The notes beneath the pieces were generated by a model, which saw nothing but the letters and a program-made list of their open reading frames with translations, ran no database searches and was not told where the DNA came from. A DNA stretch of 64,000 bases from Methylotenera oryzisoli (GTDB lineage Bacteria; Pseudomonadota; Gammaproteobacteria; Burkholderiales; Methylophilaceae): contig NZ_PQVH01000008.1 of NCBI RefSeq assembly GCF_004661485.1, positions 434,001 through 498,000 of the forward strand, read 5' to 3'. Numbering within the stretch: position 1 is the stretch's first letter; each line of letters starts with the position of its first letter. The translations under genes were made by a program, and so were the position numbers. Positions 1 to 64,000 of this stretch are shown here, one piece after another.

Positions 1-1581
1 CGTGCGCTCACTAATGCCCTTGAACAAAATCGCCTACACCATGCTTACTTGTTTACCGGCACACGCGGTGTTGGCAAAACCACACTGGCACGTATACTGG
101 CAAAATCACTCAATTGCGAAACTGGCATCACCGCAAAGCCGTGTGGCGTTTGCAATGCCTGTACTGAAATTGATAAAGGCCGCTTTGTAGATTTGATTGA
201 AGTGGATGCGGCAAGTAACACGCAGGTAGATGCCATGCGTGATTTACTGGATAACGCACAATACGCACCGACTGCTGGCCGCTTTAAAGTTTACATCATC
301 GATGAAGTGCACATGCTGTCAAAAAGTGCATTTAATGCCATGCTAAAAACGCTGGAAGAACCGCCAGCGCATGTCAAATTTATCCTCGCCACTACAGATC
401 CGCAAAAAGTACCAGTAACCGTATTATCACGCTGCCTACAGTTTAACTTGCGCCAAATGGCTGGCACCTCGATTACCAGCCACCTGCAAAATATCCTAAC
501 CCAAGAAAACATTGCATTTGAACCAACTGCACTGCACTTAATCTCACGCGCGGCGGCTGGCAGTATGCGTGACGCACTATCGCTTACCGATCAAGCCATT
601 GCCTACGGCGGCCAAACTGTGCATGAGTCAGAAGTGCGCGCAATGCTGGGCGCTATTGATCAAAGCTACTTATACCAATTATTGGATGCACTACTTGCCA
701 ATGACGGCAACAGCCTGATTAATCAAGCTAAGGCAATGGAAGAGCGCAGCATATCATTTGACGCCGCCTTGAATGATTTTGCGCAACTGCTGCACCAGAT
801 TGCTGTCGCACAGACAGTACCTGAAAGTGTTGCGAACGACCTGCCAGAGCGTGAGGCCTTAATAAATCTGGCACAAAGAATTCAGCCCGAAACCTTGCAG
901 CTGTATTATCAAATCGCCTTACTAGGACGCCGTGACATAGGCTTAGCACCAGACGAGTTTGCCGGTTTCACTATGAGCCTATTACGCATGCTCGCATTTA
1001 CTCCAAGCGAAAATAGCGCCCAAAAAGCCAAAACAACAAATCCAGTCAACAATGTACGCCCTATAGCGTCGACTGCGCCCGCTGAAACACCAAAACCTGA
1101 AGCCGTTACTGTGGCTGAAGCAGTACCAGTTGCCAGCATTGCGGTGGATACTACTGACTCGGCGCCTATTACAGATACAACAGATAGCCCCCGCACAGGT
1201 AGTACTAGCTTTAATGGAAACTGGCGTGCATTAGTGGATGCACTAAAACTTGGGCTTGCCAGGGAGTTAGCCAAGCACTGCGAGTTGGTTGCGTATGACG
1301 CAGATAGCATTTCGCTCAGCGTGCCTGAGAGTCAAAAACACCTAGTCTCCGCTAATTATCAAGAAAAGTTAACAACAGCAATTACGCAGCACTTTGATAG
1401 AAAAATTAGATTGCAATTTAGCATTGGCGGCACAGGTAACACTCCTGCCAAACAAATTTCTCAAGAAAAAGCACAAGCTCAAGCCAACGCAGAAAACGCA
1501 ATTGAAGAAGATAGCTTTGTACAAGCGTTGATTGATGACTTCGGTGCGACAATTATTCCGAATAGTATCAAACCAATTTAA
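1..1581 (+). CDS. dnaX: DNA polymerase III subunit gamma/tau, left-truncated
   Basis: Clamp-loader ATPase subunit of the replicative polymerase. The reading frame is open from base 1, so the true start (about 35 codons by comparison with E. coli DnaX) lies outside the window. Visible in order are the Walker A stretch GTRGVGKTT (visible residues 20-28), a four-Cys zinc module (C39, C48, C51, C54), the Walker B region IIDEVHML, the SRC sensor/arginine-finger motif in SRCLQF, and the domain III collar. A Pro/Ala/Thr-rich linker (roughly 340-390) leads to a C-terminal tau-type domain. An in-frame TTG at 49 is internal and not the start. The gene is followed at once by ybaB and recR, the standard dnaX-ybaB-recR operon. 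No AAAAAAG-type slippery heptamer was seen, so there is no sign of a programmed frameshift for gamma. Confidence 0.97.
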   Translation, partial: RALTNALEQNRLHHAYLFTGTRGVGKTTLARILAKSLNCETGITAKPCGVCNACTEIDKGRFVDLIEVDAASNTQVDAMRDLLDNAQYAPTAGRFKVYIIDEVHMLSKSAFNAMLKTLEEPPAHVKFILATTDPQKVPVTVLSRCLQFNLRQMAGTSITSHLQNILTQENIAFEPTALHLISRAAAGSMRDALSLTDQAIAYGGQTVHESEVRAMLGAIDQSYLYQLLDALLANDGNSLINQAKAMEERSISFDAALNDFAQLLHQIAVAQTVPESVANDLPEREALINLAQRIQPETLQLYYQIALLGRRDIGLAPDEFAGFTMSLLRMLAFTPSENSAQKAKTTNPVNNVRPIASTAPAETPKPEAVTVAEAVPVASIAVDTTDSAPITDTTDSPRTGSTSFNGNWRALVDALKLGLARELAKHCELVAYDADSISLSVPESQKHLVSANYQEKLTTAITQHFDRKIRLQFSIGGTGNTPAKQISQEKAQAQANAENAIEEDSFVQALIDDFGATIIPNSIKPI

Positions 1582-1600
1582 TCAAATTAAGGAGAACAAT

Positions 1601-1909
1601 ATGATGAAAGGTGGCATGGGTAATTTAATGAAACAAGCCCAGCAAATGCAAGCTAACATGCAAAAAGCGCAAGAAGAGCTTGCCAATATTGACGTTGAAG
1701 GTATTGCGGCCAACGGTTTGGTTAAAGTACAAATGTCTTGTAAAAATGAAGTAAAACGCGTCACTTTAGATGACAGCGTGATGGATGACAAAGAAACCTT
1801 AGAGGATTTATTGGTCATCGCACTAAAAGATGCAACAGCAAAAGCTGAAGCCACTTCATCTGCGCGCCTATCAAGCTTTATGCCTGCTGGCATGAAACTG
1901 CCATTCTAA
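1601..1909 (+). CDS. ybaB: YbaB/EbfC family nucleoid-associated protein
   Basis: Small DNA-binding protein of 102 residues, the usual family length, that works as a homodimer and is linked to nucleoid organisation and RecR-dependent repair. The N-terminus is a Met/Gln-rich helix (MKQAQQMQANMQKAQEEL), followed by the conserved GLVKVQMSCKNEVKRV strand region and a C-terminal helix ending in the typical PAGMKLPF. The frame extends upstream to 1532 inside dnaX, but the ATG at 1601 follows a strong AAGGAGAA ribosome site and matches family N-termini. It lies 19 bases after dnaX and 23 before recR, consistent with co-transcription. Confidence 0.95.
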   Translation: MMKGGMGNLMKQAQQMQANMQKAQEELANIDVEGIAANGLVKVQMSCKNEVKRVTLDDSVMDDKETLEDLLVIALKDATAKAEATSSARLSSFMPAGMKLPF

Positions 1910-1932
1910 ATTAAGCCCAGTTTAATATTGTA

Positions 1933-2535
1933 ATGAAAAACCCGCCTGCGCTTGAACAACTCATTGATAGCCTACGTTGTTTACCAGGCGTGGGGCCAAA
2001 GTCGGCGCAGCGCATGGCCTACTATCTACTACAGCGCGACAGACAAGGGGCGAGTGGTCTGGCGTTATCCCTAAACAATGCGCTACAAGTCGTTGACCAT
2101 TGCAAGCTATGCAACACATTTAGTGAACAAGCCATCTGCCCATTGTGTGAATCAGCACAACGCGACAAAACTGTGCTGTGTGTAGTGGAAATGCCAACCG
2201 ACCTGATTATGCTTGAGAACACACGTGCTTACACTGGCATGTATTTTGTGTTAATGGGTAGGCTATCTCCGCTCGATGGGATCGGCCCTAAAGAAATTCA
2301 TCTAGATAAACTCATTAAGCGTGCCAATGATGGCATTGTCACAGAAGTTATCCTCGCAACCAATTACACGGTGGAAGGCGACGCAACCGCCCACTACATT
2401 AGTGAACTGCTACGAGCCCGCGGCATTAAAGTGAGCCGTATCGCACGTGGCATGCCGATGGGTGGCGAAATTGAATACGTTGATACGGGAACGCTTGCAC
2501 AAGCGATGCTGGAGCGCAGAAGCGTATTTAAATAA
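1933..2535 (+). CDS. recR: Recombination mediator protein RecR
   Basis: RecFOR-pathway protein that helps load RecA at gaps; 200 residues, the normal length. It shows the N-terminal helix-hairpin-helix ([18 protein letters not shown], about 16-33), the four-Cys zinc finger (CKLCNTF then CPLC, about 57-72), a Toprim domain with [12 protein letters not shown] and the [12 protein letters not shown] region, and the C-terminal [14 protein letters not shown] signature. Last gene of the dnaX-ybaB-recR unit, followed by a hairpin and then convergent genes. Confidence 0.97.
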
Positions 2536-2652
2536 GCTCCCTGCCGCTCAGTGTAACTGTTAAGACAATTAAAAATTCAGGCTCATCTCATCACAGCCAT
2601 CCAAATCAGCTCCTACTCTAAACTAAGTTACACCTCACCTGTTATCACTGGC

Positions 2653-2674
2653 GCCTCGCTTATACAAGCGAGGC
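2653..2674. terminator. Candidate terminator hairpin between recR and convergent phosphatase gene
   Basis: Perfect 9-bp stem GCCTCGCTT/AAGCGAGGC with a four-base ATAC loop, placed between two convergent genes. Neither side has a clear T-run, so a classical intrinsic terminator is not proven. Position and symmetry suggest a shared transcription end or a transcript-stabilising hairpin. Confidence 0.45.
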
Positions 2675-2700
2675 CAATAAAACCAACATGTTCAACTAAA

Positions 2701-3363
2701 TCAGCAAGTTGCCGAGAGCTTAAGGTTAACAAACGCCAGCAGGTCTAAAGGTGCTTGTATGGTTTGGTCTGCGCCCCACGCCTCTGGCTGGTCCGTTTCA
2801 GACAAATATCCATACAAAGCCACTACAGTTTGCATGCCTGCAGCTTTACCAGCTTGGATATCACGTTCTGCATCACCTACATACCAACACTGTTGCGGGC
2901 TCACACCTGCCTGCTTACAAGCCATTAATAAAGTATCAGGATACGGTTTAGGGCGTGCGGCATCATCACCGCTCACCACACATGCAGCACGCGCTAACAG
3001 CCCAATGCTTTGCATCAGAGGCTGCGTGAAGCGTCGCGGTTTATTGGTGACTACGCCCCAAGGTATATTATTTGCTTCTAACGTTACTAGCAATTCAGAG
3101 ATACCATCAAACAAAACTGGTTTTCGCGTTAATACTTGGTCATAGATAGCGAGATATTCGTCACGCATATCGGCAAACGCATCATCTGCATCGCTTAAAT
3201 TAAATCCAATGGCTAGCAGACCTTTGGACCCATGCGAGGCGTAAGGCCTGATTACCTCTAGCGGCAGTTCAGCAAGGCCGTGTCGCACGCGTTGCAGGTT
3301 AAGCGCATAGCCAAGGTCATGTGCGGTATCAACTAAGGTACCGTCTAAATCAAATAACATCAT
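2701..3363 (-). CDS. mupP: HAD-family phosphatase, Gph/MupP type (likely MurNAc-6-phosphate phosphatase)
   Basis: Haloacid-dehalogenase phosphatase of 220 residues. Motif I is FDLDGTLVDT (nucleophile D5, acid/base D7), motif II includes VVTNKPRRF, motif III the K in ARPKPYPDTLLMA, and motif IV the GDAERDIQAGKAAG loop. Such proteins are usually labelled phosphoglycolate phosphatase (gph). In Pseudomonas, however, the member encoded next to ubiG and an MTA deaminase gene is MupP, the N-acetylmuramate-6-phosphate phosphatase of cell-wall recycling. The same order (deaminase-ubiG-phosphatase) occurs here, with only 2 bases between ubiG and this gene. The MupP assignment is an inference from gene order; the HAD phosphatase call is firm. 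Confidence 0.85.
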   Translation of the reverse strand: MMLFDLDGTLVDTAHDLGYALNLQRVRHGLAELPLEVIRPYASHGSKGLLAIGFNLSDADDAFADMRDEYLAIYDQVLTRKPVLFDGISELLVTLEANNIPWGVVTNKPRRFTQPLMQSIGLLARAACVVSGDDAARPKPYPDTLLMACKQAGVSPQQCWYVGDAERDIQAGKAAGMQTVVALYGYLSETDQPEAWGADQTIQAPLDLLAFVNLKLSATC

Positions 3364-3365
3364 GA

Positions 3366-4094
3366 TTAATAATCACTCAGTTCGGTGTGTAAAAGATAAT
3401 TCACAGAAACATCATCGCTTAGCGAATAAAGCTGTGTCAGTGGCTGGTAACTCATGCCGCGCATGCCAGAAACATTCAATCCGGATTGACGCACCCAGGT
3501 GGAAAGCTCAGATGGCTTAATAAACTTTGCGTAATCGTGTGTGCCTTTAGGCAACATATTTAAAATATATTCAGCACCCAGCACAGCAAACAAATAAGCT
3601 TTAGGATTACGGTTAATGGTTGAGAAAAACACAGAGCCACCAGGTTTGACCAGACGCGCACATGCCGCCACAATCGATGCAGGGTCAGGCACATGCTCCA
3701 GCATTTCCATACAGGTCACCACATCAAAACTTGCAGGCTGCTCTAGCGCTAACTGCTCTACAGAAATGAGCTCGTAGTTTACCTTTGCTCCACTTTCTAG
3801 CTGATGTAATTTCGCAACATTAAGTGCCTGCTCACCCAAATCAATCCCGGTCACATCTGCACCCTTAAAATACATAGATTCAGACAAAATACCACCACCG
3901 CAACCTACATCCAGCACACGCTTACCGCCTAAGCTGACTAAGTTGTCAATATAGTTTAAACGTAATGGGTTAATCTCATGCAGCGGTTTAAATTCACTAT
4001 TTTTATCCCACCACTTATGCGCAAGTTCGCCAAATTTTTGCAACTCCAGCACATCTGCGTTTAATGTTTGTATTGTCTTAGCTTCGGTTGCCAT
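3366..4094 (-). CDS. ubiG: Ubiquinone biosynthesis O-methyltransferase UbiG
   Basis: SAM-dependent methyltransferase for both O-methylation steps of ubiquinone synthesis; 242 residues. It has the UbiG N-terminus ([20 protein letters not shown]), the SAM-binding motif [13 protein letters not shown], motif II around [16 protein letters not shown], and the family stretch [16 protein letters not shown]. Its first 34 bases overlap the end of the upstream amidohydrolase gene in another frame, implying translational coupling in the deaminase-ubiG-phosphatase operon. Confidence 0.97.
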
Positions 4095-5413
4095 ATTTGG
4101 ATAATTTCCTTTAACTCTAATGGTTCTATATTTGCAAAAGTACCATGACTGTAACGCAGTTCACCTGCAACCCAAGTGTGGGTTACATGCTCTCGACCGC
4201 AGCTATACACTAAGTGTGAAACTGGGTCATAACAAGGGGATATAGCAAAGTCACTCAACTTCACAGCCACCAAGTCTGCTTGTTTTCCTATTTCGATACT
4301 ACCAATCTTGTGATCTAGCCCCATCGCCTTGGCTGCATTAATCGTCGCCATTTTCAACGCCTGATACGCAGGTAATGCCGTAGCATCTTCACTAGCTCCC
4401 TTGCACAGCAAGGCGGCAAGGCGCATTTCACTAAACATATCTAAACGGTTGTTACTCGCTGCACCATCCGTACCTATGCATACATTGACATTATTTTTCA
4501 ATAAAGCATGGACTGGTGCGATGCCGCTGCCCAATTTCAAATTAGAGGCAGGACAATGCGCAATATGGCACCCATACTCAGCCAGCATATCAATTTCATG
4601 CGGTAGTAAATGTACGCCATGTGCGGCAATAAAACCTGGCCCTAATAAACCAAGCTCAGCAACTCTTTGTATTGGTCTTACACCATAAGTTGCTTCACTC
4701 TGGCTAATCTCATCACGTGTTTCATGCAAATGCGTATGGATACCTAAACCCAACTGGTCTGCGTAAGTCAGTACTTTTTCAAAAGTAGAATTAGAGATTG
4801 TATATGGTGCATGTGGTGCCAGTGCTGAGCTTATTAACGGATTGCCGCGCCAGCTATCATGCGCTTCAAACCCTTTTTGCAAATAATCATCGGCATCAAC
4901 CGCATAATTGGTTGGAAATTCCAGTACGGTCAGGCCAATATGTGCACGAATGCCAGTTTTATTGGCAGCCATCGCAGTTGCCTGCGGATAAAAGTACATA
5001 TCATTAAAACAAGTTGTACCGCCACTTAACATCTCAGCACAGGCGAGCAAAGAAGCATCCTCTACATAGCGCTCATTCACAATCGCGCGCTCTGCCGGCC
5101 AAATATGAGCGTTAAGCCAAACCATCAAAGGCTGGTCATCTGCAATTCCCCGCATCAATGTCATTGCAGCATGCGTATGCGCATTAATCAAGCCAGGTAT
5201 TAACACATGCTCATCGGCTATAAGAACCTCAGTCGCCGCATACTTTATACGTGCTTGGTCTGTTGGCAACACATCAACAATCAGCTGATGATCAATCACC
5301 ACTGAGTAGAACTCATGCAAAGTATTATTTGCGTCGGCAGGGACAACCCAGCGTGCTTCAATCACTAACTCAACATGGGTGACTTGCGTCGGCAACTGAT
5401 CAGATTTTGTCAT
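4061..5413 (-). CDS. mtaD: TRZ/ATZ-family amidohydrolase, probable methylthioadenosine/S-adenosylhomocysteine deaminase
   Basis: Zinc-dependent deaminase of the amidohydrolase superfamily; 450 residues. Metal ligands are visible as H79 and H81 in [14 protein letters not shown], the His of HLHETRDE, a further His in FIAAHGVHL, and the Asp in [13 protein letters not shown]-terminal beta-sandwich piece ([10 protein letters not shown]) closes the composite domain. The family deaminates MTA, SAH or adenosine, plausibly salvaging the SAH product of methyltransferases such as its neighbour UbiG. Substrate is inferred from family and context. First gene of the three-gene operon. Confidence 0.85.
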
Positions 5414-5433
5414 AGAAGCTTATTTTACCAATA

Positions 5434-5459
5434 AAAAAGCCCCGCTAGCGGGGCTTTTT
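5434..5459 (-). terminator. Rho-independent terminator of the OmpA gene
   Basis: Perfectly self-complementary run with a GCCCCGCT/AGCGGGGC core flanked by A5 and T5, starting 13 bases past the ompA stop on the minus strand and ending before the next gene. It is followed by T residues on both strands, so it can work in both directions. A textbook intrinsic terminator isolating ompA from the mtaD operon. Confidence 0.9.
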
Positions 5460-5472
5460 ACAATCAAGGAAA

Positions 5473-6570
5473 TTATTTGCAACCTTTTTCCATTGAACGT
5501 GTAGCTTCGATCTCAACACGACGATTTGGTGCTAGGCACTCGATTAATGCTTTACGGCCTTTTACGCCATCGCAACTAACCACTGGTACTAACTCACCTT
5601 TACCTACAGCAACTAAACGGTCAGCTTCAATACCTTGGCTAATCAAGTAATCACGCACTTGGTTAGCACGTTTTTCTGATAGTTTTTGGTTGTAAGCTTC
5701 GCTACCAAGTTTGTCTGTATGACCAGTTACTTTTACGCTTGCGAAAATTTTGTTTTCTTTCATTTTCGGCACTACTTCGTTATCAAGAACGCTAGTGTCT
5801 TTCAACTTAGCTTCATCAAACGCAAACAATTTAGAAGCTTCAATTGTGATTGTTTCGTATTGTGGCACGCATGCTGCTGGTGCCGGAGCTGGTTCTGGAG
5901 CTGGTGCAACAGCTGCTGGTGCTACTGGTGCTGGCTCAGGCTCAACTGCAGCTACTGGCATTGGAGCTGGTGCGCCAAAACGGAAAATACCACCTAGGCT
6001 TAACAATGTATTACCGATTGTGTCAGTTTCACTAGCTGTAGTTACGCCATCGCTCACTTTAACTGATGCACGGCTCCATTGATGGCGCAAGTCAGCTTGT
6101 AAACCGAATGTATCGTTAAATAGGTATTGTGCACCTAAGCCAACGTTAGCTAACCATGAAGTTTTTTTACCATCAACATCTAGAGTAGCATGTGTGTAAT
6201 CAACATCATTACGTGCTACGCCTAAACCTGCTAGTAAGAATGGACGGAATTTATCACGGCTGAACATGTATAGCGCGTCAACGCCTAGTGTTGTTTGTTT
6301 GTAACGGCCACCTACACCAGCAATGCCAGTGTCTTCACTTGCACGGTTGTAACCTAAGCCACCTTGAATATCCCAGTGCTCAGACAACTCTTTACCAAGT
6401 TTCAGAAATGCGCCGCCGCCGTTGTTAGCTTCTAGATCACTGTCTGTGTCCATATAGCTAACACCTGGTACTGCATACCAAGCACCACGGTACATATCTT
6501 CTGCAGTTGCTGATAACGCTGCTAAACCTAGCGTAGCTGCTACAGCGAAAGTTAACATGTTCTTTTTCAT
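5473..6570 (-). CDS. ompA: OmpA-family outer membrane protein
   Basis: Outer-membrane porin-like protein that also binds peptidoglycan; 365 residues. It has a Sec signal peptide (about 1-23, ending ALSATA), an eight-strand type beta-barrel region (about 24-205, with repeated LGVGAQYLF-like strands), a Pro/Ala-rich hinge (about 206-240), and a C-terminal OmpA/MotB-like domain with FDEAKLKD, VTGHTDKLGSEAYNQKLSEK and the closing NRRVEIE. Residues that bind diaminopimelate (the D and R of the family) are present in HTDKLG and PNRRVEIE. It is monocistronic, between a near-consensus promoter and a strong terminator, with ribosome site AAGGAG, which suggests high expression. Confidence 0.93.
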   Translation of the reverse strand: MKKNMLTFAVAATLGLAALSATAEDMYRGAWYAVPGVSYMDTDSDLEANNGGGAFLKLGKELSEHWDIQGGLGYNRASEDTGIAGVGGRYKQTTLGVDALYMFSRDKFRPFLLAGLGVARNDVDYTHATLDVDGKKTSWLANVGLGAQYLFNDTFGLQADLRHQWSRASVKVSDGVTTASETDTIGNTLLSLGGIFRFGAPAPMPVAAVEPEPAPVAPAAVAPAPEPAPAPAACVPQYETITIEASKLFAFDEAKLKDTSVLDNEVVPKMKENKIFASVKVTGHTDKLGSEAYNQKLSEKRANQVRDYLISQGIEADRLVAVGKGELVPVVSCDGVKGRKALIECLAPNRRVEIEATRSMEKGCK

Positions 6571-6607
6571 TCTTATTACTCCTTGTTAATGAATCTTTAT
6601 GCCGCCA

Positions 6608-6636
6608 ATAATACGCATATACATAAGGTAAAGCAA
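6608..6636 (-). promoter_or_regulatory. Sigma70-type promoter of the OmpA gene
   Basis: On the minus strand, TTGCTT (6631-6636) and TATTAT (6608-6613) are separated by exactly 17 bases. Transcription would start near 6600, giving a leader of about 30 bases carrying the AAGGAG ribosome site. Both hexamers match the consensus in most positions. Confidence 0.7.
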
Positions 6637-6695
6637 CTCATAACATCATGTAGATATTGGCGAATAGCTGCTTTTGTTGCAGAATTACAACAAAC

Positions 6696-7382
6696 TTACA
6701 GCATTGTGCGAATTGCTTTTATTTTAGTTGCATCTAAACTTAATTTGCGTTGATTTGACTCGCTAACGCCTCCCCTAAAACCAATATAAGTTGGGTTATA
6801 GACGCTTACTTTTTCTATATGCTGTATGTTGAGTGAACCTGCCAAACCAAAGGCCATTTCATGGCCTTTAACGCGCGCTGCAAACAAAGTCATTTGCTCG
6901 TGCGTGTAATAGTCCATAAACGTGCCCCCATTTTTTTGGGCAGTATCTAGCATCAAGCCATAAAAACCTGCAGCTTTAATGTCATCAATCAAGTGTTCTG
7001 GATATGCTAGCTCAGCAAATAGCACTGCTATTAACTTAACGCCATGTTGGGTGATAGGCTTCAGCGCATCTAAACACGACTGGTAGTCTTCTGATTGAAA
7101 AAAACCGATTTTGACAAAATCAACTTTTGTATTAGCAATCGTCAACACCTGCTTTGCAATTAGATCAGCTTGCATTGGTAAATCACCAATAGTTGCACTG
7201 GTATATTGCTCAGGGCCAGCCCGATTGATAATGACAAAATTTACCACATCTTGAATAGTATTGACGGGTAGCGCGCCGAGCGCACCCTGATGAGGATCTT
7301 TTAAATCAATTAAATCTGCACCGTGCGTCAAGGCAATCTGCGCCTCATTAACATCTGTAACGCTAATCAATAATTGTGTCAT
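6696..7382 (-). CDS. mfnB: (5-formylfuran-3-yl)methyl phosphate synthase MfnB (DUF556), methanofuran biosynthesis
   Basis: Makes the furan precursor of methanofuran from two glyceraldehyde-3-phosphate molecules in a TIM-barrel lyase; 228 residues. Family landmarks are LLISVTDVNEAQIAL, the Schiff-base Lys K28 in LIDLKDPHQGALGAL, SATIGD, DFVKIGFF, the second key Lys in LDTAQKNGG, and GLAGSL with a C-terminal GFRGGV. It is downstream in the same orientation as three other cofactor genes and 53 bases after the DUF447 gene. Methanofuran is the formyl carrier of the Fhc complex encoded at 48.7-54.1 kb. Confidence 0.88.
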   Translation of the reverse strand: MTQLLISVTDVNEAQIALTHGADLIDLKDPHQGALGALPVNTIQDVVNFVIINRAGPEQYTSATIGDLPMQADLIAKQVLTIANTKVDFVKIGFFQSEDYQSCLDALKPITQHGVKLIAVLFAELAYPEHLIDDIKAAGFYGLMLDTAQKNGGTFMDYYTHEQMTLFAARVKGHEMAFGLAGSLNIQHIEKVSVYNPTYIGFRGGVSESNQRKLSLDATKIKAIRTML

Positions 7383-7435
7383 GCGAATACAACGCTCAAG
7401 CCAATATAGTCCATAAATTAAGTCGAACGCCCCAG

Positions 7436-8011
7436 CTAAGCCAGGTTTTCAAAGTTAAGTGCAGCTTTGTGATTTTCTACCATCTCAATCAGCCAACCCC
7501 AAGCCTCTAGTTCTCGGGGGCCAGCTGTTTTATCGATTGCAATCGTCAGATAGTCTATTTCCTGGCAGATTTTTTCTAATGGTAGTCTTTTCAAACGGCT
7601 CACCAAAACCGCTAGTTCAATCACTGCCGCCTGCGCCCGATTAAACCCCTGAAATGGCTGATGCTGTGCTTCATGCACAATTTCTAAAAAAAGCTGTGGA
7701 CGCACATCGTCATCCTCAAACTTAACCAGCTTCAGCTCTTTATGCGCCAACACTTCAGTTAATCTAAACCCTTTGATTTTAGTTGCTGGCGTCAGATTCG
7801 CAACAGGCTTTGCAGCTAACGCTGCAGCAAATATCCGTACATCGTCAGTTAAATTCACGACAGCATGACCCGTAGCCAATATATTGGCCAAGGTGGTGGA
7901 TGGCTTAAATGGGGCAATCACGACCAAACCATCTTGCATACGTATGCCAAAGGGTGTGACATGCGCAACACCTTCCGCATCTATAGAACTAACTATGGTT
8001 TCATAAATCAT
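7436..8011 (-). CDS. DUF447-family protein of the H4MPT/methanofuran gene cluster
   Basis: Protein of 191 residues matching the DUF447 family, which is confined largely to methanogens and to bacteria with H4MPT-linked C1 metabolism. The first half (YETIVSSIDAEGVAHVTPFGI, ending ...AHVTP) resembles a flavin-reductase-like split barrel, with a VVNLTDDVRIFAAAL strand-turn; the rest is mainly helical. No catalytic residue can be named. Its place between mfnB and a dihydropteroate-synthase-like gene argues for a role in making or reducing methanofuran or H4MPT, but the reaction is not established. Confidence 0.75.
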   Translation of the reverse strand: MIYETIVSSIDAEGVAHVTPFGIRMQDGLVVIAPFKPSTTLANILATGHAVVNLTDDVRIFAAALAAKPVANLTPATKIKGFRLTEVLAHKELKLVKFEDDDVRPQLFLEIVHEAQHQPFQGFNRAQAAVIELAVLVSRLKRLPLEKICQEIDYLTIAIDKTAGPRELEAWGWLIEMVENHKAALNFENLA

Positions 8012-8072
8012 GCATTCGCTTTCATTTCATGGGAGAGCTTTCACTTCCCCCTATAACAACTCACTTAAAAAT

Positions 8073-9488
8073 TTACTGCGCGTCTTTTTTTGCGCGTTTT
8101 TCTTTGATAGAGGCTTCACGATGTGCCGTTTTACCACCAACATCAGTGCGCTTAGTACTCACACCCCATTCCAGTTCCTGGTCTTGCGCGTAACGCTTGC
8201 CAAGCTGCCATGCGATTTGTGCGCGAGCCAGTTCCACCCCTAAATAAAACGCATGGGAAGCATCATCGTCTACTTTTAAATGTGGATACAGCACAAAGGG
8301 GTCAAGGGCCTCATAGATGCCATCTCGATTGTATACATGCAAACCTTGCTCACTAACCTGAATACGAAAGCTTGGATCTTTAATTTGTGATGCTATTTCA
8401 TTAATTTCTTCAGCGCTGTAGGTAAATGGCCGTTTATCATGCAGGCCTAACAAGCCATTACTATAGCCACGTGGCAAACGCTCATCTCGTTTAGCTGCAA
8501 ACATAGTGCGTCTGGCGATATCCGCCTCGGCAATGGCATTCACTGCATGGGTACTGACCGAGGTAGCCAATACGGCGTTGATATTAAGCTCGCTAATCAT
8601 GCCAAACAACAGCGCATTGATGCCTGTAGTATCTGCATCGGTAAGCTCAGTTAGATTGCCAATCCCCATCATAATTTCGATATCAGGGTATTTTTTACGC
8701 AAGCGATGATAACGCACGATGGAGTCGGTCAACCCAAAATGGATGGGATCCAAAATTGCATCAGCCAAAAAAGGCTTACCTAACTTAATACAGCCTTCAA
8801 TCGCACGATATAGCGAAGGCAAGCTATGCGGTTTTGCCGGAATTAGTACGGGAGTAGAGGCCACCTCCTGTGCAATCCAAAGCGTTTTCTCAGTAAGGCT
8901 TAACAGATAGTCAGCGCCTGCATGTCCTGCAGCGAGCAAGTCATCCGTATTCAAAGAGTCCACACTCACACTTAACCCTTGCTGTTTAAGCGCTTGAATG
9001 CTTTCTGCCAAGTGTGGAAAAGGTACAGCAGGCAAACAACCAAGATCAATCACATTGGCGCCTTGTGCTTGATACTGCAGGGCTTTGTTCAGAATGCCTT
9101 CTACACTTAGATACGGCGCATCTACGATTTCTGCAAATATTTTAACTTGATATTGGCTTAAATCAGGCGCAACCCCCTGATGCCCGAAGTATTGCGGCAA
9201 ATCCTTTAAGTCTGCAGGACCACGCTCCACAGGCACGCCATATTTGGCTTCTAGCATGGTTAAATCACCTTGGCATAAACCGGGCACAATAACTTTATCT
9301 GCATCGCCTGTTTCTTTTACTCTGCGCGCAATTAGATCTGGCGTCATCAATGCCGCAACTGAAACCCCAATCTGCTCCACACGGTACTTAAAGGGCTGTG
9401 TTTTAGGGTTACTTTGCACTTCACTTAGTACTTTGTTCAAACTTTTTTCGGCAAGCTTACCCGTTAAAAAAAGTAGATTTTTTGTCAT
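8073..9488 (-). CDS. Dihydropteroate-synthase-like protein (H4MPT biosynthesis cluster)
   Basis: Protein of 471 residues. The N-terminal 130 residues form a domain specific to this family (PGLCQGDLTMLEAKYGVPV). The middle is a pterin-binding TIM barrel recognisable by GANVIDLGCLPAVPFPHL, VSVDSLNTDDLLAAGHAG and IMMGIGNLTELTDADT. The C-terminus is charged and lysine-rich. Archaeal relatives are annotated as dihydropteroate synthase-related and thought to act in methanopterin assembly, joining pterin and aminobenzoate parts. It is one base from the end of the upstream flavoprotein gene, so the two are probably translationally coupled. The precise reaction is inferred. Confidence 0.8.
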   Translation of the reverse strand: MTKNLLFLTGKLAEKSLNKVLSEVQSNPKTQPFKYRVEQIGVSVAALMTPDLIARRVKETGDADKVIVPGLCQGDLTMLEAKYGVPVERGPADLKDLPQYFGHQGVAPDLSQYQVKIFAEIVDAPYLSVEGILNKALQYQAQGANVIDLGCLPAVPFPHLAESIQALKQQGLSVSVDSLNTDDLLAAGHAGADYLLSLTEKTLWIAQEVASTPVLIPAKPHSLPSLYRAIEGCIKLGKPFLADAILDPIHFGLTDSIVRYHRLRKKYPDIEIMMGIGNLTELTDADTTGINALLFGMISELNINAVLATSVSTHAVNAIAEADIARRTMFAAKRDERLPRGYSNGLLGLHDKRPFTYSAEEINEIASQIKDPSFRIQVSEQGLHVYNRDGIYEALDPFVLYPHLKVDDDASHAFYLGVELARAQIAWQLGKRYAQDQELEWGVSTKRTDVGGKTAHREASIKEKRAKKDAQ

Positions 9489-9489
9489 A

Positions 9490-10047
9490 CTAGTCGGTAT
9501 TTTTTAGCAACTGCAAATGCTGCTGGATGCAGCTACTTAAGCTGTCCATATCTTCTACGACGCTGGTCATCTCAAATGACTTAAGTTTGGCAATATTTTC
9601 TAAGTCAATCTTACGCGGATAAACTTTAACCATATTGTCGCGAGGCGCTTCAGACTCCAGCTCTGGCGCGGTATCACATGCAAATACGATACTAGGCACG
9701 CGTGTTTTTCCAGCCTGTGCATATAAATTAGTCACCAGGCTGTCAGAGAAACCATAGGCCATTTTAGCAATAGTGTTTGAAGTTGCCGGAGCGATCACCA
9801 GACTGTGGTATTTACCTTTATAGAACATACCCACTGGTACACTGCTAGCTGTTTTATCTTGATAAACACGATGTCCCGCAGCATTTAGTGCTTGCTGAAA
9901 ACCGTACTGCTGAATGATTTCTGCGCCGGCGCTACTTAGAAAAATATCAACATTTTCTAATGTATTCAGAATCTCAATAGATTCACGTAAATAATGGCCA
10001 GAGCCTGTAATTGCCCATGCCAAACGTTGATTTTTTTTATCTATCAT
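9490..10047 (-). CDS. dmrB: Flavoprotein, AfpA/DmrB family (probable dihydromethanopterin reductase)
   Basis: FMN flavoprotein of the HFCD-like fold, 185 residues from the ATG at 10047. Visible are the N-terminal AITGSGHYLRES phosphate-binding loop, LSSAGAEII, the APATSNTIAKMAYGFSDSLV loop typical of the superfamily, and an NMVKVYPRKIDLEN segment. DmrB of Burkholderia xenovorans, which reduces dihydromethanopterin to H4MPT, belongs to this family, so the call fits the cluster. A GTG at 10077 would add ten residues (MCFLVQVWLK), but the ATG matches the family better. First gene of the mfn/dmr cluster. The 160 bases upstream, to purA, hold only short AT-rich inverted repeats (for example 10177-10198). 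Confidence 0.75.
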   Translation of the reverse strand: MIDKKNQRLAWAITGSGHYLRESIEILNTLENVDIFLSSAGAEIIQQYGFQQALNAAGHRVYQDKTASSVPVGMFYKGKYHSLVIAPATSNTIAKMAYGFSDSLVTNLYAQAGKTRVPSIVFACDTAPELESEAPRDNMVKVYPRKIDLENIAKLKSFEMTSVVEDMDSLSSCIQQHLQLLKNTD

Positions 10048-10207
10048 TTTCAACCAAACTTGTACTAAAAAACACACCTAAGCCACTAAACGCCTGGCCC
10101 AGCGCCACACCTGAAACACAAGGTTTAGCTCTAGGCATGACAGTATTGAATAGCGCATATGCTTGGCGCTAGCTACCTTTAATGCTTACGGATTAAAGCA
10201 ATGATGA

Positions 10208-11539
10208 TTAAGCAAAAGGATGCTCAATCACGATAGTTTCATCACGTTCTGGGCCTGTAGAAACGATAGCAATAGGCACGCCGCATAAGGCTTCTAAGCG
10301 TTTTAAGTAGTTTTGTGCATTTTTAGGCAGGCCATCCCACGTTTTTACGCCAAACGTAGTTTCAGACCAACCAGGTACAGTTTCATAAATAGGTTTACAT
10401 CCAGCCACGTCGTCGGCACCGATAGGTAGCAAATCGATTTTTTTGCCATCAAGCTCATAACCTGTACAAATATTAAGCTCTTTAATGCCGTCCAACACGT
10501 CTAACTTGGTGATACACAAACCGGTTAGGCCGTTAATCATGGCAGAGCGACGCAATGCTGCTGCATCGAACCAGCCACAACGACGCTTACGCTTGGTCAC
10601 GGTACCAATTTCTTGACCTTTGTTCGACATCTGATAACCAGGTAAACCTTGTGTTTCAATATCTAACTCGCTAGGGAATGGGCCGCCACCTACGCGCGTT
10701 GTGTAAGCTTTAGTAATGCCTAATACATAGTGCAGCATATTAGCGCCCACACCTGTACCAGCCGAAGCCTGTCCTGCGATACAGTTGCTTGAGGTCACGT
10801 ACGGATAAGTACCATGGTCGATATCCAGCAAAGTGCCTTGCGCGCCTTCAAACAACAAATTCTCACCTTTAGCATTAGCTGCATAAATTTCTGCAGAAAC
10901 GTCTGCAATCATCGGCTTCAATGAGATGGCCTGCTGCATGCTCGCATCGAATTGCTGATTAAAATCTACAGGTTTAGCATCAAGATAGTTTGTTAACACA
11001 AAGTTATGATAATCCATGACTTCACGTAATTTTTCTGAAAAACGTTCAGGATAGAACAAGTCGTAAACACGCAGCGCACGGCGCGCAACTTTATCTTCAT
11101 AAGTTGGCCCTATGCCTTTACCTGTAGTGCCGATTTTTTTCTCTGCGCTGCGTTTTGCTTCACGTGCCACATCTACCGCCACATGGTGGCTCATAATTAA
11201 TGGGCAGCCAGGGCTGACTTTAAGACGATTACTTACTTCCAGACCATCTTTTTCTAAAGCGGCAATTTCTTTAAGCAAATGCCCAGCATCTAACACTACG
11301 CCATTACCAATATAGCAATTAACGCCAGCACGTACGATACCAGAAGGTACAAGATTGAGTTTGTAAACTCGTTGCGCATCACCCTGACCAACCACTAACG
11401 TGTGACCAGCATTGTGACCGCCCTGAAAACGGACCACACCTTGCGCATGATCGGTTAACCAATCAACAATTTTACCTTTGCCTTCATCGCCCCATTGCGT
11501 ACCAATGACGACCACATTTTTTGCTGCTTTATTTGCCAT
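10208..11539 (-). CDS. purA: Adenylosuccinate synthetase
   Basis: GTP-dependent ligation of IMP and aspartate, first committed step to AMP; 443 residues. The P-loop [11 protein letters not shown] (about 13-23), [22 protein letters not shown], the [16 protein letters not shown] signature and the [10 protein letters not shown] loop are all intact. Terminal gene of the hfq-hflX-hflKC-hisZ-purA block, the usual betaproteobacterial arrangement. A 10-bp hairpin lies between it and hisZ. Confidence 0.98.
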
Positions 11540-11576
11540 AACGTTTACTTTAATTAAATATTAATTTTTTAGAGTA

Positions 11577-11601
11577 GTGATTTTGCCTAAAGCAAAATCA
11601 C
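11577..11601. other. Inverted repeat (hairpin) between hisZ and purA
   Basis: Perfect 10-bp stem GTGATTTTGC/GCAAAATCAC with a five-base loop in the 71-base gap between hisZ and purA. It is not followed by a T-run on the minus strand, so it is a poor intrinsic terminator. It could be an RNA-processing or stabilising hairpin, or a regulator-binding site ahead of purA. Confidence 0.5.
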
Positions 11602-11610
11602 ATGCAATTT

Positions 11611-12774
11611 TTAGTTTCTTACTACATCAACAACATGCCAGCCAGAGTTGTAATGCTCTAGCTTCTGATTACAATTGAGCTCATTTAAATCTGCATCGGC
11701 GTCATCCAAGGCTTCAATCACCACACGGCCTTCGTTGCGCAGGCTTGTAATTTTAGTTGCGAGCGCTGGGTCTGCTGACACTGGCGCATAAATAGCCATA
11801 TTGGATTGTGCTGGAGGTAAGGCACTGACTACACCGCGCAAATCTAGGCTAAAACCTGTGGCTGGACGTGCACGTCCGAAAGATTGCCCGACCTCATCGT
11901 AACGCCCACCTAAAGCAAGCGGCCCTTTGTAACCTTTTGCATACGCGGCAAATACAATACCACTATGATAATGGTAGCCACGTAATTCGCTTAAATCGAA
12001 GCTAACGGTGGCACCTAATTGGTCAATCGCATGGCTTACTTGCTGCAAACTATCTAATGCTTTTTTAATCGCAGGCGTAGCTGGCAGTACTTGGAATGCT
12101 TTAGCCAAAATAGACTTGTCACCATTAAGCTCCGTTAAATGTAACAATGCTTCACGCGTTGTGTGATCCAGCGCCTTAGTAAGTGCCGCTACCGCAGGCT
12201 GGTCTTTGCTTTGCAAAGCTGCATATAAATCCTGTTCTAACTGGGCATCAATCTGGCTTGATTCAATCAAACTGCCAAACACATTGACGTGACTAAAATC
12301 CAGATGAATTTCATCAATGCCTATGGCTTGCAACGCTTTAATCAATAAACGTTGAATCTCAATATCACTTTCGATACCGGCGTGACCATATAGCTCAGCG
12401 CCAATTTGCAAAGGCTCACGCGTCAGCGCAAGGCCATCAGGCTTAGTACGTAACACACTGCCCGCATAGCATAAGCGCGTCACACCTTGATGATTCAATA
12501 AGTGCGCGTCAATTCTGGCGGCCTGCGGGGTCATATCCGCACGCACCCCCATCAGTCGCCCAGTAAGCTGGTCTACCACTTTAAATGTAGCCAAATCCAA
12601 ATCATGCCCCGCACCGGTGATGAGCGACTCCATGTACTCCAGCATTGGTGGAATCACATACTGATAACCATGCACTTTAAACAGGTCTAGCAATTTACGA
12701 CGCAATATTTCAATTCGTAAAGCCTCAGCAGGTAACACATCTTCAATATATTCGGGTAACAACCAATTACGCAT
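11611..12774 (-). CDS. hisZ: ATP phosphoribosyltransferase regulatory subunit HisZ
   Basis: Histidyl-tRNA-synthetase paralogue that partners short-form HisG in the first step of histidine synthesis; 387 residues. The class II synthetase core is visible (YQYVIPPMLEYMESL, LMGVRADMTPQAARI, then LRGYHYHSGIVFAAY and LALGGRYDEVG). The anticodon-binding domain is absent, as expected of HisZ. The frame extends to a TTG at 12783, but the ATG at 12774 gives the family start MRNWLLPEYIEDVLP. It lies between DUF2065 and purA, its standard place in Betaproteobacteria, and differs clearly from true hisS at 42.6 kb. Confidence 0.95.
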   Translation of the reverse strand: MRNWLLPEYIEDVLPAEALRIEILRRKLLDLFKVHGYQYVIPPMLEYMESLITGAGHDLDLATFKVVDQLTGRLMGVRADMTPQAARIDAHLLNHQGVTRLCYAGSVLRTKPDGLALTREPLQIGAELYGHAGIESDIEIQRLLIKALQAIGIDEIHLDFSHVNVFGSLIESSQIDAQLEQDLYAALQSKDQPAVAALTKALDHTTREALLHLTELNGDKSILAKAFQVLPATPAIKKALDSLQQVSHAIDQLGATVSFDLSELRGYHYHSGIVFAAYAKGYKGPLALGGRYDEVGQSFGRARPATGFSLDLRGVVSALPPAQSNMAIYAPVSADPALATKITSLRNEGRVVIEALDDADADLNELNCNQKLEHYNSGWHVVDVVRN

Positions 12775-12783
12775 ATTTATCAA

Positions 12784-12972
12784 TCATTTACTTAACAAAA
12801 TTAAGAGCAATCCGCCAACGATGGATATCAATCCAACGAAGCGCAGTTGCCCATCTTTTAATGTCACCATCTTAATAAAGGTTTCTCGCCAGGCTTGAGG
12901 CATTAGCAACGGAAGTAGCCCCTCAAACACCAGCATCAAACCTAAAGCAGTTAACACATAGTCACTCACCAC
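12784..12972 (-). CDS. DUF2065 family small membrane protein (YjeT-like)
   Basis: A 62-residue protein with two predicted membrane helices (LTALGLMLVFEGLLPLLMP and LRFVGLISIVGGLLLILL) around a short RETFIKMVTLKDGQ loop. It matches the DUF2065/YjeT family found immediately downstream of hflC in many Proteobacteria. Its start is a GTG (two tandem GTG codons) 6 bases after hflC, with no strong ribosome site, so translational coupling to hflC is likely. Function unknown; association with the HflKC membrane complex is suggested only by gene order. Confidence 0.85.
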   Translation of the reverse strand: MVSDYVLTALGLMLVFEGLLPLLMPQAWRETFIKMVTLKDGQLRFVGLISIVGGLLLILLSK

Positions 12973-12978
12973 AGCTTA

Positions 12979-13851
12979 CTATTTTCTGTTAGGGCTACGC
13001 ATGTATTTAAAGAACTCTGAGTTTGGATCCAGCACCATTACGTCACTTTTGCTTTTGAAGCTATTTTTATAGGCTTCTTGGCTGCGATAAAACGCATAGA
13101 ATTCTGGGTTACGGCTATAGGACTGATTATAAATCTCACCAGCCTTTGCATCACCCTCACCCTTGGTTTTTTGGGCTTCACTGTAAGCCTCAGCAATAAT
13201 CACTTCACGTTGCTTATCAGCATCGGCACGAATTTTTTCTGATGCAGCCGCACCTTCTGAACGTAATTGATTTGCTAGACGCTTACGCTCTGCGATCATG
13301 CGGTCAAATACTGATTTACTGATTTCCTCAGCGTAGTCAACGCGTTTTAAGCGCACATCAACCACAGCAATACCCATTTGACGCGCTTCCGCATCAGCAG
13401 TCTTGCGAAGATTATCCATCACTGCGCCACGCTCACCTGCAATCACGTCACGTACCGTCCTTTTACCAAACTCCGTACGCAACACAGCATTCACCACTTT
13501 AGATAATCTATCTTCAGCAGCTGCCTCACCACCCTCTTTAATTGATACGTAATATTTAACGGGATCAATAATGCGCCACTTGACGAAAGAATCCACCATC
13601 ATGTATTTGTTTTCGCTGGTAATAAACTTAGCAGGCTGCTCCCAATCCAGGGTCAAAATACGATTATCAAAATACTTTAGGTTATCCACGAATGGCATTT
13701 TGAAGTAAAGACCCGGCTCTTTTTTCACAGAGACAATCTCACCTAATCTTTGCACAACCACATACTGAGTTTGTTTCACAGTGAACGCAGAGGCAGATAG
13801 CAACATCAAAGCTACAATTCCCGCGAAAATAATATTTTTTGCTTTATTCAT
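12979..13851 (-). CDS. hflC: SPFH-domain protease modulator HflC
   Basis: Partner of HflK in the membrane complex that surrounds and controls the FtsH protease; 290 residues. One N-terminal membrane anchor (about 5-23) is followed by the SPFH/band-7 domain (VKQTQYVVVQRLGEIVSV, then VVDVRLKRVDYAEEIS) and a coiled-coil stretch rich in Ala, Glu and Lys (EGAAASEKIRADADKQREV). The C-terminal NPEFYAFYRSQEAYKNSF is typical of HflC. Nine bases downstream of hflK. Confidence 0.97.
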   Translation of the reverse strand: MNKAKNIIFAGIVALMLLSASAFTVKQTQYVVVQRLGEIVSVKKEPGLYFKMPFVDNLKYFDNRILTLDWEQPAKFITSENKYMMVDSFVKWRIIDPVKYYVSIKEGGEAAAEDRLSKVVNAVLRTEFGKRTVRDVIAGERGAVMDNLRKTADAEARQMGIAVVDVRLKRVDYAEEISKSVFDRMIAERKRLANQLRSEGAAASEKIRADADKQREVIIAEAYSEAQKTKGEGDAKAGEIYNQSYSRNPEFYAFYRSQEAYKNSFKSKSDVMVLDPNSEFFKYMRSPNRK

Positions 13852-13860
13852 TATTTTTCC

Positions 13861-15072
13861 TTATCTACTTTCTCTATCACGGCTGCGAAAAGCATCTCTC
13901 GAGCGCTCTGTAGTAGCTGCGGCTGAATCAAAAGCTGCACCTGATTCAGTTTGCGGATTTAATGACTGTAAGGATTGAGATTGTGTTGTAGCAGATGGCG
14001 CGCCAGTTGCACTGATTAGCTTATCTAATGGCAAGTACAACAGGCTATTACCCGCTTTTTGATCAACAATCACTTTGCTTGTGGCAGATAAAATCTGCTC
14101 TTGTGCATCTAGATACAAACGCTGACGCGTCACTTCTGGCGCATTATTGTACTGCGCTAGAATTTGATCAAAACGACTTGCATTACCTCTTGCTTCACTT
14201 TCAACCTTCAATTTATAACCAGCCGCTTCTGATAGCAGGCGTGAAGCAGTACCACGCGCTTTTGGAATCACATCATTAGCGTAAGCCTGACCTTCATTGA
14301 TTTGACGTTGATTATCTTGATTAGCACGGTTAACGTCTTCAAAAGCCTCTTGCACCTGCTCTGGTGGCTGGGCACTTTGTAACGACACGCTGATAATTTT
14401 TACACCTGTTTTGTAGCTGTCCAAAATCACTTGCATACGCTCAGACGTGTCAGCCAAACCTTTTTGCAACAGGTCATCGAGCTTATTCTTACCAACAACT
14501 TCACGAATCGCAGATTCAGCAGCAGACATCACTGCCGTATCAGTAGAACGGTTATTGAATAAGTAATACTTCGCGTTATTCAGGTTATATTGCACTGCAA
14601 ATTGAAGATCGATAATATTTTCATCTTCGGTCAGCATCAACGCTTCTTTAGGCAATTTAGTCTTACCGCCACCAGAGCCTTCAGCACTGCTTCTATAACC
14701 GACTTCCAATCTACGTACCTGTTCCATATTCACGACTTCTACAGATTCAATCGGATATGGCAAATGCCAGCGCGGCCCAGGCTCAGTAGTTTCATCCAAG
14801 GCCTTACCAAAACGCATCACTACCCCTGTAGAGCCTTGATCAACAATATAAAATCCAGAACCAAGCCAGATAAGAAACACCAAGCCTAAGATTGGTAAAA
14901 TTGGTAAATTAACATCACCAGATGTGGGACGTCTTGGCTGAGAATTAGATTGATTACCGCCGCCGTTCTTGCCAAACATCGCATTAATTTTACGGCTTAA
15001 ATCACGCATGACCTCATCAAGATCAGGCGGTCCTTCGTTATTTTGCTGTCTCCAACCAGGGAATTTAATCAT
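13861..15072 (-). CDS. hflK: SPFH-domain protease modulator HflK
   Basis: Membrane-anchored regulator of FtsH, acting with HflC; 403 residues. It starts with the HflK-type head GPPDLDEVMRDLSRKINAMFG and a Gly/Asn-rich linker, then one membrane helix (LPILPILGLVFLIWLGSGFYI). The band-7 domain includes YIVDQGSTGVVMRFGK and VSLQSAQPPEQVQEAFEDVN. A Ser/Thr/Gln-rich tail ends in RSRDAFRSRDRESR. The 107-base gap to hflX is the largest inside this block and shows no clear terminator. Confidence 0.97.
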   Translation of the reverse strand: MIKFPGWRQQNNEGPPDLDEVMRDLSRKINAMFGKNGGGNQSNSQPRRPTSGDVNLPILPILGLVFLIWLGSGFYIVDQGSTGVVMRFGKALDETTEPGPRWHLPYPIESVEVVNMEQVRRLEVGYRSSAEGSGGGKTKLPKEALMLTEDENIIDLQFAVQYNLNNAKYYLFNNRSTDTAVMSAAESAIREVVGKNKLDDLLQKGLADTSERMQVILDSYKTGVKIISVSLQSAQPPEQVQEAFEDVNRANQDNQRQINEGQAYANDVIPKARGTASRLLSEAAGYKLKVESEARGNASRFDQILAQYNNAPEVTRQRLYLDAQEQILSATSKVIVDQKAGNSLLYLPLDKLISATGAPSATTQSQSLQSLNPQTESGAAFDSAAATTERSRDAFRSRDRESR

Positions 15073-15179
15073 TCATCACTCCAACACTAAAAATTGAATT
15101 ACATTAATGCTTGATTCAGGTTATGCAACGATTAGAAATCAAGTACATCAAACTTTTATACTGCGTAATTTAATTGCAC

Positions 15180-16316
15180 TTAAACAAATGCACTCTCTTC
15201 AGTACTTTGCTTTTGTACATACTGATAGTGTTCCGCCATCGCCAATCTCAGAAAATCAAGTCCTTCACCTGTTTTTGCTGACACATGTAAGCTCGTAATT
15301 CTACCATATTCATCACGACCAATCGCAGGCTCCAAACCCACACGGTCTATTTGGTTATATACGACGATTTGCGGCACCTCTGAGGCACCAATCTCATGTA
15401 GCACTTTATTTACCTGCGCAATCTGCTCATCGCGATTGGTGCTAGCAGTATCCACAATATGCAACAGTAAGTCAGCCTGTACCGCCTCCTCCAGCGTAGC
15501 GCCAAATGCCTCTACCAATGCATGAGGGAGGTGCTTAATAAAACCAACCGTATCTGAAAGCACTACCGAGCCGCAACCTGCAATATAAATCTTATGGGTG
15601 GTCGTGTCTAACGTTGCAAATAACTGATCAGCGGCATAGATGTTGGCCTTAGTCAGGCGATTAAAAATCGTAGACTTACCCGCATTGGTATAGCCAACCA
15701 GAGATACAGTCATGACATTAGAGCGTTTACGCGCTCTGCGCTGCATACCGCGTTGCGCTTTTAGTTTCAGTAACTTCTCACGCAACTGCTTAACACGGAT
15801 GCGTAACATACGCCTATCCAGCTCAAGCTGCGTTTCACCAGGGCCGCCTCGCACACCAATACCACCTTTTTGGCGCTCCAAGTGAGTCCAGCCACGCACT
15901 AGACGCGTAGACAGATGCTCAAGCTGCGCCAGTTCGACCTGCAGCTTACCTTCATGCGTTTGAGCTCGCTGGCTGAATATATCCAGAATTAAGCCAGTTC
16001 TATCTACGACACGCGCCTGTAGTAGACGCTCTAGGTTACGCTGCTGCGATGGTGTTAAATCATGATTAAAGACAGCAACATGGGACTCAGTCGCCTGCAT
16101 CATCTGCGCCAATTCATCAGCCTTACCGCTGCCAATAAACAGTTTAGCGTCCGGGACAGACCGCTTACCCTCCACCTTACCCAGCACAGCCAAGCCCGCA
16201 CTTAAGCTCAGCTGACGAAGCTCTTCCAAACTTTCTTGGTAGTCATTCTCGCCAAAATCAACACTTACCAATATAGCGGCATCACCACCACTTGGTCTTT
16301 CAAACAAATCTTTCAA
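15180..16316 (-). CDS. hflX: GTPase HflX, ribosome-splitting factor
   Basis: Translation-linked GTPase that binds the 50S subunit and splits stalled ribosomes; 378 residues. It has the HflX-specific N-terminal domain (LFIGSGKADELAQM, RVVDRTGLILDIFSQRA), the QKGGIGVRGGPGETQLE glycine-rich linker, and GTPase motifs G1 (GYTNAGKST), G3 (DTVGFI) and G4 (NQID, in place of NKxD). It lacks the long C-terminal extension of the E. coli protein. No ATG is available: start candidates are TTG at 16316 (chosen) and TTG at 16307, the latter aligning with the E. coli MFDR start. It begins 3 bases after hfq. Confidence 0.95.
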   Translation of the reverse strand: MKDLFERPSGGDAAILVSVDFGENDYQESLEELRQLSLSAGLAVLGKVEGKRSVPDAKLFIGSGKADELAQMMQATESHVAVFNHDLTPSQQRNLERLLQARVVDRTGLILDIFSQRAQTHEGKLQVELAQLEHLSTRLVRGWTHLERQKGGIGVRGGPGETQLELDRRMLRIRVKQLREKLLKLKAQRGMQRRARKRSNVMTVSLVGYTNAGKSTIFNRLTKANIYAADQLFATLDTTTHKIYIAGCGSVVLSDTVGFIKHLPHALVEAFGATLEEAVQADLLLHIVDTASTNRDEQIAQVNKVLHEIGASEVPQIVVYNQIDRVGLEPAIGRDEYGRITSLHVSAKTGEGLDFLRLAMAEHYQYVQKQSTEESAFV

Positions 16317-16319
16317 CGC

Positions 16320-16556
16320 TTAATCATCACCTTCAGACATATTTATATTCACTGCACGCGCGGGTACTATTGTTGAAATAGCATGCTTATACACCATTTG
16401 CGTCACAGTATTTTTGAGCAGAATCACGTACTGATCAAACGAATCCACCTGCCCTTGCAATTTGATACCATTCACGAGATAAATAGATACAGCAACATGT
16501 TCTTTGCGTAGTGCGTTGAGAAATGGGTCTTGTAACATTTGCCCTTTTTGATTCAT
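16320..16556 (-). CDS. hfq: RNA chaperone Hfq
   Basis: Hexameric Sm-like RNA chaperone that pairs small RNAs with mRNAs; 78 residues, the compact betaproteobacterial size. Sm1 ([19 protein letters not shown]) and Sm2 ([14 protein letters not shown], with the proximal-face YKHA motif) are intact, as is the N-terminal [11 protein letters not shown]. The C-terminal tail is short and acidic (MSEGDD), as in Hfq proteins that autoregulate RNA release. A good AGGAGA ribosome site precedes the ATG. Confidence 0.98.
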
Positions 16557-16621
16557 GATGTCTCCTATTGTTTGGAGTTAAATAAAATTGACTACCTGTC
16601 GCCGTTTAGAGCCACATACAA

Positions 16622-16644
16622 ATATCTTACTCTCGTTAAGATAT
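16622..16644 (-). terminator. Candidate hairpin downstream of gltX, upstream of hfq
   Basis: 8-bp stem ATATCTTA/TAAGATAT with a seven-base loop in the gltX-hfq gap. It lies after the gltX stop on the minus strand and has no T-run, so it may be a weak terminator or part of the hfq promoter/leader region. Confidence 0.3.
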
Positions 16645-16674
16645 AGAACAACCAAATTCGTTCTTTAATTAAAA

Positions 16675-18069
16675 TTAAAATTTAACTTCGTTCATTCTCG
16701 CAATCACTTCAACCCTGCCAAGTAAGGCCATGACCTGATCAATACTTGGGGATTGTGCAATACCTGTCAACATCACGCGCAAAGGCATCGCCACTTTCGG
16801 AAACTTTAACTGGAACTCTGTCACCACATCATTTAACACATGATGAATAGCCTCAGCCTGCCACTCAACCGCAGCCAAAGCTTGCGTCAGCTTAAGCATT
16901 GCCGGTTTGATTTCAGCCGTCAAATGCTTCTCTGCTGCCGCTTGGTCAATCACTGGTTTTTGGTAAAAATATGCAATGCTGCTAGCAAGCTCATTTAAAG
17001 TATGGGCACGCTCTTTATATAAATCAATTACTGCTGCCAGATTTGGCGTTGCGGAGACTTGCACCCCAAGCTTAGCAAGACGCTTGGTCACATCATTCAC
17101 TAGATAATCTGAGCTTGCCTGTTTAATGTAATGTGCGTTTAACCAGCGGAGCTTTTCAGTATTAAATTGCGCTGCAGATGGGGTAATGTGGTCTAAATCG
17201 AACCACTCACAGAACTGCTGCATACTAAAAATTTCTTCATCGCCATGACTCCAACCTAAGCGCGCCAAATAATTCAACACAGCTTCTGGCAGATAGCCAT
17301 CGTCATCATATTGCATGACACTAACAGCACCATGACGCTTAGATAGCTTCTGACCATCATCACCCAAAATCATGGACAAATGCGCGTACTGCGGAATGGT
17401 TGCACCTAGCGCCATTAGCATATTGATTTGGCGCGGGGTGTTATTCACATGATCATCACCGCGAATCACTTGTGTGATGCCCATTTCCCAGTCATCCACT
17501 ACCACACAGAAGTTATAAGTCGGCGTGCCATCAGCACGTGCGATGATTAAATCATCCAATTCCTGATTAGCAATACTGATCTCGCCTTTAACCAGATCAT
17601 TCCATACCACATTACCATCTTTAGGGTTTTTGAAGCGGATAACTGGCGGAATTCCTTGCGGTGGCGTTGGTAACACTTTACCTTCTTCTGGGCGCCAGCG
17701 ACCATCGTAACGTGGTTTAACACCTTGTTGCATTTGCGTTTCACGCAAAGCCTCAAGCTCCTCTTTACTGCAATAACAATAATACGCACTGCCTTGTGCC
17801 AGCATAGTTTGAATCACTTCTTTATAGCGATCCATGCGTTGCATCTGGTAAAAAGGGCCCTCATCATGCTGCAAGCCTAACCATTGCATACCATCCAAAA
17901 TAGCCTGCACAGCCTCTGGCGTACTGCGCGCAACATCGGTGTCTTCAATGCGCAGAATAAAATCACCTTTGTGTTTTTTAGCAAAAGCCCACGAAAACAA
18001 AGCGGTACGGGCACCGCCTATGTGAAGGAATCCGGTTGGGCTGGGGGCAAAACGTGTGCGAACTGTCAT
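16675..18069 (-). CDS. gltX: Glutamate-tRNA ligase
   Basis: Class I aminoacyl-tRNA synthetase charging tRNA-Glu; 464 residues. The HIGH-type motif is [17 protein letters not shown] and the KMSKS-type motif is [14 protein letters not shown], both intact. Other landmarks include [13 protein letters not shown], the CYCSKEELE zinc-region remnant, [15 protein letters not shown] and [14 protein letters not shown]. It is transcribed toward hfq but separated from it by 118 bases with a hairpin, and divergent from the PilZ-like gene. The 215-base divergent gap probably holds both promoters, but I could not place them with confidence. Confidence 0.98.
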
Positions 18070-18284
18070 ATCTGTTGAGTTTTTTACTATCTATATTATT
18101 AGGCTGACATTTTATCACGCCCACATAAAGTCTAAAAAATTAAAAACAGATTAATGCACAATCTCTGCACGTCAAACGCCGCAGCGCGCCAAGTGGCGGA
18201 ATAGTGAATACAATTTGCATTAAAGAACAATCTGGCATACTACTTGCTTTTAAGACTATACCTAGTGAAAGAATGTAGTTAATC

Positions 18285-19988
18285 ATGGAATTTTTCCACA
18301 ATCTGTTTAAGAGTGCAGCCGTGCCAAAGATGAAATCATCTATGGCCTGGACACATCAAATCAAAGGCATGGACGATATCTCCGCCATTGAGTATGCGAC
18401 AGAGAAGCTAGGAGATGAATTTAAAACCAATGCATTTAGCGACCCGGCTCACCTACAAGCGCTTTTCACCATCGACGAAAATACACACATCACCGTCGAA
18501 AGAATCACAACACATTTTATTCAAATTGAGCATATCAGCGCAGAGCTAGAAGATCGCGTCACAAACGCGGTCTTTTTTTACCACCGTCAGCTTTTCTTAA
18601 TTTACTTTTCGCTGATTGATCACTTTTCTGAACAATATCAAAAACATATCCATGTTTTTCTTGCGCGAGCCATCAGAAACGCTACGCAAATGATTAAATG
18701 GCGTTATTACAGCTACCAAAGTGCACCAGCCAATGTTTGGATGCAAATATCCCAGCTGTATTTATTTGCCGAAAATTTATCTTTATTAAATGCGAAGATT
18801 CAGCCTTATGCTGACCTTGAGCCAATTTCACTTTCTAATGCTTATATCCATATTTGCATGCTAGGCACTTTAGAAAGCCTAAGCTTGAAATGTGAACAAA
18901 TCGAGTTTGTGAGCAAAATGCTGACAACCTGGACATCCAAAACAACGGTAGACCGTGAGTTTGATAAAAGCCAGCATTTATTTTATGTAGACACTACTGG
19001 AAACAAACCAGCTAAACGTATTCGCACTTTCAAACCAGCCAGCACATATCGTTACTGGAATTTGGACAGTGTTATTTCCAAAATACAGCTATGCATCTCA
19101 TTGATTGAGTTCAACATTTCACCAAAACAGCCTTTTATGAAGGAGTTGATTTCACATAAGGATGCCTCCACTACTTTTGAAATCCTCAATAGTGAGTGGT
19201 CTCGTGTTGATTACAACCGCCAACGCAGATTAGAAGAGCGCAGCAAAAACGTATCTCAGGCAACTACCAGCTTGGGCTTCAAAGAGATATGTGAACAAAT
19301 CAAGCAATACGAAAACATCAAGATGCAACGTGGCGAGCGCGGCTATCAAGGTGAAAAGTCATTTGAAGAAAGATTAGCAACACATAATATCAATCGGAGT
19401 GAGCCTAATATCATTCACATGAACATTAGCACTGATCGCTCCAGTATTATTGATGCATCTAGCAAAGGTTTGGGCTTGCATGTCAGCAGGCATGCTCATG
19501 AAGTGAGTGTAGGTATGCTAATCGGCATTTCTACTAAAGAACTCAGAAACAATACCAAATTAGGGATTATCAAGAATATACGACCAATCGCTCAAGGCGA
19601 ATTACACCTAGGGGTTGAACTGCTCAGTAATATCGGGTTTTATTCTCAAGCGGAAAATATAAGCCTAAGAACGCCTAAAGTCGCCATATCAATAGGCGAG
19701 CATGAAAATAAGGACAATTATTTTGCTAATACCGTATTTTCCAACACCACCAGCTTTTTAGACAGTAGCTTTGGCACGGACCCAAGCAACTTCATGTGCC
19801 TGTACTTACCTAAAGAACAGTCAATATCCAAACAAGAAACGCTGATTATCCCTAAGCTCCAATACAATAAAAACGATATCTTCAAAGTAATGGTATTAGG
19901 TGAGGAAATATTGGTCAGATTTACAAAATCATTTGAACGTCACGGCAACTGGGTACGTGTAACGTTTACCACTGACATCAACAGGTAA
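18285..19988 (+). CDS. Uncharacterised protein with PilZ-like C-terminal region
   Basis: Protein of 567 residues with no clear full-length family. The N-terminal 330 residues are helical, rich in aromatics and charged residues, without a signal peptide or membrane helix. A connecting stretch (about 330-365) is basic and Arg-rich (NRQRRLEERSK, KMQRGERGYQGEK). Around 385-460 it resembles a PilZ domain: SSIIDASSKGLGLHVS fits the DxSxxGxxL core, followed by a strand-rich segment (KLGIIKNIRPIAQGELHLGVEL). The upstream RxxxR of c-di-GMP binders is not obvious, so nucleotide binding is uncertain. Single gene between divergent gltX and the convergent efflux operon. No function assigned. Confidence 0.75.
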   Translation: MEFFHNLFKSAAVPKMKSSMAWTHQIKGMDDISAIEYATEKLGDEFKTNAFSDPAHLQALFTIDENTHITVERITTHFIQIEHISAELEDRVTNAVFFYHRQLFLIYFSLIDHFSEQYQKHIHVFLARAIRNATQMIKWRYYSYQSAPANVWMQISQLYLFAENLSLLNAKIQPYADLEPISLSNAYIHICMLGTLESLSLKCEQIEFVSKMLTTWTSKTTVDREFDKSQHLFYVDTTGNKPAKRIRTFKPASTYRYWNLDSVISKIQLCISLIEFNISPKQPFMKELISHKDASTTFEILNSEWSRVDYNRQRRLEERSKNVSQATTSLGFKEICEQIKQYENIKMQRGERGYQGEKSFEERLATHNINRSEPNIIHMNISTDRSSIIDASSKGLGLHVSRHAHEVSVGMLIGISTKELRNNTKLGIIKNIRPIAQGELHLGVELLSNIGFYSQAENISLRTPKVAISIGEHENKDNYFANTVFSNTTSFLDSSFGTDPSNFMCLYLPKEQSISKQETLIIPKLQYNKNDIFKVMVLGEEILVRFTKSFERHGNWVRVTFTTDINR

Positions 19989-20014
19989 ACATTACACTCC
20001 CATATACTTGATTG

Positions 20015-21457
20015 CTATTTAGTAGGCTCAGCCTCCCAGCCCCCACCTAGCACTTTAAACAAATCTACCGTTGCAACCAATCTTGCCTGACGTGCCTGTA
20101 CAAAAGCTAAACTCGCTTCATTATAGGTACGTTGTGCATCTAACACCTCAATATAAGCAGAGTAACCTGACTGGTATCTATTTTCAGACAAAGTCAGCAT
20201 TTTCTGTGCTGAAGTTTGGCTAGTCAGCAACGATTGCTCACGCTCAGTTTGCTGACGTAAGCTGACCAATGCGTCATTCACTTCAGTAAAGGCGGTTTGA
20301 ATCGTACGTTCATAAGTTGCAAGCGTCTTTTTCTGTTTAGCTGCTTCTTGGTCAACTCTGGCATTGAGTCTGCCGCCATTAAATATTGGCAAGTTCAGGC
20401 TAAGTCCGCCAGTCCAAATACGCGCGGCAGAGCTTAAGATGTCTTTTAACTCAAGACTTTCCCCACCCCAGTTTGCGGTCAGTGAAATACTTGGATATAG
20501 CGCCGCTTTTGCCACAGCGATATTTGCATTAGCAGCAATCATTTGCTGCTCTGCCTGACGCACATCAGGACGTGACTCCAATAAGCTTGAAGGCAGACCT
20601 AGTGGTGGAACCGGTGGAATCGGCAGTGCCATAATGTCAGATTGAGTCTGCCCTAAACCACGTACCGCTAAATCTAGGTCTCCAGTCAACAATGCTAACT
20701 GGTTAAGGCTTAAAGACTGCTGGCGCTTTAATTCTGCAATCTGAGCACGCAAATTAGTGTTAGCAACCTCGGCTTGATATACATCTAACGCCGACACAAT
20801 ACCGCCTTCTAAACGGCGTTTGGTGAGCGCAAGACTAGCATCGCGACTGACCAAGTTTTGCTCTGCAATCTGAATCTGCTTTTCCAAACTACGCAAGGTC
20901 AAATACTGACTAGCAACCAAACCAGTGAGTGACAAGGTCACCGTATCTTTAGCATAACGGCTAGACAAGGCAGACGCTCTTGCTGACTCTTTAGCGCGGC
21001 CTAACTTGCCCCAAAAATCCAGCTCAAAAGTAGTTCCCAACTTAATATTGAAATTATTGCGTGGGTTAGCTGAAAACACAGGGAAAGCACCAGCCTCAGT
21101 CACTCGCGAGCGAGTACCGGCACCATCCAGACTAACTGAAGGAATCAAGAAAGTACCAGCCTCTTTCATCACTGCGTCAGCTTGCTCAATATTAGCAACA
21201 GCCACCTTGATATCGGTATTATGTTTTAACGCACTGGCGATTAATTTGTTCAGTGTTTCGTCTTGATACAGCGTCCACCAGTCCTTTGCAATCTGGCTTT
21301 GCGCTGCATTTTGGCTCAACTCAACATAACGATCCGGCGTCTCAACCTTTGGTCTTAGGTAGTCTGGCCAAACCATCGTTTGGCATCCAGACAACACTAA
21401 GCTACCTACAAGATAAAAAACAGGCTTTATTAAATATTTATTTTTATTTTGTTTCAT
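20015..21457 (-). CDS. RND efflux outer-membrane lipoprotein, NodT/OprM family
   Basis: Outer-membrane channel of a tripartite pump; 480 residues. Lipoprotein signal with lipobox LSGC (Cys near residue 25), then two OEP repeats (about 60-250 and 270-470) with long coiled coils. Typical motifs are DWWTLYQDETLNKLI, the LESRPDVRQAEQQMIAANANI stretch (seen as SRPDVRQAE) and the closing NRYQSGYSAYIEVLDAQRT. Its ATG overlaps the stop of the pump gene by 4 bases (ATGA), so it is the last gene of the adaptor-pump-channel operon, the MexAB-OprM order. Confidence 0.93.
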   Translation of the reverse strand: MKQNKNKYLIKPVFYLVGSLVLSGCQTMVWPDYLRPKVETPDRYVELSQNAAQSQIAKDWWTLYQDETLNKLIASALKHNTDIKVAVANIEQADAVMKEAGTFLIPSVSLDGAGTRSRVTEAGAFPVFSANPRNNFNIKLGTTFELDFWGKLGRAKESARASALSSRYAKDTVTLSLTGLVASQYLTLRSLEKQIQIAEQNLVSRDASLALTKRRLEGGIVSALDVYQAEVANTNLRAQIAELKRQQSLSLNQLALLTGDLDLAVRGLGQTQSDIMALPIPPVPPLGLPSSLLESRPDVRQAEQQMIAANANIAVAKAALYPSISLTANWGGESLELKDILSSAARIWTGGLSLNLPIFNGGRLNARVDQEAAKQKKTLATYERTIQTAFTEVNDALVSLRQQTEREQSLLTSQTSAQKMLTLSENRYQSGYSAYIEVLDAQRTYNEASLAFVQARQARLVATVDLFKVLGGGWEAEPTK

Positions 21458-24400
21458 ACAGCACCTTTATTCTCAGCATCTACTGAAGTCTGAACTACTG
21501 GCGCATCGTCAGGCACTTCATGGTGTTTTCTATGTACATTTTTATTACTCAACCATGTAAAGAAGAGTGGAATAAAAATCGTGGCTACAAAAGTCGCTAG
21601 CAACATACCACCAAACACGCCAGTACCCATAGAACGCCTTGCCGCCGCGCCCGCACCCGTTGCAATCACCAACGGCACAATTCCTAATACAAACGCCATT
21701 GAAGTCATCACAATCGGTCTAAAGCGCAACCTTGCCGCCTCCAGAGCGGCCTCAGCAATCGGCATACCCTCTTCCATTTTTTGGCTTGCAAACTCTACAA
21801 TCAAAATCGCATTTTTTGCCGCCAAACCAACCAGCGTAATCAAACCGATCTGGAAGTAAATGTCATTTGGCATCCCTCTGAACAGCACAGCGATCAACGC
21901 ACCAGCCAAAGCAAAAGGTACGGCCATAATCACCGCAAGTGGCAAGGCCCATGTTTCAAACTGCGCAGCCAAAATCAAGAACACCATGATAATGGCAAAG
22001 CCAAACGCGATTACGGCAGCCGAGCCTGTACGTTTTTCTTGATACGCCTGACCAGTCCATGCAATTTGGTAGCCATCTGGCAAGTTCTGTGCGGCAATTT
22101 TCTCCACCATCTTAATGGCATCACCAGAGCTCACACCCAATGCACCTTTACCTAGCACCTTAGCCGACAGCAAGCCGTTGTAGCGCTCTAATTGCTCAGC
22201 ACCCACAATGTCTTTCACTTTGCTCAGTGCTGACAATGGCACCATCAGGCCTTTATCAGAACGCACGTAAACCTTACCTAAATCTTCCGCCTTCATACGG
22301 TAGTCAGCTTCAGCCTGTAATTGCACCCGATAAGTACGGCCAGATTTATTAAAGTCATTCACGTACAACGAACCCATAGTACTTTGCAATGTATCGTAAA
22401 TACTAGATACCGGCACACCTTGTGATAATGCCTTAGCCTCATCCACTTCTAAAAACAACTGTGGCACAGTTGGTCGGAAGAAGGTGTTGATTTCAGTTAA
22501 CCTAGGCTCTTGCTTAAGCGCATCAATCAAGTTATTTACCACAGCAGATAAACGTGCAGGGTCTGAGTCGCCACGCGTCTGTACATACAACTCAAAACCG
22601 CCAGAACTGCCCAAGCCGCGAATCGCCGGTGGGTTAAATGCAATCGCCATCCCATCAGGCTGCTGCATACCAATGCCAAACAATTTCTTCACGATATCGT
22701 CTGCAGTTGTTTTACGCTCTGACCAATCTTTCAAACGCACAAACATGGTAGCTGCACTGGTTTTATTACCGCCACCAATCAAGTCAAAACCATTCACCGC
22801 AAACTCATGCGCTACCGCTGGGTCTTGCGCAATTGCAGCACGCACATTTTCAGTGGTTTGACTAGTACGGCTCAAGGTTGCACCGTCCGGCATAATCACA
22901 GCGGAAATCACATAACCTTGATCCTCTGGTGGCACAAAGCTGCCAGGAATCACTCTCAACAATACAACCACTGCAGCAATGATTGCCGCAAACACAAAAG
23001 TACCGATGATTCTATGATGCAAGGTTAAATTCACCACGCCTGTATATACATGCGTGATACGCGTAAACATACGGTTAAATGCTTTAAAGAATGCAGACTC
23101 GCCGTGTGTTTTCTTTAATAAAATTGCGCACAACGCTGGGGTCAGGGTTAGTGCAACCACGCCTGAAATCACCACCGCCACGGCAACGGTCACGGCAAAC
23201 TGCTTATACATCTCACCAGCAATACCGCCTAAGAACGCAACTGGCACAAACACCGCGCACAGTACTAGCACAATCGCAACGACTGCCGCTGACACTTGCT
23301 CCATCGATTTCACTGCAGCTTTAATAGCAGATAATTTCTCTTCTTCCATCAAGCGCTCTACGTTCTCCAGCACCACGATCGCATCATCCACCACAATCCC
23401 GATAGAGAGCACCATCGCGAATAATGTCAGCGTATTGATAGAGAAGCCAAACATCCATAAACCAGCAAAAGTACCAATTAAAGAAATAGGCACCGCAATC
23501 ATAGGGATCAATGTCGCACGGAAGCTTTGCAAGAACAAGAACACTACGAGCACCACAAGCACCATGGCTTCGCCCAGTGTTTTCAACACTTCTAAAATAG
23601 AAGCCTTCACAAAGTCACTGGTGTCGTATGGCACTTCCCAATCTACACCTTCTGGGAAACGTACTTTTAATTCGGCCATTTTCGCTTTAACCGCAGCCGC
23701 TGTATCTAAGGCATTAGCGCCGGTTTGCAAGAAAATAGGAATACCCACACCAGGTGTACCATCTAAAGCAGTGCGCACGTTGTAGCTTTGTGAGCCCAAC
23801 TCAATACGAGCAACATCTTTTAAATGCAGCACGCCGCGCTGACCATTGGCACGAATAATAATATTGCCGAATTCTGATGGGTCTATTAATCGACCTTTAG
23901 CCGTTACCGTGTATACCAACTGCTGATCAGATGGCGCTGGGTCTTGACCAATTTTACCTGCTGCATATTGTGCATTTTGTGCACGAATCGCATTCGCAAT
24001 ATCCGTGGTTGTTACTCCCAACTGTGCCATGCGGTCAGGACGCAACCAAATGCGCATAGAGTAATCTTGCGCACCAAAAATAACAGAGTCACCCACGCCT
24101 TTAATGCGCTTAATCTCATCAAGCACATTCAAGGTAGCGTAATTACTTAAAAATAGCGTGTCATACTTTTTTTGCTTATCGGTCAACATCACCACTAACA
24201 AAATATCGTTAGAACGTTTCTGTACTACTAAGCCAGTACGCCTTACCTCATCCGGCAGTCGTGGCAAAGCAATATTCACACGGTTACTTACGTTAAATGT
24301 GGCCTGATCAACATTGGTGCCCACTTCAAACGTAGCGGTAATCGTTAATGTGCCACTAGAGTCGGCACTAGAGTTGAAATACAGCAAGCCTTCAACACCA

Positions 24401-24609
24401 CTCAACTGCTCCTCAATCGGTGCAGCTACTGTTTTAGAAAGCGTATCAGCACTTGCACCAGGGTAAGTTGCTGTGATTAATACGGTAGGTGGCGCAATTT
24501 GCGGGTACTGTGCAATCGGTAATTTAAAGGCAGCAGCTAAGCCTGCCAATACAATAATGATAGACAGTACACTTGCAAAAATAGGCCGTGTAATAAAAAA
24601 TTTACTCAT
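21454..24609 (-). CDS. RND multidrug efflux permease, AcrB/MexB (HAE1) family
   Basis: Inner-membrane proton-driven exporter of amphiphilic drugs; 1051 residues, normal for HAE1 pumps. It begins MSKFFITRPIFASVLSI and ends with the typical FFTWLSNKN before a hydrophilic tail. The proton-relay Asp pair lies in TM4 (GIVVDDAIVVLENVE). The porter-domain strings IAQYPQIAPPTVLITATYPG and the Gly-rich GLAAKNAILIVEFA of the second half are conserved. Twelve membrane helices are expected. It follows the adaptor gene by 45 bases. Confidence 0.95.
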   Translation of the reverse strand: MSKFFITRPIFASVLSIIIVLAGLAAAFKLPIAQYPQIAPPTVLITATYPGASADTLSKTVAAPIEEQLSGVEGLLYFNSSADSSGTLTITATFEVGTNVDQATFNVSNRVNIALPRLPDEVRRTGLVVQKRSNDILLVVMLTDKQKKYDTLFLSNYATLNVLDEIKRIKGVGDSVIFGAQDYSMRIWLRPDRMAQLGVTTTDIANAIRAQNAQYAAGKIGQDPAPSDQQLVYTVTAKGRLIDPSEFGNIIIRANGQRGVLHLKDVARIELGSQSYNVRTALDGTPGVGIPIFLQTGANALDTAAAVKAKMAELKVRFPEGVDWEVPYDTSDFVKASILEVLKTLGEAMVLVVLVVFLFLQSFRATLIPMIAVPISLIGTFAGLWMFGFSINTLTLFAMVLSIGIVVDDAIVVLENVERLMEEEKLSAIKAAVKSMEQVSAAVVAIVLVLCAVFVPVAFLGGIAGEMYKQFAVTVAVAVVISGVVALTLTPALCAILLKKTHGESAFFKAFNRMFTRITHVYTGVVNLTLHHRIIGTFVFAAIIAAVVVLLRVIPGSFVPPEDQGYVISAVIMPDGATLSRTSQTTENVRAAIAQDPAVAHEFAVNGFDLIGGGNKTSAATMFVRLKDWSERKTTADDIVKKLFGIGMQQPDGMAIAFNPPAIRGLGSSGGFELYVQTRGDSDPARLSAVVNNLIDALKQEPRLTEINTFFRPTVPQLFLEVDEAKALSQGVPVSSIYDTLQSTMGSLYVNDFNKSGRTYRVQLQAEADYRMKAEDLGKVYVRSDKGLMVPLSALSKVKDIVGAEQLERYNGLLSAKVLGKGALGVSSGDAIKMVEKIAAQNLPDGYQIAWTGQAYQEKRTGSAAVIAFGFAIIMVFLILAAQFETWALPLAVIMAVPFALAGALIAVLFRGMPNDIYFQIGLITLVGLAAKNAILIVEFASQKMEEGMPIAEAALEAARLRFRPIVMTSMAFVLGIVPLVIATGAGAAARRSMGTGVFGGMLLATFVATIFIPLFFTWLSNKNVHRKHHEVPDDAPVVQTSVDAENKGAV

Positions 24610-24654
24610 AATTATTCTCGATTAAGCCTGACGATTTAGCATTGGGTGACGAAT

Positions 24655-25908
24655 TTATTTTGCTGAACCAGTTGATTCATTTTTTGCTGATGCTGCACCA
24701 GCATCAGTCTCACCCACAGGATGCGGTGCGACAACTGCACCAGGACGTAGCTTAATAATATTGTCGGTAATCACTCTATCACCTGTTTCCAAACCACTTA
24801 AGATGACCCAGTTTTTACCAACCCAATTACCCGGCACAACCGGTTTAACTACCACCTCATTTTTATCATTAGCCACATACACAAACTTGCCCTGATCACT
24901 ATTGAGAACTGAGGTTTGTGGCACGACAAACACACCATCTTTTTGCCCCGTAATCACGCGAATTCTGGCAAACTGACCTGGCAACAAGCGTTTATCCGCA
25001 TTATCAAAAGTTGCTCGTAATTGCTGAGTGCCCAATTGCGGATCGATGCCACTTGCAGCAAAGTTGAGCTGACCTGATTTTGAGTACTCTTCACCGCTAG
25101 GTAGTATCAGCCTTACTTCTTTTACACTTTTTTGTGTCAATGGACCACCTAATTGCGCCAACTCAGCATCAGACAAACTAAAGCGCACCCAGATTGGACT
25201 AATCTGACTAACAGTGCTTAATAAACTAGTATTGGCACTCACCAATGCACCTTCTGATAACTCGAACCTGCCCGCTACACCAGACAAAGGCGATGTCACA
25301 GTGGTATAAGATAAATTCAACTCAGCCTCACGTACCGCTGCTTCATATTGCGCCAAGCTAGCTGTTGCTAATGCATTATCAGAGTTAGCATTATCTGCTT
25401 CACGCTGACTTACCGACTGCGTTGCCACTAAAGCCTGCAAACGTTGCGCTTCGCGCTTTGCTTGATCGAAACGTGCTTTTTGCTGCGCCAATTGTGCTTT
25501 TGCATTAGCTAGCGCAATTTGATAAGGCACAGGGTCAATTAAAAACATTGCCTGTCCAGCTTTTACCGGCTCACCTTCTTCAAACAGCTTTTTAAGCAAA
25601 ATGCCGCCAACACGCGGTCTAATTTCAACCTCTTTCGCACCTTCTGTTTGCGCTACAGCCTCTGCGCTCAAAGGCACGCTGCCCGGAGCCATGGTAATCA
25701 CACCTACTGGCATAGGCGGCATCGCCGCTTGAGCTTGCCCGCCGTTTTCTTGCTTACTGCAAGCTGCCAGCATAGAGCCGACTAGGACCCCAATCAGCGC
25801 CAACATCATGCCTGATGCCATCAAGGTTCGTTTCGCATGCGTAACCTGTGCGTTAATCGACTGTGTGTGAATATGTTGCTGATTCTGACTTGCGGTCTTA
25901 TTTGCCAT
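24655..25908 (-). CDS. RND efflux periplasmic adaptor, AcrA/MexA family lipoprotein
   Basis: Membrane-fusion subunit bridging pump and channel; 417 residues. An unusually long N-terminus (about 30 residues) precedes the signal helix and the lipobox LAAC, with the lipidated Cys near 50. Then come the beta-barrel and lipoyl halves (VEIRPRVGGILLKKLFEEGEPVKAG), an alpha-hairpin (about 130-195, QLAQQKARFDQAKREAQRL), and the membrane-proximal region (VFVVPQTSVLNSDQGKFVYV). First gene of the operon, controlled by the overlapping divergent promoter/operator at 25983-26036. Confidence 0.93.
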   Translation of the reverse strand: MANKTASQNQQHIHTQSINAQVTHAKRTLMASGMMLALIGVLVGSMLAACSKQENGGQAQAAMPPMPVGVITMAPGSVPLSAEAVAQTEGAKEVEIRPRVGGILLKKLFEEGEPVKAGQAMFLIDPVPYQIALANAKAQLAQQKARFDQAKREAQRLQALVATQSVSQREADNANSDNALATASLAQYEAAVREAELNLSYTTVTSPLSGVAGRFELSEGALVSANTSLLSTVSQISPIWVRFSLSDAELAQLGGPLTQKSVKEVRLILPSGEEYSKSGQLNFAASGIDPQLGTQQLRATFDNADKRLLPGQFARIRVITGQKDGVFVVPQTSVLNSDQGKFVYVANDKNEVVVKPVVPGNWVGKNWVILSGLETGDRVITDNIIKLRPGAVVAPHPVGETDAGAASAKNESTGSAK

Positions 25909-25982
25909 TTAAAACTCCACGATTGTTTTTTATAACTTACTAATTATTCTATGTTTTTGTTAAAAATAGAAGTCATCTGCTC

Positions 25983-26011
25983 TTGCTTACATTCAGATTT
26001 GTATGTATATT
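25983..26011 (+). promoter_or_regulatory. Promoter of the TetR-family regulator gene
   Basis: TTGCTT (25983-25988), a 17-base spacer, then TATATT (26006-26011) on the plus strand. Its -10 box lies inside the operator palindrome, which predicts autorepression. The leader to the ATG at 26089 would be about 70 bases. Confidence 0.6.
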
Positions 26012-26035
26012 ATATACAAACAGGAATGTATGTAA
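25987..26035. promoter_or_regulatory. Operator for the TetR/AcrR-type regulator
   Basis: Two nested inverted repeats. The inner one is TTTGTAT (25998-26004) with ATACAAA (26014-26020). The outer one pairs TTACATTC (25987-25994) with GAATGTATGTAA (26024-26035), the right arm carrying four extra bases. The GAATGTATGTAA half is identical to a half of the known AcrR box of E. coli. It covers the -10 or -35 boxes of both divergent promoters. Confidence 0.75.
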
Positions 26036-26036
26036 A
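26009..26036 (-). promoter_or_regulatory. Promoter of the RND efflux operon
   Basis: On the minus strand TTTACA (26031-26036) is followed after 16 bases by a perfect TATAAT (26009-26014). Both boxes sit within the operator repeats, so regulator binding would block polymerase. Leader to the adaptor ATG is about 95 bases. Confidence 0.7.
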
Positions 26037-26088
26037 GCCTAATTGATTTAAAATACGCAAAAATGAAGTTTTATTAGTAGGATTAAAT

Positions 26089-26712
26089 ATGGTCAGAAAA
26101 ACCAAAGAAGATGCAGAACTTACTCGCCAAAAGATAGTAGATGCGGCACGCACGGTGTTTCTTGCACGTGGAGTAAGTAAATCAACCTTGGAACATATCG
26201 CCTCACAAGCAGATGTCACCCGTGGCGCCGTTTACTGGCATTTTAAAAACAAAACAGAAATCTTTCATGCCATTCGCGAGCAAGTATTTTTACCGCTGAT
26301 TGACCGCATGGACGACACACTGGCAATTACCGCTGACAATTCACAAAATCCGTTAGATCAAATTGAAGCTAGTATGTGCCATACCATACAAGAGCTAAAT
26401 GATAATGTTGAGATGCGTGAAATCTACGAAATCATGATGATTAAATGCGAATATGTGGATGAATTTGCATTAGTGCTGCATCAAATTATGAACAACTGCT
26501 CTAGCCTAGTAGAAAAAATCGAAGTAGCTTATGCACACGCACAGTCACAAAACCTGCTAGCCAGCACACTTACTCCACGCGCACTCGCCCTAGACACGCA
26601 TTTGTTTTTTGGTGGGCTACTGCATATGTGGGTAAAAGATGCCGATGGCAGCAAGTTCAGATATCAAGCGCTTGAGCTGATTAAATCTCACATCAAATTA
26701 CGCAGAAAATAG
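26089..26712 (+). CDS. TetR/AcrR-family repressor of the efflux operon
   Basis: One-component drug-sensing repressor; 207 residues. The N-terminal helix-turn-helix (about 10-57) shows TRQKIVDAARTVFLARG and the AcrR/TtgR signature TRGAVYWHFKNK. The remainder is an all-helical ligand-binding domain like AcrR_C (MCHTIQELNDNVEMREIYEI). It is divergent from the pump operon, with a shared operator between them, so it most likely represses both the pump and itself and is released by pump substrates. Which drugs it senses cannot be told from sequence. Confidence 0.92.
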   Translation: MVRKTKEDAELTRQKIVDAARTVFLARGVSKSTLEHIASQADVTRGAVYWHFKNKTEIFHAIREQVFLPLIDRMDDTLAITADNSQNPLDQIEASMCHTIQELNDNVEMREIYEIMMIKCEYVDEFALVLHQIMNNCSSLVEKIEVAYAHAQSQNLLASTLTPRALALDTHLFFGGLLHMWVKDADGSKFRYQALELIKSHIKLRRK

Positions 26713-26784
26713 ATAGTTAAAATAAATCTTGTAGATCAGTTACTGTAGCGATAACATACGCAGATATTAAGCGTTGGAGGCATT

Positions 26785-27108
26785 GTGGCTATTTATACTG
26801 GTGAAATTTACGGTAAACAAACCGCAAGCAAGTTTGTGATGTACAACGTGCTAAAAGTAAGTAAGCAGGCTGTTACCCTACAAAACATAGACAATCCGCT
26901 GAGCCTGTTCGAAACCACAGAACAAAAGCTAAACGCCTCAGGCTATATCCGCGTTAGCCAAACACCATTTATCGATCTAGAATCGACCACGCCAAAACGC
27001 CGCAAGGCCGCAAAAAAACCCATACGCTGCCCGCTTACCTTCGATTTTTTAGAAGAGCGCGCCGACAGTGAACGTCCTGCACCCATCATGCAGGACTTAT
27101 TCAGCTAA
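26785..27108 (+). CDS. Small hypothetical protein with basic patch and QDLF-type tail
   Basis: A 107-residue soluble protein not recognised from any family. It starts with GTG, placed 7 bases after a strong GGAGG ribosome site, which supports a real gene. The first 60 residues read as a compact beta-rich domain (IYTGEIYGKQTASKFVMYNV). A basic cluster follows (KRRKAAKKP, about 73-81), then an acidic segment and the C-terminus IMQDLFS, which loosely resembles sliding-clamp-binding tails. It lies downstream of the TetR gene and converges on rimO with only 11 bases between. The N-terminal basic/acidic layout could suit a nucleic-acid contact, but this is speculation. Confidence 0.7.
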   Translation: MAIYTGEIYGKQTASKFVMYNVLKVSKQAVTLQNIDNPLSLFETTEQKLNASGYIRVSQTPFIDLESTTPKRRKAAKKPIRCPLTFDFLEERADSERPAPIMQDLFS

Positions 27109-27119
27109 CAGCAAAGTCT

Positions 27120-28478
27120 TTATTCGCTACGTGGTGGGCCGCCACGTAAATCATGTCCATCAGCACTGTAAATTTCCACCTCCACAAAGTCACCCGGCGT
27201 TAAGCCTTCAGCATCTTCTAAATATACAACGCCATCAATCTCTGGTGCATCTGCTTTAGTACGGCCAATCGCTTCGATATTACCTTCAACATCCGTCACA
27301 ATCTCGTCCACTAATACAGTTTGAATGCTACCAATCTTAGCGTGTACTTTAGCAGCACTGATACGCTCTTGCACTTCCATAAAGCGACTCAAACGCTCTT
27401 GTTTCACTTCTTCAGGCACTTGATCCGGCAAGGCATTGGCTGCCGCACCATCTACAGCTGAATAAGCAAAACAGCCTACTCTGTCTAACTGTGCTTCTTC
27501 CATAAAGTCTAACAGTTGTTTAAAGTCATCTTCAGTTTCACCTGGGAAACCAGCAATGAATGTGCTACGAATCGTAATGTCCGGACAGATGTCACGCCAA
27601 GCTTTAATGCGTGCCAGATTATTTTCACTGCTTGCCGGACGTTTCATCGCTTTTAATATACGCGGGCTAGCATGCTGGAATGGCACGTCTAGGTAAGGCA
27701 GAATCAGACCATCTGCCATCAATGGAATCACCTCATCCACATGCGGGTATGGGTACACATAATGCAAGCGAGTCCAGACACCAAGCTCACTTAAAGCTTG
27801 CGTCAACTCTGTCATACGGGTTTTAACCGGGCGACCGTTCCAGAAACCTGGACGATATTTAACATCAACGCCATAAGCCGAAGTGTCTTGTGAAATCACT
27901 AAAATTTCACTCACACCAGCATTCACTAGATTCTCAGCTTCGTTAAGCACCTCTCCAATCGGGCGACTGACTAAATCACCTCGCATGCTAGGAATAATAC
28001 AGAAGCTGCAACGATGGTTACAGCCTTCAGAAATTTTAAGGTAAGCGTAATGCTTAGGTGTCAGCCTTACGCCTTGTGGTGGCACTAAGTCAATAAATGG
28101 CTCATGCGGCTTAGGCAGGTTTGCATGTACGGCTGTCATTACTTCTTCTAGCGCGTGCGGGCCGGTTACAGCCAATACGCTTGGGTGCGCAGCTTCAACT
28201 ACGCCTTTTTTAGCGCCTAAACAGCCGGTAACAATCACTTTACCGTTTTTATTAATCGCCTCACCAATCGCATCCAAAGACTCTTCCACGGCACTATCAA
28301 TGAAACCACAGGTATTCACTACCACTAAATCAGCTTCGTCGTAACTTCCAGAAATTTCATAGCCTTCCGCCCGTAATTGGGTGAGAATACGCTCTGCGTC
28401 TGAGCCAGCTTTAGGGCAGCCTAACGATACAAAGCCTACTTTAGGCGTGGAGTTTTTGCTTGTAGTACTCATTGTCAT
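27120..28478 (-). CDS. rimO: Ribosomal protein S12 methylthiotransferase RimO
   Basis: Radical-SAM enzyme that adds a methylthio group to the conserved Asp of ribosomal protein S12; 452 residues. The N-terminal UPF0004 domain holds the auxiliary-cluster Cys C21, C57 and C86. The radical-SAM motif CNHRCSFC provides C153, C157 and C160. RimO-specific runs include [19 protein letters not shown] and [18 protein letters not shown], and a C-terminal TRAM domain ([19 protein letters not shown]). MiaB, the close paralogue, is excluded by these RimO strings. Transcribed divergently from the small membrane gene at 28.5 kb. Confidence 0.97.
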
Positions 28479-28508
28479 AAAAACCTATAAATCTTAAAAT
28501 TAATTCAA

Positions 28509-28733
28509 ATGTATATTATTGCGATTGCCTGGATGTATGTTGTTGTACTCATGGCCGCCACTGAAAAATCAGTGACTGCAGGACTACTCACGTTTATATT
28601 TTACGGCTTGCTGCCATGTACCCTGCTACTGTGGCTACTTGGTGTTAAACATAGGCGCCACCAACAAAACAAACCATCAGCGGATGAAGTAACCCACCAA
28701 GAAGATAGAGCTAACACCCAGAGCGATGAGTAG
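28509..28733 (+). CDS. Small two-helix membrane protein
   Basis: A 74-residue protein with two hydrophobic helices (IIAIAWMYVVVLMA and GLLTFIFYGLLPCTLLLWLLG) and a charged cytoplasmic-type tail rich in His, Lys, Glu and Asp. Similar short proteins sit beside rimO or related genes in other Betaproteobacteria, which argues that it is real. Its last 57 bases overlap the end of the convergent ZIP transporter gene. Function unknown. Confidence 0.7.
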   Translation: MYIIAIAWMYVVVLMAATEKSVTAGLLTFIFYGLLPCTLLLWLLGVKHRRHQQNKPSADEVTHQEDRANTQSDE

Positions 28734-29579
28734 CACCTGACTTAAAGTTGCTTTTAATTCCGTGCGTTTATGCAAACTAGGAATTAAATCAGCCACTGCT
28801 ACATACAACATGCTTGCCGCTGCCAACCCTAAAATATAGGGAACCCAACTCATCACATATTGCAAAGCATAATAAGCAAGGAGTCCACCCACCAAAGTTG
28901 CTAAACTAGACACTAAATTAAACACCAGTGCCTGTTTTTTGCTGTAACCCGAGTGCAATAGTATTAAAAAGTCACCCACCTCTTGTGGGATTTCGTGCGA
29001 AATAATCGCCAGCGCGGTAACCACACCTAATTTCACATCCACTAAAAATGCCGCTGCAATTAAAACGCCATCCACAAAGTTATGAAAAGTATCTCCTATC
29101 ATAATCATCATGCCGCTGCGCCCACTATCATGGTGGTGCGCGTGTGCATGGCTGTGTACCTGCGTTAAAGATGGTGCCTTTGCAGCAGTCACCGCTTTAT
29201 ACTTAACACCATCGGCAGCAAGCTCAGGCTTCGGATGTGTTAACGGGCAGTCTTCCTCAGTATGAATCGCGTGCACTTCACAGTGATCACCATGGCAATG
29301 CCGCCAAATCACCAGTTTCTCTAGTACAAAAAATAACAACAACCCAAACAAGAGGGTTGCAGAGATACTTTCTATACTACTCGCTTCATTAAACGCATGG
29401 GGAAGTATTTCTAAAAACACTGCGCCTAACATAGCGCCTATCGCATAGCTAACCAGCATAGGAATCCATGCTGTGCGTAGGTTGAGTGCAAACAATGCGG
29501 CTAAAGATACGCTTAACACCCCGCCCGTAAAGCTAGCGATAATAATCCATGCAAGAATAGGTAACTCGGGAATTGTCAT
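28677..29579 (-). CDS. ZIP-family divalent metal transporter
   Basis: Metal importer of the ZIP family, probably for zinc or iron; 300 residues with about eight membrane helices. The metal-binding core is present: DTFHNFVDGVLIAAAF in TM4 and the ISHEIPQEVGDFLILL signature in TM5. The loop between TM3 and TM4 is histidine-rich (HCHGDHCEVHAIH and HSHAHAHHHD), a usual metal-sensing or metal-collecting loop. It overlaps convergently with the small membrane gene by 57 bases and lies downstream of pgeF in the same direction. Confidence 0.92.
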   Translation of the reverse strand: MTIPELPILAWIIIASFTGGVLSVSLAALFALNLRTAWIPMLVSYAIGAMLGAVFLEILPHAFNEASSIESISATLLFGLLLFFVLEKLVIWRHCHGDHCEVHAIHTEEDCPLTHPKPELAADGVKYKAVTAAKAPSLTQVHSHAHAHHHDSGRSGMMIMIGDTFHNFVDGVLIAAAFLVDVKLGVVTALAIISHEIPQEVGDFLILLHSGYSKKQALVFNLVSSLATLVGGLLAYYALQYVMSWVPYILGLAAASMLYVAVADLIPSLHKRTELKATLSQVLLIALGVSSIFLVGYFIR

Positions 29580-29611
29580 GCAACACTTTTGATCAGTAAT
29601 AAAGAGCGATA

Positions 29612-30406
29612 TTATAACTGAGCAACTGCCACATCTCTATGTGATTCCAACCAAATCATACTTGCCATACGTCCGGTGATGTTATCGCGCCTAAAAGAAA
29701 AAAAGCGCACCTGATCCGTATAGGTGCAAAAGTCTTCATTCACCCCGGCGCCATATATTCCGGTCACACCAATGCGGTTAAGGCGCTGTTGTGCAATCAA
29801 GTATAAATTGCAGAGCCATTTATCACCTGATGCTGATGACTCCAACAATTTAAATGCCTGACTCGCCTGATTATCTTTTGCAATGAATTGGTCGCGCACA
29901 TCTCTGCCCACCTCAAAGGCATTGGGCCCGATGGCCGGACCTAACCACACTAATACTTCATCAGCCGACACTTGCATTTTCTGCACAGCAGCTTCAATCA
30001 CACCGTCACACAGCCCTCTCCAGCCTGCATGCACTGCTGCAACAACGCTCCCCTTTTTATCGCATAGTAAAACAGGCAGGCAATCAGCCGTCATCGTCAC
30101 ACACACAACATTGGGTTTGGTGGTAAAGGATGCATCCGCATTTTGCAGGCAAGTGCTAGTAGCTGCATTAATCACCTCAATGCCATGCACCTGATTCACC
30201 CAGACTGGCTCACTAGGCAGGTACGGACTTAATAATTGACGGTTTTTCGCAACAGCAATTGGGTTATCTTGTACATGCGCACCTAGATTAAGACTGGCGT
30301 ATGGGGCAGGACTCACGCCACCAGTGCGCGTAGTTTGCAACGCCTTCACATTGAGAGGTGCAGGCCAATCAGGAGTGATTAATGTAATAGGTTCAGCATT
30401 AGTCAT
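29612..30406 (-). CDS. pgeF: Peptidoglycan editing factor PgeF (YfiH, polyphenol-oxidase fold)
   Basis: Zinc/copper-binding protein of the YfiH family that removes wrongly incorporated residues from peptidoglycan precursors; 264 residues. Landmarks are the TRTGGVSPAPYASLNLGAH start region, VNQVHGIEV, TMTADCLPVLLCDK, VAAVHAGWRGL and the closing FFSFRRDNITGRMASMIWL. Conserved Cys and His metal ligands are within TADCLPVL and VHAGW. It directly follows rluD, the same order as in E. coli (rluD-yfiH). Confidence 0.95.
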   Translation of the reverse strand: MTNAEPITLITPDWPAPLNVKALQTTRTGGVSPAPYASLNLGAHVQDNPIAVAKNRQLLSPYLPSEPVWVNQVHGIEVINAATSTCLQNADASFTTKPNVVCVTMTADCLPVLLCDKKGSVVAAVHAGWRGLCDGVIEAAVQKMQVSADEVLVWLGPAIGPNAFEVGRDVRDQFIAKDNQASQAFKLLESSASGDKWLCNLYLIAQQRLNRIGVTGIYGAGVNEDFCTYTDQVRFFSFRRDNITGRMASMIWLESHRDVAVAQL

Positions 30407-30428
30407 GGTTACCTCAATTCATTTAAAG

Positions 30429-31538
30429 CTAAACATCTTCCTCATTATCAAAATCTGCATCATCTTCTTCATCACCATCGTCAAACAGATCATCATCGTC
30501 ATATTCATAATCCTCATCAGCCAGATAAGGCTCCATGCTTAATTCAAAGTCTTCCTCATCATCACGCACATCTTCATGACGCATGGCTTCCAACAACACC
30601 TTCATATCATCAGCCAGCTCAATCTGCCACTCCATGAATTCATTGGTAGCTGGGTGCACCAGACCAAGCTTGATTGCATGCAAAGCCTGACGATGAAACT
30701 GACTGACCGCGTCGCGCAACGTTTGCGTCATTGCACGAATCGGCACAATGCCACGGAAACCATAAACAGGGTCACCAACTAAAGGCGCCTTGAGGTGCTG
30801 CATGTGTACACGAATCTGGTGAGTACGTCCGGTTTCTAAGTTGCAGCGTAAGTAAGTTTGCACAGAAAAACGCTCTAATATCTCGTAACGCGTCACAGCA
30901 GGTTTACCCATCCGGTTAATTGCCATTTTAGTACGCGAGCGAGGATCACGACCTAACGGCTGATCGACCACGCCATTTCGCCAGAGTTGGCCCCATACAA
31001 TGGCGCGATACTCACGCTTTACAGTACGCGCTTGTAACTGACGTACCAAATGCGTCTGCGCATTTAATGTTTTAGCCACCACTAATAAGCCACTGGTTTC
31101 TTTATCTAAACGATGCACAATCCCTGCACGTGGCACATCGTGTAATTGCGGCGAATGAAATAGCAAGGCGTTGAGTAAAGTACCTTCCCAATTTCCGGCC
31201 GCAGGGTGCACAACCATGCCGGCAGGTTTGTTCACAACTAAGATGTGGTCATCTTCATACACAATATCCAGTGGAATATCTTGTGCAGTAAATGCATAGG
31301 TCTCAGGCTTCACCTGCACATCAACCGACACCTTTTCCCCGCCCCACACTTTGGTTTTTGCAGTACTGACTTTGCCGTCAACGGTCACCAAACCAGACTT
31401 TATCCAAGCCTGCAGTCTTGAGCGTGAATGTTCAGGAAGTAACCGTTGCAAAGCAACATCAAGGCGCAAACCGCCCAAATCTGATGAAATTGTGAGGTGA
31501 ATTAGGTTGTTAAGAGATTGTTGAGTAGCGTCTGTCAT
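30429..31538 (-). CDS. rluD: 23S rRNA pseudouridine synthase RluD, with acidic C-terminal tail
   Basis: Makes pseudouridines 1911, 1915 and 1917 in helix 69 of 23S rRNA; 369 residues. It has an N-terminal S4 RNA-binding domain (about 20-75), the catalytic Asp D145 in VHRLDKETSG, and the KREYRAIVWGQ and TGRTHQIRVHMQHL motifs. The last 50 residues (320-369) are extraordinarily acidic, 29 of 50 being Asp or Glu, well beyond the length of E. coli RluD (326). It is divergent from bamD with the bamD promoter inside its 5-prime end, and followed by pgeF. Confidence 0.96.
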   Translation of the reverse strand: MTDATQQSLNNLIHLTISSDLGGLRLDVALQRLLPEHSRSRLQAWIKSGLVTVDGKVSTAKTKVWGGEKVSVDVQVKPETYAFTAQDIPLDIVYEDDHILVVNKPAGMVVHPAAGNWEGTLLNALLFHSPQLHDVPRAGIVHRLDKETSGLLVVAKTLNAQTHLVRQLQARTVKREYRAIVWGQLWRNGVVDQPLGRDPRSRTKMAINRMGKPAVTRYEILERFSVQTYLRCNLETGRTHQIRVHMQHLKAPLVGDPVYGFRGIVPIRAMTQTLRDAVSQFHRQALHAIKLGLVHPATNEFMEWQIELADDMKVLLEAMRHEDVRDDEEDFELSMEPYLADEDYEYDDDDLFDDGDEEDDADFDNEEDV

Positions 31539-31548
31539 CGGTTATAAT
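31521..31548 (+). promoter_or_regulatory. Promoter of bamD
   Basis: TTGAGT (31521-31526), a 16-base spacer and a perfect TATAAT (31543-31548), about 29 bases ahead of the bamD ATG, with AAAGGTGG as ribosome site. The -35 box lies within the first codons of divergent rluD. Confidence 0.6.
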
Positions 31549-31576
31549 CGTGAGAAATTCTTAAAGGTGGTTTTGC

Positions 31577-32380
31577 ATGAAGTATATCTCAATTTTGGCT
31601 TTTACCTTCTTACTCGGTGGATGTGCGATTTTTGGCGCACCAACTGAGATTGATGATACGAAAGGCTGGACAGCTGAACGCATCTATCAAGAAGGTGCAG
31701 CAAAAATGCAAGACCGCGACTACGACAAAGCCATTGTTTACTTTCAAAAGCTTGAGTCTCGCTATCCGCATGGCAAATATGCTACGCAAGCGCAACTTGA
31801 AACAGCCTACGCCCATTACAAAAAGCAAGACCCGGTATCCGCAGTTGCTGCTGCCGACCGCTTCATCAAACTCCACCCTGACCACCCTAACGTAGATTAT
31901 GCTTATTACCTAAAGGGCTTAGCAGTGTTTAATGAGCGCGGCATTGTAGAAAAGCTCACCAAACAGCAAGTAAGTGACCGCGACCCACGCGCTTTGAAAG
32001 ACTCTTTCGCGACCTTTAAAGAGTTAGTAACACGCTACCCAAAAAGCCGCTATGTAAAAGACGCCACACAGCGCATGGTTTACTTGGCAAACAGTCTGTC
32101 AGAACATGAGCTACATGTTGCGCGCTATTACATGAAACGCAAAGCTTATGTTGCCGCGATTAACCGTACAAAATATGTGATTGAATACTACCCACAATCC
32201 CCACATGTGGAAGAAGCACTAGTCATTATGATTAGCGCTTACGACTTAATGGGCTTGGATGATCTTAAAAATGATACCTTGCGCATTTTGAAAACTAATT
32301 ATCCAGATAGTGCGATTTTAAATAAGAATGCACCTGAAGATGAACGCGTATGGTGGAAGTTCTGGGAAAGCCTATACTAA
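31577..32380 (+). CDS. bamD: Outer membrane assembly lipoprotein BamD
   Basis: Essential lipoprotein of the BAM complex that inserts beta-barrel proteins in the outer membrane; 267 residues. Signal peptide with lipobox LGGC (lipidated Cys16). Five TPR-like repeats follow, with the BamD strings YDKAIVYFQKLESRYPHGKY, AADRFIKLHPDHPNVDYAYY and RDPRALKDSFATFKELVTRYP. The divergent rluD-bamD pair is common in Proteobacteria. BamB is also in this window, at 38.2 kb. Confidence 0.97.
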   Translation: MKYISILAFTFLLGGCAIFGAPTEIDDTKGWTAERIYQEGAAKMQDRDYDKAIVYFQKLESRYPHGKYATQAQLETAYAHYKKQDPVSAVAAADRFIKLHPDHPNVDYAYYLKGLAVFNERGIVEKLTKQQVSDRDPRALKDSFATFKELVTRYPKSRYVKDATQRMVYLANSLSEHELHVARYYMKRKAYVAAINRTKYVIEYYPQSPHVEEALVIMISAYDLMGLDDLKNDTLRILKTNYPDSAILNKNAPEDERVWWKFWESLY

Positions 32381-32416
32381 ATGAACTAAACCGCATTTAA
32401 AGCATCCATTATTTTG

Positions 32417-32746
32417 ATGAAGTACTTTAATAAATTACCAGGATTCATTAGAACGCCATCAGGCCTTGAGTGGGTTTTGTTCAAAAAATTACCTCTGATT
32501 TTTAGCATTGGAACAGCAGCGCCATGCGCTCCAATGCTAATAATTTATCTAGGGAATGAATCGCTAAGCCGAGAGCAGCAGCAAGTCATCTATCAATTAC
32601 TCGGTGTACTTTTTAGTGTCTGGTTTCTAGTTGGCGCTATTGCAATCGGCTGTATTGTCGTCACCATTATGAAAGGGCCCGCTTATGTTGCAGACCCTTA
32701 CGAGTTACCCACAGAAAATAAATCGCTAGAGCAATATCCAAATTGA
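32417..32746 (+). CDS. Hypothetical two-helix inner-membrane protein
   Basis: A 109-residue protein with two predicted membrane helices (about 25-47, LPLIFSIGTAAPCAPMLIIYL, and 63-87, LLGVLFSVWFLVGAIAIGCI) joined by a short polar loop (GNESLSREQQQ), plus a soluble C-terminus (KGPAYVADPYELP). A TTG at 32414 is also in frame, but the adjacent ATG is preferred. It is 36 bases after bamD and may be co-transcribed. Family not recognised beyond conserved hypothetical membrane protein. Confidence 0.7.
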   Translation: MKYFNKLPGFIRTPSGLEWVLFKKLPLIFSIGTAAPCAPMLIIYLGNESLSREQQQVIYQLLGVLFSVWFLVGAIAIGCIVVTIMKGPAYVADPYELPTENKSLEQYPN

Positions 32747-33333
32747 TAGCGCTACTGACAAATTCTTATATATCACCATGTAATACAATCACCATACTTA
32801 ACCATGTGTGCCTGACGCTCTGATCGCCAAGCACCACATCGTTACATCATCATTAATGTCACCCCACACCTAGCCCAAAGTTCAATATTGTCGCGGCTCC
32901 TGCATAAATTATGTTTAATTTATTTAATTCCCATATTAAACTATACAAAACTAAGCGTAACGAGCGCGCTTAATCAATATGGCAGCGATGCCAGTACTAA
33001 AATTAACTGAATTGTTGTCGACAACATAATTAGCAAGACGCTAAATACTTGTGCTTTTTTGCAACGGCGCACTCAAGCGCAGGATTAACGTCATGACAAC
33101 AATGCATTGCGTAGTAAATTTTTAACCCGCTCCCCAACGAAGGGGAGTTTGGGCCGAGGTTATAGAGCCATATAACATCAGCCAAATTTATTCCAACGTG
33201 GGAATAAGTCTAAATGACGCACAAAACATAACCCTACCAAGTTATGCAGTGCCCCGTGTAAGCTACCAATTAAGCGCATACAAGACTGTTGTAGCGCGGT
33301 AGTTTGTGAATATATTTAGGTTAGGAAAGAACT
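32747..33333 (+). other. Long non-coding region and leader of the chemoreceptor gene
   Basis: The 587 bases have no plausible gene but several structured elements: a perfect 14-base palindrome TGTTGTCGACAACA (about 33014-33027), a hairpin CTCCCC/GGGGAG (33130-33147), and a hairpin TTATTCC/GGAATAA with a six-base loop (33188-33207). Just ahead of the gene is AGGAAAG, a good ribosome site. I found no sigma28 (flagellar-type) promoter, and the GEMM c-di-GMP riboswitch consensus is absent. Confidence 0.4.
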
Positions 33334-36300
33334 ATGAACAAAGTGAGCTCCTGGAATATCGGTCACTTATTAAACAATCTGAGCTATAAAAAGAAATTTA
33401 CCTTACTTGGCACAGTGGCGCTCGTACCTTTATTGATTCTACTTTTTTTCAATATCCAGCTACTGAACTCTGACCAAAAAATTACCAGAATCGAACGCCA
33501 AGGCATTACCTATTTAGTCCCGCTGCGTCATTTTATTGAAAGCGTTCAAGCTCATCGCGGCATGACCAATTCCTATTTATCAGGAAACGATGATTTTGCA
33601 GAAAAGATTGATGCCAACGAAAAAAAATCCAGCACGCTCATTTTAAATATTGACCAAATTGATAAAGAACTTGGTCAGCAATTCCGCTCTACAGAAGACT
33701 GGAGTAAGATTAAAAAGAACTGGGATAAGCTTAAAGCTGACTGGGCGCAAATTAAGTCAAAATCAGGCGGCATCACACCACAACAAAGCTTTGCAAATCA
33801 CAGTCATCTAATCAATCAACTACTTGAGTTTTCATTAAAGCTCACAGACGCGAGCACACTGACGCTCGACCCGCAAATGGACACCTATTATCTAATGGAT
33901 ATTGTCTATTTAAGAACCATCAACGTCGTTGAGATTACAGCGCAGATTCGTGGTTTAGGTGCAGGCATTACCTCTCGGCAGTTTGTGACAAACCAGGAAA
34001 AACTAAAGCTTTCGGCACTGACTAACCAAGTGGAAGCTTCCCTTAAAAGCTACGAACATGTCATGTCTGTACTTAAAAATTATGAGAGTACATACACACA
34101 AGTAAAACCGGTGATGACTGCCTTACAGAAATCGATTGATGAACTAAACACGCTAGTAAAAACATCGATTATTGATGCAGAAACTATCGATTTAGATACG
34201 GAAAAATATTTTAATTTTGCTACTCAGTCCATTACCAAAGGCTATCAAGCCTATGACGAAATTAGCAAGTTACTAGACCAGTCTTTAGAAAAACGCTTGA
34301 TGCAACAGCAACAGCAATTTTGGCTGGTAGTATCTATCACCATTTTGACGATTTTAATGGTTAGCCTGATGCTGTTCTCAGTTGCTAGAAACATTATTCA
34401 AGCAACTAGCGAGACTAAGGAGTTAATGAACAATCTTGCTCAAGGAAATGTTGTGCATCATGATGAGAATAAGATTTTCAGTCGTGATGAAATGGGCGAC
34501 GTGATGCGCTCATCTTATAGCTTACAGCAAACCATTAAAAACCTGATTGATGCCCTGCAAAGGGTTAGTCATCAGCACTCTATTGGTGATATAGACGCCA
34601 CATTAAATGCACAGCAGTTCAACGGCGTCTATGCCGAAATGGCAACTGGTATTAACAAAATGGTGGCTGACCATATTGAAATGAACCAAAAAGCGATTGC
34701 CGTGGTGCAAGCCTTTGGTGACGGTGATTTAACACCGCAACTAGAGAAGTTCCCAGGGAAAAAAGCATTTGTTAATACCGCGATTGAGCAAGTACGCGCC
34801 AATATTCAGGCACTGGTGGTAGATACCAATATGCTGGTTAACGCCACGATTCTAGGCAAACTTTCCAGACGTGCAGACTCCAGACGTCATCATGGTGAGT
34901 TCCGTAAGATTGTGCAAGGCATCAATGACACATTGGATGCGGTGGTTAATCCATTAAACATGGCGGCCAAATATGTCGATGACATCGCAAAAGGTAACAT
35001 CCCTGCCAAAATTACCGATAGCTACGATGGCGATTTTAACGCAATTAAAAACAATCTGAATCAATGTATTGATGCTGTAAACACCATGATTGCAGATACA
35101 GCGTTATTAGCAGATGCTACTGAAAAAGGCCAACTCTCAACGCGAGCAGACGCAAGTCAGCACCTAGGAGATTTCCGCAAAATCATTGAAGGCATGAACA
35201 ACACCTTAGACTACGTGGTTAACCCGTTGAATACGGCGGCACAGTACGTAGAGCGTATATCTAAAGGCGATATCCCTACCCATATCACTCAACCATACAA
35301 TGGTGATTTTAACGTCATTAAAAACAACCTGAACACCTGTATCGATGCAATCAATCGCTTGGTGAATGACACTAATATGCTGTCGGAAGCCGCCACTGAA
35401 GGGCGTATCAGCACAAGAGCCGATGTGACCCAACACCAAGGTGACTTCCGTAAAGCGGTAGAGGGTGTAAATTCCACGCTGGAAACCATTGTAGCGCCTA
35501 TTATTGCCGTTAAAGACGCGGTTGACACGATTACAACAGCAGCTAACGAGATATCTTCCGGCAACAATGACCTGTCAAGCCGGACTGAGCAGCAGGCGTC
35601 CAGCCTAGAAGAAACTGCAGCCAGCATGGAAGAGCTAGCAAGCACAGTCAAGCATAATGCTGAAAATGCAAAACAAGCGAATCAGCTAGCACTCAGCGCT
35701 TCCGATATCGCAGTAAAAGGCGGCAATGTAGTTTCAGATGTTGTGACCACCATGATTGCCATTAACGATAGCTCACGCAAAATTGAAGATATTATTTCCG
35801 TGATTGATGGCATCGCCTTCCAAACTAATATTCTTGCACTAAATGCAGCTGTTGAAGCGGCAAGAGCTGGTGAGCAAGGTCGAGGCTTCGCGGTAGTTGC
35901 CGGTGAGGTACGCAATTTGGCACAGCGCTCAGCCAGTGCGGCCAAGGAAATCAAAGAACTGATTACAGACTCTGTAAGCAAAACGACAGAAGGTACCACA
36001 TTGGTACAAAATGCCGGGCAAACTATGGAAGAAGTAGTGGTGTCGGTGAAACATGTGGCTGACATTATCGGTGAGATTGCCGCGGCCTCCATTGAGCAAG
36101 CAGCAGGCATCGATCTAGTCAATGAGGCTGTGACTAGCATGGACGAATCTACACAGCAAAATGCAGCACTGGTAGAACAGGCTGCTGCGGCAGCTGAATC
36201 CCTAGTAGAACAAGCTAACCAGTTATCTAGTGCTATCAGTGCATTTAAACTGGATGATGCTAAAGACGGATTGCCTGTACATCAGTCATTGAAATCAAAC

Positions 36301-36408
36301 CACAATCATGTGGCATTAGCTGTAGTGAAAAGCCGCCCTGAACCAGAGCTGATGAAGTCGATTGCAATCAAACAGACAAACGGTAACGGCGATTGGGAGG
36401 AGTTCTAA
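33334..36408 (+). CDS. Methyl-accepting chemotaxis protein with tandem poly-HAMP-like repeats
   Basis: Membrane chemoreceptor of 1024 residues. TM1 is at about 20-42, a helical periplasmic sensor domain spans about 43-328 (with [20 protein letters not shown]), and TM2 is about 329-351. A HAMP-like region (352-490) leads to exact tandem repeats with a 91-residue period (510, 601, 692; third unit partial). The MCP signalling domain follows, with the conserved hairpin tip [20 protein letters not shown] (about 828-847). It ends GDWEEF, a CheR/CheB docking pentapeptide of the xWxxF type. It has its own long leader and is followed by a hairpin terminator. Ligand unknown; no chemotaxis operon genes adjoin it. 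Confidence 0.93.
34861..35505 (+). repeat. In-frame tandem repeats of 273 bp inside the chemoreceptor gene
   Basis: Units start at 34861, 35134 and 35407, each exactly 273 bases (91 residues) apart. The first two are complete and the third ends near 35505. Shared core: RAD...H.G(D/E)FRKI..G.N.TLD.VVNPLN.AA.YV...I.KG.IP..IT..Y.GDFN.IKNNLN.CIDA.N. Similarity is strong in protein, moderate in DNA, so the duplications are old but constrained. Confidence 0.85.
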
Positions 36409-36423
36409 GCAGTAGTAACTAGC

Positions 36424-36457
36424 CGTAAACGCTGCGTATTTACACGCAGCGTTTACG
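36424..36457 (+). terminator. Hairpin after the chemoreceptor gene
   Basis: Perfect 14-bp stem CGTAAACGCTGCGT/ACGCAGCGTTTACG with a six-base loop, 15 bases after the chemoreceptor stop. The following bases are only weakly T-rich (CAATGTTTAACC), so it is a strong hairpin and probable terminator. Confidence 0.65.
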
Positions 36458-36626
36458 CAATGTTTAACCGTGAGCGGTAATGTTTGGTGCAGATGTTTAA
36501 CAATACTTAAGAGTATAACATTGCGCTAACATTCACTATCAGCAACAAGCAATAACAGATACAAGATTAGAACAAGAGCAAATACCTCTAAGCTTTGATA
36601 GCGATAAATGCTCTACATCTATCAGT

Positions 36627-36679
36627 CAGCGTTAGCTGTTATTTAGCTGGCTATATGACAGCTATAGCGCTGTTGTTTT
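36627..36679 (+). terminator. Second candidate terminator, plus strand, before convergent der
   Basis: Nested stems CAGCG/CGCTG and AGCTGT/ACAGCT enclose an 18-base loop and are followed on the plus strand by TTGTTTTTAA, a T-run overlapping the end of der. It would stop read-through from the chemoreceptor unit, or end a short transcript starting in the 36458-36626 gap, where I see no gene. Confidence 0.5.
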
Positions 36680-38133
36680 TAATGCTTTTTAGCGCGGCGG
36701 TCTTTGTCTTCAACTTCTTTCTTAGCTTTTAACTCAGCACGTTGCGCAGTCTTACGGCGGCGCATACTTACAATACCCTCACCCGGCTTACGCTTATCTT
36801 CATCCTCAGCAAACGGGTTATGCCCTTGCTTATACTCAACACGCAATGGTGTACCTGAAAGCTGGAAAGTTCTACGGAAAGTTTTTTCTAAAAAGCGTGT
36901 ATAAGCATCTTTAACACCATCCACATGGCTACCATGAATCACTACGATAGGTGGATTGCTACCACCCTGATGCGCATAGCGTAATTTTGGACGGATACCT
37001 TTACTGATAGGCGGCTGATGCTGCTGTAACGCATCAATCAGCACACGTGTCAGCTGCGGTGTTGCAAGCTTAGCGAAAGCAGCCTTGTAAGCCACATCCA
37101 CTGATTTAAACAGCTCTGGTAAGCCTTTTTTACGCAAAGCGGAGATGTAGTGAAACTCAGCAAAATCTAAAAACTGCAGCTTACGGTCGATTTCACGTTT
37201 AATCCAATCACGCTCGTCTTCTTTCAAACCATCCCATTTATTGATAGCCACGACTAAAGCGCGACCAGCATCTAAGATGTAAGCTGCTACGTGTGCGTCC
37301 TGCTCGGTGATACCCTCTTGGGCATCCACCACAAGAATCACCACATTTGCCTCTTCAATCGCCTGTATGGTTTTAATCACGGAGAACTTTTCAATCGCTT
37401 CAAATACACGGCCACGCTTACGCACACCGGCTGTGTCAATCAGCGTGTAGTGTTTACCGTTCTTTTCTAAATCGATATGGATAGAGTCACGCGTAGTACC
37501 AGGCTCATCATAAGCAATCACACGCTCTTCCCCTAGCAATGCATTCACTAGCGTTGATTTACCCACATTAGGGCGACCTACAATCGCCACTTTAGGAATT
37601 CTGTCACCGGTATAGTCAGTCACCGGCTCATCTTCAGTGACTGTGAAGTTTTCCAGCGCAAGCTCAATAATATCGCGTACACCTTCGCCATGTGCTGAAG
37701 AAATTGAAAGTGGGTAACCTAAACCCAACTCATGGAAGTCTGCACTGACCACTGCTTTTTGCATGCCTTCAGTTTTGTTTACCGCCAACAATACTGGGCA
37801 CTTGGTTCTTCTTAAACGGTTGGCAATTTCCATATCCTGCGGTGAAACACCTTGGCGACCATCTACCAAAAAGATAATCGCATCAGCTTCATCAATCGCT
37901 TGCAAGGTTTGCTTTGCCATGGCTTTAAGAATGCCACTGTCTGTATTTGGCTCAAAGCCACCTGTATCCACGACTAGATAAGGCTGGCTGGCGCCTATGC
38001 CGCGCCCATAATGTCGATCACGGGTTAGACCAGGCAAGTCAGCGACTAAGGCATCACGACTTTTAGTTAAACGGTTAAATAATGTTGATTTGCCGACGTT
38101 AGGTCGACCAACCAAAACAATGGTAGGTATCAT
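36679..38133 (-). CDS. der: Ribosome biogenesis GTPase Der (EngA)
   Basis: Essential GTPase of 50S subunit assembly with two GTPase domains in tandem; 484 residues. P-loops are [15 protein letters not shown] (about 7-21) and [16 protein letters not shown] (about 187). The remaining motifs ([38 protein letters not shown]) are all present. The KH-like C-terminal domain ends in a lysine/arginine-rich tail. Last gene of the ndk-der block in this genome; in most Betaproteobacteria hfq follows immediately. Confidence 0.98.
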
Positions 38134-38157
38134 GTGAGCCTTCTATAAAGCATTGAA

Positions 38158-38187
38158 GCTAATTGATAATTTTAGTCATCAATTAGC
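38158..38187. other. Inverted repeat between bamB and der
   Basis: Perfect 10-bp stem GCTAATTGAT/ATCAATTAGC with a ten-base loop in the 104-base bamB-der gap. No T-run follows on the minus strand. Resembles the other T-less hairpins in this window and may serve mRNA processing. Confidence 0.45.
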
Positions 38188-38237
38188 CCAATTAATTTTT
38201 AATTCTAATAATAAGCGATTAAAGCAAACCAAACATT

Positions 38238-39416
38238 TTATTTAATTTGAATCGCATACAAACTGCCACCTCGTGACTGTGCCAGTAATGTGTCACTGTT
38301 AATCATGGCCATTTGCGGTAAGATTGCTGAGTTATCTGTTTTTACTCTGGCTGAGAACGCACCATCTTCACGCTTCAGAAAATGTACATAGCCTTCTACA
38401 TCACCAACAGCAACTCTGTCACCCATGGGTAAAGGCGCAGTAGGCTGCCTATTTTTAAGGGCTGCCTGACGCCAAAAGGTTTTACCCGTCGTGTAATCAA
38501 GTGCATAGATGGAACCGATTGCATGCGATACATAAATACGGGCATCTTCGTGGCTTAACCCAGTTAGGCTTGAAATATCACGGTTCCAGACAACACGTCC
38601 AGATGCACGGTCAACCGCTGCAATACGACCCTGATAAGCCACCGCATACACTAAAGGACCATCCACCATAGGTAGGCTTGTAATATCCGCAATACGCTCA
38701 ATCTCGGTAACGCCTTTAGGCTGAGCCACAGAAGCTTCCCATAGCAGCTTGCCGTTATCTGCGCGAATTGCCGCAAGTTTACCGCCGGCAAAACCGGCAT
38801 ATACCGCGCCTCCATCCACTACAACGCCTGCACTGCTGCGTACTGTGAGCGCAGGGCTAGTACGGTCATAAACCCATTTCCTACTGCCGTCATCAGCATT
38901 AATACCATAAATGCGGCTATCACCAGTGCGTACAACTACCATACCGTCGTAATACCTAGGAGCGCTTAGCACCTCGCTACTCAGTCTGGACATCCATTGC
39001 AGTTTGCCTGATAAATCATAGGCATAAACCACACCTTTTTGCGTGCCAACCAACACCAAACTACCGCCAACACCTACACCACCGGTAAGTTTTTCAGTTA
39101 TTTTTGCATGCCAAAGCTGTTTACCATTCGTTGCATCTAACTTAACGAGATCACCGTCAGAACTAGCAGCATAAGCAAAACCAGCTTCTACCACTGGCGC
39201 TAGGTCATAGTTACCGGATATACCAAGTTTAGCTTGCCACACAATTTTAGCGGTTGCATTCGCCTCAAACTCAGTCAACGGCTCCATATCTACCACCTCA
39301 CGACCGAAGACACGTTCTGACAGGTCAGTTTTCAGATCGGTAATAGAGGTACAGGCAGAAAGCAGCGTGAAGCCACATATAGCCAATAATGCAGTTGATT
39401 GTTTAATAAAACGCAT
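38238..39416 (-). CDS. bamB: Outer membrane assembly lipoprotein BamB
   Basis: BAM-complex lipoprotein with an eight-bladed beta-propeller; 392 residues. Lipobox LLSAC near residue 22. Repeated WD-like PQQ blades are seen in DLVKLDATNGKQLWHAKI, VVVRTGDSRIYGINADDGSR and RIYVSHAIGSIYALDYTTGK. It follows yfgM by 6 bases and precedes der, the standard yfgM-bamB-der order. Together with BamD at 31.6 kb it supports a complete BAM machinery. Confidence 0.96.
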   Translation of the reverse strand: MRFIKQSTALLAICGFTLLSACTSITDLKTDLSERVFGREVVDMEPLTEFEANATAKIVWQAKLGISGNYDLAPVVEAGFAYAASSDGDLVKLDATNGKQLWHAKITEKLTGGVGVGGSLVLVGTQKGVVYAYDLSGKLQWMSRLSSEVLSAPRYYDGMVVVRTGDSRIYGINADDGSRKWVYDRTSPALTVRSSAGVVVDGGAVYAGFAGGKLAAIRADNGKLLWEASVAQPKGVTEIERIADITSLPMVDGPLVYAVAYQGRIAAVDRASGRVVWNRDISSLTGLSHEDARIYVSHAIGSIYALDYTTGKTFWRQAALKNRQPTAPLPMGDRVAVGDVEGYVHFLKREDGAFSARVKTDNSAILPQMAMINSDTLLAQSRGGSLYAIQIK

Positions 39417-39422
39417 TAAGTA

Positions 39423-40046
39423 TTAGCCTAGTGAATCAATTTTTTGTTGCGTCAAATGACGATAGCGGCCTTGAGCATCTAGCTTGGTAAGTGCAAGTTC
39501 GTAAGCTGCTTTAGCCTCGTCACGTTTACCTAAGCCAAGTAATACGTCGCCTTTAAGATCAAGGAACAAACCATCAAAACCAGCATCGTGCTTTGCTTCC
39601 AACACTTTCAAAGCAGCGTCAAAATTATTTTCTTCAGCCAAAATGTTGGCTAACTGCAAACTCGCAATCGCACTCACAGAAGTTTCTTTAGCATTGCTAA
39701 TCGCCCACTCTAATTGCGCTTTAGCGCTTTTAATCTGATTGGCTTCGTAATTTGCTTTAGCAGCCAATACTGCAGCACGTCCCGCATATGGTGTCGCGCT
39801 ATATTTTTCCATTAACACAGCAGCTTTAGCTTGAAATGATTTTGTATCCTTAGTATCAACCACTTGTAATGCCTGATACTCAGTAGAAGCATTTACCGCC
39901 TGTTTGGTTTGATAGTATGTCCAGCCTTGGTACGCGGCATAAGCAACTAATAAGCCTATAACCAAATTACTGACCATTTTTCCATAGGTTTTCCACCACG
40001 CTTTTAACTCGTCTAACTGTTCTTGCTCTTCTAAATCGTATGCCAT
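39423..40046 (-). CDS. yfgM: YfgM-family TPR membrane protein (SecYEG-associated)
   Basis: Single-pass inner-membrane protein of 207 residues: a short cytoplasmic start (MAYDLEEQEQLDELKAWW), one helix (about 24-42, VSNLVIGLLVAYAAYQGW), then periplasmic TPR-like repeats (YEANQIKSAKAQLEWAIS, LANILAEENNFDAALKVLE). In E. coli YfgM joins PpiD at the Sec translocon and helps hand over periplasmic chaperone clients. In most Betaproteobacteria it directly follows hisS. Here three extra genes (SIMPL protein and two ABC ATPases) intervene. Confidence 0.93.
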   Translation of the reverse strand: MAYDLEEQEQLDELKAWWKTYGKMVSNLVIGLLVAYAAYQGWTYYQTKQAVNASTEYQALQVVDTKDTKSFQAKAAVLMEKYSATPYAGRAAVLAAKANYEANQIKSAKAQLEWAISNAKETSVSAIASLQLANILAEENNFDAALKVLEAKHDAGFDGLFLDLKGDVLLGLGKRDEAKAAYELALTKLDAQGRYRHLTQQKIDSLG

Positions 40047-40092
40047 TCTTAGTCCTAATATATATTTAATTCAAAAACTTACGCTACACCTA

Positions 40093-40896
40093 TCATCCAT
40101 TTGCAACTTTTTTACCAGGAATCGCTGCCAGTAAACTCTGTGTGTAGGCATGTTGTGGCCGCTCATAAATATCAGCGACTTCTCCTAACTCAACAACTCG
40201 CCCTTGATGCATCACCACAATATCATCTGCAATATGACGCACAACTCGTAAATCATGGCTAATAAAGATGTAACTTAACGCCATTTCTTGCTGCAGTTCT
40301 TTAAGTAGCAACAGTATTTGTGCCTGTATCGAAACGTCCAATGCAGACACTGGTTCATCGCACACCACCACCTTAGGTTGTAGCACTAGCGCTCTGGCAA
40401 TGCCAATGCGCTGTCTTTGCCCGCCAGAAAACTCATGCGGGTATTTTTGCATATCAGCCTCAGTTAAGCCAACACGCTTTAACATGGCAATCACTTTGCT
40501 TTTACGCTCAGCCGCGTCACCCAAGCCATGTATCAGCAAGCCTTCGCCTACCAAATCACCGATGCGCATACGCGGATTAAGCGAGGCAAACGGGTCTTGA
40601 AACACCATTTGCAAATCTTTACGCACGGACCTAAGCGCTTCTGCATTGAGCTTAGCTAAATCTTTTCCTGCAAAAATCACTTCGCCACTGTCAATCGACT
40701 GCAATTGTAACAGACATCTTGCCAAGGTGGATTTACCACTACCAGATTCGCCAACCACGGCAAGGGTTTTGCCTGCACGCAGTTTGATGCTGACGTCGTT
40801 CAATGCTTTTACCAAGGTTTTACCAAAACCAAATTTTCCACTGCGCTGTGTGTAAGTTTTGGTTAAATGATTAGCCTCTAAAATATATTCACTCAT
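40093..40896 (-). CDS. Oligopeptide/dipeptide ABC transporter ATP-binding protein, DppF/OppF type
   Basis: Cytoplasmic ATPase of 267 residues. Walker A VGESGSGKSTLARCLL, Q-loop region MVFQDPFASLNPRMRIGD, signature FSGGQRQRIGIARAL, Walker B VVCDEPVSALD and switch His in YIFISHDLRVVRHI are all intact, so it should be active. The PFASLNPRM string and C-terminal YERPQHAYTQSLLAAIP are hallmarks of the OppF/DppF group. Its ATG overlaps the stop of the OppD-type gene by 4 bases. No permease or binding-protein gene is nearby, so it is an orphan ATPase pair whose partners must be elsewhere. Confidence 0.93.
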   Translation of the reverse strand: MSEYILEANHLTKTYTQRSGKFGFGKTLVKALNDVSIKLRAGKTLAVVGESGSGKSTLARCLLQLQSIDSGEVIFAGKDLAKLNAEALRSVRKDLQMVFQDPFASLNPRMRIGDLVGEGLLIHGLGDAAERKSKVIAMLKRVGLTEADMQKYPHEFSGGQRQRIGIARALVLQPKVVVCDEPVSALDVSIQAQILLLLKELQQEMALSYIFISHDLRVVRHIADDIVVMHQGRVVELGEVADIYERPQHAYTQSLLAAIPGKKVANG

Positions 40897-41783
40897 ATTG
40901 CAGCACCAGTAGCTTGGGGGTTGCTATCTGGCAACCAGGCATAATCAATCGGTTTTAAATCTTTTTTACCTTCCGCGTCAGGCACACACGCCAGCAATGC
41001 CTTGGTATATGGATGCTGCGGGTTATTGAGTACCTGTTGCTTGGTGCCAGCCTCAACAATCTCACCTCTAAACATCACCACGACATTGTCCGCAATATCC
41101 GCAACCACACCAAAGTCATGCGTAATAAACAACATACCCATATTCATGCGGGTTTTCAGATCGTCCAGCAATTTTAAAATTTGCGCCTGCACGGTAACAT
41201 CTAGTGCGGTAGTAGGCTCATCGGCAATCAGCAGGCGCGGTTCGCAAGCTATGCTCATCGCAATCATCACGCGCTGACGCTGTCCACCAGACAACTCATC
41301 AGGATAACTATCAGCACGGCTAGGCGAAATACCGACCATTTCAAGCAAGCTAGCCACTTTGTTCTTTAAGGCATGATTCTTTAGCCCTAGGTGTGTCGTC
41401 AAACTTTCGCCAATTTGGTAGCCAATCGTCAGCACCGGATTAAGTGAGGTCATCGGCTCCTGAAAAATCATGGCGATTTTTGCACCACGAATTTTTTGCA
41501 GGGCTTTTTCACTCAGCAAGCTAATGTCTTGCACCCCGGTTTCATGATCATTAAATAGAACTTTACCGGTATTAAGCTTTAACTGCTGTGATAGCAACCC
41601 CATGACCGATAATGCTGTCAGGCTTTTACCACTGCCGGACTCGCCAACCACACAAGTGGTTTTACCTGCTTCAATGGTAAAACTTACATCGTTAACCAAT
41701 AGACGCGATGGCGTATTTTTGGGCGAAATAGTGACATGCTGTAACTGTAACAATGGCTGAACTGTATCTTTAGAGTTACTCAT
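40893..41783 (-). CDS. Oligopeptide/dipeptide ABC transporter ATP-binding protein, DppD/OppD type
   Basis: ATPase of 296 residues pairing with the OppF-type gene just downstream. Walker A VVGESGSGKSLTALSVMG, Q-loop IFQEPMTSLNPVLTIGYQIG, signature LSGGQRQRVMIAMSI, Walker B LLIADEPTTALDVT and H-loop LFITHDFGVVADI. The C-terminal NNPQHPYTKALLACVPD is typical of the OppD group, which often carries a Cys-rich Fe-S motif absent here. Spaced 3 bases from the SIMPL gene, so the three form one insertion unit between hisS and yfgM. Substrate unknown. Confidence 0.93.
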   Translation of the reverse strand: MSNSKDTVQPLLQLQHVTISPKNTPSRLLVNDVSFTIEAGKTTCVVGESGSGKSLTALSVMGLLSQQLKLNTGKVLFNDHETGVQDISLLSEKALQKIRGAKIAMIFQEPMTSLNPVLTIGYQIGESLTTHLGLKNHALKNKVASLLEMVGISPSRADSYPDELSGGQRQRVMIAMSIACEPRLLIADEPTTALDVTVQAQILKLLDDLKTRMNMGMLFITHDFGVVADIADNVVVMFRGEIVEAGTKQQVLNNPQHPYTKALLACVPDAEGKKDLKPIDYAWLPDSNPQATGAAI

Positions 41784-41786
41784 CTT

Positions 41787-42539
41787 TTACTCGATACTAT
41801 AAACAATAGTCACCACAACGCGAGCTGTTTTATCGATGGTTGATTTATCGTAAACACCACCATAGCTGTCATCACCAGCATCGCCACCTACAGGCAGGAT
41901 ATAAAATGCACCTTGCGAAGCCGATTTCATCACGCCGACTTCTACACCATCCTGCTTTACAAACTCAGTGGCGCGGCTACGCGCATTTTTTGTAGCCGCA
42001 GCAATTAAAGACATTTTAATATTCTCTAAATCACTCACTAAGTAAGATGGCGCTCTGGCGACTACAGGGTGATTTTCTGCGCGTAATTGCAATAAAGCTT
42101 TATTGGCATTAGTCACTTTATTTAAATCTTTGGTCACGACACGAATTGTTTGGTAAGCATCAAAACCGCGCTGCACCTGTCGTGGCGTGTCTTTAATAAA
42201 CTCCTCTTCGTAATGCGGATTTAAAGTTTCGACATCAACACTCCAGGTCTTCGCTTCAAACCCTTGCGCTAATAAAAACTCCTCTACCACTTTACGCTCC
42301 ACCGCCAGCTTTTCTAAAGCTTCCGCTTGTGTAGGTTGGGTAACACTGACACTCAGCTCCCATTCAGCACTATCTGCTTTAATTGGCTTTTCTGCCAAGC
42401 CTTTCACTGTGATGGATTGCTGGCCAGACATCGCGCGCTTACCTTGTACGCCTAGTATAAATGCAGCAGCAGACATGCCGATTGCCAAAAAGATACCCAA
42501 TGCAACCATAGCTTTAAATAGATTATTCTGCTCGTTCAT
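41787..42539 (-). CDS. SIMPL (DUF541) domain membrane-anchored protein
   Basis: A 250-residue envelope protein with an N-terminal signal anchor (about 8-28, MVALGIFLAIGMSAAAFILGV) and one SIMPL domain facing the periplasm (ITVKGLAEKPIKADSAEWEL, then VVTKDLNKVTNANKALLQL). E. coli YggE and relatives belong to this family, with loose links to oxidative stress; no defined activity is known. It is a tight neighbour of two peptide-type ABC ATPases, but a functional tie is unproven. The 69-base gap to hisS shows no clear promoter or terminator. Confidence 0.85.
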   Translation of the reverse strand: MNEQNNLFKAMVALGIFLAIGMSAAAFILGVQGKRAMSGQQSITVKGLAEKPIKADSAEWELSVSVTQPTQAEALEKLAVERKVVEEFLLAQGFEAKTWSVDVETLNPHYEEEFIKDTPRQVQRGFDAYQTIRVVTKDLNKVTNANKALLQLRAENHPVVARAPSYLVSDLENIKMSLIAAATKNARSRATEFVKQDGVEVGVMKSASQGAFYILPVGGDAGDDSYGGVYDKSTIDKTARVVVTIVYSIE

Positions 42540-42608
42540 TGCAAATACCTTTTAATAAGTACTTCAAGTGTTCAGTCTAATTGCCAATTAAATCAATTAC
42601 CAGATAAC

Positions 42609-43874
42609 TCAATGACTAGTTAAATAGGCAACTGCGGCTTCAACGCTCAGTTTTTGCTGTTCACCCTTTACTGTTGCCAGCATTGGCTTCAATGCCACTT
42701 CGTTATTCGCCACCTCATCATCACCCAATATCAACGCATATTTGGCACGACTTCTATCCGCTTTTTTCATTTGTGACTTAAAGCTACCACCGCCAGCGTG
42801 CAACACCACTTGAATATTCGCATTGCGTAAACGCTCAGCGATACTAAAAGCAGCATTCTCTGCTTGCTCACCTACATTCACCAGATACACATCCGGCGCA
42901 TCGTCCGCTTCAACCTCATACTCCTGCATGAGTAAGAACACACGCTCTAGACCAATGCCAAAGCCACATGCCGGCGTTGCATCTCCACCTAGGCGCTCAA
43001 CCAAACTATCATAGCGCCCACCGCCGGCAATAGTACCCTGTGCGCCTAGCTTTGTCGTCACCCACTCAAATACGGTGCGGTTGTAGTAATCTAAGCCGCG
43101 CACCAAACGCGGATTAATCGTGTAAGCCACGCCAGCATCATTCAATCTTTTACACAGACCCTCAAAATGCGCGCGAGTTTCAGCGCCTAAGCAGTCAAGC
43201 AACTTTGGGGCAGCCTCACACATGGCTTGCATACGCGGATTTTTAGTATCCAGGATACGCAGTGGATTGGTATGCAAACGTCGCTTAGCATCTTCATCCA
43301 GCAACTCTGCATGCTGCTCAAAGTATGCAATCAGCACATTACGGTATTCGGCACGCTCATGCGCGTCACCAATGCTGTTAATTTGCAGTTCAACATCCTG
43401 AATGCCAAGCTCACGCCATAGCCTCGCCAGCAACACAATTTGTTCGGCATCAACCTCTGGGGTATCAAAGCCAAAAGCTTCTACGCCAATTTGGTGGAAC
43501 TGACGCTGACGGCCTTTTTGTACGTTTTCATGCCTAAACATCGCACCGCTATACCACAAACGCACTGGGCCATTATAGGTAAGATTATTTTCAACCACAG
43601 CACGCACACAACCGGCGGTGCCTTCAGGGCGCAAGGTCAGCTTGTCGCCGTTAAGCGCGTCTTCCCATGCGTACATTTCTTTTTCTACGATATCGGTATG
43701 CTCGCCTACGCTACGCACAAACAAATCGGTAGATTCAACCAGCGGCATGCGGATATTTTTATAGCCATACTGTGCAAGTACGCGGCGTGCGGTGTCTTCT
43801 AGCTTGAACCATAAAGGCGTAGCCTCTGGCAGAATGTCGTAAAAACCTTTGATGCTTTGAAATTTGTTACTCAT
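42609..43874 (-). CDS. hisS: Histidine-tRNA ligase
   Basis: Class II synthetase charging tRNA-His; 421 residues. Family strings: KGFYDILPEATPLWFKLE, TLRPEGTAGCVRAVVENNL (motif 2 region), RYDSLVERLGG (motif 3 region), and the histidine-binding loops LVRGLDYYNRTVFEWVT (HisA) and GGGRYD (HisB). The C-terminal anticodon-binding domain (LRNANIQVVLHAGGGSFKSQ) is present, separating it from HisZ. Central member of the ndk-rlmN-pilW-rodZ-ispG-hisS block. Confidence 0.98.
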   Translation of the reverse strand: MSNKFQSIKGFYDILPEATPLWFKLEDTARRVLAQYGYKNIRMPLVESTDLFVRSVGEHTDIVEKEMYAWEDALNGDKLTLRPEGTAGCVRAVVENNLTYNGPVRLWYSGAMFRHENVQKGRQRQFHQIGVEAFGFDTPEVDAEQIVLLARLWRELGIQDVELQINSIGDAHERAEYRNVLIAYFEQHAELLDEDAKRRLHTNPLRILDTKNPRMQAMCEAAPKLLDCLGAETRAHFEGLCKRLNDAGVAYTINPRLVRGLDYYNRTVFEWVTTKLGAQGTIAGGGRYDSLVERLGGDATPACGFGIGLERVFLLMQEYEVEADDAPDVYLVNVGEQAENAAFSIAERLRNANIQVVLHAGGGSFKSQMKKADRSRAKYALILGDDEVANNEVALKPMLATVKGEQQKLSVEAAVAYLTSH

Positions 43875-43892
43875 GAACTTTTGAATTGCCTA

Positions 43893-45197
43893 TTATGAAT
43901 TGACTGCTTGTATTGGAATTATTTTTTGTGCAGATGCAGGACGTAAATTACCGCCTTCGGCATAGTTTTTTTGCACATACGCTTCAACAATTGCCTGAAA
44001 CTCCTCGGCAATATGATCACCTTTCAATGTGACGGTTTTTTCACCATCGACGAACACCGGCGCCACTGGTACTTCACCCGTACCAGGCAAGCTAATACCA
44101 ACATTGGCTAATTTAGACTCGCCGGGGCCATTCACTACACAGCCCATCACTGCCACGCTCATATTCTCAACACCTGCATACGCATCGCGCCAAATCGGCA
44201 TTTGATTACGCAAGTAAGTTTGAATTTGCATAGCAAGCTCTTGGAAATAAGTTGAAGTAGTACGGCCACAGCCTGGGCAAGCAGTCACCAATGGGGTAAA
44301 CGAACGAATTCCCATGGTTTGCAGAATCTCTTGCGCTACGACCACCTCTTTAGTGCGTGATTCATTCGGCTCTGGTGTGAGTGAAACTCGAATCGTGTTG
44401 CCGATGCCTTGCTGCAACAATAAGGCCAAAGCAGCGGTTGACGCAACAATCCCTTTAGAGCCCATGCCAGCTTCAGTTAGACCTAAATGCAGGGGATAAT
44501 CACTACGACTTGCTAGCTCTGTATAGACTTTCACCAAGTCTTGCACATCACTCACTTTGCATGAAATGATGATTTGATTTGGCGATAAACCCAACGCTAC
44601 CGCCTGCTCCGCACTCTCAAGCGCAGACTGTATCAAAGCCTCACGCATCAATGCATCAGCAGTCAATGGCTCGGCCAGCTTCGCATTATCGTCCATCATC
44701 TGCGCCATTTTGGCTTGATCTAGGCTACCCCAATTCACACCAATACGCACAGCCTTTTTGTACTGTATTGCAGCTTCAATCATCGCTGCAAACTGCTCAT
44801 CACGCTTCGAACCCTTACCTACATTACCTGGGTTAATTCGATATTTTGATAGCGACTCAGCACAATCAGGATATTGGGCCAGTAATTTATGACCGTTGTA
44901 ATGAAAATCACCAACCAATGGCACATTACAACCCAGCTTATCTAAACCACGACGGATATTGCCGACTTGCGCAGCAGCTTCGGGCGAGTTCACCGTAATA
45001 CGTACTACCTCAGAACCAGCCTGCCATAACTCATAAACCTGCTTGATGGTTGCTTCAGCGTCCGCAGTATCTGTATTGGTCATACTTTGCACTACCACTG
45101 GAGCTGGTAAAGTATCTAATAAGCCACCGCCTACCGGCACGTGCCCGACCATCACTTGCAAAGTATTACGGGCTTTATTTTGCATAAACAAACTCAA
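43893..45197 (-). CDS. ispG: 4-hydroxy-3-methylbut-2-en-1-yl diphosphate synthase IspG (GcpE)
   Basis: Fe-S enzyme of the MEP isoprenoid pathway; 434 residues from a TTG start at 45197. The TIM-barrel half shows [26 protein letters not shown] and RINPGNVG. The C-terminal half has the cluster ligands in [11 protein letters not shown] and [14 protein letters not shown] inside the rodZ stop region lies 6-7 bases before the TTG, better placed than for the ATG at 45185. Its neighbour rodZ ends 3 bases upstream. The pathway feeds quinone and undecaprenol synthesis. Confidence 0.97.
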
Positions 45198-45200
45198 CGA

Positions 45201-46187
45201 TTACTCCAAACTGATACGTGCAACATTGCTTCGAGTATAGCCAGCTAAATCCACAGCTTGCCCAGAAACATTGACTGTAGCTGCCTTGGCATTACCAATC
45301 ACCACGCTAAACGGCGATTGGAAACTAAGTGACTGCGTATCGCCAGCATTCAAAGTCGCTTCGTAAAGTATTTGCCCGGCTTTATCACTCACACGCACCC
45401 AGGTTTTATCTGTCACCGATATGCTTACTTTTTTCAAAGCCGCAGCTGCGGCTTGCGGATCCGGTTTAACCTGAGGCTCAGGCTTGATTGGTGCCAGCGG
45501 CGCTACCGCAGGAACGGCCTGCACAGGCGCACTGACTGGTGCGCTAGACTGCGGTTGTGTATTACTTACAGGGGCAACTCCTGCATCTTGGTTTGAAACT
45601 GCGTCCTCTGCAAACTGACGTTCTGCAGCTGGTAAAGCAGGCTCAGGTAAAGTCGTTTCGGACAACACCACCTCGGAGGACTCCTGCGTATCGGCAGGCG
45701 CCTCTGCCACAGGCGCTGTAGTCTGTTGCACCGCATCATCAGCTACTGGCGACTGCTTAGGCAAATACTCAATATATACAAACCATGCAAGTAAAAAGAA
45801 TAAAACCAGAATGCTACCTAAAATATAGGTAAGCCATGGTCGATTATCTTTAGTTAACTGCACAGGCTGCATCGAAGGGTTAACAGCAAGCAGATTAGGT
45901 GACTGGGCTGGTGACAACTGGCGATAAATATCCAACAATGGTGCAGCATCTATCTCTAATAAACGAGCATAGTTCCGGATAAAACCACGAGTAATCATTG
46001 CGTCTGGCAATAAATCAAAAGCATCACGTTCCAGTGCATCCACTTGCTTAACACTGTAACGCAAGTGGTCTGACACATTTTGCTGTGATAATTTCTTTGC
46101 CTCTCTCGCTGCCTGTAACAATGCGCCGACTGACGCAGTCACAGAAACTTCTTCGACTTTCTCTTCAACCTGTTGTGTATCTGTCAT
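45201..46187 (-). CDS. rodZ: RodZ-family cytoskeletal/cell-shape protein
   Basis: Bitopic membrane protein that links MreB to the cell-wall synthesis machinery; 328 residues. The N-terminal HTH_25/Xre-like domain (GALLQAAREAKKLSQQNVSD, GFIRNYARLLEIDAAPLL) is followed by a basic linker and one membrane helix (about 121-138, ILGSILVLFFLLAWFVYI). A Pro/Ala/Val-rich periplasmic spacer and a C-terminal DUF4115 domain (VSISVTDKTWVRVSDKAGQI) complete it. It is packed 2 bases after pilW and 3 before ispG. Confidence 0.93.
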   Translation of the reverse strand: MTDTQQVEEKVEEVSVTASVGALLQAAREAKKLSQQNVSDHLRYSVKQVDALERDAFDLLPDAMITRGFIRNYARLLEIDAAPLLDIYRQLSPAQSPNLLAVNPSMQPVQLTKDNRPWLTYILGSILVLFFLLAWFVYIEYLPKQSPVADDAVQQTTAPVAEAPADTQESSEVVLSETTLPEPALPAAERQFAEDAVSNQDAGVAPVSNTQPQSSAPVSAPVQAVPAVAPLAPIKPEPQVKPDPQAAAAALKKVSISVTDKTWVRVSDKAGQILYEATLNAGDTQSLSFQSPFSVVIGNAKAATVNVSGQAVDLAGYTRSNVARISLE

Positions 46188-46189
46188 TG

Positions 46190-46987
46190 TTAATTTCCAC
46201 TCTGTAACAACTTAGCTTGTTCTGAATCAGGATATTGGCGTCTTAACTCAAGTGCATAACTTGACTCATCATCTCGGTTACCTAACAAACGCGCAATCCT
46301 TACCGACAACCACAACAACTCAGGGCCTGGTCGACTTAACATCGCATTTTGCAGGGTATTTTTGGCAACAGCCACGTCATTTCGGTTAAATTGAATGAGC
46401 GCAAGCTGATAAGCGGCAGAATGAAAAAGTGGCTCTAACTGCAATGCTCTCTGAAAATAAACTTCTGCATTACGTGTATCTTGCTTGCGCAGTGAGCAGA
46501 CACCAGCATTGGTATAAGCAATCGCCGGCGTGGCATATAGCGGGTTTTTTACCGCAGCCATGAACTCTTTGATTGACTCATCAGCCCGGCCACGCGAGCA
46601 CAAAAAGTTACCAAAATTATTATGTGCCTCTGAATTATTAGGCTCAATTTGGATGGCCTGCTTGAAGTTCATTTCAGCCAAAGCATCCTGTGAAAGCGCA
46701 GCATGCACCATGCCCAAACCGTTGTATGCCATCGCAAAGCTAGAGTCAATTTTAGTGGCTATCGTGAACTCATCCAAGGCGACTTCCAGGTTTCGCTGTT
46801 GCAAGTAAACAGATCCTAAATCTGAGTGCGCACGCGCACGCGCTTTTAAAGCACTGGCATCATAGGCTTGCTGCTGCTGAGTAGCACAAGCAGCAACAAC
46901 TAAAGTGAGGGTGGCGGCAAAACCCAACTGACGTGCAGAAGACTTAACTGACTCAAGCTGCTGAGTAAGTAACTGGATCAAATTCAT
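46190..46987 (-). CDS. pilW: Type IV pilus biogenesis/stability lipoprotein PilW (PilF-like)
   Basis: TPR lipoprotein needed in its family for secretin multimer stability in type IV pili; 265 residues. It has a long n-region before the signal helix and the lipobox VVAAC (Cys near 34). Five to six TPR units follow, clear in LGSVYLQQRNLEVALDEFTI, LGMVHAALSQDALAEMNFKQ and AGVCSLRKQDTRNAEVYFQ. It is the standard gene between rlmN and rodZ. Pilus genes themselves are not in this window, so the role is by family and position. Confidence 0.92.
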   Translation of the reverse strand: MNLIQLLTQQLESVKSSARQLGFAATLTLVVAACATQQQQAYDASALKARARAHSDLGSVYLQQRNLEVALDEFTIATKIDSSFAMAYNGLGMVHAALSQDALAEMNFKQAIQIEPNNSEAHNNFGNFLCSRGRADESIKEFMAAVKNPLYATPAIAYTNAGVCSLRKQDTRNAEVYFQRALQLEPLFHSAAYQLALIQFNRNDVAVAKNTLQNAMLSRPGPELLWLSVRIARLLGNRDDESSYALELRRQYPDSEQAKLLQSGN

Positions 46988-47003
46988 TTAACATTCACCT
47001 CGT

Positions 47004-48107
47004 TTAATCAACGGATTCTATAGGAATATGTCTAGAAGTACGTTTCGTTTTATCTAGTACTTTACCTGCTAATTGACCGCAAGCCGCATCAATATCATCA
47101 CCGCGTGTCTTACGCACAGTCACAACATAACCAGCCTGCATCAAAATATCACGGAAAACACGTACATGATTTGGTTTAGACGTATCATAACCGCTATTAG
47201 GGAATGGGTTAAATGGGATTAAATTAAATTTACAAGAAACGTTCTTCACTAACGCCAGAAGCTGGTGTGCGTGCTCAACGGTATCATTCACGCCATCCAA
47301 CATCACGTATTCAAACGTAACAAAGTCACGTGGCGCTTTTTCCAGGTAGCGATTACACGCTGCCATTAATTCTTTCAGTGGGTATTTTTTATTAATCGGC
47401 ACGATTACATCGCGCAGGGCATCGTTCGGCGCGTGCAAAGACACCGCCAATGCAACCGGACAATCTTCTTTCAACCTATCCATTGCTGGCACCATGCCGC
47501 TGGTAGACAAAGTCACACGGCGGCGACTTAAACCATAAGCCGAGTCGTCCAGCATAATTTGCATGGCTGTAACGACATTATCATAATTAGCCAAAGGCTC
47601 ACCCATCCCCATCATGACCACATTACTAATAATGCGATCTCCGGCAGGCAGCATGTCGTAACCTGGCTCTTGTCGTAATGTTTGATTTGCGATGGCAAGC
47701 TGGCCTATGATTTCCGCAACGCTTAAGTTGCGGTTAAAACCTTGACGCCCAGTAGAGCAGAAAGTGCACTCCAGCGCACAGCCCACTTGGCTAGAAATAC
47801 ATAAAGTACCGCGATCATCCTCAGGGATAAATACGGTTTCAATGCTATTTGCAGTATCGGTACCGATCAACCACTTACGTGTACCGTCGTTAGACACTTG
47901 AGCTAACTGCACTGTCGGCAAAGTAATTTCTGCATCGACAGCGAGTTTTTCGCGCAAGTTTTTGGCAATATCAGTCATCTGCTCAAAATCATGCACACCA
48001 AAGTGATGCATCCAGCGCATTAACTGTTTGGCACGAAAAGGTTTCTCACCTCTATCAGCAAACCATTGAGCGAGCTGTTTTTGATTGTAATTGAGCAGAT
48101 TGACCAA
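47004..48107 (-). CDS. rlmN: 23S rRNA / tRNA adenine-C2 methyltransferase RlmN
   Basis: Radical-SAM dual RNA methylase (A2503 of 23S, A37 of some tRNAs); 367 residues. The cluster Cys are in [12 protein letters not shown], and the second methyl-carrying Cys in [35 protein letters not shown] and [15 protein letters not shown] are family strings. The start is a TTG at 48107: a TAA occurs three codons upstream in frame and AAGGTG sits 9 bases away, leaving little choice. First gene after ndk in the block. Confidence 0.97.
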
Positions 48108-48145
48108 AATTGTTTACACCTTATATTAACGATTAACTATTCTTT

Positions 48146-48172
48146 AGGTTGCAAGGCAACCCTATGCAACCT
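48146..48172 (-). terminator. Hairpin between ndk and rlmN
   Basis: AGGTTGC pairs with GCAACCT across a 13-base loop that itself contains a nested GCAACC. No good T-run, and the genes are co-directional, so it may be an attenuating or processing hairpin rather than a full terminator. Confidence 0.35.
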
Positions 48173-48183
48173 GAATAATTAAA

Positions 48184-48591
48184 TTACTTACCGAAGAAGT
48201 AAGCGATTTCGATTGCTGCGTTTTCAGCAGAATCAGAACCGTGCACTGCGTTTGCATCAATGCTTTCAGCAAAGTCAGCACGGATAGTACCAGCAGCAGC
48301 TTCTTTAGGGTTAGTAGCACCCATCAAGTCACGGTTAACTTGCACTGCGTTTTCGCCTTCTAACGCTTGAATCATTACTGGACCTGAAATCATGAATTTT
48401 ACAAGGTCAGCAAAGAATGGACGCTCTTTATGTACAGCGTAGAAACCTTCAGCATCAGCTTGTGTTAATTGTGCCATTTTAGCTTCAACAATTTTCAAAC
48501 CAGCGTTTTCAAAACGTGTGTAAATTTTACCGATTACATTTTTTGCAACTGCATCTGGTTTGATGATAGAAAGCGTGCGTTGAACTGCCAT
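48184..48591 (-). CDS. ndk: Nucleoside diphosphate kinase
   Basis: Balances NTP pools by phosphate transfer through a histidine intermediate; 135 residues. The N-terminal [19 protein letters not shown] and the active-site region [16 protein letters not shown], holding the catalytic His, are intact. [20 protein letters not shown] is also typical. Starts the ndk-der block, with ribosome site GGAG. Divergent from fhcB across a 139-base AT-rich gap that includes a TTGACA on the ndk strand without a well-spaced -10. Confidence 0.98.
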
Positions 48592-48730
48592 AATTACTCC
48601 ATTAAATTAACTTATTGAAAAGACCGTTAAAATACCATTTTTAGCACTTAAAATAAACCAACATTTTATGTTATGGTGTTAATTAAATGAGTTTTAGAAT
48701 CAGTCTCGATGTGTCAAAATTGGCGTTATT

Positions 48731-50002
48731 ATGAAAAACAATTTAAATCCAACCCTCCCCGCCTCCATTACCTGCCCTGCCTGTGGCATGCTTTGTGATG
48801 ATTTGGTGCTAACAAGTACTACTCCCTTATCCATTCAAAATGCATGTGCTAAAAGCATTACTTTTTTTGAGCAATCGTTTCATTCAAACAGCTCAAACAC
48901 GGCGCCTAGCGTATCAGGTAAAACGACGGACCTAGAAACTGCCGTTAAAGCTGCTGCTGCCATTCTGGCGCAAAGTAAGGCACCACTGATTGCAGGTCTA
49001 GGCACTGAAGTACAAGGAATGCGCTCTATTATGCGCCTAGCCGCAGCTAGTAATGCAATGTTAGACCACATGCACAGCGAATCGTCCGTGCGTAACACAC
49101 TCACTATGCAAAATGGCGGCTGGCTCACCACCACCCTGTCTGAAGTTAAAAACCGTGCTGACCTAATTTTAGCCATCGGCACAGATATTGGCACTAGCCA
49201 CCCCCGCTTCTTCGAAAAGCTGGTTTGGGACTCTGCCAGCCTGTTTAACAAACCAAGCCCAGAGGTAGTCTACTTGGGCGTTTCTGCAGATAAAGCCAAA
49301 TCAGCCACTTCACCAGAAGGCAAGCTAGCCAGCGCAGTAGGCGATGATCCAGCTCAAATACCTGAAATTGTGAACGCACTTAACGCCTTGTTAATCAATA
49401 AGAAAATCAATGCAGAAACCGTGGGCGGCGTTGCGGTAGCAACATTACAAGCCTTAGTAGAAAAATTAAAAGCAGCCAAATATGCTGTCATTGTATGGTC
49501 TGCCAGCAGCTTTAAATTCAGCCACGCAGAACTTACTATCCAAAGCATCGTACAACTGGTGAATCAACTGAATGAAACCACACGTGCTGCCGGCTTGCCG
49601 CTCAATTCAGGAGACGGCGACTCTTCAGTCAACAACACCAGCACATGGTTAAGTGGCTATCCAACCAGAAACCGCTTTGTAAATGGTAAACCTGAATATG
49701 ATAACTATCACTTCAGCACACAAAAACAATTGCAAAATAGCGATGCCTTGCTCTGGGTAAGCACATTCAACCCAACCAGTGCACCGCAAACCGCACTACC
49801 TACCATTGTGATTGGACGCCCAGACATCAAACTAGATCGCACACCAGATGTATTTATTCCGGTCGGCATCCCGGGTGTTGACCATGCAGGCTCAATGTTC
49901 CGCATGGACAGTTCTATCACGCTACCACTAAAAAAACTACGCAATAACGAATTACCCAACTTGAGCGAGGTAATAAATAGAATTGAGGCAGAATTAGCAT
50001 GA
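48731..50002 (+). CDS. fhcB: Formyltransferase/hydrolase complex subunit FhcB
   Basis: Subunit of the Fhc complex, which moves and hydrolyses the formyl group from formyl-H4MPT via methanofuran to formate; 423 residues. It is related to the metal-dehydrogenase subunit of archaeal formylmethanofuran dehydrogenase. In bacteria the Fhc complex does not act as a dehydrogenase. The N-terminus keeps CPACGMLCDD (C15, C18, C22), as in archaeal Fe-S ligands, with a possible fourth at C39. In the region where archaeal enzymes carry the tungsten/molybdenum-binding Cys (near SESSVRNTL) none is seen. No clear ribosome site precedes the ATG. First gene of the fhc operon. Confidence 0.93.
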   Translation: MKNNLNPTLPASITCPACGMLCDDLVLTSTTPLSIQNACAKSITFFEQSFHSNSSNTAPSVSGKTTDLETAVKAAAAILAQSKAPLIAGLGTEVQGMRSIMRLAAASNAMLDHMHSESSVRNTLTMQNGGWLTTTLSEVKNRADLILAIGTDIGTSHPRFFEKLVWDSASLFNKPSPEVVYLGVSADKAKSATSPEGKLASAVGDDPAQIPEIVNALNALLINKKINAETVGGVAVATLQALVEKLKAAKYAVIVWSASSFKFSHAELTIQSIVQLVNQLNETTRAAGLPLNSGDGDSSVNNTSTWLSGYPTRNRFVNGKPEYDNYHFSTQKQLQNSDALLWVSTFNPTSAPQTALPTIVIGRPDIKLDRTPDVFIPVGIPGVDHAGSMFRMDSSITLPLKKLRNNELPNLSEVINRIEAELA

Positions 50003-51675
50003 TCACTTTACTCAAGAACGGCAAACTGTACGACCCTGCGCACAATAAAAATGGCGTAGTAGAAGATATTTACATTCATCAAGGCCGTATCGTACCGAAA
50101 CCGCTAGATAACGCAAAAATCAGCCAAACCTATGATTTAAGCGGCAAAGTAGTGATGGCCGGCGCCATTGATATGCACAGCCACATCGGTGGCGGCAAAG
50201 TCAATATCGCACGCATGATGTTGCCAGAATACCAACAAAAACAGATGCAGGAAATTAAAAACCTGAGTGAGCCTGAAGCACATATCTGTACGCCATATTG
50301 TAGCCACCATGCCACACCAACGGCCACTGACACCGGCTTTAGATACATTGAAATGGGCTATACCGCTGCGTTTGAGCCTGCCATTTCACCTATCAACGCG
50401 CGTCAAGCCCACTTAGAAATGGGTGACACCCCGATGATTGATAAGGGTGGCTATGCAATGCTAGGTAATGACGATTACTTTTTGCGCATGCTAACCGCAA
50501 AAAAAGATCAAAAAGCCATTAACGACTACGTTGCATGGATTCTGCATGCCACGCAAACCATCGGTATTAAAGTCGTGAATCCGGGTGGCATTAGCGCATT
50601 TAAATTCAATCAACGCCGACTGAATTTAGACGAAAACCATCAGCATTATCAAGTAAGCCCGCGTGAAGTACTGCAAAGCCTAAGCCGTGCCGTGCACGAA
50701 CTTGGCATTGCTAAACCACTGCATGTGCACTGTAACAATTTGGGTGCAGCCGGTAACTTTGAAACCACGCTCAATACCATGACTGCAAGCAATGGCCTGC
50801 CTATGCACTTAACGCATATTCAGTTCCACAGCTATGGTACAGAAGGTGATAAGAAGTTCTCATCAGCAGCCGCGCAAATTGCAGAAGCCATTAATAAAAA
50901 CAAAAACATCACCGCCGATGTAGGCCAAATTTTATTTAATCAAACCGTCACGGCATCTGGTGACTCAATGATGCAACACTTGAATGCTAAGCATGCAAAT
51001 CCTAAAAAATCAGTGATTATGGATATTGAATGCGATGCCGGCTGCGGTGTATTGCCGTTTAAGTACCGTGATCAAAACTATGTGAACGCATTGCAATGGG
51101 CCATCGGCTTAGAGATTTTTCTATCAGTGGAAGACCCATGGCGTATTTTCTTAACCACAGACCATCCAAATGGCGCACCGTTTACCAGCTACCCGCATTT
51201 GATTCGCTTATTGATGGATAAATCTTTCAGAAATGAAGCATTTGCCAAGCTCAATCTGGATGCGCAATCCATGAGCAACCTCACCAGCTTAGACCGCGAA
51301 TACAGCCTGTATGACATTGCCATCATGACGCGTGCCGGCGCAAGCAAACTGATTGGTATGAACGACCGTGGACATTTGGGTGTAGGCGCTAACGCAGACA
51401 TCACCGTGTATACCGACCAAGAAAACCGCGAGGCCATGTTTGCCAAGCCTGATTATGTATTTAAAAACGGGGAATTAGTGGTTAAAGACGGCGCCGTGGT
51501 TAAAGTGGTCTGGGGTGCTACTCATACTGCCAAACCTGCTTTTGATATTGGTGTAGAAAAAGAGCTGAAAGAATACTTTGATCGCTACCAAACCATAGGT
51601 TTAGATAACTTCAAGATTAGCGATGCCGAGATCTTTGATGACGGCAGAGGCAGTGTTGTCGTCAATAAAAACTAA
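49999..51675 (+). CDS. fhcA: Formyltransferase/hydrolase complex subunit FhcA
   Basis: Amidohydrolase-family subunit that hydrolyses formylmethanofuran to formate and methanofuran; 558 residues. It starts 4 bases inside the fhcB stop (ATGA). Metal-site motifs: GAIDMHSHIGGGKVN near the start, the Lys-containing GGISAFKFNQRR (candidate carboxylysine), HVHCNNLGAAGNFE, LTHIQFHSYG, and the Asp in TTDHPNGAPFTSYPHLI. The C-terminal composite domain includes GVGANADITVYTDQ. Strong similarity to FwdA/FhcA families. Followed after 26 bases by the PNPOx-like gene. Confidence 0.96.
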   Translation: MITLLKNGKLYDPAHNKNGVVEDIYIHQGRIVPKPLDNAKISQTYDLSGKVVMAGAIDMHSHIGGGKVNIARMMLPEYQQKQMQEIKNLSEPEAHICTPYCSHHATPTATDTGFRYIEMGYTAAFEPAISPINARQAHLEMGDTPMIDKGGYAMLGNDDYFLRMLTAKKDQKAINDYVAWILHATQTIGIKVVNPGGISAFKFNQRRLNLDENHQHYQVSPREVLQSLSRAVHELGIAKPLHVHCNNLGAAGNFETTLNTMTASNGLPMHLTHIQFHSYGTEGDKKFSSAAAQIAEAINKNKNITADVGQILFNQTVTASGDSMMQHLNAKHANPKKSVIMDIECDAGCGVLPFKYRDQNYVNALQWAIGLEIFLSVEDPWRIFLTTDHPNGAPFTSYPHLIRLLMDKSFRNEAFAKLNLDAQSMSNLTSLDREYSLYDIAIMTRAGASKLIGMNDRGHLGVGANADITVYTDQENREAMFAKPDYVFKNGELVVKDGAVVKVVWGATHTAKPAFDIGVEKELKEYFDRYQTIGLDNFKISDAEIFDDGRGSVVVNKN

Positions 51676-51701
51676 CAGTCTCTCGACTGAAAGGAAACGA
51701 T

Positions 51702-52361
51702 ATGAGTAGATTATATGGCGAACAACACCGTCAACTACAGGATGAGTTTGCCACACGTAAAATGGCAGACCGCGTTGAAGAGTTAGCTTGCAAAACAGAG
51801 TTTGATGATGAATCAAAAGGATTTATCGAATACATGGATATGTTTTTTCTATCCACAGTAGATCATCAAGGCCGCCCTACCGTGTCGTACAAAGGCGGCG
51901 ACGCTGGCTTTGTCAAAGTAATTGATAGCAAAACCTTAGCCTTTCCTAGCTACGATGGTAATGGCATGTTCTTTTCTATGGGCAACATCACCACACAGCC
52001 GCAAGTTGGCTTGCTGTTTATCTCTTTTGAAACGCCGCATCGTATCCGTGTGCAAGGCACTGCTACCATCTCACGTGATGACCCACTGATGAGCGAATAC
52101 AAAGAAGCTGACTTTATTGTTAGGGTGACCTTATCCGAGCTATGGCAAAATTGTCCGCGCTACATTCACCAGCGCACCAAGGTACGTGATTCACGTTATG
52201 TACCGCGTGAACATTGCGAGACCCCGCTTGCCGAGTGGAAGCGTCTGGATTTAGTGCAAGATGTGCTGCCGGAAACAGACCTCAATAAAGTAAAAGAACT
52301 AGGTACCATTCAAATTGAAGAATGGATTGATAAAATTAAAACTGCTGACCCAACGGCCTAA
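51702..52361 (+). CDS. Pyridoxamine-5-phosphate-oxidase-fold flavin protein inserted in the fhc operon
   Basis: A 219-residue protein of the PNPOx/FMN-binding split-barrel superfamily: FFLSTVDHQGRPTVSYKGGD, SYDGNGMFFSMGNITTQPQV, LFISFETPHRIRVQGTATIS, then a long C-terminal helix region with CPRYIHQRTKV. The GDAGFV and phosphate-contacting NGMFFSMGN turns suggest flavin or F420-like cofactor binding. It has its own ribosome site (AAAGGAAA) and ends exactly where fhcD begins (TAAATG), so it is translationally coupled to fhc. Substrate and role are unknown; context hints at one-carbon or methanopterin redox chemistry. Confidence 0.85.
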   Translation: MSRLYGEQHRQLQDEFATRKMADRVEELACKTEFDDESKGFIEYMDMFFLSTVDHQGRPTVSYKGGDAGFVKVIDSKTLAFPSYDGNGMFFSMGNITTQPQVGLLFISFETPHRIRVQGTATISRDDPLMSEYKEADFIVRVTLSELWQNCPRYIHQRTKVRDSRYVPREHCETPLAEWKRLDLVQDVLPETDLNKVKELGTIQIEEWIDKIKTADPTA

Positions 52362-53276
52362 ATGATGATGTTGCTAAATAATATACAAATTGACGATACC
52401 TTTGCCGAAGCATTTAATATGCGCGGCACTCGCGTGATTATTACCGCGCAAAACCTAAAATGGGCATACCATGCCGCAAACGCGATGACGGGCTTTGCAA
52501 CCTCAGTCATTGGCTGTGGCGTTGAAGCTGGTATTGAACGCGAATTATCAACAGAAGAAACACCAGACGGCAGGCCTGGCGTCAGTATCTTAATGTTTGC
52601 CATGGGCAGCAAAGTGCTGATGCAACAATTAGAAACCCGCATGGGGCAATGTATCCTGACCTGTCCAACTGCTGCGGCTTTTTCCGGCATTGATGGCGAA
52701 GATAAAATCAGCCTAGGTAAACACCTGCGCTACTTTGGCGACGGTTTCCAAACCTCTAAACTGATTGATGGCAAACGCTACTGGCGTATTCCGGTGATGG
52801 ACGGCGAGTTTATTACCGAAGAAACAACGGGTATGGTACGTGCAATCGGCGGCGGTAACTTTCTGATTTTAGCGACATCACAGCCTGCAGCTTTAGCCGC
52901 AGCTGAGGTTGCCATTGAAGCCATGAAAAAAGTGCCTAACGTGATTATGCCGTTTCCAGGTGGCGTAGTGCGCTCTGGCTCTAAGGTTGGCAGTAAGTAT
53001 AAAACTATGTTTGCCTCCACCAATGACGCATTCTGCCCTACACTTAAAGGTGCTACCAATACTGAGCTTTCACCTGAGATTGAAAGCGTGATGGAAATTG
53101 TGATCGATGGCTTAACCTTCGAAGACATCGCACTTTCAATGAAAGTGGGTATCGAAGCTATTTGCAACCTAGGTGCTGATAGTGGCGTTAAGCGCATTTC
53201 GGCGGGTAACTATGGCGGCAAACTTGGCCCTCATCTTTTCAAACTACATGATATTTTAAACGGCAGCAACTCATGA
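52362..53276 (+). CDS. fhcD: Formylmethanofuran-tetrahydromethanopterin formyltransferase FhcD (Ftr)
   Basis: Transfers formyl from formyl-H4MPT to methanofuran in the oxidative direction; 304 residues. The ATG directly abuts the upstream TAA. Two similar lobes are seen, with NIQIDDTFAEAFNMRGTRVI, IGCGVEAGIERELS, TPDGRPGVSILMFAMGSKVL, MGQCILTCPTAA and the C-lobe FPGGVVRSGSKVGSKYKTM and LKGATNTELSPEIESVMEIV. Acidic residues of the family catalytic site are kept. Supports H4MPT-linked formaldehyde oxidation in the cell. Confidence 0.97.
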   Translation: MMMLLNNIQIDDTFAEAFNMRGTRVIITAQNLKWAYHAANAMTGFATSVIGCGVEAGIERELSTEETPDGRPGVSILMFAMGSKVLMQQLETRMGQCILTCPTAAAFSGIDGEDKISLGKHLRYFGDGFQTSKLIDGKRYWRIPVMDGEFITEETTGMVRAIGGGNFLILATSQPAALAAAEVAIEAMKKVPNVIMPFPGGVVRSGSKVGSKYKTMFASTNDAFCPTLKGATNTELSPEIESVMEIVIDGLTFEDIALSMKVGIEAICNLGADSGVKRISAGNYGGKLGPHLFKLHDILNGSNS

Positions 53277-54082
53277 ACGCGCTTACATTCACACTAAAGA
53301 ATACACTCCAATTCTCGGTAAATTGCGGTGCATTAACTCCAGATAATTTAGCCAACAAATCTGCTGCCGATATTGCCAAGATTAAAGTCACTTACGGTAA
53401 CAGTACAGTTTTGGCTGGCGATTTATTTGAAATTAGCGGCAATGATGCTGCACACATTGTGTTTAAAAATGCATCGGACAAGATGGACTATATTGGCGCA
53501 CATATGTCTACTGGCAAAATCACCGTTGAAGGTAACGCTGGTGCCTATTTAGGCTTTACCATGAAGAATGGTGAAATCCACTGCTTAGGTAACGCGGCAA
53601 GCTATGCCGCATGCAATATGGTAAACGGCTTATTAAAAATTGATGCAAACGTAGGTGATTTTTTAGGCGCAGGCTCAGAAGGCTTACGCAAAGGCATGCG
53701 CGGCGGCACTGTCATTATCAAAGGCAATGCCGGCGACCGTGTTGGCGACCAGATGCGTAGAGGCTTGATTTTGATTGAAGGTAATGTTGGCGACTATTGC
53801 GGTAGCCGTATGATTGCAGGCACGATTGGCGTATTGGGCAGTGTTGGTGTCTACACCGCATTTAATATGCACCGTGGTACGTTATTGCTGAAAAATGTAC
53901 CAACCCTGCATGCAACCGTGCAATATTGTGGCACGCACACCTTGCCATACCTGAGCTTATTATTTAAATCGTTTAAAAAATACAATACACAATTTAGCCA
54001 ATTGAGCTCACAGCGCGTACAGCGCTTTGTAGGTGATGCTGCGTATAAAGGCAATGGTGAAGTGCTGATTCTCAATGCTTAA
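53273..54082 (+). CDS. fhcC: Formyltransferase/hydrolase complex subunit FhcC
   Basis: Beta-helix scaffold subunit of the Fhc complex, related to FwdC and the glutamate-synthase C-terminal domain; 269 residues. It starts inside the fhcD stop (ATGA). Repeating glycine-rich coils of the right-handed helix are clear: GKITVEGNAGAYLGFTMKNG, LKIDANVGDFLGAGSEG, GTVIIKGNAGDRVGDQMRRG, LIEGNVGDYCGSRMIAG. The complex supplies the platform for the FhcD transferase and FhcA hydrolase. Last gene of the operon; a hairpin follows at 54104. Confidence 0.96.
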   Translation: MNALTFTLKNTLQFSVNCGALTPDNLANKSAADIAKIKVTYGNSTVLAGDLFEISGNDAAHIVFKNASDKMDYIGAHMSTGKITVEGNAGAYLGFTMKNGEIHCLGNAASYAACNMVNGLLKIDANVGDFLGAGSEGLRKGMRGGTVIIKGNAGDRVGDQMRRGLILIEGNVGDYCGSRMIAGTIGVLGSVGVYTAFNMHRGTLLLKNVPTLHATVQYCGTHTLPYLSLLFKSFKKYNTQFSQLSSQRVQRFVGDAAYKGNGEVLILNA

Positions 54083-54103
54083 ACACTAAGTCTAAGCGCA
54101 TTG

Positions 54104-54126
54104 GTCCTATGGTAATGACATAGGAC
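54104..54126 (+). terminator. Candidate terminator hairpin after fhcC
   Basis: 8-bp stem GTCCTATG/CATAGGAC with a seven-base loop, 21 bases after the fhcC stop. Not followed by a T-run, so it is a weak intrinsic terminator or a stabilising hairpin. The trhO gene begins about 100 bases on. Confidence 0.45.
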
Positions 54127-54224
54127 TAGAACTTCATATACAGCGAATGGTCAGCTTTTTGAGATAAGCATCGATTTATAAAATCATCTGTTAAAATAGC
54201 GTATTACATTAAGATTTTGCTGCT

Positions 54225-55154
54225 ATGCCTAAGTACCTGACTGCCGCCCTTTATAAGTTTGTTAGCTTGCCTGAATACAAGGCACTGCAAGTGCCTATTA
54301 TGGATGCGTGTAAGACACATCAGATTAAAGGTACTTTACTGCTCGCAGAAGAAGGCATCAATGGCACTATTGCGGGCCTGCCGGACGACATTCAACAGGT
54401 GCTTAACTATTTACGCACCGACCCGCTATTTTCCGGGAAATTTGCTGATTTAGAACACAAAGAATCTTTTGCAGATGAACATCCGTTTTATCGGATGAAA
54501 GTAAAACTCAAAAAAGAAATCGTGACTCTTGGCGTGCCTGGAGTCAGCCCTACTAAAAAAGTAGGTACTTATGTGAAACCAGAAGACTGGAATGCGCTGA
54601 TTTCAGACCCCGATGTCGTGCTTATTGATACGCGTAATGACTACGAAGTAGACATTGGTACATTCAAAGGTGCAATCGACCCAAGAACAACCACCTTCCG
54701 TGAGTTTCCGGAGTATGTGGCAAAACACTTTGATAAAACCAAACATAAAAAAGTGGCCATGTTTTGCACAGGCGGTATCCGCTGCGAAAAAGCATCGTCT
54801 TACATGCTGGACCAAGGGTTTGATGAGGTATTTCACTTACAAGGTGGCATTTTAAAATACCTGGAAACCGTACCCGAAGAGCAAAGCATGTGGGAAGGCG
54901 AATGCTTTGTATTTGACCAGCGCGTTGCGGTTAAACACAATTTAGAAGTTGGGGAGTTTGATCAGTGCTATGCATGCAGACACCCGCTATCACCCGCAGA
55001 AATGCAAAGCGAACAATACGTTGCCGGTATCTCCTGCCCGCATTGTTACGATAAAGTCTCAGAAGAAAAACGCGCAAGATTGCTAGAGAGACAAAAACAA
55101 GTGACGCTAGCAAAACAGCGCGGAGAAACACATATTGGTGAAAAACAAAAATAA
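54225..55154 (+). CDS. trhO: tRNA uridine-34 hydroxylase TrhO (YceA, rhodanese-like)
   Basis: Oxygen-dependent hydroxylase that starts 5-carboxymethoxy/methoxyuridine modification at the wobble position of tRNAs; 309 residues. Landmarks: [14 protein letters not shown] near the N-terminus, [14 protein letters not shown], a rhodanese domain with active loop [16 protein letters not shown] (Cys in CTGGIRC), and the C-terminal zinc-like CYACRHPLS...CPHC pair. Starts a new plus-strand group after the fhc operon. Confidence 0.95.
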
Positions 55155-55829
55155 ATGACCCACTCCCGCGAACAAGAAGCCATCAGCGCCTATTTCAAGT
55201 TGCTTGAAAAAAAAGGCGCTAAAAGTGGCATGCTTTACAAACGCTCGTTGTTTTTAGATCAATTTATACCGCTGTTACAAAACCAGGCTCTGGAGCGTAC
55301 AAGCTACAGCAAGGCCATAGAAAAAATCATTAAAACCCTTCCAGCCGATATTTGGCATGACAGCCTGAATACAGCAAGAGAGTTTTATCCATTTTGGATG
55401 CAGGATATTAAGGCCATTGCAGCATTTAGCAGACAAGGCGGCTTTGATATCCAGCCATTAAAATGGCAGCCTGAACCGACTACACTTAAAGCGCTGACCG
55501 ATCGTTTAAATACTGCAAAATTTAATGTTACCGAAACTAGGCTTTTAACTGCGTACACAAAAGCATTAAAAGATAAAGGCGCAAATCCACAGTTACTCGA
55601 TAACCGTGTTAATCTGGCTAAAATACTGTTGCTACAATTAAAAGGCGCGCCTACTGATGACGCCAGAGTGTATCGAGTTGGCGTAGACATGACATTGCCT
55701 TTATTTAAAATTGATGAGAACAAACAGCTATTTTTGCTAGTGATACGCGAGTTTTATCAATACTGGATAGATAACCCTGATAAAAACCTAGGCTCAGATC
55801 AAGGCATTGAAGTAACCTTTATCGAATAA
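55155..55829 (+). CDS. Uncharacterised helical protein downstream of trhO
   Basis: A 224-residue soluble protein not recognised. Its ATG directly follows the trhO stop (TAAATG), so it is made as a coupled partner of TrhO. No signal or membrane helix is seen. It is predicted mostly helical with a duplicated look: an N-terminal half (AISAYFKLLEKKGAKSGMLY, IKTLPADIWHDSLNTAREFY) and a C-terminal half (LLTAYTKALKDKGANPQLLD, FYQYWIDNPDKNLG). Each begins with a helix resembling the SAM-like core-binding domain of recombinases, though no catalytic domain follows. Function unknown. Confidence 0.75.
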   Translation: MTHSREQEAISAYFKLLEKKGAKSGMLYKRSLFLDQFIPLLQNQALERTSYSKAIEKIIKTLPADIWHDSLNTAREFYPFWMQDIKAIAAFSRQGGFDIQPLKWQPEPTTLKALTDRLNTAKFNVTETRLLTAYTKALKDKGANPQLLDNRVNLAKILLLQLKGAPTDDARVYRVGVDMTLPLFKIDENKQLFLLVIREFYQYWIDNPDKNLGSDQGIEVTFIE

Positions 55830-55852
55830 ACACCTTATCAAGTGAAATTAAC

Positions 55853-56608
55853 GTGCACAACACACTACGTATTGCCACTTTTAATATCCATAAAGGGTTA
55901 ACGCACTTTAACACGCACTTATCACTACACCAGCAGCGTGATCTGCTCAGAAAACTGCATGCTGACGTAGTGTTTTTACAAGAGGTACGCGACGTTCATC
56001 ACGAACACAGCAAACGCTTTGACACTTGGCCAATCGCAGGGCAAATGGAGTTTCTAGCCGATACGATATGGAAAGATTACGCCTACGGGAAGAATGCGGT
56101 CTATCCTGCCGGCCACCACGGCAACGCCTTGCTGTCTAAATTCCCTATCATCAAAACCACGAACATTGATATCTCTGCACATAGTAGCGAAGAGCGCGGT
56201 ATGCTACATACCGAAATTAACATCCCCAATTGGGATGCGCCATTACATACCATATGCGTACATCTGGGGCTGTTTGCACGCTGGCGAAAACAACAGCTAA
56301 TATTAATCCAAGACTATATTCAACGACACATTCCAGCCAATACACCACTCATTGTCGCTGGTGACTTTAACGACTGGGGCATGCGGTCTGGTAGGCATTT
56401 CTCACACCAAGTCGGTTTACAAGAAGTGTTTGCCCATCATACAGGCAAGCCTGCGCGTAGTTTTCCTTCATGGCTGCCAATTCTAAGGTTAGACCGTATT
56501 TACACCCGCGGATTTAAAATCCAGCATGTAGAGGTGCACTCAGGTGCACGCTTTTTAAAACTGTCCGATCACGCCATGTTATCTGCCACACTCACCAAGG
56601 GGCATTGA
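55853..56608 (+). CDS. Endonuclease/exonuclease/phosphatase-family protein (YbhP-like)
   Basis: A 251-residue metal-dependent phosphodiesterase-fold protein. EEP motifs: FNIHKGL at the start, FLQEVRD (metal Glu), HGNALLSKFPI, HLGLFARWR, VAGDFNDWG and SDHAM near the C-terminus (catalytic His). It starts with GTG at 55853 without a strong ribosome site, 23 bases after the preceding gene. In E. coli ybhP lies next to ybhO (clsB); the same pair occurs here, six bases apart, suggesting a shared role in phospholipid or membrane metabolism. Its true substrate is unknown. Confidence 0.88.
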   Translation: MHNTLRIATFNIHKGLTHFNTHLSLHQQRDLLRKLHADVVFLQEVRDVHHEHSKRFDTWPIAGQMEFLADTIWKDYAYGKNAVYPAGHHGNALLSKFPIIKTTNIDISAHSSEERGMLHTEINIPNWDAPLHTICVHLGLFARWRKQQLILIQDYIQRHIPANTPLIVAGDFNDWGMRSGRHFSHQVGLQEVFAHHTGKPARSFPSWLPILRLDRIYTRGFKIQHVEVHSGARFLKLSDHAMLSATLTKGH

Positions 56609-56614
56609 GGCACT

Positions 56615-57769
56615 ATGCATTTCATTAATGGGAATCATATCCAGCTGTTACGCAGTGGCGCTGAATACTTTCCTGCGCTTGAACATGCAATTGATCATGC
56701 ACGACATGAGGTGTATTTGCAAAGCTATATTTACGAAGCAGATAAAGTCGGCACGCTCATTGGTGAGGCCATGATTAGAGCGGTGAGTCGCGGAGTTTCT
56801 GTCTATTTACTGATTGATGGGTTTGGCTCCAAGACCTTACCAGAAGCCTATATTGAGCATCTCAGAGCGGCTGGCATCCATGTCATGATTTATCGCCAGA
56901 AGATATCACCGTGGACATTTAAAAAGAATCGGCTACGCAGGCTACATCAGAAAGTAGCGCTCATCGATGATATCACCGCTTTTGTTGGCGGCATCAATAT
57001 CATTGATGACAACAATGTGCCACATCAGATTGCGCCTAGAGTTGATTACGCGGTACGCGTGCAAGGCGCATTACTGCCGGTTATCGCGAATAGCGTGAAA
57101 AAGCTGTGGCAACATCTGGCATGGCTGCATTTTCACAGTAAACCCTTGCCTAAAACCAGCCCCAATGCACCTGCACACTATACTAGGGGAAGCATTAAGG
57201 CTGCCTTCGTCACGCGTGACAACATATTACACAGAAGAGATATTGAAGCGGCCTATCTAAAAGCGATTCATCGTGCCAAACATGAAATCATTATCGCCAA
57301 CGCCTATTTCATCCCCGGTAGAAAATTTCGTAAAGCGCTTATTAATGCCGCTGCTCGAGGCGTTAAAGTCAAATTACTGCTTCAAGGGCGTAAAGAATAT
57401 TTTTTAATGTTTGCAACCCATGCTTTTTATAATATCTTCTTGAAAAATGGTATTGAGATTTACGAATATCGTAAAAGCTTCATGCACAGCAAAGTTGCGG
57501 TCATCGACCAAGAATGGGCCACGGTTGGTTCATCCAACATTGACCCATTTAGCTTATTTCTAGCGCGTGAGGCTAATATATTCTTAAAAAATAAGCACTT
57601 TGCCGCTACCTTACACCAGGACATTACCGCTGCGATCAATAATGGTGCCTATCAGATCAAAGCGAATGATTGGGCAAAAGGTCACAGTGCAAAACGCTTT
57701 CTCTCCTGGATTGCATATGGCCTAGTACGCGTCTTTTTAGGCATCATTGGCTACGCAGATCAGCACTAA
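56615..57769 (+). CDS. clsB: Cardiolipin synthase B (phospholipase-D superfamily)
   Basis: Membrane-associated enzyme forming cardiolipin from two lipid molecules; 384 residues. It has two HKD motifs, HQKVALIDD (H111) and HSKVAVIDQ (H291), each followed by the usual GGINI and GSSNIDPFS. No N-terminal membrane helices, as in ClsB rather than ClsA. Ribosome site TTGAGG precedes the ATG. Follows the EEP gene as in E. coli ybhP-ybhO. Confidence 0.92.
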   Translation: MHFINGNHIQLLRSGAEYFPALEHAIDHARHEVYLQSYIYEADKVGTLIGEAMIRAVSRGVSVYLLIDGFGSKTLPEAYIEHLRAAGIHVMIYRQKISPWTFKKNRLRRLHQKVALIDDITAFVGGINIIDDNNVPHQIAPRVDYAVRVQGALLPVIANSVKKLWQHLAWLHFHSKPLPKTSPNAPAHYTRGSIKAAFVTRDNILHRRDIEAAYLKAIHRAKHEIIIANAYFIPGRKFRKALINAAARGVKVKLLLQGRKEYFLMFATHAFYNIFLKNGIEIYEYRKSFMHSKVAVIDQEWATVGSSNIDPFSLFLAREANIFLKNKHFAATLHQDITAAINNGAYQIKANDWAKGHSAKRFLSWIAYGLVRVFLGIIGYADQH

Positions 57770-57823
57770 CCTCACCTTTCTAGCCCCCATTTACCCGCTG
57801 CCTTTGCTCCGCTTTATTTAAGC

Positions 57824-57847
57824 GTTTAAGTTGCATTGAACTTAAAC
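57824..57847 (+). terminator. Hairpin after clsB
   Basis: 9-bp stem GTTTAAGTT/AACTTAAAC with a six-base loop in the 203-base clsB-cfa gap. No T-run follows. Likely the boundary between the two plus-strand groups; weak promoter-like boxes lie between it and 57960. Confidence 0.4.
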
Positions 57848-57972
57848 TCGCCACTTAGGACAAACCTGCTCTAGTGTTTGTAAACAACCGCACATTCACT
57901 TTGTTAATAACGCCACACAGCGAATTTAATAACATGTAGCTTTTTGCAAAAATAAAACAAAGAAAGACATCT

Positions 57973-59046
57973 ATGCAGCTTACTAACCTAGCGATTAATC
58001 TTGCGGAAAATGGCAAGTTTCCAGATTATCTAATCCGATATGGTATTCGACACCTTTCAAGACAACGCTTAGCTGAGATTAAGGCTAGCGACTGTGAGAA
58101 GTCTACTGAATTACAAACTAAGTTTATCGAGGCGATGAATGCAGCGCCCGCCGCACTGGTGCCAGAGCTTGCTAACGCGCAACACTATGAGGTGCCATCG
58201 GAATTTTTCGCTCTGTGCCTAGGCTCACATAAAAAATACAGCAGTTGCTTTTGGCTACCTGAAACAAAAAATCTGGATGAAGCAGAAGCCAATGCTTTAG
58301 ATTTAACTTGCACGCATGCAGACCTAAAAAATGGGCAATCGATACTCGAGCTTGGATGCGGTTGGGGTTCACTCACCTTATGGATGGCAGCGCGCTATCC
58401 CGACAGCAAAGTGACAGCGGTCTCCAACTCCAACTCTCAGCGTGAATATATTACCGCACGCGCCAAAGAAAGAGGGCTGAATAATATTCGTGTCATTACC
58501 TGTGATATGAATCGTTTTGATCCATCAGACTATGTTGATGAGCAGTTTCATCCTGCAAGCGGTTTTGACCGCGTGGTTTCAGTAGAAATGTTTGAGCATA
58601 TGCGTAACCACAAACTGCTATACAAGAAAATTCATGGCTGGCTTCTCCCGGGCGGTAAGTTCTTTATGCATATTTTTGTACATAGAAGCACCCCCTATCT
58701 GTTTGAGGTTCAGGGCGATGATGACTGGATGAGCCAATTTTTCTTCTCTGGCGGCATGATGCCCAGTGACGACCTGCCGCTCAACTTCCAATCAGACCTT
58801 AAATTAGTCAATCGCTGGCGTTGGGATGGCACACATTACGAAAAAACAGCCAATGCCTGGCTGCAGAACATGGATAAGCATTATGAAGAAATGACTGCTG
58901 TTTTGGGTCAAACCTACGGTTTAGAACAGGTAGAACAATGGCGTAACCGTTGGCGCATCTTTTTTATGGCTTGTGCTGAATTGTTTGGTTATAGAAATGG
59001 TCAAGAGTGGTGGGTCTCACATTACCTATTTAAGCGTGAATCTTAA
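57973..59046 (+). CDS. Cyclopropane-fatty-acyl-phospholipid synthase-family methyltransferase
   Basis: SAM-dependent methyltransferase of the Cfa/mycolic-acid-methylase superfamily; 357 residues. SAM motif ILELGCGWGSLTLWMA, then VTAVSNSNSQREYI, VSVEMFEHMRNHKLLYKKI and the FMHIFVHRSTPYLFE region. The variant HRSTPYLFE and the lack of an N-terminal lipid-binding domain differ from E. coli Cfa, so the product may be a methylated or otherwise altered acyl chain, not a plain cyclopropane. First gene of the terminal lipid operon. Confidence 0.9.
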   Translation: MQLTNLAINLAENGKFPDYLIRYGIRHLSRQRLAEIKASDCEKSTELQTKFIEAMNAAPAALVPELANAQHYEVPSEFFALCLGSHKKYSSCFWLPETKNLDEAEANALDLTCTHADLKNGQSILELGCGWGSLTLWMAARYPDSKVTAVSNSNSQREYITARAKERGLNNIRVITCDMNRFDPSDYVDEQFHPASGFDRVVSVEMFEHMRNHKLLYKKIHGWLLPGGKFFMHIFVHRSTPYLFEVQGDDDWMSQFFFSGGMMPSDDLPLNFQSDLKLVNRWRWDGTHYEKTANAWLQNMDKHYEEMTAVLGQTYGLEQVEQWRNRWRIFFMACAELFGYRNGQEWWVSHYLFKRES

Positions 59047-59064
59047 TATCTCAAAAGATAAGTG

Positions 59065-59577
59065 ATGCTGCTGCTAAATTTTGCTCTGTTTCAGGTTTCA
59101 TGGTTTGCCTGTGTGGTGGGTGCGGCTAACTCACAGCCATGGTTAGGCGTAATCGTTACCATCATGGTATTGGCTTGGCATTTATATCAAACAAATCAAG
59201 CGAATCGTGAATTAAAAGTCTTGCTGAGCACCATGCTTATTGGTGCTTTGTTAGATCAATCACTGCTCTCGTCGCGTCTGATTGATTACCAACATCCTGG
59301 TTGGCACACATCAATTGTACCAGTATGGATTTTAGCGTTATGGTTAGCGTTTGCCACCACGCTCAATATGAGCCTAGCGTGGATGCATAAACGTTATTGG
59401 ATAAGTTTCATCTTTGGCATGTTAGGTGGGCCACTAGCCTATATGGCTGCCGAAAAACTAGGCGCAGTGACCATAACAAGCCAGCTTGCTTATGTTGCGC
59501 TAGCAACAGGCTGGGCAATGATTACGCCCTTATTGCTTTTGATTGCCCACCACATTAATAGCGTTGAGAGAGCCTGA
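59065..59577 (+). CDS. DUF2878 family membrane protein
   Basis: Integral membrane protein of 170 residues with about five helices (FALFQVSWFACVVGAANS, VIVTIMVLAWHLYQ, IVPVWILALWLAFATTLNMS, FIFGMLGGPLAYMAAEKLGA, YVALATGWAMITPLLLLIA). It matches the DUF2878 family, which usually travels with Cfa-like and DUF1295 genes. A GTG at 59062 is an alternative start; ATG at 59065 is preferred. Function unknown, presumably lipid-linked. It ends one base before the DUF1295 gene. Confidence 0.88.
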   Translation: MLLLNFALFQVSWFACVVGAANSQPWLGVIVTIMVLAWHLYQTNQANRELKVLLSTMLIGALLDQSLLSSRLIDYQHPGWHTSIVPVWILALWLAFATTLNMSLAWMHKRYWISFIFGMLGGPLAYMAAEKLGAVTITSQLAYVALATGWAMITPLLLLIAHHINSVERA

Positions 59578-59578
59578 C

Positions 59579-60352
59579 ATGCCATTCTTAGACCTTTACT
59601 TGAACGGACTTTGCGTAATGCTGGCATTCGCGCTCATGGGATGGATAGTGAGTGTTTTCAGACAAAACGTCACACACGTAGACAGCATGTGGAGCTTATT
59701 TTTCTTACTGGCAAGTTTTGCGTATGTGGAATCGTTTAGTGCTATCAGTGCAAGAGGTCTAATAGCGCTAAATCTATTAACAATCTGGGCTTTACGTTTA
59801 TCCATTTACTTAACACGTCGCAACTGGGGTCCGCATGAAGATCATCGCTATGTCGCCATACGCCAAAACAATGCACCACACTTTAAATGGACCAGCCTAT
59901 ACATCGTATTTGGTTTGCAAGCTGTGTTAGCTTGGATTATTTCATTACCAATACTAGGTAGCATCAACTCTAGCACGCCCTTAAACATCATCGATATCGT
60001 CGGTATATTGTTGACTGTGTTTGGCATTACTTGGGAATCAATAGCTGACTGGCAACTGACCAAATTTAAACGTATGAATACCAATCAACATAAAGTTCTA
60101 AATAACGGGGTTTGGCGCTATTCACGCCACCCAAACTACTTTGGTGAGTGCTGTGTATGGTGGGGGTTTTTCCTGATCGCACTGGCAGGTGGCGCTTGGT
60201 GGTCACTGCCTTCAGTCATATTAATGACCTTATTACTACTCAAGGTAAGCGGTGTTGCACTATTAGAAAAAGATATTGCCGAGCGTCGCCCAGAGTATCT
60301 GCACTACATTAAAACCACTAACTCGTTTATACCCGGCAAACCTAAAAGTTAA
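59579..60352 (+). CDS. DUF1295 / steroid-5-alpha-reductase-like membrane protein
   Basis: Membrane protein of 257 residues with about six helices. The C-terminal ISOPRENYLCYSTEINE-methyltransferase/5-alpha-reductase-type signature is clear: RHPNYFGECCVWWGFFLI and the closing LEKDIAERRPEYLHYIKTTN. Members reduce double bonds of, or methylate, lipid substrates using NADPH or SAM. The frame opens at TTG 59543 inside DUF2878, but ATG 59579 fits the family start. It works most likely on the same lipids as its neighbours. Confidence 0.9.
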   Translation: MPFLDLYLNGLCVMLAFALMGWIVSVFRQNVTHVDSMWSLFFLLASFAYVESFSAISARGLIALNLLTIWALRLSIYLTRRNWGPHEDHRYVAIRQNNAPHFKWTSLYIVFGLQAVLAWIISLPILGSINSSTPLNIIDIVGILLTVFGITWESIADWQLTKFKRMNTNQHKVLNNGVWRYSRHPNYFGECCVWWGFFLIALAGGAWWSLPSVILMTLLLLKVSGVALLEKDIAERRPEYLHYIKTTNSFIPGKPKS

Positions 60353-60387
60353 TGCTGACTCAAGATAACTACTGAGTACATATCCTG

Positions 60388-61035
60388 ATGAAACTGCCCC
60401 GCCTGTTAGGCAATATGCTGTTTACACTGGTGCTAGGATTAGCATCAGTGAATGCCCATTCAAAAGAATGGGCGTTTGATGTGTACTTAGATAAAACTAA
60501 AATCGGTGAACACACCTTCACCCTCAATGAAAACGATACGCTAATTAGCCGCGCTAAGTTCAATGTAAAGTTATTGTTTATCAATGCGTATCAATACGAC
60601 CACCAAGCAACAGAAAGCTGGGATAAAAACTGCCTTAAAAGTTTAGCGTCAGAGACATTGGAGAACAAGAAAAAAACGGTTGTGAAAGCTCAGCGCCAAG
60701 CTGACCATTTTGAGGTAAAGAGCGGCAATGCAGTACAGAATCTGCCGGCTTGTACCATGACGTTTGCATATTGGAACCAAAAAATCTTGGAGCAATCCAA
60801 ATTGCTGAATCCGCAAAACGCTGAATTTTTAGACACCTCAATCAAGCCGTTAGGCAAAGTCTTGTTAGAGGTGAAAGGTAAGGCGATAGAAACCTTCCAC
60901 TACAAGCTTGATGCCAGTTTACAGGGGAAACAAAAATTAAACATTGAATTATGGTACTCAGCAGATAAGCAAGAATGGGTTGGATTAAAGTCCATCACCC
61001 CTGAAGGCTATCATATTTATTACAAATTAAAATGA
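60388..61035 (+). CDS. DUF6134 family periplasmic protein
   Basis: Secreted protein of 215 residues. Signal peptide about 1-24 (LLGNMLFTLVLGLASVNAHS). The mature part is a beta-rich lipocalin-like single domain (WAFDVYLDKTKIGEHTFTLN, LISRAKFNVKLLFINAYQYD, PACTMTFAYWNQKILEQSKL), matching DUF6134. Two Cys (CLKSL and PACTM) could form a disulfide. Such genes accompany the DUF1295/lipocalin set. It ends in a 4-base overlap with the lipocalin gene. Function unknown; lipid binding or transport would suit fold and context. Confidence 0.85.
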   Translation: MKLPRLLGNMLFTLVLGLASVNAHSKEWAFDVYLDKTKIGEHTFTLNENDTLISRAKFNVKLLFINAYQYDHQATESWDKNCLKSLASETLENKKKTVVKAQRQADHFEVKSGNAVQNLPACTMTFAYWNQKILEQSKLLNPQNAEFLDTSIKPLGKVLLEVKGKAIETFHYKLDASLQGKQKLNIELWYSADKQEWVGLKSITPEGYHIYYKLK

Positions 61036-61580
61036 CTAACCACATGATGAATATCAGTAAAAGGCTTATCTTAATGACTTTACTAGCAACGCTAATCCCG
61101 GCTTGCGCGAGCAAACAACTAGCCAAGATTGAGACTGTACCGCAGGTAGATTTGCCTAAGTTCATGGGAGACTGGTATGTGATTGCTGCCATTCCAACCT
61201 CCATTGAAACTGAGTCTTACAATGCGATTGAAAACTATCGACTAAAGGATGATGGCACGATCGCCACCACATTTACGTTTAATAAGGGCAGCTTAAACGG
61301 CCCTAAAAAAACATATGAGCCACATGGATTTGTCGTCAAAGACTCAGGAAATGCAAAATGGGGCATGCAGTTTATCTGGCCAATTAAAGCAGAGTACCTG
61401 ATTGCGTACCTTGACGAAAATTACACACAAACCGTGATTGCCCGTAATGCGAGAGATTACGTATGGATTATGGCTAGATCTCCTAGCATAAGTGAAAGTG
61501 ACTACAAAAAACTGACCTCACTTGTTCAAAATTTAGGTTATAACACAAGCAAGCTTCGCGAAGTACCTCACAACAAATAA
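61032..61580 (+). CDS. Lipocalin-family outer-membrane lipoprotein (Blc-like)
   Basis: Small lipid-binding lipoprotein of 182 residues. Signal peptide with lipobox IPAC (Cys 26), slightly off-consensus. The lipocalin signature KFMGDWYVIAAIPTSIE carries the GxW motif, and YVWIMARSPSISESDY closes the barrel. E. coli Blc binds lysophospholipids and serves the stressed envelope. It starts within the DUF6134 stop (ATGA), so the two secreted proteins are coupled. Confidence 0.92.
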   Translation: MTNHMMNISKRLILMTLLATLIPACASKQLAKIETVPQVDLPKFMGDWYVIAAIPTSIETESYNAIENYRLKDDGTIATTFTFNKGSLNGPKKTYEPHGFVVKDSGNAKWGMQFIWPIKAEYLIAYLDENYTQTVIARNARDYVWIMARSPSISESDYKKLTSLVQNLGYNTSKLREVPHNK

Positions 61581-61642
61581 GCGTATTTGACAACTAACAG
61601 CCAATGATCATCAAAAAAGTTTACGAGAATTGTATAACCATT

Positions 61643-62599
61643 ATGTTTAATAAATTGCTTTCATGGTTTGATAATCATGCAGTCAACCTTAATGGCTATG
61701 CTGATATTTCAGAAAATCAATGGCATAGCATAGATTGGCTGCGCGTAGTGCCATTTACCTTGATACACCTCGCATGCTTTGCTGTGGTTTTTGTCGGGTT
61801 TAGCTGGTTTGCATTAGGGTTTGCTGTTGCACTTTATTTGATAAGAATGTTCGCGATTACCGCGTTTTATCATCGCTACTTTTCACACAGGGCATTTCGT
61901 ACCAGCCGAGTTTTCCAATTCATATTAGCCTTAATTGGGGCTACAGCAGTGCAACGCGGCCCTATCTGGTGGGCATCTCATCACCGTCACCATCATTTAT
62001 ATTCGGATGAAACCGAGGACGCACACTCCCCTGTTCAACATGGTTTTTTATGGAGCCATTTTGGATGGTTTCTATCATCAAAACACTTCACAGCGCATAC
62101 AGAGAACATTAAGGAACTCTCTAAATTTGCAGAGCTCCGTTTTTTAGATCGTTTTGATGCCATCGTTCCAATACTGTTAGCCATCAGCATTTATATGCTA
62201 GGGGATTGGCTCGGAGGCCACTACCCAGCACTTAATACCAACGGTCTGCAATTACTGGTTTGGGGGTTTGCCATTTCCACAGTAGTGCTTTACCACGCAA
62301 CGTTTACCGTTAACTCACTCGCTCACGTATGGGGTCAACGTCGCTATGCCACTACAGATCAAAGCAGAAATAATTTTTGGATTGCTTTAGCTACACTGGG
62401 CGAAGGCTGGCATAACAATCACCACCATTACCCAGGCTCTGCCAAACAAGGCTTTTACTGGTGGGAAGTCGATTTAACTTATTACGGGTTAAAGTTGCTG
62501 GCAATGTGTGGCCTCATTTGGGATTTACGTACAGTGCCAATATCAATTAGAGAGTCCCGTAAAATCAAACCTGAATCCGGTAGCTTAAATCCAGGTTAG
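61643..62599 (+). CDS. Membrane acyl-CoA/acyl-lipid desaturase (delta-9 type)
   Basis: Di-iron desaturase that puts double bonds into acyl chains; 318 residues from ATG 61643 (an upstream ATG at 61604 would add 13 residues; neither has a clear ribosome site). Three His boxes are intact: HRYFSHR, HRHHH and HNNHHH. Four membrane helices bracket them. C-terminal part: GFYWWEVDLTYYGLKLLAMC. Located between the lipocalin and the FAD oxidoreductase; unsaturated chains it makes may be the substrate of the Cfa-like enzyme. Confidence 0.93.
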   Translation: MFNKLLSWFDNHAVNLNGYADISENQWHSIDWLRVVPFTLIHLACFAVVFVGFSWFALGFAVALYLIRMFAITAFYHRYFSHRAFRTSRVFQFILALIGATAVQRGPIWWASHHRHHHLYSDETEDAHSPVQHGFLWSHFGWFLSSKHFTAHTENIKELSKFAELRFLDRFDAIVPILLAISIYMLGDWLGGHYPALNTNGLQLLVWGFAISTVVLYHATFTVNSLAHVWGQRRYATTDQSRNNFWIALATLGEGWHNNHHHYPGSAKQGFYWWEVDLTYYGLKLLAMCGLIWDLRTVPISIRESRKIKPESGSLNPG

Positions 62600-62696
62600 A
62601 TAAACGCTAGAAGTCACATTGCCCATATAGTCACTGGGGGATAGACAACAGTAATCAGGATGACTTTTTGTTTTAATATATTTGAAAGATTTAAGT

Positions 62697-63950
62697 TTGA
62701 AAATTGCGATTATTGGAAGTGGGATTGCGGGTAATACGATAGCGCATCATCTGCATGCAACACACGACATCACCGTATTTGAGGCTGAAAGCCATATTGG
62801 CGGCCACACCCACACACACCAGATACAACATGAGGGCAAAACATTTAATGTAGACACCGGTTTTATTGTATTTAATGACCGCACGTATCCAAACTTTATC
62901 AACCTGTTGAACGAACTCAATGTGGCATGGCAACCTAGCAGCATGAGCTTTAGTGTGCGGTGTGAAAAAACAGGCCTAGAGTACAACGGTACCAGCCTAA
63001 ATAGCCTATTTGCACAAAGACTTAACCTATTTAAGCCTTCATTTCACCGCATGATTCGAGATATTTTGCGCTTTAACCAGGCTTCACTGGCACTACTTGA
63101 AGATGGCAATGAAATAAAGCTAGGTGATTACTTAACGCAAGGCAACTACAGCCAGCAATTTATAAACCACTATATCGTGCCAATGGGCGCCGCTATTTGG
63201 TCAACCGATGCCAAGCAGATGCTTGCATTTCCTGCCAGATTTTTTGTAAGATTTTTTCACCATCATGGCATGCTATCCGTGAATAACAGGCCAGAATGGC
63301 GCACGATTAAAGGCGGGTCGGCCAGCTATGTACAAGCACTCACAGCGCCTTTCCAACATAAAGTGAGATTAAATACACGGATTGCAAGCGTGCGTCGCCT
63401 TAAACAATCTGTACGCATCAAACCAGTAAATGGGGAAGAAGAAAAGTTCGATTTTGTATTTTTCGCATGCCACAGCGACCAAGTGCTTCATTTATTAAAA
63501 GATAAAACAGACGCTGAGACAGAAATTCTGGGGGCGATTCCATATCAAGAAAACACCATCTTTTTACACCATGACACCAAGCTCTTACCAAAGAAGAAGC
63601 TAGCTTGGGCTGCATGGAACTACCATGTCACTACACCACCCTCCAACAAAGTTGCCGTGACCTACAACATGAACATTTTACAAAACCTGGAATCTGCAGA
63701 GCCGCTATTAGTGACACTAAATCACACGCACGACATTAATCCTGACAAAGTGATTAAACGTCTTAGCTACATGCACCCACTATATACTTTAGCAGGCGCA
63801 ACAGCTCAGGCAAGACATCACGAAATTAGCGGCGTTAATCGCACGGCTTACGCTGGTGCTTATTGGCGTAACGGTTTTCATGAAGACGGTGTAGTCAGTG
63901 CATTGGAAGCACTTAAACATTTTGAGCAGTACCAAAATGCATCAAAATAA
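62697..63950 (+). CDS. FAD-dependent amine-oxidase-like oxidoreductase of the lipid operon
   Basis: Flavoprotein of 417 residues: dinucleotide-binding IAIIGSGIAGNTIAHHL, the FAD-ribose Glu in VFEAESHIGGHTHT, a substrate-binding NTGFIVFN-like stretch (VDTGFIVFNDRTYPNFINLL), MGAAIWSTDAKQML, and the C-terminal TAYAGAYWRNGFHEDGVVSA. It resembles the NAD/FAD-binding proteins that go with DUF1365 and Cfa genes and may act on acyl chains. No ATG is available: TTG at 62697 gives MKIAIIGSGIAG, while TTG at 62682 adds five residues and lacks a ribosome site. Its end overlaps the next gene by 14 bases. Confidence 0.88.
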   Translation: MKIAIIGSGIAGNTIAHHLHATHDITVFEAESHIGGHTHTHQIQHEGKTFNVDTGFIVFNDRTYPNFINLLNELNVAWQPSSMSFSVRCEKTGLEYNGTSLNSLFAQRLNLFKPSFHRMIRDILRFNQASLALLEDGNEIKLGDYLTQGNYSQQFINHYIVPMGAAIWSTDAKQMLAFPARFFVRFFHHHGMLSVNNRPEWRTIKGGSASYVQALTAPFQHKVRLNTRIASVRRLKQSVRIKPVNGEEEKFDFVFFACHSDQVLHLLKDKTDAETEILGAIPYQENTIFLHHDTKLLPKKKLAWAAWNYHVTTPPSNKVAVTYNMNILQNLESAEPLLVTLNHTHDINPDKVIKRLSYMHPLYTLAGATAQARHHEISGVNRTAYAGAYWRNGFHEDGVVSALEALKHFEQYQNASK

Positions 63951-64000
63951 ATTATCCAACAGCGCGATTTATCGGGGTTGGGTCTCACACCAACGCATAG
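63937..64000 (+). CDS. DUF1365 family protein, 5-prime fragment (runs off window)
   Basis: Only 21 codons are visible, but SAIYRGWVSHQRI matches the start of DUF1365 proteins, which regularly follow this FAD oxidoreductase and precede Cfa-like genes. It begins at the ATG at 63937, overlapping the FAD gene by 14 bases in another frame. Function of DUF1365 is unknown; it belongs with lipid-modifying clusters. Confidence 0.7.
   Translation, partial: MHQNKLSNSAIYRGWVSHQRI

Follow-up and report, generated by a model that had tools for sequence, protein, structure and literature searches.

In the window, the 64,000-nucleotide stretch of Methylotenera oryzisoli DNA analysed here, a gene for a 219-residue protein of the PNPOx (split-barrel) fold lies inside the fhc operon, which gives the plus-strand order fhcB-fhcA-(219 aa)-fhcD-fhcC (Table 1). 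The reading that we favour, and to which we give about an even chance, is that the protein has an accessory part in C1 metabolism and probably binds FMN, that its gene was captured by the fhc operon, and that the product is not a required Fhc subunit, since the gene is absent from many fhc operons and occurs in genomes without fhcD. Fhc is described as fhcABCD in the available text of PMC8141765, and no paper naming a PNPOx-fold gene in an fhc operon was found in the accessible portions of the literature on the operon, the gene, the families and their expression. In the excerpts available from a transcriptome study, the H4MPT pathway includes five consecutive tags in M. mobilis (mmol_0858-0862) and in M. 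versatilis (m301_0909-0913) (PMC3728764), and these five-tag ranges may already include the PNPOx-fold gene. What is new is thus a variant of the known fhc operon with an extra gene, while the fold of its product is known.

Table 1. The fhc operon of the window and the gene embedded in it
Feature	Position	Strand	Basis
fhcB, formyltransferase/hydrolase subunit B	48731..50002	+	TIGR03129 292.1 bits, below cut-off 327.8; operon position
fhcA	49999..51675	+	TIGR03121 727.2 bits, above cut-off
AAAGGAAA, likely ribosome-binding site of PNPOx-fold gene	51690..51697	+	Sequence
PNPOx-fold (split-barrel) flavin-type protein gene, 219 aa	51702..52361	+	ORF with ATG start; Pfam and NCBIfam profiles; AlphaFold2 model pLDDT 90.3
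fhcD (formyltransferase)	52362..53276	+	TIGR03119 459 bits, above cut-off; start uncertain among three ATGs, 52362-52370
fhcC	53273..54082	+	TIGR03122 261.2 bits, above cut-off

The original prediction placed the gene between fhcA and fhcD with a ribosome-binding site of its own, and both points were borne out by the open reading frame, by the NCBIfam profiles of the flanking genes, and by the presence of AAAGGAAA inside the 26-bp gap that follows the fhcA stop codon (51673-51675). The zero-base coupling to fhcD, also predicted, stood only in part: the stop codon of the gene does abut ATGATGATG of fhcD (TAAATG, 52359-52364), but fhcD begins with three consecutive ATGs, the first of which reads ATA in the close relatives L003 and L006, so that both the start of fhcD and the coupling are unsure and the real start may lie 3 or 6 bases further on. 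When the distance is taken to the codon aligned with the first fhcD codon of the window, 10 of the 64 embedded loci, some genomes being counted twice, show no gap (0 bp) and 61 stay between -4 and 39 bp; the exceptions are L029 and L085 with 454 bp each (probably one genome) and L047 with 249 bp. On the fhcA side, L045 (166 bp) and L052 (496 bp, with fhcA split into two matches) are outliers. The genome of the window holds no close second copy, and its only other match, L002 at E 0.03, was rejected as one because the frame resembles a minor pilin by eye. Recent foreign DNA was likewise dismissed, the GC content of the segment around the gene (45.2%) lying within the 42.7-48.3% found along the operon, with no break. 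The search for internal promoters (10, compared with 11.4 in shuffled sequence) carried no information, nor did that for terminators (8, compared with 7.4), and a PHROGs search gave no match.

Elsewhere in the window, on the minus strand (8073-10077), an AfpA/DmrB-like flavoprotein gene (9490-10077) lies beside a DUF6513 dihydropteroate-synthase-like gene (8073-9488). The two are probably tetrahydromethanopterin genes, a tentative call with scores below the cut-offs of the archaeal-type NCBIfam models. A dihydromethanopterin reductase role for the PNPOx-fold protein was set aside, the need for one not being obvious in a window that already carries this tentatively assigned flavoprotein.

We were interested in how far the embedded placement extends, and 120 genomes, sampled from the larger family, were searched for the PNPOx-fold protein and for fhcD; the order and class samples were likewise drawn from larger groups. 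A relative at E<=1e-8 was found in 74 of the 120 and fhcD in 87, where any match at E<=0.001 was counted for fhcD, a few of them partial. Adjacency, judged from coordinates, was found in 20 of the 87 fhcD-bearing genomes, 14 of them among the 15 that represent the window's genus and six outside it, and the arrangement is therefore not a peculiarity of the single genome, an outcome that had been named beforehand as fatal to the idea. For the 67 fhcD genomes without adjacency, 62 loci were read (G039, G064, G073, G082 and G100 were left unread), and none of them has the gene between fhcA and fhcD; the fhcA-fhcD gap in tblastn is 3-134 bp in 61 of these loci, while the remaining one, in which a DUF1513 gene intervenes, has 1124 bp. 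In the window's genus, G117 carries fhc but yields no relative at E<=1e-8, and at this threshold 28 of the 93 good family genomes are without one. The stable placement that had been supposed thus holds in the Methylotenera-type clade only.

Among 80 named loci, the best 80 of 109 and a set biased to near relatives, the gene adjoins fhcD in 45 but not in the other 35, and the closest named records in this set are Methylotenera with protein identities of 97% and 96%. Methylobacillus, Methylophilus and Methyloversatilis carry stand-alone relatives with 62-73% identity. A table in the available part of PMC5023235 gives the four fhc genes of Methyloversatilis universalis FAM5 as four consecutive locus tags. 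Many embedded operons have rlmN and ndk upstream and trhO downstream, and relatives without the gene show the same setting. An Fhc subunit should be present wherever fhc operons occur, which is not what we found: by its distribution (0 of 62 other loci, 20 of 87 fhcD-bearing family genomes without the subfamily at E<=1e-40, and occurrence without fhcD) a fifth, required Fhc subunit is ruled out as the main reading. A part in formyl transfer, one of the roles first proposed, is unlikely as a required one because of the same 62 loci, because G117 lacks the gene, and because G013 and G085 carry a relative without an fhcD match.

A gene tree of 117 of 147 proteins, identical ones being kept once, placed the 51 distinct embedded sequences in one clade with support 100/99. 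Outside this clade fall the proteins of Methylobacillus and Pseudomethylobacillus (both represented by rows L021 and L022), Methylophilus, Methyloversatilis, Methylophaga and Binatia, as well as those of the small-genome family members G013 and G085. As a host tree we used a quick FhcA+FhcD tree, with 117 of 121 rows left after duplicate removal, on which presence and absence of the gene require at least 10 changes, 7 of them forced by starred branches. L008, L039 and L051 are placed differently in the two trees, as is L049 in the host tree (its protein is the same as that of L008); these discordant rows suggest local transfer, and the counts of gain and loss are therefore approximate. The single embedded clade together with the changes on the host tree fits one capture followed by repeated loss: the fhc operon seems to have captured the gene once, if the direction of gain and loss is read correctly, and it was probably lost repeatedly afterwards, with some local transfer besides. 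L110 carries the title Klebsiella pneumoniae MAG, but in the same data its gene falls among those of unnamed gammaproteobacterial MAGs, and the title is probably wrong.

The fhcA-fhcD junction accepts inserts of other kinds too, since a DUF1513 gene of about 350 aa lies between fhcA and fhcD in L171 (G052, another genus of the family) and in L177 (G106) the PNPOx-fold gene and fhcD are separated by an extra 128-aa frame for which Pfam gives nothing at E<=0.001. These inserts, the repeated absence on the host tree, and the neighbours of stand-alone copies, which vary by lineage, would all suit a hitchhiker, that is, a general housekeeping or stress flavoprotein that came by chance to an insertion-tolerant site and whose place informs on expression only. 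We consider this somewhat unlikely, as one place has been kept across the clade, with the short fhcD-side gaps in 61 of 64 loci, and as the gene is under purifying selection and co-occurs with fhcD and PQQ dehydrogenases.

The selection was estimated from pairs of the window with L032, L033, L034 and L006; in four further pairs dS was saturated in the PNPOx-fold gene. The dN/dS ratio of the gene is 0.011-0.032 over the four pairs, indicating strong purifying selection, compared with 0.010-0.015 for fhcA and 0.008-0.011 for fhcD in the same pairs, 0.041-0.074 for fhcC and 0.066-0.076 for fhcB (three pairs); it is thus near fhcA and fhcD and below fhcB and fhcC. When the 51 embedded sequences were compared with 28 near stand-alone ones, no position was fixed at >=90% to different residues in the two groups. 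Nevertheless, R162 is found in all 51 embedded sequences and in none of the 28 stand-alone ones, F90 in 51 and 6, and R169 in 50 and 6, respectively, while R157 is present in 27 of 28 stand-alone and 0 of 51 embedded sequences, all 51 of which have K or Q there. These residues may stem from shared descent or from adaptation to the operon setting, and they may count against the view that the protein is not a partner of Fhc. Such a partner, confined to the Methylotenera clade, would bind the complex and act on methylofuran/H4MPT intermediates or shield the complex from oxygen, in agreement with the position, the short gaps, the purifying selection, the co-occurrence with fhcD, and the clade-specific R162, F90 and R169 with the loss of R157. 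Set against the absence of the gene from the fhcA-fhcD junction in all 62 other fhc loci that were read, its absence within the clade too (for example in G117), and its presence without fhcD, a fifth partner appears quite improbable to us.

The subfamily, at E<=1e-40, was found without an fhcD match in five family genomes, G012, G013, G045, G076 and G085. Completeness is no more than 76-78% in G012 and G045, and the copies in G012 and G076 reach just 56% and 49% identity. G013 gives the plainest case, being a single contig, 99% complete, with a copy 67% identical (67-68% for G013 and G085) to the window protein. According to the accessible parts of PMC6794327 and PMC4109929, Ca. Methylopumilus and OM43 are without the H4MPT pathway, and G013 would appear to be of this kind. 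The PNPOx-fold protein does not depend on Fhc.

Co-occurrence was tested with a match at E<=1e-40 taken as gene-positive and with kinship ignored throughout. In the family, fhcD is present in 67/72 gene-positive and 20/48 gene-negative genomes (p 7e-10); the figures are 14/32 and 14/218 in the order (p 2e-7), 9/26 and 14/217 in the order minus the window's own family (p 1e-4), and 11/14 and 28/260 in the class (p 3e-8). Conversely, the subfamily is missing from 20/87 fhcD genomes of the family, 14/28 of the order and 28/39 of the class, and any C1 role must be dispensable because of those 20 family genomes. In the order and class samples, 21 gene-positive genomes are fhcD-negative; a PQQ methanol/ethanol-type dehydrogenase (E<=1e-60) was detected in 13 of them and in 1 of 39 controls that have neither gene and were not matched by family, kinship again being ignored; 8 of the 13 have a segment >=50% identical to the PQQ dehydrogenase of the window's own genome. 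The fhcD counts mildly favour a redox or protective role near C1 metabolism, and this portion of the original proposal survives, whereas its form as a required part of Fhc is unlikely.

Among the neighbours of stand-alone copies, which differ by lineage, neither a common gene nor a C1 gene was recognised, most of them having been named without a family-library search. Distant members of 46% identity in L203, L209 and L210 follow a carbon-nitrogen hydrolase gene (annotated in L209 and L210, by eye in L203), a common setting of another kind. In L207, Methylosinus sp. C49, the domain is part of a single gene, which bears the annotation SRPBCC domain-containing and follows ArsR and MFS genes on a plasmid. 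L184 and L185 have a distant paralogue followed by a gene that resembles RidA by eye.

Records with methylotroph names from Beta-/Gammaproteobacteria and Alphaproteobacteria contain the subfamily, as does Candidatus Binatota. It could be an uncharacterised C1 flavoenzyme whose substrate, an intermediate or a damage product, is shared by methanol and formaldehyde oxidation, with the fhc capture as the clue, an idea that we hold tentatively and regard as unlikely.

The predicted PNPOx/split-barrel fold was upheld by the Pfam domain PNPOx_N (PF01243), whose 55.6 bits exceed the gathering score of 28.1 and place the protein in the superfamily, by the AlphaFold2 model (19 sequences; pLDDT 90.3, pTM 0.85) and by the structural matches of that model. 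The predicted split-barrel core spans residues ~31-155, with N-terminal helices and a C-terminal extension besides, and the protein is probably a homodimer. Across 117 sequences, 41 positions are >=97% conserved, including K64, G65, G66, N87, G88 and M89 as well as R114, R116, N150, C151, R153 and Y154; a redox role of C151 would be guesswork. Since the split-barrel fold is common to binders of flavin, F420 and heme, the cofactor can only be inferred; we take the protein to be probably FMN-binding. F420, which had been put forward as a candidate cofactor, is unlikely: the F420-family profiles TIGR03667 (14.5 of 125.3 bits) and TIGR03618 (14.5 of 79.05) score far below their cut-offs, and in the 100%-complete genome of the window the best match to cofH, the sole F420 gene searched, reaches 19.8 bits against a cut-off of 374.1.

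Canonical pdxH (TIGR00558) has no match at E<=0.001 in this 100%-complete genome; as a control, the model matched 5 of 14 genomes, E. coli among them, and scored above the cut-off in three. A gap in PLP synthesis is therefore possible in the window's genome. This invites the thought that the 219-aa protein replaces PdxH and oxidises pyridoxine 5'-phosphate to PLP. Consistent with such a substitution, the sole other match to the protein in this genome is the weak, minor-pilin-like frame mentioned above, and the available text of PMC9997740 describes nearly 1000 genomes that have PdxA and PdxJ but no PdxH, and refers to a candidate of the PF01243 type in Campylobacter. The same text states, however, that the only tested members of the candidate family, which are fungal, were without PdxH activity, and PMC6794327, in its accessible part, credits all Methylophilaceae with complete vitamin pathways except B12. 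By sequence the protein falls outside PdxH as well: it scores 13.6 of 129 bits with NF004231, PF01243 is the only PNPOx domain that Pfam finds, and a single short stretch is alignable to E. coli PdxH (23/100 residues identical). It lacks the RLHDR motif that E. coli PdxH has near its end and that is important there. Together with the 28 of 93 good family genomes without a relative, this leaves a PdxH stand-in very doubtful, while the missing pdxH match offers a second testable idea on an open gap in vitamin B6 synthesis.

To return to the accessory protein of C1 metabolism that we favour, the subfamily occurs as a stand-alone gene in the other lineages examined and is enriched in genomes with fhcD or PQQ alcohol dehydrogenases. 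In the ancestor of the Methylotenera-type clade the gene would have been captured once between fhcA and fhcD, and it is presumably co-transcribed and co-translated with the formyltransferase/hydrolase complex. The protein may perform a flavin-dependent redox or protective task on a small molecule from C1 oxidation, and the capture may have matched its expression to that of Fhc. Should the flavoprotein serve C1 oxidation, an enzyme or protective factor that has gone unrecognised would work beside the H4MPT pathway in methylotrophs, with the Methylotenera operon as a simple place for testing it; if it is a hitchhiker, the case is a warning against inferring function from one operon.

Comparison with known systems points in several directions. 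The best named family is TIGR04025 (MSMEG_1061/DR2398, FMN-dependent PPOX-type flavoprotein), in which residues 31-156 match 19-148 of the 197 profile positions; with 87.4 bits the protein lies far below the curated cut-off of 170 and is not a member. The COG3576 flavin-nucleotide-binding protein 2htd of Lactobacillus (Z 15.3, rmsd 2.4, 117 aligned; Foldseek E 1.4e-9) and the FMN-binding protein of Desulfovibrio vulgaris (Z 14.7, rmsd 2.0, 113 aligned) have the same split-barrel core, and K64 of the window protein aligns to a lysine of 2htd. Their chains of ~122-140 residues, however, lack the N- and C-terminal extensions and are 15-22% identical to the window protein. The highest Z belongs to HupZ (15.9, rmsd 2.0, 112 aligned), one of the HupZ/HutZ heme-binding split barrels, and that the top fold match is a heme protein counts against our preferred reading; the identity is 18-19%, and the NCBIfam heme-family models list no match to the window protein at E<=0.1. 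With PdxH the protein has the superfamily and the PF01243 domain in common, but not a second PNPOx domain listed by Pfam. As for FhcABCD, the gene sits in the operon of this complex, and yet its product is none of the four subunits.
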